Positions 1 through 32,778 of a stretch of DNA of 32,778 nt are shown piece after piece. The stretch is from contig MAYW01000037.1 of assembly GCA_001723765.1 (NCBI GenBank), positions 1-32,778 on the forward strand. The letters are read 5' to 3'. Source of the stretch: Candidatus Scalindua rubra (GTDB lineage Bacteria > Planctomycetota > Brocadiia > Brocadiales > Scalinduaceae). The translations under genes were made by a program, and so were the position numbers. Numbering within the stretch: position 1 is the first letter of the stretch; each line of letters starts with the position of its first letter. Below the pieces are notes generated by a model. It made no database searches and was not told the DNA's origin. It was given only the letters and a program-made list of their open reading frames with translations.

Positions 1-480
1 ATCTTTTTCATAACCCATACCATGACCTCCTGCTATTTTAGCTGGAACCAAGGATGATGTGGTGATGGCTTCTATAACATCTTCATCTGTATTTAACTCC
101 TTTTTGTTTTCAAAAAACTTTCTGAGATTTATATGAAATTCATAGCTTTTTTTGTAGGCAGGAATCTTTTTGACATCTTCGATATCTTTTTCTGTAGTTT
201 CATCATATTCAATAGAATTTGCAAATATTTGATTTATTTCGTATATATGGCAATCATCACTTTTTTCACAATCATCGCACGTTTTGTTTTTATAATCGCA
301 ATCTTCATGTTTATGACTCCATCCCATCTCTTTTGCTATGAGTTCATCACAATTGGGATGATTCTGTAGGGTTTCAAATAACTCTAGATATTTTGCTGTA
401 CGAACATCTGCTTTTTGCAGGAATCTTTCCCAATCTTCCTCATCCCAATCTTCGTTTTCATAAAAATCTTTATCTTTCAT
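1..480 (-). CDS. Unrecognised acidic, Cys-rich protein, C-terminus cut by window edge
   Basis: An open frame of 160 codons begins at an ATG (478-480, read on the minus strand) and runs off the left edge without a stop. An AAGGA-type ribosome binding site lies just upstream (about 488-492). The N-terminus is very acidic (MKDKDFYENEDWDEEDW). Around residues 69-85 there is a cysteine cluster (CDYKNKTCDDCEKSDDC) that could bind metal. The start lies 14 nt after the mqnC stop, so it is probably the third gene of the mqnA-mqnC operon. I do not recognise the family and assign no function. The overlapping plus-strand frame at 133-369 is its shadow. Confidence 0.7.
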   Translation of the reverse strand, partial: MKDKDFYENEDWDEEDWERFLQKADVRTAKYLELFETLQNHPNCDELIAKEMGWSHKHEDCDYKNKTCDDCEKSDDCHIYEINQIFANSIEYDETTEKDIEDVKKIPAYKKSYEFHINLRKFFENKKELNTDEDVIEAITTSSLVPAKIAGGHGMGYEKD

Positions 481-494
481 CTTTTTATTCCTTT

Positions 495-1568
495 TTATAT
501 ACGAACATTATAGTAACAGTCCCTCTGCATTGCTTCAAAACCCAGATCTATTATTAATGATATCATCTCCTCTTTCTTCAAACGATAATCCACCCCGGCC
601 GCTCTTACCACATTTTCTTCAATCATTGTGCTTCCTAAGTCATTTGCTCCGAACTTTAATGCAAGTTGTGCAATCTTAGAACCCTGTGTTACCCATGATG
701 CCTGAATATTAGGGATATTGTCCAGGAATAAACGTGAAACAGCAAGTGTTCTGAGATAATCAAATCCGCCAATTTTGAAACTAGTTCTTTTTTCTGAAGA
801 TACTGACAAGGCCGTGTTCTTTGGCTGGAATGTCCATGGGATAAATGCCGTAAATCCTCCTGTTTCGTCCTGGAGTTGTCTGATTTTTTCTAGATGAATA
901 ATTCTCTCTTCTAGAGTTTCAATGTGCCCAAACATCATTGTTGAAGTACTTTTTATTCCTAATTTGTGTGCTTCTTTCATTACCTGTAACCACTCACTTG
1001 CAGAACATTTATGAGGGCTCAATATCCCCCTGCATCTATCAGTAAGTATCTCAGCCCCTCCACCAGGGATTGTATCAAGGCCAGCGTCTTTTAATAAAAT
1101 TAGGACTTCCTTTATCGGTAGATTGTTCAGTTGTGAGAAATGAATTATTTCCGGGGGAGAAAAAGAATGAATATGTATAGTAAATCTTTCTTTGATAGAT
1201 CTTAACAGGTCTATATAATAATCAATTTTTAAATCTGGATGCAAACCTCCTTGCATTAAGATTTGTGTACCGCCTAGAGATATTGTTTCCTCAATTTTTT
1301 TAAAAAGTTCTTCTTTGGATAACAAGTAACCCTCTTTGTTACCTTTATCTCTGTAAAAAGCACAAAATTTACATCCAGAAATACAGACGTTAGTATAGTT
1401 TATATTACGGTCTATTACGTACGTCCTGTATTGCTCCGGGTGAAGTTTTTGGCAAAATCTATCTGCTGCCGTTCCTAAGCCTATCAAATCGTGTGACTTG
1501 ATGAGATTTATGCCCTCTTCAAAAGGCAATCTTTTGTGGGAACAAACTTTGTCTATTACGTTATTCAT
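495..1568 (-). CDS. mqnC: Cyclic dehypoxanthinyl futalosine synthase (MqnC), radical SAM
   Basis: MqnC cyclises dehypoxanthine futalosine in the futalosine pathway to menaquinone. From the ATG at 1568 the protein is 357 residues, close to the family's usual length. The radical-SAM cluster motif Cx3Cx2C is visible as CISGCKFC (C62, C66, C69), followed by the typical GGTQILMQGG and GLDTIPGGGAEIL segments. The frame could extend upstream to 1658, but the 1568 start gives the classical N-terminus and overlaps the mqnA stop (ATGAATAA), implying translational coupling. The adjacent mqnA confirms the pathway. Sequence shows the motif and context; the reaction is known from the family. Confidence 0.95.
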   Translation of the reverse strand: MNNVIDKVCSHKRLPFEEGINLIKSHDLIGLGTAADRFCQKLHPEQYRTYVIDRNINYTNVCISGCKFCAFYRDKGNKEGYLLSKEELFKKIEETISLGGTQILMQGGLHPDLKIDYYIDLLRSIKERFTIHIHSFSPPEIIHFSQLNNLPIKEVLILLKDAGLDTIPGGGAEILTDRCRGILSPHKCSASEWLQVMKEAHKLGIKSTSTMMFGHIETLEERIIHLEKIRQLQDETGGFTAFIPWTFQPKNTALSVSSEKRTSFKIGGFDYLRTLAVSRLFLDNIPNIQASWVTQGSKIAQLALKFGANDLGSTMIEENVVRAAGVDYRLKKEEMISLIIDLGFEAMQRDCYYNVRI

Positions 1569-2355
1569 TGTAGAATTCGATCTTGATACCCTCCTTAACT
1601 GCTCCCATTTCCAGGGCATAATCATAAAAAGATTTAAGACCACGAATTTCCTGCTCACCTAAATTATATTTAATCGACTCTTTAAGATACCTGAGGCAAT
1701 ACCCCTTTTCCAGTTTAAGTCTCTTTGCCTCAATATCTGCTATTTCGTTTACAGACTTTAGGCCACGTTCTTTTGCATCAATTAATAGTTTGTCAAGTCC
1801 TTGTAACCTGGATTTTAACTTTGTTACCCAGACTGCGTAAACAAAAGGTAACCCAACTAGTTCATTCCATTCCTGTCCCAAATCTAAAGTGATAAAACCC
1901 TCTTCCTTTATTTTCATAGCATCGTCACCTATGACAAGAAAGGCGTCAGCGTATTCGTTGTAAATTTTGCGTTTGTCTTCAAGTGTTATATACTCCGGCT
2001 TCAATGAATACCTTTCCCAAAGAATGATTTTTGTAAGAACGCAAGAAGTTAAGGAATCCTTGTCCAGGGCAACAACCTTAGTTTTTTTAATCGAAGGAGT
2101 TTTAATAAATAGCTTTACGCTTTCTACTAGACCGTTTGAAGAAATAGAGCTTCCAGGGATAATCTTGTAACCAGTACTTCTAAAATAGCTCACAGAAGGC
2201 ATTAAAATTACGTCTAAATCATCATTCTCAAGCATTTTTGGTAATGTTGCGGGGGCGCCATATACTAAATCTATTTTGTCAGTTTGTTCTTGAAGTCCAT
2301 ATATTAAAGGTTTTGCATTCATATATGGGACGACGCCAATCTTTAATTTAGCCAT
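1561..2355 (-). CDS. mqnA: Chorismate dehydratase (MqnA)
   Basis: MqnA converts chorismate to 3-enolpyruvyl-benzoate, the first step of futalosine-dependent menaquinone synthesis. The 264-residue protein starts with the family's characteristic N-terminus (KIGVVPYMNAKPLIYGL) and has the substrate-binding-protein-like fold segments, including LPKMLENDDLDVILMPSVSY and the later LGQEWNELVGLPFVYAVW. A Shine-Dalgarno-like AGGAA lies about 10 nt upstream of the ATG. Its stop overlaps the mqnC start by 8 nt. A palindromic repeat lies just upstream (2411-2484), so the promoter is probably close to or within 2356-2530. Confidence 0.93.
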   Translation of the reverse strand: MAKLKIGVVPYMNAKPLIYGLQEQTDKIDLVYGAPATLPKMLENDDLDVILMPSVSYFRSTGYKIIPGSSISSNGLVESVKLFIKTPSIKKTKVVALDKDSLTSCVLTKIILWERYSLKPEYITLEDKRKIYNEYADAFLVIGDDAMKIKEEGFITLDLGQEWNELVGLPFVYAVWVTKLKSRLQGLDKLLIDAKERGLKSVNEIADIEAKRLKLEKGYCLRYLKESIKYNLGEQEIRGLKSFYDYALEMGAVKEGIKIEFYNE

Positions 2356-2410
2356 TGTATTGTGTTCCTAAGTACACGGTTTCATAAATATGGTGACATA
2401 CCTACTCGCA

Positions 2411-2484
2411 TGTCATTGCGAGTGAACAAAGTGAGCGAAGCAATCTCATAGAAGGGATTGCTTCGCTAACGCCTCGCAATGACA
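2411..2484. repeat. Palindromic dispersed repeat, TGTCATTGCGAG type
   Basis: Nested inverted repeat between the divergently spaced minus-strand genes: TGTCATTGCGAG (2411-2422) pairs with CTCGCAATGACA (2473-2484), and inside it GCGAAGCAATC (2435-2445) pairs with GATTGCTTCGC (2456-2466). Short palindromes beginning GTCATT and containing GAATC/CAATC occur at several other intergenic sites in this window. Confidence 0.9.
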
Positions 2485-2537
2485 GGTGTCGATTTGACAT
2501 TGAATACGTTAACGTAATTATGAAATAGACTACTAAG

Positions 2538-3125
2538 TTACTTTTCAATCATAGTAATCTTTTTTGAGGTTAAGCGAGAAAGATTTTCTGCGTATGAGAG
2601 AATCTCTTCTTTTTTAGGATGTCTGTCAAAATATAGTTTACCCAGTTCTTTACCCTTCAGACTCATCAGCCAATATCCAGCTCGTATCCCTTTACCTGTT
2701 CCTCTTGCACTTGCTCTCCGCATGGCAACTGTTTCACTCTTGCATACATTTTCTATTACAATTTCATCTATTTTAGTAAATTTGATTTTAGTCCTCCAAA
2801 TAGGGATGAACATAAATTTAAATCGGATGTAAATTACCTCCAGCTTCTTATCAACTTCTATTTTCTTATCGTAAAATAGTAAAAAAAAGCCAAGAAGGGG
2901 AAAAGCAATAAATGAGATTATAATAACAAAGAATAGGGCTTTATCTATAATAGCACTTGAATAATACAGTAACCATATATATACGCTCGCTGCTTTATAC
3001 ATAACAATGAAGACAAAGCTTAAGCCTAAAAGCATTCCCCCCATCGCCTTGGGAAATCTGGAACGTTTCAAAAACATTCTATTTTCATTTATTTCTGCTA
3101 TTTTAAGGGTTACAACCAATCCCAT
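2538..3125 (-). CDS. Hypothetical membrane protein with two N-terminal TM segments
   Basis: A 195-residue protein with AAGGAAA placed 8 nt before its ATG. Two hydrophobic segments lie at about residues 28-50 and 63-84. After them comes a soluble, basic, beta-rich-looking tail (KKLEVIYIRFKFMFIPIW and following) of the kind seen in small bacterial membrane proteins with a PH-like cytoplasmic domain. That resemblance is impressionistic, so I give no function. It stands alone between the mqnA-side repeat and the divergent alr gene. The 129-bp gap to alr must hold both promoters. Confidence 0.75.
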   Translation of the reverse strand: MGLVVTLKIAEINENRMFLKRSRFPKAMGGMLLGLSFVFIVMYKAASVYIWLLYYSSAIIDKALFFVIIISFIAFPLLGFFLLFYDKKIEVDKKLEVIYIRFKFMFIPIWRTKIKFTKIDEIVIENVCKSETVAMRRASARGTGKGIRAGYWLMSLKGKELGKLYFDRHPKKEEILSYAENLSRLTSKKITMIEK

Positions 3126-3260
3126 AATGATTTCCTTTCATTTTTTTATGTAGATTTTAGCCTGTATCTAAAATGCGTCAACTAATTTTTAAAAAACATT
3201 GTATTTTTATGTAAGGGAATTAAAATAGTCTTTTAATGTTTGCTATAAGGACCTTTGATA

Positions 3261-4376
3261 ATGAATGGGATTACATGGATTGAAATTGATCTTGATGCTA
3301 TTGTACATAATATAAAGGCTATTAAGAAAAGGGTAGGAAAAGGTATAAAGATTCTGGCGGTTGTCAAGGCTGATGCATATGGACATGGCGCTGTCAAAGT
3401 CAGTAAGACACTGGTAAAAAATGGTGTAGATATGCTAGGCGTTGCTTTTCCAGAGGAAGGAATCGAGCTTCGGGGAAACGGCATAGATATACCTATACTT
3501 CTCTTAAATCCTATTTTATCAGAACAAATAGAAGATGTTTTGAAATATTCACTAGGAGTGACAGTTTGCAATCTCAATATCGCAAAAGAATTGTCTAAAA
3601 TTGCAAGAAAACATTGCTACAGTACCAGGGTTCATGTAGAAATTGACACAGGTATGGGGGCAGGTGTACATCCCAACGAGGCATTGTCTTTTATAAAGGA
3701 ATTGTTGTTGATTGAAAATTTGGAAATTGAAGGAATATACACTCACTTCCATTCATCCGAAGAAAAGGATAAATCATTTACTAATGAGCAAAACAGGAGC
3801 TTTAAAGAGGTGCTCAAAAAACTTGAAGATGAAAAAATACATATTCCACTAATACATGCTGCCAATAGTGCTGCTGTTTTAGATATCTCAGATTCGTATT
3901 TTAATATGGTAAGACCAGGATTAATCCTTTATGGGATTTTTCCCTCTAATTATGTCTCAAAAGATATTGACTTAAAGCCGGTTATGAGTTTCAAGACAAG
4001 AATAATTAACCTTAAGCATCTCAATTCGGGACGTACTATTGGTTATGGTAGGACATTCAAGATAATGAAACAAACAACCGTGGCGACAATACCAGTTGGG
4101 TATAAAGATGGTTTTAACAGGTGTTTTTCTAATTTGGGAGAGGTGCTTATAAATGGAAGGCATGCCTCAATTATTGGTCGTGTATGTATGGATCGGTGTT
4201 TCATAGATGTAACTAATCTGCCTGGTGTTGACATCGGAAGTGAAGTTGTGCTGTATGGAAACCAGAAAAGTGAAGCAATTTCAATTGAATCAGATGCAGA
4301 ATTAATAGGTACAATACCATACGAAGTTGTTTGCAACATTGGAACAAAAGTTTCAAAGAAAATGTATATAAAGTAA
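3261..4376 (+). CDS. alr: Alanine racemase
   Basis: Alr interconverts L- and D-alanine for peptidoglycan synthesis, using pyridoxal phosphate. The PLP lysine is K36 in VVKADAYGHGA. The catalytic tyrosine is Y262 in GYGRTF, and the C-terminal domain carries GRVCMDRCFIDVT. Counting from the ATG at 3261 the protein is 371 residues, a normal length. That start has AAGGA 9 nt upstream; an in-frame TTG at 3255 is less likely. It is a monocistronic gene, divergent from the membrane protein at 2538-3125. PdxA, encoded at 24.4 kb, belongs to the pathway making its cofactor. Confidence 0.96.
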   Translation: MNGITWIEIDLDAIVHNIKAIKKRVGKGIKILAVVKADAYGHGAVKVSKTLVKNGVDMLGVAFPEEGIELRGNGIDIPILLLNPILSEQIEDVLKYSLGVTVCNLNIAKELSKIARKHCYSTRVHVEIDTGMGAGVHPNEALSFIKELLLIENLEIEGIYTHFHSSEEKDKSFTNEQNRSFKEVLKKLEDEKIHIPLIHAANSAAVLDISDSYFNMVRPGLILYGIFPSNYVSKDIDLKPVMSFKTRIINLKHLNSGRTIGYGRTFKIMKQTTVATIPVGYKDGFNRCFSNLGEVLINGRHASIIGRVCMDRCFIDVTNLPGVDIGSEVVLYGNQKSEAISIESDAELIGTIPYEVVCNIGTKVSKKMYIK

Positions 4377-4795
4377 AAGATACCATAACATAGAAAAAAA
4401 GAACATTACTGACACCTCATAAATACAGTTGTTCTACAATAATTCACCATATAAAACACATATCATTTTATGTTTTAATCCGTTAATATATTAACAAATA
4501 AATAGTTATGACAATTTAATGAATTTATTAACATTATGAATCAAAATATAGTAGTATGGACTTGAATATCATCATATATGTTGTATAATATGTGAAAATG
4601 ATTAAGAAAATTTTTTGGACAAAAAAACAGACATCTCTAGTTTTGAGTATAGTTAATAAGTATAAGTGGTTGAAAATAAAATTCTTAGAAGAAATTACAG
4701 TTTTTGTTATAAAAATCTATTAGTTCAAAATATTGACTTTTATTTTTTGTATGATATTATTAATAAATTTTGTTTAATTCTTTATTTCATCTATT
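4377..4795. other. AT-rich gene-free spacer between alr and dnaG
   Basis: This 419-bp stretch has no credible coding frame. It is extremely AT-rich with short T and A runs. The one supportable element is a promoter-like pair near its end (4733-4760), which would drive dnaG-rpoD. Confidence 0.6.
4733..4760 (+). promoter_or_regulatory. Sigma-70-type promoter for dnaG-rpoD
   Basis: TTGACT (4733-4738) and TATTAT (4755-4760) are separated by 16 nt, ending 35 nt before the dnaG ATG. A better-looking TATGAT at 4750 is too close to the -35. In such AT-rich DNA, chance matches are common. Confidence 0.45.
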
Positions 4796-6631
4796 ATGGC
4801 GCTTTTTATACCTTCCGAAAAAATCTCTGAAATACAAAGAAATTTAAACATAATTGATATTGTTTCTAATTATGTTTCGCTTAAACAAACAGGAAAAAAC
4901 TTTATAGGACTGTGCCCTTTTCATCATGAAAAAACGCCATCTTTTACTGTTAATGCGGAAAAACAAATATATAAGTGTTTTGGATGTGGAGAGGGCGGAA
5001 CAATCTTTAACTTTTTGATGAAACAGGAGGGTTTGACTTTTCCAGAAGCAATAAAGATACTTGCTGAAAAAGTAAATATTAGGATTGATGATTTCAATAC
5101 AAAGGAAAAATATCAAGGAACAAGTGTGTTGTATGAGGTAAATGAAAATGCGTCATGTTTTTTCACTGATGTGTTATTGAAAAGCAGAGAAGGTAGACGT
5201 TCAAAAGATTACCTTTCAGACAGATTTATAAATGATGATTCTATCAGGAAATTTAGGTTGGGATATTCACCTAATCGTTGGGATTCAATAGTAAATAAAT
5301 CAAAAGAGTGGGGTGTAAGTACACAAGTACTTGAAAAAGCAGGTCTTATTATGAGAAAACAAAATAAGACTTGTTACGACCGTTTTCGCAATAGATTGAT
5401 GTTTCCAATCTTTGATTTTCAAAACAGACCTGTAGGATTTGGCGCAAGGGCTTTAGACAACTCTTTGCCTAAATATCTTAACTCTCCAGAAACCCCAATT
5501 TTTAATAAGAGCAAGACACTTTACGGTATTAATTTAGCAAAAGAGTCAATAATCAAGAATCGTAAGATATTGATTATGGAGGGTTATACAGACGTTATAA
5601 TGGCCCATCAATATGGAATAGATTGGTCAATTGCGGTACTTGGCACTGCGCTAACCCGTGAGCATGTAAAATTATTAAGACGTTATGGTGACAAAGCCAT
5701 TCTAGTATTTGACGCTGATACTGCAGGGCAGAAATCTTCTGAGAGAAATTTAGATATTTTTATAGAGGAAGATTTCGATGTGAGCGTTGTTCTTTTACCT
5801 GAAAATTATGATCCATATGAGTTTATTGTTAAGAGGGGTAAGCAGAGGTTTTTAGAACAGACAGAAAAGGCATACGATTTTTTCGGCTTTAAAATAAAGC
5901 TTTCTGAGACAAAGTGGGATATGTCTTCAGTTTCCGGTAGGGCATCAGCGATAGACGATGTTCTATCAACGGCCATGAAAATCCCTAATTTTGTAAAGCG
6001 TGAATTAACTATTAAGAGAGTTGCGGAAGAGATGTCTATCAATGAAAACATTTTACGTAATCATTTGGCCAAATTTAAACCTTTTAAAAATGATCAAACC
6101 AGTACAAACAAATTATATGATCAAAAATCAGGTAATTTAAACAAATCGAAATCACTTGCTTATAAGGCAGAAATGGAAATTTTGGGTATAATGATTAAAA
6201 GGAATGATTTGATTGAAAGAGTAGAAACAGACATAGGCTTCGATCACTTTACCGATGAGCGGCTTCGAGGTATCGCTGAAAAGATATCTGAAATTTATTC
6301 ACATGAGGGACATGTAGAATTAGGAGACATTTTCCCAATGTTAGATTCAACAGAAATGAGTAGTGATATAGTTGATACAATTTCAAAGCAGGATTCTTTA
6401 GAAAGAAGTAGTATAGTTAGTCAAACTGATAATAATGAAAAGGCACTTGAAGATTGTATTCAGTTTATTAAGAAAAGAAAAAGTAGTAAAGGTTTAGAAC
6501 AAGCAAGGAAGAAGATGTTAGATTTGGATAAAACAAAAGATTATGGGCAAGAAGTAGACCAATTACTTACTAGTTTTCACAAAGAGAGCAAAGCTTTGCA
6601 TTCACTGAAACGAGTTCAGCACAGGCTTTAA
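4796..6631 (+). CDS. dnaG: DNA primase DnaG
   Basis: DnaG makes RNA primers for the replisome and works with the DnaB helicase. All three expected parts are visible in 611 residues. The N-terminal CHC2 zinc finger has C40, H43, C61 and C64. The Toprim core has MEGYTDV (E262) and FDADTAGQK (D306, D308). A charged C-terminal region from about residue 430 would be the helicase-interacting domain. The start has no recognisable Shine-Dalgarno (upstream is TTTATTTCATCTATT), so translation may be weak or leader-dependent. It is followed after 50 nt by rpoD, the usual primase-sigma pairing of the macromolecular synthesis operon. Confidence 0.96.
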   Translation: MALFIPSEKISEIQRNLNIIDIVSNYVSLKQTGKNFIGLCPFHHEKTPSFTVNAEKQIYKCFGCGEGGTIFNFLMKQEGLTFPEAIKILAEKVNIRIDDFNTKEKYQGTSVLYEVNENASCFFTDVLLKSREGRRSKDYLSDRFINDDSIRKFRLGYSPNRWDSIVNKSKEWGVSTQVLEKAGLIMRKQNKTCYDRFRNRLMFPIFDFQNRPVGFGARALDNSLPKYLNSPETPIFNKSKTLYGINLAKESIIKNRKILIMEGYTDVIMAHQYGIDWSIAVLGTALTREHVKLLRRYGDKAILVFDADTAGQKSSERNLDIFIEEDFDVSVVLLPENYDPYEFIVKRGKQRFLEQTEKAYDFFGFKIKLSETKWDMSSVSGRASAIDDVLSTAMKIPNFVKRELTIKRVAEEMSINENILRNHLAKFKPFKNDQTSTNKLYDQKSGNLNKSKSLAYKAEMEILGIMIKRNDLIERVETDIGFDHFTDERLRGIAEKISEIYSHEGHVELGDIFPMLDSTEMSSDIVDTISKQDSLERSSIVSQTDNNEKALEDCIQFIKKRKSSKGLEQARKKMLDLDKTKDYGQEVDQLLTSFHKESKALHSLKRVQHRL

Positions 6632-6681
6632 AGAAACCCGTTAAAAAAACTTTAAGTTTTTATTAAATAGGAGACTCTTTA

Positions 6682-8334
6682 ATGGAAAAAATGAGTCAAA
6701 AAATTAAGACACTTGTAAATAAGGGTAAGGAAAATGGATTTTTAACATATGAAGAATTAAATGATATCTTACCCGATGATACTTTAGTAAAGCCTGAAAA
6801 AATTGATGAAATATTAATGATGCTAGACGAGTTAGGTATTGACCTTATTGAAGAGTCAGAGATAGAGACTCGTGATATGATAGAGGCAGAAGGCGATGAA
6901 TTACAAGAAGCAGAAGCGAAACTTAGAGAAGCTGTAAGTATTTCAGAGAAAATCGATGATCCTATAAGGATGTACTTAACACAGATGGGTGTGATTCCTC
7001 TATTATCACGGGAAGAAGAAATATCATTGGCTAAGAAAATTGAGATGACTAGAAAAAGTTTTCTCAGAAAAATACTTAAATCTGACTTTTCACAAGAAGT
7101 TTGTTTAAAGATTTTAGAGGATATTACTAATGGCGAGTTGCCTTTCGATCGCACTTTAGCAATTAATGTTGAGCTTGAGAATCATAAAGATAAACTTCTC
7201 AGACAATTTCCGGAAAGTGCAAAAATGTTAAGAACAATCTTAAAGAAAAACAGAGAAGATTTTTGTCATTTAAAATTGAAAAGAACTTCTGCAAAAGATA
7301 GGTTTAGACTTCTAAAAAATATTAGAAACCGCCAGAGGAAGGGTGCGGAAATTCTTGAGGGACTAAATATTCGTACCAAGAAACTGCAACCGATAATGAA
7401 ACGCTTACAAGAAATATCTTATGCAATGAATAATATTGAAAAACAGATTAAAATGCACAAAAAGCGAGATAAATCGAATGGTAAATTACGAGACCTAAAA
7501 TCTAGTTTTAATGAATTTGAGAATATAGTACTTGAATCCCCCGAAAGACTAAAACAACGTGTTGAATCTATTGAAAGGGTTTATAAAGCACATGAAACCG
7601 CTAAAAGGAAACTTTCTAGTGCAAACTTGAGATTAGTAGTAAGTATCGCAAAGAAATACAGAAATCGAGGTCTAAGTTTTCTTGATCTTATACAAGAGGG
7701 AAATACTGGTTTGATGAGGGCGGTTGATAAGTATGAATATAGAAGGGGTTATAAATTTAGTACTTATGCTACCTGGTGGATAAGACAAGCTATCACCCGT
7801 TCGATAGCTGATCAAGCTAGAACTATCAGGATACCTGTTCATATGATTGAGACTATGAGTAAAATAAGAAATATGTCAAAAAAGCTGTTACAAGAAGAAG
7901 GTAGAGAACCTAACATTGAAGAAATTGCAAGGGAAGTGAGGATATCTGTATCTGAAGCAAGAAGGGTATTAAAGATTTCAAGGCATCAAATTTCTCTTGA
8001 TAGGACTGTTGGAGAAAGTGCTGATAGCGCCTTTGGCGATTTCATAGAAGATGATAAAGCAGAATCTCCTGTTTCTGCTGCTGCACAAGAAATGCTCAAA
8101 GAAAAGATAGAAAGTGTATTAGATACACTTACCTATCGAGAGAGGGAGATTATTAAACTTCGTTATGGTATAGGAGATGGTTATACGTATACGCTTGAAG
8201 AAGTTGGTAAAAAATTTATGGTGACCCGAGAAAGGGTGAGGCAAATAGAAGCGAAGGCAGTGAGGAAACTGCAGCATCCTGTTAGAAGCAGGAAGTTAGA
8301 AGGGTTTTTAGATAGCGTTGGAGAAAGCAAGTGA
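6682..8334 (+). CDS. rpoD: Primary sigma factor RpoD (sigma-70)
   Basis: This is the housekeeping sigma factor directing RNA polymerase to -35/-10 promoters. In 550 residues it shows an acidic region 1.1, region 1.2 near residue 92 ([18 protein letters not shown]), a charged non-conserved insert, region 2 at about 312-385 ([35 protein letters not shown]), region 3, and region 4 at about 483-545 with the helix-turn-helix [20 protein letters not shown]. The good AGGAGA Shine-Dalgarno upstream fixes the start. It is cotranscribed with dnaG. A palindromic element begins directly at the stop codon (8335-8428). Confidence 0.97.
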
Positions 8335-8428
8335 ACCCCGTAGGAAAGCTCAGCAAGAGCTTTGGTCATCACATTTGTTATATGTTTTCTGACATAACCG
8401 CGGAATGGGTTTTTCTTTCTAACGGGGT
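8335..8428. repeat. Inverted-repeat element with ACCCCGT ends, copy 1
   Basis: The element begins immediately after the rpoD TGA. ACCCCGTAGGAAAG (8335-8348) pairs imperfectly with CTTTCTAACGGGGT (8415-8428), and a small inner hairpin AAAGCTC/GAGCTTT follows the left arm. A second element with nearly the same ends lies at 30346-30415. No T-run follows, so it is not a standard terminator. Confidence 0.75.
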
Positions 8429-8475
8429 GAAAGACAAAATGAAAGTATTTTATTTCTCGGAAACAGGAAATTTTA

Positions 8476-9183
8476 ATGGTTGAAAGGATTGAAATATTAA
8501 AAAGATTACAGTCAATAAAGAATAAGATAAGTGAATTAGAAGAATTTAAGAAATGTAGGAAAAACGATATTCAAAAAAAGAAAGAACTGATAGATAATAA
8601 AAGGATTCTTTCCGAAAAGAGACACGAAGAGAAAATATCAATACAAAAAGAAATTGACAGTAAAGAACTGGAACTAAAGACTGATGAAGAGAAGGTAAAT
8701 AAGTATAATGTTCAATTAAATGCGATCAAAACAAATAAAGAATATAGTGCTTTGTGTTCTGAAATAGGTTGTAAGAAAGCTGATATGTCTCTTTTGGAAG
8801 ATGAGATTTTGAGTACAATGTCGAAATTGGAAGTAGTTGATAAAGAAGGTAAAGAATTGACAGAAGAATTAAAGTGCGATGAAGAAAGTTTAAAAGAGCT
8901 CATAATAAATGTAGATGCGGATGTTAAAAGGACTGATAGTGAAATTGGAAAGTTACAGAAGGATCAGGAGCAATATATAAATTTACTAGACGAAGAATCC
9001 TTACGTTATTACAAACGACTATCGAATATCAAAGGAGGTAAAGCCGTAGTTGCTATAATTGGTAATGTATGCGGTGGCTGCTATATGAATATAACTACGC
9101 AGACTCTAAATTTACTCATTAGTGGTAAAGAGTTGGTTTTTTGTCCAAGTTGTAGCCGTATACTATATCTTGATGAAAAATAG
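8476..9183 (+). CDS. C4-type zinc-ribbon coiled-coil protein (DUF164 family)
   Basis: A 235-residue protein with two parts. Residues about 1-175 form a long, Lys/Glu-rich coiled coil. The C-terminus is a zinc ribbon with two Cx2C knuckles (VCGGC and FCPSC) about 24 residues apart, the arrangement of the family often annotated as C4-type zinc-ribbon or nucleic-acid-binding protein. AGGAAA precedes the ATG. It ends 5 nt before the RNase P RNA gene. This family commonly sits beside rnpB, which suggests a role near RNA metabolism, but its biochemical function is not established. Confidence 0.85.
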   Translation: MVERIEILKRLQSIKNKISELEEFKKCRKNDIQKKKELIDNKRILSEKRHEEKISIQKEIDSKELELKTDEEKVNKYNVQLNAIKTNKEYSALCSEIGCKKADMSLLEDEILSTMSKLEVVDKEGKELTEELKCDEESLKELIINVDADVKRTDSEIGKLQKDQEQYINLLDEESLRYYKRLSNIKGGKAVVAIIGNVCGGCYMNITTQTLNLLISGKELVFCPSCSRILYLDEK

Positions 9184-9188
9184 CAATT

Positions 9189-9677
9189 CAGAAGTGGGCG
9201 AGATGACCGCTTCAGACTGCCTGTATTAAATTTAAAATGGTAGATTTGAAGAGGAAAGTCCGAGCTCCATAGGATACAGTGCTCCGTAACGCGGAGTGGG
9301 AGTGATCCCGAGGAAAGTGCCACAGAAAATATACCGCCCCGCTTCTTGCTGTTCTCCCTGTGCTTTCTTGCCGAAAGTAGGCTCTGTAACCGAAAGTAGG
9401 CCCCTTTAGGGGGAGCGAAAGCAAGAACAGGGATGAAGCAAGAAAGCAGCGGGGTAAGGGTGAAAAGGTGGGGCCCAATTATGGGCTTAATGTAAGAGCC
9501 CACCGCTTTCTGAGTGATTAGAGAGGCATGGCAAACCCCACTGGGAGAAAGGCTAAATAAAGAGGAATAAAGTGATCCGCTTTTTAAACCTCTGGGTAGG
9601 CCGATTGATTCCGATGGCAACATCAGAACTAGATTAATGGTCATCAAGAACAGAACTCGGCTTATTGCCTGCTTCTG
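9189..9677 (+). ncRNA. rnpB: RNase P RNA, bacterial type A, enlarged
   Basis: RnpB is the catalytic RNA that matures tRNA 5' ends. The diagnostic conserved block GAGGAAAGTCCGAGCTCCAT lies at about 9252-9271, and the 3' side has the AGAACAGAACTCGGCTTA segment expected for the closing core (about 9648-9665). The ends pair as P1: CAGAAG (9189-9194) with CTTCTG (9672-9677). At about 489 nt it is longer than most bacterial RNase P RNAs. The extra length is in a long helical arm at about 9336-9456, which contains CCGAAAGTAGGC twice (9371-9382 and 9390-9401). Minus-strand frames across it are not genes. Confidence 0.93.
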
Positions 9678-9730
9678 ATCATCATTTAATTTTAAACTTT
9701 TAAGGTAATTATTTAAGGAACCATAGTGCT

Positions 9731-10654
9731 ATGAATAACAAAGCTTTCGTATTTAGTGTGATACTTTTTATGTTTAGTGTGTTTAGTGATAATGTAATTT
9801 TTGATTCAGACGCAAAAGCAGATAATGATGTGGTTGCGGTTGTAAATGGACAAAAGTTAAGCCGTAATGAGCTTGCTGCCATACTCATAGATGTGTATGG
9901 CAGAGAGGGTATTGATCGTTTAATAAGAAGAACACTTGTAAAGCAGGAAGCAAAAAGGTTGAATGTTAGGGTAAATGAAGAGGAGATTGCAGAAAGAAAA
10001 GAATTAATAGTCAAAGCAGAGACCGAACGACAGATGAAAAAGAGTGGTCTTAAGGATGAGGAAGACCTCAAACGTGAACTCGAAAAAGTAGGCGCAACTA
10101 TTGAACAATATCAGAGAAACATAATCAAGTCATACGAAACTGCCATAGGAGAAGTAGCGGCTATGTTATTAGCTGAAAAAATTATAAAAAAAACGATAAA
10201 TATAACAGATGAAGAATTACATGAAGCTTACGAAGAACAATTTGGGGAAAAAATCCTCGCGCAACAAATTGTTTCGCGTACAATGAGAGATGCGGAAAAA
10301 ATCCTTGAAAGGATTAATGCTGGTTCCGATTTTGAGGCATTGGCGAAAAAGGAATCTATTGATAGAAATTCTGCCTCACGTGGAGGTAGAATGCGTCCCT
10401 TTGGACCACAAGGAATTCTTGGAAAAGAAGTAGCGTATTTGAAAAAGGGTGATATAAGTGAAATAATTAAGACAGATAGTGGATACCATATATTAAATAT
10501 AGTTAATCGAATACCAAGAAGCATGAAAAAATTTAGTGAAGTAAGAGATGAACTTGTAAAGTTAGTAACAGCACGGAAAATTCAAAACAGGTTAAGCCCA
10601 TGGCTTTTAAACCTTGTTGAGAGTGCAGAAATCACAAAGAATTTGCCCGATTAA
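9731..10654 (+). CDS. Exported parvulin-type peptidyl-prolyl isomerase (SurA/PpiC-like)
   Basis: The 307-residue protein has an N-terminal hydrophobic signal (about 5-20) with a likely cut after the AKA near residue 30. A SurA-like N-terminal helical domain follows (VVAVVNGQKLSRNELAAIL). The rotamase domain lies at about 170-265, with ILAQQIVSRTMRDAEKIL, SRGGRMRPFGPQGIL and IIKTDSGYHILNI. It would help fold outer-membrane or periplasmic proteins. AAGGA precedes the ATG. It sits between rnpB and kdsB. Family assignment is from motif recognition; calling it SurA itself would overreach because only one rotamase domain is present. Confidence 0.87.
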   Translation: MNNKAFVFSVILFMFSVFSDNVIFDSDAKADNDVVAVVNGQKLSRNELAAILIDVYGREGIDRLIRRTLVKQEAKRLNVRVNEEEIAERKELIVKAETERQMKKSGLKDEEDLKRELEKVGATIEQYQRNIIKSYETAIGEVAAMLLAEKIIKKTINITDEELHEAYEEQFGEKILAQQIVSRTMRDAEKILERINAGSDFEALAKKESIDRNSASRGGRMRPFGPQGILGKEVAYLKKGDISEIIKTDSGYHILNIVNRIPRSMKKFSEVRDELVKLVTARKIQNRLSPWLLNLVESAEITKNLPD

Positions 10655-10746
10655 GGCTTCTACAGTTCGTGTCAATAAGACCTTTTAATAACAACAGGTT
10701 ATACAATTCCCAAAAATTTTACCTGCCACTAATTCCATTCTTAACA

Positions 10747-10774
10747 TTGACTGTATGTCCTTTACAGTTATAAT
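10747..10774 (+). promoter_or_regulatory. Sigma-70-type promoter upstream of kdsB
   Basis: TTGACT (10747-10752), a 16-nt spacer, and a perfect TATAAT (10769-10774). It would give a leader of about 100 nt before the kdsB ATG at 10880, and it separates kdsB from the upstream isomerase gene. Confidence 0.65.
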
Positions 10775-10879
10775 ATGAATTTTTAAAGAAAATATTATTA
10801 ACATGAGAAACAAGAAAACCGTGCACTATGGAAAAACAGGGTTTGCAGTAGTAAGAACTCAATCGGATAAACAAAAAGT

Positions 10880-11689
10880 ATGTTAAAAGCTGTAGCCATC
10901 ATCCCTGCAAGGTATGCATCGGCCAGACTTCCTGGTAAATCAATTAAAAACGAAGCAAAAAAATATACTGGAAAATTTCTTATCGAGCACGTGTACAAGG
11001 GGGTAAAGGAGGCAAAAAATGTTCAGGAAGTCATTGTCGCTACGGATGATAGACGTATTTACGACGTGGTAAGTCAATTTGGCGGATGTGTTAAAATGAC
11101 GTCTGTGAATCATAAATCAGGGACTGACAGGATAGCTGAAGTCGCATCTAATCTGGATGCAGATTTTATAGTAAATATTCAGGGAGATGAGCCAGACATT
11201 AGAGGGGATATGATAGATAATTTAGTTGAGGTGATGTACACGGAAAAAGAAGCTGTGGTTTGTACATTAGCAAATGAAATAAGGTCTATAGGAGAATTTA
11301 AAGATCCAAATGCAGTAAAGGTCGTTATAGACAAAGATGGTTATGCCATGTATTTTTCCAGGGCTTCTATTCCATTTATTAGGGATGGGAATAACAATTC
11401 TAAATTTCCTCCGTTAGCGAAAATAAATGATGAAATAGACTCTAGAAATAGTGTATTACACAAATTTTTGAAACATCTTGGTATATATGTGTACCGCAAG
11501 GATTTTTTACTAACATTTTCTGGCCTTCCTATACCGGATTTAGAAAGGATAGAAAAGTTGGAACAGCTTAGGGTTCTTTCAAATGGATATAAAATCAAGG
11601 TTGTTATTACGCCTCATATATGTGAGGGTGTGGATACGCCTGAAGATTTTGAACGGTTCTTGGATAAATATCGTGTTAAAAACCAGTGA
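10880..11689 (+). CDS. kdsB: 3-deoxy-manno-octulosonate cytidylyltransferase (CMP-Kdo synthetase)
   Basis: KdsB activates Kdo with CTP for lipopolysaccharide inner-core synthesis. The nucleotide-binding start IIPARYASARLPGKSI, the ATDDRRI segment and the metal-site VNIQGDEP are present. The FSRASIPF and LGIYVYRKDFL segments are also typical. At 269 residues it is slightly longer than usual, mostly through an insert near residues 175-192 (GNNNSKFPPLAKINDEIDSR). The ribosome binding site is weak. CTP synthase follows directly, so producer and consumer of CTP are neighbours. Its presence implies an LPS-bearing outer membrane. Confidence 0.95.
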   Translation: MLKAVAIIPARYASARLPGKSIKNEAKKYTGKFLIEHVYKGVKEAKNVQEVIVATDDRRIYDVVSQFGGCVKMTSVNHKSGTDRIAEVASNLDADFIVNIQGDEPDIRGDMIDNLVEVMYTEKEAVVCTLANEIRSIGEFKDPNAVKVVIDKDGYAMYFSRASIPFIRDGNNNSKFPPLAKINDEIDSRNSVLHKFLKHLGIYVYRKDFLLTFSGLPIPDLERIEKLEQLRVLSNGYKIKVVITPHICEGVDTPEDFERFLDKYRVKNQ

Positions 11690-11728
11690 GACATTGACTT
11701 GGGTTTAATGAAAGACTTGTAAAACCAC

Positions 11729-11831
11729 AAATTTCGCAGATTTCACAGAATTTTTTCATAATGAAAGTGTATTCATTAAATTCAACTTACGAATCTTTTG
11801 CAATTATCTATCTGTGAAATCTGCGAAATTT
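11729..11831. repeat. 21-bp perfect inverted repeat upstream of pyrG
   Basis: The arms at 11729-11749 (AAATTTCGCAGATTTCACAG plus A) and 11811-11831 are exact reverse complements, separated by 61 nt. The right arm ends 17 nt before the pyrG ATG and just ahead of its AAGGG. The structure could be a decayed mobile repeat or an RNA stem-loop in the pyrG leader. Nothing else in the window shares the sequence. Confidence 0.85.
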
Positions 11832-11848
11832 AAAATAAAGGGTTGGGT

Positions 11849-13450
11849 ATGACAAAACATATATTTGTTACAGGTGGTGTTGTTTCTTCACTGGGAAAAG
11901 GTTTAAACGCTGCATCTATCGGTATGCTTTTGGAAAGTCATGGTTACAAAATAAGTTTACAGAAATTTGATCCTTATGTTAATGTTGATCCTGGTACAAT
12001 GGCCCCGTTTGAACATGGTGAGATTTATGTTACTGAAGACGGTGCGGAGACGGATCTTGATTTGGGCCATTATGAAAGGTTTACAAATACGGTTACGAAT
12101 AAGGATTGTAATTGCACTACAGGTTCAATTTATTACTCTGTAATTACAAAGGAACGTCAGGGAAAATATCTGGGGAAAACCATACAAGTAATACCTCATA
12201 TAACAAATGAGATAAAAGATTGTATAAGCAGGTTGGCAGGTACAGATACAGATGTAGTAATTTCTGAGATAGGTGGGATAGTAGGAGATATTGAAAGTCA
12301 ACCGTTTGTGGAGGCTATCAGACAATATGGCCGGGAAATAGGTAGAGAGAACGTTCTGTATATACATCTAACACTTGTACCTTATCTCCGTGCCGCAGAT
12401 GAAATAAAAACAAAACCAACACAGCACAGTGTTGGTATGTTACGCCAGGCAGGAATCGAACCAGACATATTGATATGTAGAACGGAGAAACCACTTTCTG
12501 CTGACATAAAAGAGAAGCTTTCTCTTTTCTGTAATGTTGATAAAGAATCAATAATAGAAGAAAAAGATGTAAAGCCTTACCTTTATGAAATACCCCTACT
12601 ACTCGTAGAACAGGGACTTGACAAAATAATCCTAAAGAAACTTCAACTAAAAACTAATGGAAATTCTCTTGATAGATGGCTCAAAATGCTGGATGCGTTG
12701 AAAAATCCAAAGAAAGTTACAGAAATTGCCATTGTTGGTAAGTATATTGGACTCCAATCCGCATACGAATCGATTTACGAGGCCCTGACACATGCTGGCA
12801 TCAGTAATTTGGCAAAAGTAAAAGAGAGAAGGATAGAATCCGAAGATATTGAGAAGCTGGGAGCCGAGAAACTTCTTAAAGGATGTAATGGGATTTTAAT
12901 ACCAGGGGGATTCGGGGAAAGAGGTATTGAGGGAAAGATAGAGGCCGTAAGATATGCAAGGGAAAATAAAATTCCATACCTTGGATTATGTTTGGGGATG
13001 CATTGCTCAACTATAGAATTTGCACGCAATGTATGTAATATGAAAGATGCAAACAGTACCGAATTTGATGTTAATACACCAGTTCCGGTTATATGTTTGT
13101 TAGAGGAACAGAAAAACATTGTGAGTAAAGGTGGTACTATGAGATTGGGTGCACAACCTTGCAGGCTTCAGACAAATAGTATTGCTTATAAATGCTATGG
13201 TCAGGAGTTGATTTCTGAACGACATAGGCATAGATATGAATTTAATAATAAATATAGAGATATTTTTGCAACTAAGGGGATGATTTGTAGTGGACTTACG
13301 TCTGATAATGAATTAGTAGAAATAATCGAGCTGAAAGATCATCCATGGTATGTAGCGGTACAATTTCATCCTGAGTTTAAGTCTAAACCAACTAATCCAC
13401 ATCCTCTTTTCAGAGAATTTATTAAAGCTACATTAGATGTTAATAGTTGA
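11849..13450 (+). CDS. pyrG: CTP synthase
   Basis: PyrG aminates UTP to CTP using glutamine and ATP. The N-terminal synthase domain begins with the signature [16 protein letters not shown]. The C-terminal glutamine amidotransferase has its nucleophile in LGLCLGMH and the His-Glu pair in AVQFHPEF. I take the ATG at 11849, giving 533 residues; an in-frame TTG at 11843 is less likely because the family starts at this ATG. The residue after the nucleophile block is H in place of the more common Q, a mild variation. Neighbours are kdsB (a CTP user) and a DUF1844 gene. Confidence 0.97.
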
Positions 13451-13516
13451 CGTGTTATTGAAATAATTGAAATTGCTCAATTATAAAAAATCTATATATT
13501 TTAATGGAGGTTTAAA

Positions 13517-13891
13517 ATGAGTGAAGATGAAAAAGAGAAAAAGTCTGGCCCAAAGAAAATTGTAGATGAAGATTGGAAAACGCGGGTTGAAGAAGAAAAA
13601 GAATTGGAGGGCAAAAAAGAATGTGTACAGGAAACCAAACCAAAGATTCCTGAGGCAAGCTTTTCATTGTTTGTATCAAGTCTTGCCACACAAATATTAA
13701 TTAGTTTAGGGGAGTTGGAAAGTCCTTTTAGTAAAAAAACCGAACAGAATTTAGACCAGGCAAAATTCACGATTGACACACTACAAATAATTAAAGACAA
13801 AACCAAAGGAAACCTTACTGATGATGAGACGAAATTATTGGATACTGCCCTCTATGATTTAAGAATGAGGTATGTTGCAAAGTCTAAGTAA
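13517..13891 (+). CDS. DUF1844 family protein
   Basis: A 124-residue protein with an excellent GGAGG Shine-Dalgarno 7 nt before the ATG. The N-terminal 45 residues are charged and probably disordered. The conserved part follows: FSLFVSSLATQILISLGELE, then NLDQAKFTIDTLQIIKDKT and a helical tail, the pattern of DUF1844. The function is unknown. It follows pyrG by 66 nt and may be in the same transcript. Confidence 0.85.
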   Translation: MSEDEKEKKSGPKKIVDEDWKTRVEEEKELEGKKECVQETKPKIPEASFSLFVSSLATQILISLGELESPFSKKTEQNLDQAKFTIDTLQIIKDKTKGNLTDDETKLLDTALYDLRMRYVAKSK

Positions 13892-14004
13892 GACGTCTTG
13901 GGAATTCTATAGCCTGGAGCTTATTTCACTTCACTTTCAATTGGAATATTGACCTTTGACGTGAATTAAATACAGGACAAGAATGGAGAAAACGACTAAA
14001 TTTG

Positions 14005-14199
14005 TTATTCCTTTATTAGTTCCATAAGACGTTTTGTAAGCTCTATGTGACCTTTTTCTTCATTACTAATTGATTGCAAGATGTCGATGGTGTTTTTATC
14101 CTCAAGTTTTTTAATACAATCGTCATATAATTGTTTTGCTTGTACCTCAAATTGTAGAACTCTTTGAAATATATCAGAAAGAGCTTCCTTAGAATACAT
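14005..14199 (-). CDS. Small ferritin-like/rubrerythrin-type half-bundle protein
   Basis: This 64-residue, all-helical protein reads from an ATG at 14199 (a GTG at 14208 is possible). The pattern FEVQAKQLYDD...ILQSISNEEKGHIELTK matches one helix pair of a ferritin-like four-helix bundle, with E and ExxH-type metal-ligand residues. A half-bundle of this size would need to dimerise to make a di-iron site. Its start overlaps by 11 nt the stop of the short ORF at 14189-14338, which looks like another helix pair. A full rubrerythrin-type protein is usually about twice as long, so this may be a natural mini-protein or a split gene. Confidence 0.65.
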   Translation of the reverse strand: MYSKEALSDIFQRVLQFEVQAKQLYDDCIKKLEDKNTIDILQSISNEEKGHIELTKRLMELIKE

Positions 14200-14338
14200 T
14201 TTTCTCACTCTCTTGTACTTGCTGTATTAATTTTTCGATCATGTTTTTATGTCTTTGAGAATCATCCCTTAATCTCGCTATTATTTCTCTTATCTTTTCT
14301 CTTTTATCTTCACTCAACCATTTGTAATATTTAAGCAA
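14189..14338 (-). CDS. Possible 49-residue helical protein upstream of the ferritin-like ORF
   Basis: The frame starts at TTG (14336-14338) and ends TAA (14189-14191), overlapping the ferritin-like ORF. Its product (ending ...LIQQVQESEKNVF) is strongly helical. It contains ARLRDDSQRHKNMIEKL, which resembles the acidic-xxxx-His helix of ferritin-like proteins. There is no clear ribosome binding site, and the start lies only 12 nt from the divergent permease ATG, leaving no room for separate promoters. It could be a real partner of the downstream ORF or one half of a gene split by mutation. Confidence 0.4.
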   Translation of the reverse strand: MLKYYKWLSEDKREKIREIIARLRDDSQRHKNMIEKLIQQVQESEKNVF

Positions 14339-14350
14339 GTTTAAAAAGAA

Positions 14351-15916
14351 ATGAGTTATTCATTATTCGTTAAGAAAGATATAGACGGTTTTTTTGGCCT
14401 TGCCATTGATAATCTTGTTCAGTTGATACTCATTGTAAGTTTTTGCAAGACACTATGTGGTATGCCTGATGAACTTGTCTTTGGGGTGATACTTCCGGGG
14501 GCGGCTATTTCAATACTTTTGGGAAACCTTTTCTATTCATGGCAGGCAAGAAGGCTCGCAATTAAAACAAAGAGAAATGACGTTACGGCATTACCGTATG
14601 GCATTAATACGGTTAGTCTTTTTGCATTTATCTTTTTTATAATGTTTCCGGTTTATGAGGATACTGGGGATCCATACATGGTGTGGAAGGTTGGCATGAT
14701 TGCCTGTTTCTTTAGTGGTGTGATAGAAATGTTGGGTGCATTGATTGGGGAGAGCTTGAGGCGTATTACCCCAAGAGCTGCCTTGCTCTCCACACTTGCA
14801 GGCATTGCAATCACGTTTATCTCTATGGATTTTGCGTTTAAGATATTTGAAAAACCGATTATAGCCCTGTTTCCACTTGCGTTTATACTTATCCAGTACT
14901 TTTCAAAAGTAAGATTCCCATTGGGACTACCAGGAGGCCTGATCGCCATTGGAGTTGGTACGGGATTAGCCTGGGTATTGGGTTACATGGATAGTGGAAG
15001 TATTGTGAATAAAGATGGAGTCTTTCATTTTTCTCCACCACATTTTAGTGGTGGAGGCATGATTGATTTGGTTCAGAGTAAATATATACTTCAATATATT
15101 TCTATTATTATTCCGATGGGAGTGTTCAATGTCGTGGGTTCATTACAAAATCTTGAGAGTGCAGAAGCGGCAGGAGATAAGTACAGTACATTTTCTTCAT
15201 TATTAACTAATGGCATTGGTTCAGTCGTTGCCTCGATATTTGGCAGTTGCTTTCCTACCACCATTTATATAGGACATCCAGGTTGGAAGGCTATTGGCGC
15301 CAGGACGGGATATTCAATATTAAATGGTATATTTGTAACCCTTATCTGCTTAAGTGGACTTATAACCGTTATCCTTAATGTAGTGCCTCTTGAAGCTGGA
15401 ATAGGAATTCTGTTATGGATTGGTATTGTAATAGTTGCACAGGCATTTCAAGAAACGCCAAAGCATCATGCCATGGCTGTTGCCATAGGTCTTTTCCCTG
15501 CGATTGCTGCATGGGGGTTATTGATGGTAGAGAGTACGCTCAGATCGGCAGGCACCACTCTATTCATACTTGGGAAGGATGCATTTGCCAACAATCTGGC
15601 CATTCATGGAATGATATCACTTGAAAGAGGTTTTATTTTTACGTCTATGATACTTGCTTCTATTTCAGTCTTTCTGATTGAAAGGAAATTTTTGATAGCA
15701 TGTATATGGTCACTCGGAGCAGCCTTACTTTCGTATATAGGCATTATCCATGCTTATGAGCTTACGCCTAATGGTGTGGTTAGTGTATTTGGGTGTGGGG
15801 TGGCAAATGAATTTTCAATAGGCTATTGTTCATTTGCTATAGTGTTCATTGCCATGTATTTTTATATGCGTGGGAATGATGGGGAATTAAACTCTAAAAA
15901 ATCCAAAAATCTTTAA
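14351..15916 (+). CDS. NCS2-like (xanthine/uracil-type) membrane permease
   Basis: A 521-residue, very hydrophobic protein with about 12 predicted membrane spans. The early segment NDVTALPYGINTVSLFAFIF, the SLQNLESAEAAGDKYST segment and the FPTTIYIGHPGWKAIGAR segment resemble the substrate- and ion-site regions of NCS2 or related sulfate/purine permeases. The substrate cannot be read from sequence. A weak AAAGAA precedes the ATG. It is divergent from the two small ferritin-like ORFs. A decayed second copy of its last 60 bp lies exactly 950 nt downstream (16783-16860). Confidence 0.75.
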   Translation: MSYSLFVKKDIDGFFGLAIDNLVQLILIVSFCKTLCGMPDELVFGVILPGAAISILLGNLFYSWQARRLAIKTKRNDVTALPYGINTVSLFAFIFFIMFPVYEDTGDPYMVWKVGMIACFFSGVIEMLGALIGESLRRITPRAALLSTLAGIAITFISMDFAFKIFEKPIIALFPLAFILIQYFSKVRFPLGLPGGLIAIGVGTGLAWVLGYMDSGSIVNKDGVFHFSPPHFSGGGMIDLVQSKYILQYISIIIPMGVFNVVGSLQNLESAEAAGDKYSTFSSLLTNGIGSVVASIFGSCFPTTIYIGHPGWKAIGARTGYSILNGIFVTLICLSGLITVILNVVPLEAGIGILLWIGIVIVAQAFQETPKHHAMAVAIGLFPAIAAWGLLMVESTLRSAGTTLFILGKDAFANNLAIHGMISLERGFIFTSMILASISVFLIERKFLIACIWSLGAALLSYIGIIHAYELTPNGVVSVFGCGVANEFSIGYCSFAIVFIAMYFYMRGNDGELNSKKSKNL

Positions 15917-16224
15917 AGTTTTATGGTGGGGACAGGTAGATATCTGTTGTCTGTTTCTAATTTCTTGCCCGTATTGCCGGGATTTTTATTGACATGAGTA
16001 AATAATTCGCTAAATTAAGAGATAGTCACCCACAAAGTTAGACCTTCGGCATATAAACATTCTCTATCCGCAACATCATAGTTTCTATAGATCACAGATA
16101 ATTAATTCACTTATCAAACCAACATACAATTTCAGAATTCTCAGTCGATATTAAAAAAAAAATATCCGTGATGCTACCTGTTTAGATTGATGAATATGTT
16201 GGAATTTTCTTTAAGGAGAGATTT
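15917..16224. other. Gene-free spacer with a possible promoter
   Basis: There is no coding frame in these 308 bp. The only supportable element is the TTGACA/TAAATT pair at 15989-16016. A run of nine or ten A lies near 16155. Confidence 0.5.
15989..16016 (+). promoter_or_regulatory. Promoter-like pair upstream of the lysine-rich gene
   Basis: A perfect TTGACA (15989-15994), a 16-nt spacer and TAAATT (16011-16016). It would give a leader of about 200 nt before the ATG at 16225. Confidence 0.4.
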
Positions 16225-16680
16225 ATGGTAAATGTCAAAGTAAAAAAATCACCAAAACAGAAACGTATAGTTCAGAAGAAGAAACAATCTGAAAGAAAGA
16301 TAACTTCCAGTGAGAAACAACAGCGAGTAAAAAAGGCTGCAAATAATTCCGTCAAGAAGCCGGCTAAAGGAACAACTAATAAAAGAATAAAAACCAAAGT
16401 AACAGCACAAAAGAAACCTTTAAAAAAGAATTTAAACAAGGGAGTTTATAAAGAAAAAGATACTTTAAGGATCAGAAGAACAAATATAAGTGAACTCAAA
16501 AAAGTAGAGAATGTCATAGAGAAACTATCGAAAAAACCGGAACCAAGTGTTCGAGTAACAGTACCTGGTGTTTTAAGGATAGCATCAAGTGTTCCGAAGA
16601 CAGTACCAAGCGCTCAAAAGGCAATATCAATTGTAGAAATAAAAAACTATTTAAGGAGATTATTTGGAAGCAATGCTTGA
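16225..16680 (+). CDS. Lysine-rich, histone-H1-like basic protein
   Basis: A 151-residue protein starting 9 nt after a strong AAGGAGA. Residues 1-75 are low-complexity and dominated by Lys, with Gln, Thr, Pro and Ala (for example KKPAKGTTNKRIKTKVTAQK), as in bacterial H1-like DNA-binding proteins. The C-terminal third has short degenerate repeats around SVRVTVPG...SSVPKTVPS and ends in a helix, EIKNYLRRLFGSNA. A role in nucleoid or nucleic-acid binding is inferred from composition only. It lies between the intact permease and a decayed copy of the permease 3' end. Confidence 0.7.
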   Translation: MVNVKVKKSPKQKRIVQKKKQSERKITSSEKQQRVKKAANNSVKKPAKGTTNKRIKTKVTAQKKPLKKNLNKGVYKEKDTLRIRRTNISELKKVENVIEKLSKKPEPSVRVTVPGVLRIASSVPKTVPSAQKAISIVEIKNYLRRLFGSNA

Positions 16681-17047
16681 TGTTCGCCACGGTGTGTGCC
16701 GCCTGAAGCGAGCCTGGAGGCTGCTCTAAGGTTCGCCGGGGCTGCCAACGCAAGATGGTCATTCGTTTAACGTGTGCCTTTACTTGCGGATTTGTCCATT
16801 ACCATGCATTATTATATGCGTGACAATGATAGGGAATTAAACTTTAAAAACTCTAAAGCTCGTTTAAACTCCTGTTGGTATGTTGTGCATACGATTTGTA
16901 CTACAAAATTTAGCCCTAACGACATGGGCCAGTTGCCATGACCAACAAAACTATGAAAGCTATAAGTCCATTGGATAGGAACCAAGACGAACTCCCGAAA
17001 GCAAACACGGGGCAGGGTCAACTGGACACAATTGTTTTATTTTCGTT
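16681..17047. other. Gene-poor spacer: GC-rich patch and permease remnant
   Basis: Positions 16683-16760 are strikingly GC-rich compared with the surrounding AT-rich DNA and look imported. Then comes the decayed permease 3' end (16783-16860). The remainder up to the broken toxin gene has no supportable feature. A minus-strand frame at 16812-17021 is antisense to the remnant and resembles nothing. Confidence 0.55.
16783..16860 (+). pseudogene. Decayed second copy of the permease 3' end
   Basis: Positions 16791-16850 align without gaps to 15841-15900, the end of the intact permease gene, at a constant offset of 950 nt. I count 49 identities in 60. Translated in the matching frame it gives ITMHYYMRDNDRELNFKNSK against the intact IAMYFYMRGNDGELNSKKSK, so the similarity is also visible in protein. 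Similarity fades upstream of 16783, and the stop codon is not conserved. It is a leftover of a duplicated permease gene. Confidence 0.75.
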
Positions 17048-17140
17048 TTAATTTGTGCCGTATCCAGGAGATTGTTTTTCGTAAAACCGGTAACCATCAA
17101 CTAAATCTTGGCTCGCGGAGGATAATACTTTTATTTTCAT
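17048..17140 (-). pseudogene. Truncated ParE/RelE-type toxin gene
   Basis: The ATG (17138-17140) overlaps the antitoxin's TGA stop (ATGA), the normal arrangement of these operons. The first 28 residues match the N-terminus of ParE/RelE toxins: LSSASQDLVDGYRFYEKQSP, then GYG. The frame then ends at TAA (17048-17050) after 30 residues, where the family would continue for about 65 more. No continuation is visible in other frames downstream, so the 3' part has been lost rather than shifted. The toxin must be inactive. Confidence 0.75.
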
Positions 17141-17355
17141 GAAATTTTATCTTCTATTTGTTTTTTTGCTTCGCTCCAATCAATAAATTCTTCTTTGCCA
17201 TTTTCTATCGCCTTCTCCCTTTCCTCCAAGATGTCTTTATGCCACGAAGGAGAAGGTATGCTTTCGGCCTTTTTGCACAAATCATCCCATATTGTTTCCA
17301 TGGTTCGAATTTTATCCTCTGTTGTCATTTTTTCTAAAGGTAAAGTAATTTCCAT
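17137..17355 (-). CDS. Putative addiction-module antitoxin (TIGR02574/Unstab_antitox type)
   Basis: A 72-residue protein with the family's layout: METIWDDLCKKAESIPSPSW, then H, ILEEREKAIENG and a DWSEAKKQIEDKI tail. These antitoxins pair with ParE/RelE toxins encoded directly downstream. Here the ATGA-overlapping partner is truncated (17048-17140), so the antitoxin is orphaned or maintained for cross-protection. A GAGGAG Shine-Dalgarno precedes the ATG. Downstream of the intact AbrB/PIN pair and on the same strand, it may be part of one stacked toxin-antitoxin region. Confidence 0.8.
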   Translation of the reverse strand: MEITLPLEKMTTEDKIRTMETIWDDLCKKAESIPSPSWHKDILEEREKAIENGKEEFIDWSEAKKQIEDKIS

Positions 17356-17716
17356 TTTTTTCTCCTCAAAATTTATAGTAATTTTACAATTTTAGGAATA
17401 GAACGCCGGCTGTTGAGCCGCAAGACTCGCAGGGAAGAGAGTGCGACAGCGGTCTCTTTCTGAGAATCTAAGTCGGCTCCAACGCACTTGATAGGCGGAG
17501 CGTAAGCGGAGCCCTGTCAAGGGCGTTGGAGTGCGAAGCACTCAACAGCCGGCGATAAGCTGGCCGCTTGCGGTCCGCTTATCGCCGAGTTAACTTGACG
17601 AGTGCCTGTAAGAGTATAATATGCGGAAAAGATGTTTAGGCTACTAAAAACTTAAAAATGCAAAAGGCGCCCTGTGGCACTCGTTCAAGTTCAACGACTG
17701 GTTATACTTTTCTATT
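17356..17716. repeat. Cluster of nested palindromes resembling attC sites
   Basis: Four long inverted repeats fill the spacer between two minus-strand toxin-antitoxin loci. (1) CGCCGGCTGTTGAG 17404-17417 with 17541-17554. (2) CTCCAACGC 17477-17485 with GCGTTGGAG 17523-17531, with an inner CTTGA/TCAAG. (3) GGCGATAAGC 17551-17560 with GCTTATCGCC 17577-17586. (4) GTTAACTTGACGAGTGCC 17589-17606 with 17676-17695, paired except for two single-base bulges. Elements 2 and 3 are 55-56 bp including R-box-like ends (RYYYAAC...GTTRRRY within one mismatch per box), as in integron attC sites. The segment up to about 17590 is clearly GC-richer than its surroundings. No integrase is in the window. Confidence 0.7.
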
Positions 17717-18175
17717 TTATTCTTTCTCTAATTTTTCGCTTGCCAAGTCTCTGAAAGGATTGGTTATAACCAATTTGTTTTCTACTCTCAAACCATCTTG
17801 CATATCTTCAGAATAGAGAATATCCGTATCGAAATATAATGCGCTTGCTACAACAATGCTATCCCAATAGGAAAGAGCGTTTTGTTTACGTAATTCAGAC
17901 GCTTTCAATAAGATTTCTTTGCTTATCTCTACAATCGTATACTTCTCATAAAAAGATGTTATCAGTTTTTGTATATCTTCTTCAGGAAACTGTATTTTCT
18001 TGATGAGATTTACACAAACCTCACTGATTATTTGTGTGCTAATTATTATTTCTTTTTCTTGGATGATAGAACTGGCGATTACAGATTTTTTACTGTCCTG
18101 TGTTTTTACAAAAGCATACAACCAAATGTTTGTATCTATAAAACAACTTCCTTGATTATTTTCAGTTTCGCTCAT
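17717..18175 (-). CDS. PIN-domain ribonuclease toxin (VapC-like)
   Basis: A 152-residue PIN-domain protein. The acidic active-site set is visible: D14 in FIDTNIW, E52 in ISEVC, D105 in YWDSIVVASAL and D124 in YSEDMQDG. Such toxins cleave RNA, often tRNA or rRNA; the target here is unknown. The start at 18175 overlaps the end of the antitoxin gene by 14 nt, implying translational coupling. A palindrome cluster follows its stop. Confidence 0.9.
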   Translation of the reverse strand: MSETENNQGSCFIDTNIWLYAFVKTQDSKKSVIASSIIQEKEIIISTQIISEVCVNLIKKIQFPEEDIQKLITSFYEKYTIVEISKEILLKASELRKQNALSYWDSIVVASALYFDTDILYSEDMQDGLRVENKLVITNPFRDLASEKLEKE

Positions 18176-18383
18176 GCAACTCTTCTCTTGATAGTGGCTT
18201 GAAGTTTTTCACTTGGAGAGGAGAATTAAGAAGTTTATCAATCATATTTATTTTTGTTCCTTTTTCCTCTTCTGATAGTACAATAACTTTTACTTTTTCT
18301 TTCGCTTTTAGTTTGTTCCTGTACTCTTTTGGGATTTTGATAATCCCGTTGTTTATTTTTGTTTTAAATTCAATTGCATACAT
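18162..18383 (-). CDS. AbrB/SpoVT-fold antitoxin partner of the PIN toxin
   Basis: A 73-residue protein with an AbrB-type swapped-hairpin DNA-binding N-terminus (IKIPKEYRNKLKAKEKVKVI) and a C-terminal tail (SPLQVKNFKPLSREELHERN) that would wrap and neutralise the toxin. AAGGAGA lies 9 nt before the ATG. It is first in a two-gene operon with the PIN toxin, which is normal for type II systems, and would autorepress its own promoter. Confidence 0.85.
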   Translation of the reverse strand: MYAIEFKTKINNGIIKIPKEYRNKLKAKEKVKVIVLSEEEKGTKINMIDKLLNSPLQVKNFKPLSREELHERN

Positions 18384-18450
18384 ATCATTATCTCCTTCAT
18401 AAACATTCTAACATAAATTAGGACTGTCTCACATAAAAAGTTCAACAGTT

Positions 18451-18498
18451 AAATAGACAGACTCTATAATATTAGAAATATACAGCAGCTGTCTATTT
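18451..18498. repeat. 10-bp inverted repeat upstream of the toxin-antitoxin operon
   Basis: AAATAGACAG (18451-18460) pairs exactly with CTGTCTATTT (18489-18498). It lies about 70 nt upstream of the antitoxin start and could be an operator or the edge of a lost mobile element. The rest of 18384-18634 shows only a small GGACA/TGTCC palindrome. Confidence 0.5.
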
Positions 18499-18634
18499 CC
18501 AATATCATAGACATGATGTATATTATCTTTAAAACAATTTTTCAAGTGAAATTTCTAATAAACAACTCGATAGTAATATGGGGACAACAGGTGTCCTATT
18601 GTTTTATCTATATCATTTGTTTTAACGGTATTTA

Positions 18635-19888
18635 CTAACGTATCTGGCCATTACCATGGACGATGTATTTGTATGATGTGAGTTCGTTCAGGCCCATTGG
18701 GCCGCGGGCATGGAGTTTGTCTGTACTAATGCCAATCTCTGCACCCATTCCAAATTCAAAACCATCTGTGAAACGAGTGGATGCATTAACATACACAGCG
18801 GCAGAATCAACTTCGTCTGTGAATTTTTTCGCATTAGATGAATTTTCAGTTATTATGGCATCTGAATGCGAAGAACCGTAAACTGAGATATGCTTAAGCG
18901 CCTCCTCTATGGAGGCGACTATCTTTACCGAAAGTATCTTTTCTAAATATTCTGTTGACCAATCTTCCTCTGTGGCTTGTTTTATTTCAGGCTGAATCTT
19001 ACGACTCTTTTCACACCCCCGCAATTCGACACCTGAATCAAACATACTCTTGGAAATGTCTGGAAGGAATGTTTCTGCTATCTTTTCATGTACCAGCATG
19101 GTCTCCATAGCATTACATGTGCCCGGTCTTTGGAGCTTTGCATTCAGGCATACGTCCTTTGCCATGTCCAGATTAGCAAATTCGTCCACATAAATATGAC
19201 ATACACCTTTATAATGTTTTATGACTGGAATGGTTGAGTTCTCAACCACGTTTCGTATCAAACCCTCTCCACCTCTGGGAATCACTAAATCTACGTATTC
19301 ATCTGCCTTGAGAAGGTAGTTAACGGCTTCTCGGTCAGTAGTTTCAATGACCTGAATGGCTTTTTTATCAAGACCGACCTTTTCAAGTGCCGAGCTTATT
19401 TGCCCGTAGATGGCAATATTGGAATTTATTGATTCTTTACCCCCACGAAGTATTGTTGCATTACCTGTCTTTAAGCAAAGAGATGCGGCATCCGCCGTGA
19501 CATTTGGTCTGGATTCATAAATGATTGTTATTACGCCTATCGGTACCCTAACTTTTTGAATTTGTAAACCATTTGGACGAACACTCTCTTCTATTATCTC
19601 ACCGATAGGATCACTGAGGGTTATGACTTCTTTTATGCCTTCTGCAATATCTTCTATGAGTGAATCTGTTAGCCTTAATCTGTCTATCATGACAGAAGAT
19701 AGGCCAGCTTTTTCAGCGGCTTTTATGTCCTTTTCATTTTCTGCCATCAGTGTTTTTTTACAGTTCGTGAGATTATGTGCCATTTGCTCGAGTGCGGCAT
19801 TCTTTATTGAAGTACTGGCAGTGGCTGTTGCGTGTGAGGCTTTTTTAGCATCACTTACGATTGTATCTATGTAAGTCTTAACGTTCAT
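18635..19888 (-). CDS. proA: Gamma-glutamyl phosphate reductase
   Basis: ProA reduces glutamyl-5-phosphate to the semialdehyde with NADPH, the second step of proline synthesis. The 417-residue length is typical. The catalytic cysteine is C258 in QRPGTCNAMETML. Other hallmarks are IYESRPNVTADAASLC, LVIPRGGEGLIR and the C-terminal FGMGAEIGISTDKLHARGPM. Its start overlaps the end of the FtsB-like gene by 11 nt, so it is coupled to that gene. No proB is in the window. Confidence 0.97.
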   Translation of the reverse strand: MNVKTYIDTIVSDAKKASHATATASTSIKNAALEQMAHNLTNCKKTLMAENEKDIKAAEKAGLSSVMIDRLRLTDSLIEDIAEGIKEVITLSDPIGEIIEESVRPNGLQIQKVRVPIGVITIIYESRPNVTADAASLCLKTGNATILRGGKESINSNIAIYGQISSALEKVGLDKKAIQVIETTDREAVNYLLKADEYVDLVIPRGGEGLIRNVVENSTIPVIKHYKGVCHIYVDEFANLDMAKDVCLNAKLQRPGTCNAMETMLVHEKIAETFLPDISKSMFDSGVELRGCEKSRKIQPEIKQATEEDWSTEYLEKILSVKIVASIEEALKHISVYGSSHSDAIITENSSNAKKFTDEVDSAAVYVNASTRFTDGFEFGMGAEIGISTDKLHARGPMGLNELTSYKYIVHGNGQIR

Positions 19889-20309
19889 ATCTATAAGAAA
19901 CCAATAAAAATATTGCGGCTATTAATATTAGTCCTAAAGGTACCTGCCACGGGAAAGGACCGTCAAATAGAAATGATTCTATTTTGTTTGATTTGTTTGG
20001 TTGTTTGACTTTATCATTTTCAGGTTCTGAAATATTAAATTTATATTTCTTGTAAGTGACTTCACCTGGTTTGATATATCCGTAATTTTCTCTAGCTTCT
20101 CTCTCGATTTGTATTGGATCATTTACGAGTGCGTCATTTTCCTTTTTAAGTCTTACGTTCTTTTCCTTTAGAAAATCAACTGTTTTGGCAAGTTCATTTT
20201 TCTTTGCTTCAAGAGTTTTCCTCTCATCCCTTTTTTGTGTAACGATGACAGAAAAAACAATTATGATTGAGACTACTATGGAAAACGTAATAAGGAAACG
20301 TCTTAACAT
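19878..20309 (-). CDS. FtsB/DivIC-like septum formation initiator with extra C-terminal TM
   Basis: A 143-residue membrane protein. One TM segment lies at about 4-24, followed by a periplasmic coiled coil (ELAKTVDFLKEKNVRLKKEN) and DPIQIEREARENYGYIKPGE, the FtsB/DivIC signature. The gene follows eno, as ftsB often does. The C-terminus is unusual: a linker of about 35 residues and a second hydrophobic segment (about 122-140, VPLGLILIAAIFLLVSY), whereas FtsB is single-pass. Its Shine-Dalgarno is distant (GGAG about 13 nt before the ATG). A repeat separates it from eno. Confidence 0.8.
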   Translation of the reverse strand: MLRRFLITFSIVVSIIIVFSVIVTQKRDERKTLEAKKNELAKTVDFLKEKNVRLKKENDALVNDPIQIEREARENYGYIKPGEVTYKKYKFNISEPENDKVKQPNKSNKIESFLFDGPFPWQVPLGLILIAAIFLLVSYRYER

Positions 20310-20379
20310 ATAAATTAGTTCACTCCGTTCACTAATTTATGGAATTTTGCTCCGCAAAACAAATAAAAGTAAATTGACG

Positions 20380-20463
20380 AATCCCCCCTACCCCCCTTTT
20401 CTAAAGGGAGGACAAGGGGATTTATCCTTTCCCCCTTTTCTAAAGGGGGAATAAGGGGGATTT
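20380..20463. repeat. Tandem CCCCCTTTTCTAAAGGGGG-type palindromes
   Basis: Two copies of a CCCCCTTTTCTAAAGGG(G)(G) palindrome (about 20391-20411 and 20430-20450) lie inside AATCCCCCC...GGGGGATTT flanks, in the eno-ftsB gap. A related element is at 26728-26796. The frame at 20315-20536 is just translation through this repeat. Confidence 0.85.
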
Positions 20464-20550
20464 CTTTCTTTGTAAATACGATTCTTTCAATAAACCAATG
20501 TCCCAATCTCTCAAACCTACTATTCCAATATTCCAACTGGCACGTAGCGC

Positions 20551-21843
<1,293 letters not shown>

Positions 21844-21857
21844 TTAAATTTATGCAT

Positions 21858-22126
21858 AGGAATTTCCATTTTAAGTCTTTTGGAGTTAAGGCTTTAGCCT
21901 TATATTATAACTGTAGCGGAGGTCTTCAGACCTCCACATATCATGGGAATCAATACCAACCCGCCCGGCTGAATCCGTTCGGACGGGTGTAAACGTTGAA
22001 TAACTATTTTTGTTTACCAAACCCCTGTCTGCGTGCGGAAATACGCACAGGCAGGCATGGAGGTGGAAACCTAAAGCTTTCCTCTACAGTTGGTAATCGT
22101 AGTCCGCCCGTAGGGCGTTAAGTTCA
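21858..22126. repeat. Composite repeat block with conserved ends, copy A
   Basis: The block starts with AGGAATTTCCATTTTAA (21858-21874) and ends with AGTCCGCCCGTAGGGCGTTA (from 22101, running to 22126). The same two end sequences bracket 30896-31282, there with a different interior. Inside this copy are AAGGCTTTAGCCTT, GGAGGTCTTCAGACCTCC, and an inverted pair AACTGTAGCGGAGG (near 21909) / CCTCTACAGTT (22081-22091). Confidence 0.65.
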
Positions 22127-22407
22127 TGTATAGGAAATTCAATGCTGCCCTATGTCATGCCCATGAAAATGGGAATCTAGTTGTCCTTGTAATGATAATT
22201 CAAGATTCCCGCTCAACAGATTGCGGGAATGACAGAGAAAGGTTAAGTTGTTTGGTTTTGTCGCAATAGCGACCTAACTCGTTAAGAGAATTTAATAATA
22301 GTCTTATATCAAAAAGGTATAAAACCTGTCAAATACAAACTGAGCATTGTGTTGACATGTAAATGGTTATATGCTAGAAACTATTGCATTGTAAGATGCT
22401 CCATGCT

Positions 22408-22461
22408 GCCTGCCTGTCCCCGCCTGCCCTGTCCGTCCGACAGGCAGGCGTCGGGCAGGGG
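22408..22461. repeat. GC-rich imperfect palindrome
   Basis: GCCTGCCTGTC (22408-22418) pairs with GACAGGCAGGC (22439-22449), and CCCCGCCTGCCC pairs partly with GGGCAGGGG. The base composition contrasts sharply with the AT-rich flanks. Confidence 0.8.
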
Positions 22462-22853
22462 TAGACGGGAATTCTCGATCCTCGATACTGGAAACTTGAA
22501 ACTTGTAAATAGATTCCATATGAAATAAAAGCTCTAGCTTCAACTAAGTCTAATTAGAATTTTCAATATATTAAATATTTAAAACCTCGCTTTCGCCCGC
22601 TTGAACGATAGTGGGCAGGCAAGGATTCCAGTTATTTTATTTTGTGAAACAAAATATACAGAACTTAGCTCCCTTCGGTCGCTAACTTCTTGTTTTGCTT
22701 CGCAAAATGGTTTAACACCAAAATTGTATACTAAATCTTTTAATAAAATCAATAAACTTTATAAGTTGAAATATTTCAATAGATTGCAGAGCTAAGCTCA
22801 GCTTTGTAGAATTTCCGATATATTTAATTAGCGAGAGAAAGGAGCTAATTTTT

Positions 22854-23522
22854 ATGCGGTTTCCTGTTGCTGAATATGGTTCTAAAGAGGTTTCGTTTTT
22901 TGGAATGCTCTTATTTGTGTTTCTAATATTAAGCCTCTTTTTTTATCCATGGGTAAGCATACTCGTATGTCTTTGTATGTTCTTTGTCCTATGTTTTTTT
23001 AGAGATCCCACCAGAATCCCCCCTGAAGGAGAAGAAAAAGTACTTGCCCCGGCTGACGGTACAGTAATTGAAATTTCACATGAGCAGGAGGAAAACTATT
23101 TAAAGTGTAAGGCTATTAAGATTGCAATATTTATGTCTTTATTCAGTGTTCACGTAAATAGGATATCGTATGGTGGGAAGGTTGAATTTATAAAACACAT
23201 AGCTGGAAGATTCTTAGATGCACGCTCTCCAAAATCTTCTAGTCAAAATGAGCATAACATGATAGGAATTCTGACCAATGATGGACAAACAAGGATTCTG
23301 ATAAAACAAATTGCCGGAAAGGTAGCAAGAAGGATTGTATGTGATTGCACAGTTGGAGATAATGTTGAACGTGGCCAGAGATTTGGTATGATCAAGTTCG
23401 GTTCTAGATTAGAAGTCTTTATTCCAGAAGATGCAGACTTTAAGTTAGCTGTAAAAGAAGGGGAAAAGGTTCATGCTGGAACTACTGTGCTGGGTGTGTT
23501 GAAAATAGGAAGTAAAGAGTAG
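22854..23522 (+). CDS. psd: Phosphatidylserine decarboxylase, short type A
   Basis: Psd makes phosphatidylethanolamine from phosphatidylserine at the membrane. The 222-residue size fits the short archaeal/Gram-positive-like subfamily (PSD-A). Two hydrophobic segments occupy about 15-50. The catalytic body has VLAPADGTV, FMSLFSVHVNR and the self-cleavage site G183-S184 in KFGSRLEVF; S184 becomes the pyruvoyl cofactor. GAAAGGAGC lies upstream of the ATG. No pssA follows in the window. Instead there is a repeat and a gene remnant. Confidence 0.93.
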   Translation: MRFPVAEYGSKEVSFFGMLLFVFLILSLFFYPWVSILVCLCMFFVLCFFRDPTRIPPEGEEKVLAPADGTVIEISHEQEENYLKCKAIKIAIFMSLFSVHVNRISYGGKVEFIKHIAGRFLDARSPKSSSQNEHNMIGILTNDGQTRILIKQIAGKVARRIVCDCTVGDNVERGQRFGMIKFGSRLEVFIPEDADFKLAVKEGEKVHAGTTVLGVLKIGSKE

Positions 23523-23526
23523 AGAG

Positions 23527-23586
23527 ATGGAAAGCAAAAAGATAAAGAGCATTGAAGATTTCGAAGTATATCAAAAAAACTATTAG
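23527..23586 (+). pseudogene. N-terminal remnant of a four-helix-bundle (S23/IVS-type) protein
   Basis: A 19-codon frame from ATG (23527) to TAG (23584-23586) encodes MESKKIKSIEDFEVYQKNY. The EDFEVYQKN stretch is what the small four-helix-bundle proteins of the 23S-intervening-sequence family carry at their N-termini. The rest of the gene is replaced by a GCTGAA-type palindromic repeat. The identification rests on a very short sequence. Confidence 0.45.
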
Positions 23587-23590
23587 ATTA

Positions 23591-23683
23591 GATGCTGAAT
23601 CAAGTTCAGCATGACACCTAATATTATTCTGTCATTCCGAACCATGCCCTGAAATAAATTCAGGGTCTACGATTTCGGAATCT
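23591..23683. repeat. Palindromic dispersed repeat pair, GTCATTCCGAA type
   Basis: ATGCTGAA (23592-23599) pairs with TTCAGCAT (23605-23612) and is followed by GACA. Next, GTCATTCCGAA (from 23631) pairs imperfectly with TTCGGAAT, with CCCTGAA (23647-23653) / TTCAGGG (23659-23665) inside. It belongs to the same general GTCATT...GAATC class as elements at 2411, 22153, 30950 and 32376. Confidence 0.8.
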
Positions 23684-23766
23684 CTTTTAAAATGAAAATA
23701 CTCTCTCTACTATCTACTTGCCACTCTCTACTTTTTTTACGATGGGTTGAACTTTTGGAGGTTGAG

Positions 23767-24411
23767 ATGTTTACGGGCATAATTGAACATTTAGGTAAAG
23801 TAAAGCAAACAAAACGACAGGCAAATTCGGCGACTATTGTTGTTGATATAGGGCAATTGTCAAATGGTGTGAATCATGGTGATAGTATTGCCATAAATGG
23901 AGCCTGCCTTACTGTAACACAGGTAAATGGTTCAGAGGTAAGTTTTGACGTTTCAGCAGAGACGTTAAGTAAAACAACTATTGGCGAACTAAGAGTTTCT
24001 AATAATGTGAACATAGAAAGATCACTGAAAATAGGGGATAAACTGGGAGGACATTTTGTAACAGGACATGTGGATGGTGTTGGTCTGATTAATAAAGTAG
24101 AAAATGAAATAGGCCAATGTACCATGTGGTTTTCTGTGAGTGAGGAACTTACAAATATGATGATTAAAAAGGGTTCCGTAGCCATAGATGGGATTAGCCT
24201 AACAATTGTGGAACTTGTAGATAGATTATTTTCTGTTGCACTTATTCCGTATACGCTTGAAGTGACCACATTAGGTTTCAAGAAGGTAGGTCAGAAGGTT
24301 AATATAGAAACAGATATGCTGGGTAAATGGGTAAAAAGGATATTAGCGACTAATGATGGTACTACCTCTAGAATAACAGAAGAAATGTTGAAAGAAAAAG
24401 GATTTATGTGA
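23767..24411 (+). CDS. ribE: Riboflavin synthase alpha subunit
   Basis: Riboflavin synthase dismutates 6,7-dimethyl-8-ribityllumazine to riboflavin. The 214-residue protein has the two tandem lumazine-binding repeats: MFTGIIEHLG, SIAINGACLTV and LGGHFVTGHVDGVG in the first half, then KKGSVAIDGISLTIV and the second barrel. The ATG at 23767 is chosen for its GGAGG and because the family begins MFTGI(I)E; the open frame upstream to 23692 is just repeat sequence. It precedes pdxA by 3 nt, making a vitamin-cofactor operon. No FMN riboswitch is visible in its leader. Confidence 0.95.
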   Translation: MFTGIIEHLGKVKQTKRQANSATIVVDIGQLSNGVNHGDSIAINGACLTVTQVNGSEVSFDVSAETLSKTTIGELRVSNNVNIERSLKIGDKLGGHFVTGHVDGVGLINKVENEIGQCTMWFSVSEELTNMMIKKGSVAIDGISLTIVELVDRLFSVALIPYTLEVTTLGFKKVGQKVNIETDMLGKWVKRILATNDGTTSRITEEMLKEKGFM

Positions 24412-24414
24412 TCT

Positions 24415-25458
24415 ATGAAATCTAAGAATAGAGAAAAAGTTTTAATAGGAATTACTATGGGTGATCCTTGCGGGATAGGGCCAGAGGTAATCCTTAAGGC
24501 GTTGTCATCACAAGAAATAAGGGCCACGGCTGATTTTGTCATAATTGGTTGTGAAAAGATTTTTCGTGATGTTTCTGACAATCTTGGAATAAAAGAAGAA
24601 ATTCAACTTTTACGACTTGATGATACTTCTTTAAATACGGTTATAGAATCAGCAAATGGTATAAATTTGTTAGACCTTGATAACGTCTCAGTTCAAGATA
24701 CCCGGTTTCACAAACCTTTAGCAAGCAATGGTAGAGCGTCTGTTGAATATATAATGAAAGGGCTTGATCTTGCAATGGGAGGGAAAATCGATGCAGTTGT
24801 AACAGCGCCCATAAGCAAAGAGGCTATCAAGCTAGCGGGTTTTGAATTTGCAGGCCATACAGAGTTGTTAAAGGAAAAAACCGGTGCTGAAAATACCGTA
24901 ATGTTGATGGTCGGAAATGAACTCAGGGTCTCATTTGTTACCACCCATCTTGCAATCAAAGATGTTTTCAGTTTTATAAATCAAGAGAGTGTATTCTCTA
25001 CCATAAAAACAACTGAAACAGGGTTAAGACAGTTTTTTGGTATTGAAATGCCAAAGATAGCTGTTTGTGGTTTAAACCCACACTGTGGTGATGGCAATCG
25101 CTTTGGTACAGAAGAAAGTGATATTATCATACCAGCAATAAAGCATGCTCAGGAGATAGGGATTGATTGTGTTGGACCAATATCGTCCGACGTTGTCTTT
25201 AATAAGGCAATCGATGGAGAGTTTGATGTTGTAGTGGCGCAATATCACGATCAGGGAACCATTCCAATAAAAATGCATGCCTTCGATTCCGGAGTGAATA
25301 TTACACTTGGCATACCCATTATCAGGACTTCACCTATGCATGGTACTGCCTATAATATTGCCGGTAAGGGTATTGCAAACCCGGGTTCAATGATTGAAGC
25401 GATAAGAATGGCAATCATGATGATTAAATTACAAATTACTCTGAGGTGTATAAGATGA
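24415..25458 (+). CDS. pdxA: 4-hydroxythreonine-4-phosphate dehydrogenase
   Basis: PdxA oxidises 4-phosphohydroxy-L-threonine in pyridoxal phosphate synthesis. The 347-residue protein begins IGITMGDPCGIGPEVILKAL. The metal-ligand histidines lie in FAGHTELL, AQYHDQG and RTSPMHGTAYNIAGKG. Neighbours are ribE (3 nt upstream) and the LOG-family gene, whose ATG overlaps the pdxA stop as ATGA. The C-terminal tail (MMIKLQITLRCIR) is slightly extended. Confidence 0.95.
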   Translation: MKSKNREKVLIGITMGDPCGIGPEVILKALSSQEIRATADFVIIGCEKIFRDVSDNLGIKEEIQLLRLDDTSLNTVIESANGINLLDLDNVSVQDTRFHKPLASNGRASVEYIMKGLDLAMGGKIDAVVTAPISKEAIKLAGFEFAGHTELLKEKTGAENTVMLMVGNELRVSFVTTHLAIKDVFSFINQESVFSTIKTTETGLRQFFGIEMPKIAVCGLNPHCGDGNRFGTEESDIIIPAIKHAQEIGIDCVGPISSDVVFNKAIDGEFDVVVAQYHDQGTIPIKMHAFDSGVNITLGIPIIRTSPMHGTAYNIAGKGIANPGSMIEAIRMAIMMIKLQITLRCIR

Positions 25459-26036
25459 AAAGATTGTGTGTATATTGTGGATCAAATTCAGGTGGTCAGC
25501 CTGATTACGCAATAGCCGCCAGGCAACTAGCACATGCCATGATCAGCAAAAATTATGGCCTGGTCTATGGTGGAGCGAGTGTGGGCATAATGGGTGAGAT
25601 TGCTGACACTTTTCTTGAAGAAGGCGGTGAAGTAATTGGCATAATCCCTAAAGGACTTTTTGTTAAGGAAGTTGCTCATACAGGTCTTACCGAATTGCGG
25701 GAGGTTAATTCCATGCATGAACGAAAATCATTGATGGCTGAACTGTCCGATGGTTTTATCGCTTTACCCGGTGGTTTCGGCACGATAGAAGAATTCCTTG
25801 AAATTATAACCTGGTCACAGTTGGGAATGCACCAAAAGCCGTGTGGTCTGCTGAACGTGTGCCACTATTATGACAAAATAATCGAGTTTCTTAATCATGC
25901 TGTTTCTGAACATTTCATAAAAAAGATTCATCGTTCCATGGTGCTTATAGAAGAGTGTCCAGATGCATTGCTAGAGAAGTTCGAGACATACAAGGCTCCC
26001 GAAGTGGCGAAATGGATTGATCAAAAAAGTATTTAG
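25455..26036 (+). CDS. LOG-family nucleoside-monophosphate phosphoribohydrolase (TIGR00730)
   Basis: This 193-residue Rossmann-type protein starts KRLCVYCGSNSGGQP and carries the family signature PGGFGTIEEFLEIITWSQLG, plus YGGASVGIMGEIAD. Members remove the base from cytokinin-type or other nucleoside 5'-monophosphates (older label: lysine decarboxylase-like). The ATG at 25455 overlaps the pdxA stop (ATGA) and has GAGG 8 nt upstream; an in-frame GTG at 25446 is less likely. The physiological substrate is unknown. A GGCGCTT/AAGCGCC palindrome overlaps its stop region (26036-26050). Confidence 0.9.
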   Translation: MKRLCVYCGSNSGGQPDYAIAARQLAHAMISKNYGLVYGGASVGIMGEIADTFLEEGGEVIGIIPKGLFVKEVAHTGLTELREVNSMHERKSLMAELSDGFIALPGGFGTIEEFLEIITWSQLGMHQKPCGLLNVCHYYDKIIEFLNHAVSEHFIKKIHRSMVLIEECPDALLEKFETYKAPEVAKWIDQKSI

Positions 26037-26142
26037 GCGCTTAAAGCGCCAAAACGACCAACATGCTGTCGATGTTTTGTAAGTTCTTGAAGTTTCAATA
26101 GTTAAAGCCTGTCCTGACGACAGGTCAGGATTCGAAATATTC

Positions 26143-26275
26143 ACCCTGTTAAATAAGCTTAAAAACTATTTCAAATTTATCTCATGGACTTTTCACTATT
26201 ATAATGTTAAAAGAGTAATTATCATCATATAATATTTAACAGGGTAGGTATCGAAATACTTTACCCTGTTAGATA
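26143..26275. repeat. ACCCTGTTAAATA inverted and direct repeats
   Basis: ACCCTGTTAAATA (26143-26155) pairs exactly with TATTTAACAGGGT (26233-26245). A third, direct copy, ACCCTGTTAGATA, lies at 26263-26275. The first and third copies share a preceding TCGAAATA, so about 24 bp is directly repeated. It lies upstream of the DUF4168-like gene and could be a regulatory structure or a decayed mobile repeat. Confidence 0.75.
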
Positions 26276-26323
26276 TGTTTTATTCTTAACACTTATAAAG
26301 TTTATTTGAGAAATAGACACAAT

Positions 26324-26749
26324 ATGAAGATATTTATACTTATTTTTATTATCTTTTTCGTTTCCATTATCGTGACATTAAAATTGATCAGGTCACCAGA
26401 ACCTAATCGGGACTCGGAACGTCTTATCGAAAGATCAGATTCAGGGAAATACGAAACAGGAAACTATATGTACAAAGATGATGGTGAAACGAATGATGGA
26501 CAAGTCAAAGAAGTGGGAATAGATAATCGCAAATTAATGGCTTTTGCAAAGGCATTTGTTGAAGTCCAATCATATATGAATAGAGTTGGTAGCGGAGCAA
26601 GTTATAAAGAAACAAAGAAGATTGTCAAAAAGCACGGTTTGAGTGTGGAAGACTATACCAGGATAGCGACACTAATGAATGAAAATCCTAATTTTCGAAA
26701 TAAAGTTCAAAAAATGATTGATGAAATAATCCCCCATATCCCCCTTTAG
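26324..26749 (+). CDS. Exported DUF4168-like protein
   Basis: A 141-residue protein. An N-terminal hydrophobic segment (about 2-20, IFILIFIIFFVSIIVTLKLI) is either a signal or an anchor. A charged linker follows. The conserved part is LMAFAKAFVEVQSYM...GLSVEDYTRIATLMNENPNF, which matches the DUF4168 pattern. The function is unknown. Its last codons lie inside a CCCCC/GGGGG palindromic repeat, so the final IIPHIPL was supplied by the repeat and the original C-terminus may have been altered. An in-frame TTG at 26306 would add six residues. Confidence 0.7.
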   Translation: MKIFILIFIIFFVSIIVTLKLIRSPEPNRDSERLIERSDSGKYETGNYMYKDDGETNDGQVKEVGIDNRKLMAFAKAFVEVQSYMNRVGSGASYKETKKIVKKHGLSVEDYTRIATLMNENPNFRNKVQKMIDEIIPHIPL

Positions 26750-26796
26750 AAAAGGGGGAAACCCGCCTGCCATTTGTCGGGCAGGGAGGGGGATTG
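26728..26796. repeat. AATCCCCC...GGGGGATT palindromic repeat
   Basis: The outer arms AATCCCCC (26728-) and GGGGGATT (to about 26795) enclose CCCCCTTTAGAAAAGGGGG and a CCCGCCTGCC...GGGCAGGG pair. It is related to the element at 20380-20463. It overlaps the 3' end of the DUF4168-like gene. Confidence 0.85.
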
Positions 26797-26807
26797 TACT
26801 CTTTATC

Positions 26808-26850
26808 AAAAGAGGGTAGGATTCATTAAGAATCTTACCCTCTTTTTTTT
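26808..26850 (+). terminator. Strong rho-independent terminator
   Basis: The stem AAGAGGGTAGGATTC (26810-26824) pairs with GAATCTTACCCTCTT (26830-26844) with one mismatch and a 5-nt loop, followed by a run of T to 26850. It ends the transcript of the DUF4168-like gene, and possibly the ribE operon. Confidence 0.88.
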
Positions 26851-26945
26851 ATTGGGTAAAAAAGCATTTCGATTCAGGCGACAAGCTTGAACTTGCATGG
26901 ATTCTACTTTTTAAATGTATGAATTAAAAAAATTACAAACGACAC

Positions 26946-26974
26946 TTGACACGTTGCGAGTTACAGGCCATAAT
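26946..26974 (+). promoter_or_regulatory. Promoter for the HigB/HigA pair
   Basis: A perfect TTGACA (26946-26951), a 17-nt spacer and CATAAT (26969-26974), followed closely by an AGGAG and the toxin ATG at 27000. The short leader fits an autoregulated toxin-antitoxin operon. Confidence 0.65.
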
Positions 26975-26999
26975 ATAATAATGTTAACAGGAGTGTTCA

Positions 27000-27278
27000 A
27001 TGATCAAATCTTTCAAGCATAGAGGTTTGGGAAAATTATTTCATAACGATGACCAAAGTCGGATTAAACCTGAACATGCATCCAAGCTTGCAAGAATTTT
27101 AGATCGTTTAGATGCATCGTCAAGACCTCAAGATATGAATTTACCTAATTATAAGTTACATAAACTTTCCGGGAAGGATAAAGGTACCCGGTCAGTTTGG
27201 GTCACTGGCAATTGGAGAGTCACATTTAAATTTGACGGAAATAATGCAGTGGCTGTCGATTATCGAGATTATCATTAA
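27000..27278 (+). CDS. higB: HigB-type (RelE superfamily) toxin
   Basis: A 92-residue protein beginning MIKSFKHRGLGKLFHND, with LARILDRLDASSRPQDMN, YKLHKLSGKDKGTRSVWV and NWRVTFKFDG...VDYRDYH. This is the HigB/killer-protein pattern of ribosome-dependent mRNA interferases. AGGAG lies 7 nt before the ATG. As in other hig loci, the toxin gene comes first and the antitoxin second. It is full length for the family and looks intact. Confidence 0.93.
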   Translation: MIKSFKHRGLGKLFHNDDQSRIKPEHASKLARILDRLDASSRPQDMNLPNYKLHKLSGKDKGTRSVWVTGNWRVTFKFDGNNAVAVDYRDYH

Positions 27279-27295
27279 AGATTGGAGGGATTAAA

Positions 27296-27589
27296 ATGCA
27301 CAGGCGCAGAAAGCCTACACATCCTGGAGAAGTCTTGAGGGAAGATGTTATTAAACCTCTTGGTTTAACAGTAACTGAAGCAGCAAAAAGGCTAGGGGTT
27401 ACGCGAAAGACCTTATCGGAATTAATTAATTGTAAATCATCAATGAGTCCTGAAATGGCCGTAAGGATAGGTAAAGCAACAAAAACATCCCCTGATAGCT
27501 GGCTATATATGCAAGCAAAACTAGATCTTTGGCTTGCTGATCAAAAACCTACTGAGGTGGAAGGATTTGGAAATGTTGCATTAGCCTAA
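27296..27589 (+). CDS. higA: HigA-type antitoxin, XRE helix-turn-helix
   Basis: The 97-residue partner of HigB. The N-terminus THPGEVLREDVIKPLGLTVT and the helix-turn-helix EAAKRLGVTRKTLSELINC are diagnostic for HigA, which binds its own promoter and neutralises HigB. GGAGG precedes the ATG, and the gene follows higB by 17 nt. The tail ends in a short non-conserved VEGFGNVALA. Confidence 0.93.
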   Translation: MHRRRKPTHPGEVLREDVIKPLGLTVTEAAKRLGVTRKTLSELINCKSSMSPEMAVRIGKATKTSPDSWLYMQAKLDLWLADQKPTEVEGFGNVALA

Positions 27590-27691
27590 TTTTGATGTAT
27601 AATAAAGTTTTACTTCTATTACCAAACAAGCCGAGAGGGAAATGATAAAGGGTGATCATGAAAGGCCTTATTTACCCTTAATGTGAGATTT

Positions 27692-29344
27692 ATGAATACT
27701 ATACTTACGGTAAGTGATTATCTCATTCAACAGTTATACGATCATGGTGTGCGGCATATATTCGGGGTTCCCGGAGACTATGCATTGAGTTTGTTTCATA
27801 AATTGCACTGTAGCTCATTACAGATAGTAAATACTTGTGATGAGCAGGGAGCGGGTTTTGCTGCTGATGCATATGCCAGGATTAAAGGTATGGGAGTGGT
27901 TTGTATTACTTATTGTGTGGGTGGTCTTAAGGTAGCCAACACGACTGCACAAGCTTTTGCCGAAAAATCTCCCGTTGTCGTGATCAGTGGGGCACCGGGT
28001 ACGAACGAGCGCTTAAGGTCACCTCTATTGCATCACAAGGTTCACGATTTTGATACACAGTTGAAGGTCTATGAACAGCTCACTGTAGCTTCAACGGTCA
28101 TCGATAACCCACAAACCGCGTGTCGTGAAATCGATCGTGTATTGAATACAGCAATGCGTTATAAAAGGCCAGTATATATAGAACTACCACGAGACATGAT
28201 TTCCGTTCCAGTGTCTCCAGGCTATTTACCTCAGAGAGCACCTGAACCGAGTAACATCAATGCGCTTAATGAAGCTCTTCGTGAAGCGAAAGCTATCATC
28301 AACGCAGCAAAAAAACCCGTGATTATTGCTGGTATAGAGTTGCATCGTTTTGGGCTTCAGGATGACTTACTCCAACTCATCGAGAATACCCGCATACCAG
28401 TAGCTTCCACACTCCTAAGCAAGTCTGTCATTAGTGAGCATCACCCTCGATATCTTGGGGTTTATGGAGGGGCAATAGGTCGTGAAGATGTCATGAAATA
28501 CGTAGAATCAAGCGATTGCTTGATTCTTCTTGGCACCTTCATGACAGATATTAATCTTGGAATCTTCACCGCCCATCTTGATCAGGGGCGCTCAATTTAT
28601 GTTACCAGTGAGAAGATTTCCATTCGCTATCACACTTACGAAGACATACACATGGAGGATTTCATCAGAGGCCTCTTAAAGATGAATATCTGCTGCCGGG
28701 AAGTGACCGATATTCCTCATCCGCCTCCTCTTCAACCAATCCATCCTGTTTCTGGAAAAGGAATTACGGTACAGTATTTGTACCAACGTCTTAACTCGTT
28801 CATAGACAAAAACACGGTAGTCATTGCGGATATAGGGGATGCGATGTTTTCTGCCATTGATATGACAATTCACAGCAAGACAGAGTTTCTATCGCCCGCA
28901 TACTATGCATCGCTGGGATTTGCTGTACCAGCAAGTCTCGGAGTACAAATGGCAAATTCTGAACTGCGTCCTCTGGTGTTAGTAGGTGACGGTGCCTTTC
29001 AAATGTCAGGTATGGAACTATCAACGATCGCCAGATTTCATCTTAATCCGATAATTGTCGTCCTGAACAATCTCGGTTATGGAACGGAGCGATCGATGCT
29101 GGACGGACCATTCAACGATGTTCATTTATGGAAATACAGCCGAATACCTGAAATTCTTGGGATGGGTAAAGGGTTTGACATCAGTACCGAAGATCAGTTA
29201 GAGGAAGTTTTGCAGGCCGTACACGAATACACGGAAGGTTTCTGTATTTTGGACGTTCATTTGGATCCTGAAGACAGATCTCTGGCCATGCGACGTATGA
29301 CAAGCGTTTTGGGAAAACGAGTTAAATCCAAACCAGACAAATAG
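27692..29344 (+). CDS. Thiamine-diphosphate 2-oxoacid decarboxylase (pyruvate/indolepyruvate type)
   Basis: A 550-residue enzyme that would non-oxidatively decarboxylate a 2-oxo acid to an aldehyde. The active-site set of the pyruvate/indolepyruvate/phenylpyruvate decarboxylase family is complete: D29 in GVPGDYAL, E51 in CDEQGAGFAADAYAR, and the His pair H114-H115 in LLHHKVHDF. The ThDP motif GDGAFQMSGMEL...NNLGYGTE is near the C-terminus. Which substrate is used cannot be told from these residues. A GTG at 27683 is an alternative start. The gene is visibly richer in G+C than dnaG or rpoD and stands alone after a toxin-antitoxin pair, so acquisition by transfer is plausible. Confidence 0.9.
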   Translation: MNTILTVSDYLIQQLYDHGVRHIFGVPGDYALSLFHKLHCSSLQIVNTCDEQGAGFAADAYARIKGMGVVCITYCVGGLKVANTTAQAFAEKSPVVVISGAPGTNERLRSPLLHHKVHDFDTQLKVYEQLTVASTVIDNPQTACREIDRVLNTAMRYKRPVYIELPRDMISVPVSPGYLPQRAPEPSNINALNEALREAKAIINAAKKPVIIAGIELHRFGLQDDLLQLIENTRIPVASTLLSKSVISEHHPRYLGVYGGAIGREDVMKYVESSDCLILLGTFMTDINLGIFTAHLDQGRSIYVTSEKISIRYHTYEDIHMEDFIRGLLKMNICCREVTDIPHPPPLQPIHPVSGKGITVQYLYQRLNSFIDKNTVVIADIGDAMFSAIDMTIHSKTEFLSPAYYASLGFAVPASLGVQMANSELRPLVLVGDGAFQMSGMELSTIARFHLNPIIVVLNNLGYGTERSMLDGPFNDVHLWKYSRIPEILGMGKGFDISTEDQLEEVLQAVHEYTEGFCILDVHLDPEDRSLAMRRMTSVLGKRVKSKPDK

Positions 29345-29405
29345 AGGCTAAATCTTTGGTATTGGTAGGTATGATTAGAACAAACTATCAAGGCAAAAGC
29401 AAAAA

Positions 29406-29615
29406 CTATTTTCTTGCAACATCAATTATCTTCGAAGTAGATGACAATACGTTTTCCTCTTTAATTTTCTTAAAGACCTCTTCTCTGTTGATAGTTATGT
29501 TCTTTGGTGCACTAATCCCTAGTTTGATTTGATGTTTACCTATATCTACAACAGTTATTTTTATGTCATCTTCGATTATTATGCTTTCGCCCAACTTCCT
29601 GGTTAGTATAAGCAT
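29406..29615 (-). CDS. csrA: Carbon storage regulator CsrA
   Basis: CsrA is a small RNA-binding protein that represses or activates translation at GGA-containing leaders. The 69-residue protein has the complete family core MLILTRKLGESIIIEDDIKI and the IKLGISAPKNITINREEV strand. AGGACGG precedes the ATG. The common neighbour fliW is absent here. A promoter-like pair lies about 100 nt upstream. Confidence 0.95.
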   Translation of the reverse strand: MLILTRKLGESIIIEDDIKITVVDIGKHQIKLGISAPKNITINREEVFKKIKEENVLSSTSKIIDVARK

Positions 29616-29713
29616 TGTTACCGTCCTGGTTTTAAAACGGATTTCTCTGTTAAGAATAAACTCACATCATCCGTTATGTTTTTATCCAATTTTTCTCGTA
29701 AGTTAACTCATAA

Positions 29714-29740
29714 ACTATATATTTCGAAAAATAAAGTCAA
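29714..29740 (-). promoter_or_regulatory. Promoter-like pair for csrA
   Basis: On the minus strand TTGACT (29735-29740) is followed after 15 nt by TATAGT (29714-29719), about 100 nt before the csrA ATG. The spacer is slightly short, and TAGTTT with 17 nt is an alternative -10. Confidence 0.4.
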
Positions 29741-29781
29741 GAGATTTTCTCCAAATTCATTTTAAAACATAAGGAGCGTTT

Positions 29782-30048
29782 ATGATAACTGTACAGACAA
29801 TTGATAGTACTACTTTCAAAGTTACCGTGGAAAAGGGTACTACTACAACCCACACGGTAACGGTTACACCGTCTTATTATGAAAGGTTGACAGATAAACT
29901 AGTAAAGCCTGAAGAACTCGTGGAAAAGTCTTTTGAGTTTCTTCTAGAACGAGAAGGTAACACAAGTATATTGCGGAGTTTCAATCTTTCTGTGATTAGC
30001 CAATACTTCCCGGAATACGAAAGAACTATTAAAGATATGCTGAAGTAA
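29782..30048 (+). CDS. Small unrecognised protein, 88 residues
   Basis: It has a good AAGGAG Shine-Dalgarno 7 nt before the ATG and a Thr/Val-rich beta-strand N-terminal half (TVEKGTTTTHTVTVTPSYYE). A helical C-terminal half follows (RLTDKLVKPEELVEKSFEFL). The composition looks like a real soluble protein. I do not recognise a family with certainty. The helical half has a degenerate echo in a neighbouring frame (about 30240-30317), suggesting a local duplication. Confidence 0.7.
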   Translation: MITVQTIDSTTFKVTVEKGTTTTHTVTVTPSYYERLTDKLVKPEELVEKSFEFLLEREGNTSILRSFNLSVISQYFPEYERTIKDMLK

Positions 30049-30058
30049 CTAGGGATAT

Positions 30059-30250
30059 ATGGCTTATTTTGAGTGGAAAGAAGAATATAGCGTGAATATA
30101 AAGCATATAGATGAACAACATAAGATATTCGCTATGTGTAATTTTACTGTTTTTCTTTCCGACACTTACACTGATTTGTGGATATATTGTAATGAGAATA
30201 AAAATGTTAAATCTCTGGTTAACCGATTCAGAGGGTACTCATTGGTATAA
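30059..30250 (+). pseudogene. Bacteriohemerythrin N-terminal fragment
   Basis: From ATG 30059 the frame reads MAYFEWKEEYSVNIKHIDEQ then HKIF, the N-terminal helix of bacteriohemerythrin with its first iron-ligand His (HxxxDEQH pattern). After about 24 residues the similarity stops. The remaining codons (to TAA at 30250) encode unrelated sequence lacking the HxxxE and HxxxxD iron ligands. The gene is therefore a fragment that cannot bind the di-iron centre. Confidence 0.75.
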
Positions 30251-30320
30251 TCTACTAACGAAAAAACTCGCTAAACCTGTAGATAAAACTTTAAAATTCT
30301 TATTGAAAATGATAATATAA
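30234..30320 (+). pseudogene. Possible decayed copy of the 88-residue protein's C-terminus
   Basis: In the frame ending at 30320, YNLLTKKLAKPVDKTLKFLL resembles YERLTDKLVKPEELVEKSFE and following FLL of the intact 29782-30048 gene, allowing one three-residue gap. It suggests a duplicated, mostly lost second copy downstream of the hemerythrin fragment. The match is short and could be chance. Confidence 0.35.
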
Positions 30321-30345
30321 CACATATGTTTTGGTTAAACGGTTT

Positions 30346-30415
30346 ACCCCGTAGGAATGCCCCGTGCGCCCGCCCGAACGTACCATTCGGTACGGGCGGG
30401 AAATTCCAACGGGGT
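30346..30415. repeat. Inverted-repeat element with ACCCCGT ends, copy 2
   Basis: ACCCCGTAGGAAT (30346-30358) pairs with ATTCCAACGGGGT (30403-30415) with one mismatch. The interior is a GC-rich hairpin, CCCGCC...CGTACC/GGTACGGGCGGG (about 30370-30401). The ends are almost the same as the element directly after rpoD (8335-8428), but the interiors differ. Confidence 0.8.
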
Positions 30416-30444
30416 TTACTATTACTATTTGGAGAAATCATGAA

Positions 30445-30882
30445 ATGAAAATTATGCAAAGAATTATGCTATGTAAGTCTTTTTTCGTACTGGTCTTGTT
30501 ATTTGCCATTTATGGTTGTCAAACTGCAAGTAATACCATTACTTCTGATAAAGTAACAGGAAAGCCTTACGAGATAGGAAAAGGATCTTTTGTAGAGTTA
30601 GAGAAAAAGGTGATTGGCAAGTGGATGAATCTTAAGGAAACAGAAGCAATCGAGTTTTTTGATGATGGAACTATGTTGATTGGTGCAGAAGACAATTTTC
30701 ATCCAGAAGTAAGGGGTTATTATAAGTTTGTTGACAATGATCGCCTGAAAGTGCATTTTGGAAAAGGGTTTTATGATAAATTAATACCGCCAATGTCCTT
30801 TAAGATTGCTGTTTCTGAAAATGAGATTACGTTGACAGATGAGCCGGATGGAGCAGCTACAAGATATAAACGAATAAAATAA
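30445..30882 (+). CDS. Putative lipoprotein
   Basis: A 145-residue protein. The N-terminus is a type II signal: MKIMQRIMLCKSFFVLVLLF then AIYGC, with a lipobox-like cysteine at about residue 26. The mature part has GKWMNLKETEAIEFFDDGTM and a beta-rich series ending EITLTDEPDGAATRYKRI. This is the small beta-barrel pattern of DUF5640-like lipoproteins. GGAG lies 10 nt before the ATG at 30445. The open frame upstream to 30364 runs through the repeat and is not used. Function unknown. Confidence 0.75.
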   Translation: MKIMQRIMLCKSFFVLVLLFAIYGCQTASNTITSDKVTGKPYEIGKGSFVELEKKVIGKWMNLKETEAIEFFDDGTMLIGAEDNFHPEVRGYYKFVDNDRLKVHFGKGFYDKLIPPMSFKIAVSENEITLTDEPDGAATRYKRIK

Positions 30883-30895
30883 CCTATTTTAATGA

Positions 30896-31282
30896 GGAAT
30901 TTCCATTTTAACTACTTATGATGCAATAAGATACATCCTTGTCATTCTGAGCCCTTCGCTTGTGTCATTCTGAGTGACCAACGGGAACGAAGAATCTATT
31001 TATGATAAATTCAGCAAAGAATCTACAAATGATACTCAGGATAAACTCCGTGAAGAATCTAATGCTTTCGGCTCAGAGCTTGCCCTTGACCCTGTGGAGT
31101 AAAACAGATCAAAACTACTCCACAGGGGAAGGGATAAATTCCGCGAAGAATCTCTCATTAGTAAGCCAATGATGTTTTGTGAGGTTAGTGAAGTCTCCAT
31201 AAAGAGATTCTTCGGTCGTTCCTCCCTCAGAATGACATGTTAGCGTTATGCAAAAAAGTCCGCCCATAGGGCGTTAAGTTCA
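30896..31282. repeat. Composite repeat block with conserved ends, copy B
   Basis: The block starts AGGAATTTCCATTTTAA (30896-30912) and ends with AGTCCGCCCATAGGGCGTTA (from 31257 to 31282), the same ends as 21858-22126. The interior holds GTCATTCTGAG (near 30951 and again near 30966) opposite CTCAGAATGACA (near 31227-31238), several GAAGAATCT repeats, and a CCCTGTGGAGTA/TACTCCACAGGG palindrome. No gene lies in 30883-31288. Confidence 0.7.
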
Positions 31283-31288
31283 CTCATT

Positions 31289-32203
31289 TTATTCGTACGG
31301 TGTAAAGGCTACCCTTAAATACTCATCATTCATTGTTTCAACTGATTTCTTAACTCTAGATAATGGATATATTTTTTTAAATCTAGATGATGGTTTTCTT
31401 TTTTGTTTGGGGCTCATCTTAATTCTAGATAGCGGATTTATTTTTTGTCTGGGATTTAGTTCTAGAATTTCTCCTGTGACATTTGCTTCGAGATTTGCTG
31501 ATGAACTTGCTTTTGTTATTCTTGACATTTGTTCAAAGGAATTATTAGTATTAAAGTATGTCCTTCCCTCTTCAGTTAAATAGTATTCGGTAATGCCATA
31601 ATATGAACCTATTTTGAATGTGATATTTCCATTAGGATTTTTTTCAAAAAACTCTATTGAGTTTCCTATCATATTCATTAAGTCTGATTTTGAAGGATAA
31701 GCACTTTTGATTAAAAATTTTATTTTTTCTTTTTCTATTTCTTGATCATTCATAGTCAAGCCTTTTTCATTTCGTTCTTTGATTTCATCTTCTAAATGAA
31801 GGCTATGGGATGGATGAAAATGGTAAACGACCATGTCTTTGTTTCCTATTATTAGTTCATCCAAAAGCTGAACATCAAGTCCAGTTTTAGTGATATAATT
31901 TCCATTTATTTTTCTTTCTGATTCTTCATTGATTCCGATTTCAATCCATTTTTCCTGGTGAGGCAAAAAAGTCCAGCTTTCTTCTATTTCTGAAGTGTTT
32001 ATGAGTTTCCTCATTTCCAATATTCCTTCTTCCTCATTTTTGTAGATTATGGTTCTGAATTTATTCTTATTGTTAACAACTAAATTGTTAATAACTACAT
32101 ATTTTTCCTTATGATTTTCTTTTTCAGATGCTATAGAAATTTGATTAAGACAAACTATAAAAGCGAATATACCCGTCCATATTAAAGTTAGATAATTTAG
32201 CAT
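31289..32203 (-). CDS. Secreted protein with JAMM-like HxHP...SxxD signature
   Basis: A 304-residue protein with an N-terminal hydrophobic signal (about 4-25). Its centre has MVVYHFHPSHS (H128, H130, P131, S132) and, 38 residues later, YPSKSDLMNMI (S171, D174). Together these resemble the HxHP...SxxD metal-binding signature of JAB1/MPN/Mov34 (JAMM) metalloproteases, but with an insert of about 35 residues and no obvious catalytic Glu placement. The C-terminal 55 residues are basic with a repeated (P)LSRIK/PSSRFK/PLSRVK motif. I make no firm functional claim. It stands alone, with repeat-rich DNA on both sides. Confidence 0.6.
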   Translation of the reverse strand: MLNYLTLIWTGIFAFIVCLNQISIASEKENHKEKYVVINNLVVNNKNKFRTIIYKNEEEGILEMRKLINTSEIEESWTFLPHQEKWIEIGINEESERKINGNYITKTGLDVQLLDELIIGNKDMVVYHFHPSHSLHLEDEIKERNEKGLTMNDQEIEKEKIKFLIKSAYPSKSDLMNMIGNSIEFFEKNPNGNITFKIGSYYGITEYYLTEEGRTYFNTNNSFEQMSRITKASSSANLEANVTGEILELNPRQKINPLSRIKMSPKQKRKPSSRFKKIYPLSRVKKSVETMNDEYLRVAFTPYE

Positions 32204-32245
32204 AATTGAACGATTTTTTATAAATGTAAAATAGATGATGTTCTT

Positions 32246-32274
32246 ATTATACTGTAAAGCAATATTTAAAGTAA
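32246..32274 (-). promoter_or_regulatory. Promoter-like pair for the JAMM-like gene
   Basis: On the minus strand a perfect TATAAT (32246-32251) has TTACTT 17 nt upstream (32269-32274), about 43 nt before the ATG at 32203. Confidence 0.45.
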
Positions 32275-32375
32275 TAATTTTTATTTGATCCGAAAATAGA
32301 TTCCCGATCGTGGTCGAATGACAACTTGTGACGCTCTAACTTATTTACACAATTCAATCCCCATTTACATGAGGA

Positions 32376-32562
32376 CATGTTTTTCTGTCATTCCCGAGGA
32401 ATAACTACTTGGGAAGCAGACAGGGAATCTAGATTTTTCATATATTCGTGATGAATCTGATAGTCATGAGCGTTTAACATGAAAACAAACTCTGGATTCC
32501 TCCCGAAAGGGAGGAAATACCCCCGCTTTCGCAGGGATTCCAGTAGTTAGCGCTGGAATCCC
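32376..32562. repeat. GTCATTCCC and GGATTCC palindromic repeats
   Basis: Two adjacent elements of the dispersed palindrome class: GTCATTCCC opposite GGGAATCTAGA (32376-32432), and a GGATTCC/GGAATCC set with two small hairpins (32491-32562). Confidence 0.75.
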
Positions 32563-32778
32563 GCCAGGGCGGACGAGGACGCCTTTCAAAAGGAAGGGTA
32601 CATAACTTCACTTGATATTGAGCAATTACAAAAAATTTACAAAAATGAATTTTTACAAGACAGTACTTTAAATGACTTATAAATCTGCAATCTGAAATCC
32701 CTGGCCCAGACCGCAAGGCGGATCGCACCAGGCAGGCCGAAATCTAAAATCCTTAAATGATTATGACTGAGGTAATAA

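Follow-up and report, generated by a model that had tools for sequence, protein, structure and literature searches.

The gene and its surroundings

The window, a stretch of 32,778 nucleotides of Candidatus Scalindua rubra (contig MAYW01000037.1), contains a minus-strand open reading frame that starts with ATG and encodes a protein of 304 aa. The gene and its features are the following.

31289..32203, minus strand: whole gene of a probably exported JAMM-like protein (open reading frame; homologues in 14/17 genomes of the family)
32129..32203, minus strand: signal-peptide-like N-terminus, residues 1–25, with a hydrophobic core at residues 5–19 (hydropathy)
31979..31981, minus strand: E75, candidate general base, immediately preceding the first strand that follows helix 57–69 (invariant in 14/14; paired with the Prok-JAB Glu by hhalign)
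31811..31822, minus strand: H128-F-H130-P131, with the candidate zinc ligands, where strand 125–129 ends (both His in 14/14; P131 in 10/14)
31694..31810, minus strand: residues 132–170, a loop with a predicted helical-hairpin insert, helices 132–146 and 153–168 (both models, alignment, spacing comparison)
31682..31693, minus strand: S171-x-x-D174, with the candidate third zinc ligand and its accompanying serine, where helix 172–188 begins (both residues in 14/14; helix in both models)
31577..31621, minus strand: predicted strands 195–199 and 203–209 with the conserved SxYGITE (alignment, full-length model)
31331..31453, minus strand: basic tail, residues 251–291, with two PLSR[IV]K units (14 K+R, 1 D+E; basic in 14/14)
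31298..31318, minus strand: predicted last strand, residues 296–302 (both models; within the range aligned to MPN structures by VIA)

An earlier note on this DNA had pointed to HFHP (128–131) and PSKSD (170–174) as the two parts of a JAMM-like metal signature, and both are present at these residues. It had also described a basic repeat tail, which the composition of residues 251–291 and the repeated PLSR[IV]K bear out. Its third proposal, an export signal, agrees with the features of a signal-like N-terminus: mean hydropathy of residues 5–19 is 2.42, all later 19-residue segments are at or below 0.68, and a possible cleavage site follows S23-I24-A25. No Lys or Arg precedes the hydrophobic core in the window member; the 13 other aligned homologues have 1 to 4 within 12 residues. 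On these sequence features, the protein is probably exported. In Kuenenia, also an anammox bacterium, canonical Sec signals are described on cell-envelope and anammoxosome proteins alike (PMC2881027), and the signal therefore cannot tell the envelope from the anammoxosome.

Homologues occur in 14 of the 17 genomes of the Scalindua family and in none of the other 45 genomes of the order (62 order genomes in total). Those of Ca. Scalindua arabica and a Ca. Scalindua sp. are 62% and 57% identical, respectively, and the same two protein sequences recur unchanged in two genomes of the family. Beyond the family, phylum samples of 294 genomes (searched with the single sequence) and 392 genomes (searched with the profile) yielded weak partial matches only. 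These (E 0.006 to 0.1) were dropped because they were short or partial and some ran across stops; the best of them (L002, E 0.006) appeared by eye to be a TPR-like protein. A collection of genome contigs was scanned by exact peptide seeds, which distant relatives may escape, and the assembly of the window (G000) is 88% complete. Three genomes of the family have no homologue (G302, G304 and G309). The gene seems to have been cleanly lost in G302 and G304, since the fumarase genes usually found ahead of it remain intact (L145 and L146, respectively) and are followed by other genes, different in each. On these searches, the JAMM-like protein forms an orphan family confined to the Scalindua family of anammox bacteria.

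In 9 of the 14 loci examined, fumarase subunit genes are neighbours of the gene, mostly close by and co-directional. This linkage is missing in the window and in two more distant genomes, so no function was read from the operon. Members of a lipoprotein family are likewise found near the gene in 9/14 loci; in the window, a small lipoprotein-like gene (30364–30882), weakly DUF5640-like (E 0.00017, below the cut-off), is convergent with the JAMM-like gene. Repeat-like non-coding sequence (gtcattctgag..., gtcattcccg...) was seen by eye on the flanks, at 30920–31270 and 32300–32600 of the window. A repeat-like sequence present in one copy in the window, at 32387–32429, seems to recur just after fumarase on contig C253 of the same assembly (L142, about 2480–3020, translated frames), and the separation of the gene from fumarase in this assembly may reflect a repeat-mediated rearrangement or a misassembly.

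Conservation of the candidate site and position of the insert

Conservation was assessed in an alignment of 14 sequences, 43–66% identical to the window protein, from which L018 and L025 were left out as identical to L013 and L014. Invariant positions number 55 of 304, and they include all five candidate site residues, E75, H128, H130, S171 and D174. H128 and H130 are the only invariant histidines (2/6), D174 is one of two invariant aspartates (2/7, the other being D110), and P170 is the sole invariant proline (1/10); P131 is replaced by Ser or Thr in 4/14. E74, beside E75, is invariant as well. The dN/dS ratio was 0.19–0.32 in four of five pairs and 0.49 in the fifth, which is nearly identical. 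The residues of the JAMM HxH and SxxD elements are present in all 14 homologues, together with an upstream glutamate that hhalign pairs with the catalytic JAMM Glu. E75 and H128 are 53 residues apart in 14/14; the corresponding distance in AMSH-LP is 55 residues (E292–H347, residue numbers from PMC9313428). Although freely spaced halves of the signature are common in proteins, the retention of five residues and both spacings in 14/14 places the signature beyond chance.

The JAMM motif is given as ExnHxHx7Sx2D (PMC9313428), with seven residues between the second His and the Ser, whereas 40 are found here in 14/14. From the second His (H130) to the Asp (D174), the distance is 44 residues in each of the 14 sequences, and it was 11 in all 85 sampled proteins (Prok-JAB, 55/55; RadC, 30/30), a sample restricted to proteins fitting the search pattern, which all 85 loci did. 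The acidic helical insert of about 35 residues proposed in the earlier note held up in part: two helices were predicted in both AlphaFold models and 38 residues lie between P131 and P170, about 33 more than canonical, but the segment is only mildly acidic, with 9 D+E and 7 K+R in residues 132–170 of the window protein. Among the JAMM families considered, no insertion between HxH and SxxD is known to us; Ins-1 is located between the Glu and HxH. Passages in which papers describe JAMM insertions name Ins-1 and Ins-2 and mention none between HxH and SxxD. Ins-2 of Rpn11-type JAMMs lies between S6 and S7 (PMC6043591). The insertions of AMSH, AMSH-LP and Sst2 are placed elsewhere than the one seen here.

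Profile and fold comparisons

Searches of Pfam, NCBIfam, PHROGs, PDB, plasmids, phages and viral contigs with the single protein or the profile assigned it to no family, and the JAMM models of Pfam and NCBIfam gave no match. In hmmscan of the 14 members, neither Prok-JAB (PF14464) nor RadC (PF04002) matched above the Pfam curated cut-off. The earlier note had suggested a search for remote homologues by profile methods. With hhalign, the best match of the family alignment to 30 Prok-JAB sequences pairs GILEMRKLINTSEIEESWTFL with the first helix and glutamate of JAMMs, so that E75 falls on the JAMM glutamate (probability 7%, P 0.005); the earlier note had made no use of this element of the signature. 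With the mature family and 55 Prok-JAB sequences, it was the HxHP strand that aligned best (score 26.4, probability 11%), exceeding 150/150 column shuffles (top 22.84). As a yardstick, the accepted relatives Prok-JAB and RadC scored 25.2 against each other; our family, insert left in, scored only 19.0 against RadC.

When residues 135–166 were left out, a single alignment ran through Glu, HxHP and SxxD against the 30 Prok-JAB sequences (score 27.8), and the score against the 55 rose to 32.0 over a shorter stretch; these columns were chosen by hand and are biased toward the JAMM hypothesis. Two other cuts gave lower scores (22.6 and 23.8), yet both were above 200 shuffles (top 20.75). The hhalign probabilities are low (about 11%) unless the insert is left out. 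Neighbour families, 34 in all, served as decoys: against Prok-JAB, one of them, which has an HxHxD motif, reached 29.2, and the rest reached at most 19.1. The HxH match alone is therefore unspecific, and the case rests on the combined evidence. That decoy carries the sequence THGHGD and is presumably a metallo-beta-lactamase; it outscored the JAMM-like family against Prok-JAB, but it was not among the six decoys that match the JAMM-like family best, and a metallo-beta-lactamase reading was dropped.

Two template-free AlphaFold models were built, of the full-length protein (mean pLDDT 49.5) and of residues 48–304 (53.4; four of five models above 50). The full-length model predicts strand 50–54, helix 57–69 and strands 78–80, 85–89, 94–99 and 102–107, followed by helix 111–119, strand 125–129 ending in HxH, the two extra helices, helix 172–188 starting at SxxD, and strands 195–199 and 203–209. 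The model of residues 48–304 repeats this order from helix 57–69 on and lacks strand 50–54. In the eight-stranded fold of AfJAMM, strands 1 and 2 are separated by a long helix and strands 4 and 5 by a short one (PMC9313428). In our reading, the predicted elements follow the order seen in MPN proteins, into which a pair of helices has been inserted.

Foldseek with the model of residues 48–304 placed JAMM/MPN chains in 18 of the 20 best rows, with a best probability among them of 0.75 (AMSH-LP, 2znr); the top row was an ADP-dependent glucokinase. With the full-length model, AMSH appeared at ranks 5, 7 and 9, and no row reached E 0.001 with either model. In VIA, all 50 rows listed for the model of residues 48–304 were JAMM/MPN, the best being RadC (2qlc_D; Z 5.7, rmsd 3.9, 107 aligned), where Z below 8 may mean just a common arrangement. 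The matched structures include eIF3h, EMC, CSN6, Prp8, Npl4 and proteasome chains, all of which we take to be MPN proteins. For the full-length model, the best VIA rows were unrelated (Z 3.6) and MPN proteins were a minority. MPN structures were thus clearly retrieved, by a model of low confidence (pLDDT 53.4), and the predicted fold points toward JAMM/MPN.

Several known systems share parts of this architecture. Prok-JAB and PfJAMM1-type proteins have the same Glu, HxH, SxxD order and order of elements, and PfJAMM1 itself was matched in VIA (5ld9_A; Z 5.3, rmsd 3.7, 108 aligned; model of residues 48–304). They differ from the Scalindua protein in their short His–Asp distance, and the latter has a signal-like N-terminus and a basic tail and falls below Pfam detection. 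RadC would share the JAMM fold, as judged from the models, and HxHP...SxxD, again with the short spacing; it is cytoplasmic. AMSH, AMSH-LP and Sst2 gave the best Foldseek probabilities, with AMSH-LP similar in its Glu-to-His distance. Tox-JAB-1 and Tox-JAB-2 (DUF4329) are likewise exported JAB domains (PMC3482391), whereas the Scalindua protein is a stand-alone product of 304 aa among fumarase, lipoprotein and housekeeping genes, and neither RHS or other toxin repeats nor an immunity gene was recognised among its neighbours by eye. A DUF4329 search of 246 phylum genomes returned zero matches, as did its control.

Because its spacing departs from the fixed one and it escapes the Pfam models, the Scalindua protein is not a canonical JAMM/MPN+ member; it probably works like one. 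The JAMM-like signature of the earlier note is favoured by conservation, element order, profile comparison and, with models of low confidence, fold comparison, and true homology is the most likely source of the resemblance.

Proposed function and alternatives

Taken together, we consider it likely that the protein is a zinc hydrolase, exported and of divergent JAMM/MPN fold, that carries a helical lid between its zinc ligands, with peptidase the likeliest activity. The open reading frame, its conservation, the spacing and the distribution of the family are observed directly. The JAMM/MPN fold is favoured by the computed comparisons; zinc binding, catalysis, export, the role of the lid and the substrate are what we infer. 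The N-terminal signal would lead the protein across a membrane, into the periplasm or the anammoxosome lumen. There, H128, H130 and D174 would hold a zinc ion, E75 would activate a water molecule, and S171 would support the site. The hairpin of helices that separates the HxH strand from the SxxD helix would lie beside the active site, acting as a lid or a specificity element. The likeliest reaction would be cleavage of a peptide bond in the flexible tail of another exported protein.

The earlier note had called an exported JAMM protein unusual. This holds, although the exported JAB domains of polymorphic toxins are a precedent (PMC3482391). The same 2012 source describes the prokaryotic members known until then as intracellular apart from the toxin modules. 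A literature search at the level of titles and abstract beginnings found no exported bacterial JAMM proteins, and none of the papers retrieved combined JAMM with Scalindua. JABs are also described beside E1-like, E2-like and ubiquitin-like genes (PMC1779556); no such genes were recognised by eye among the neighbours here. That the protein is a resident JAMM protease of the anammox envelope or anammoxosome, working without ubiquitin-like partners and with a helical lid inside a supposedly fixed zinc spacing, is a more speculative proposal that we regard as doubtful.

That the protein is an exported nuclease of JAMM fold and not a peptidase, with the basic tail binding nucleic acid, strikes us as unlikely, if conceivable. 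RadC and Tox-JAB lack the residues of the ubiquitin-tail tunnel and have been suggested to be nucleases (PMC3482391), RadC heads the VIA rows in a tie with others, and such an enzyme would fit with the tail, basic in 14/14, and with neighbours among which no ubiquitin-like partner was recognised by eye. Against this, nuclease activity of RadC-type JABs is itself a suggestion, PfJAMM1, AMSH, BRCC36 and Rpn11 differ from RadC by no more than about 1 Z, and neither toxin repeats nor an adjacent immunity gene was recognised by eye. We find it improbable that the protein serves as a catalytically inactive MPN-type scaffold, with its insert and tail binding partners. Inactive scaffolds exist among MPN proteins (PMC9313428), the broken spacing could mean a lost site, and the family is an orphan missing from some relatives, but the five site residues are kept in 14/14, in contrast to P131 and most of the remaining His and Asp. 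Similarly improbable is a different exported metal-binding or structural protein with a coincidental JAMM likeness, a reading that could draw on the low pLDDT of both models, the score of the HxHxD protein and a weak match between the insert region and calbindin in PDB (E 0.039) but that sits poorly with two separate profile regions matching (E75 and HxH), a fitting element order, the uniformly JAMM/MPN VIA rows and a best decoy score for the family of 19.9 among 34, below its 26.4 against Prok-JAB. The calbindin rows in PDB (E 0.039 to 0.38) were discounted as weak hits in a helical region rich in charged residues.

If the JAMM hydrolase reading is true, a complete helical hairpin can be accommodated between the ligands of the JAMM zinc signature as formulated in PMC9313428, and searches by motif or with Pfam models overlook proteins of this kind. 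The superfamily would also gain an exported JAMM that is not a toxin, in bacteria important to the nitrogen cycle. Separately, RadC matches numbered 7 in the assembly of the window and 9 in G020, above all others of the 59 genomes sampled, and the surplus possibly stems from mobile elements.
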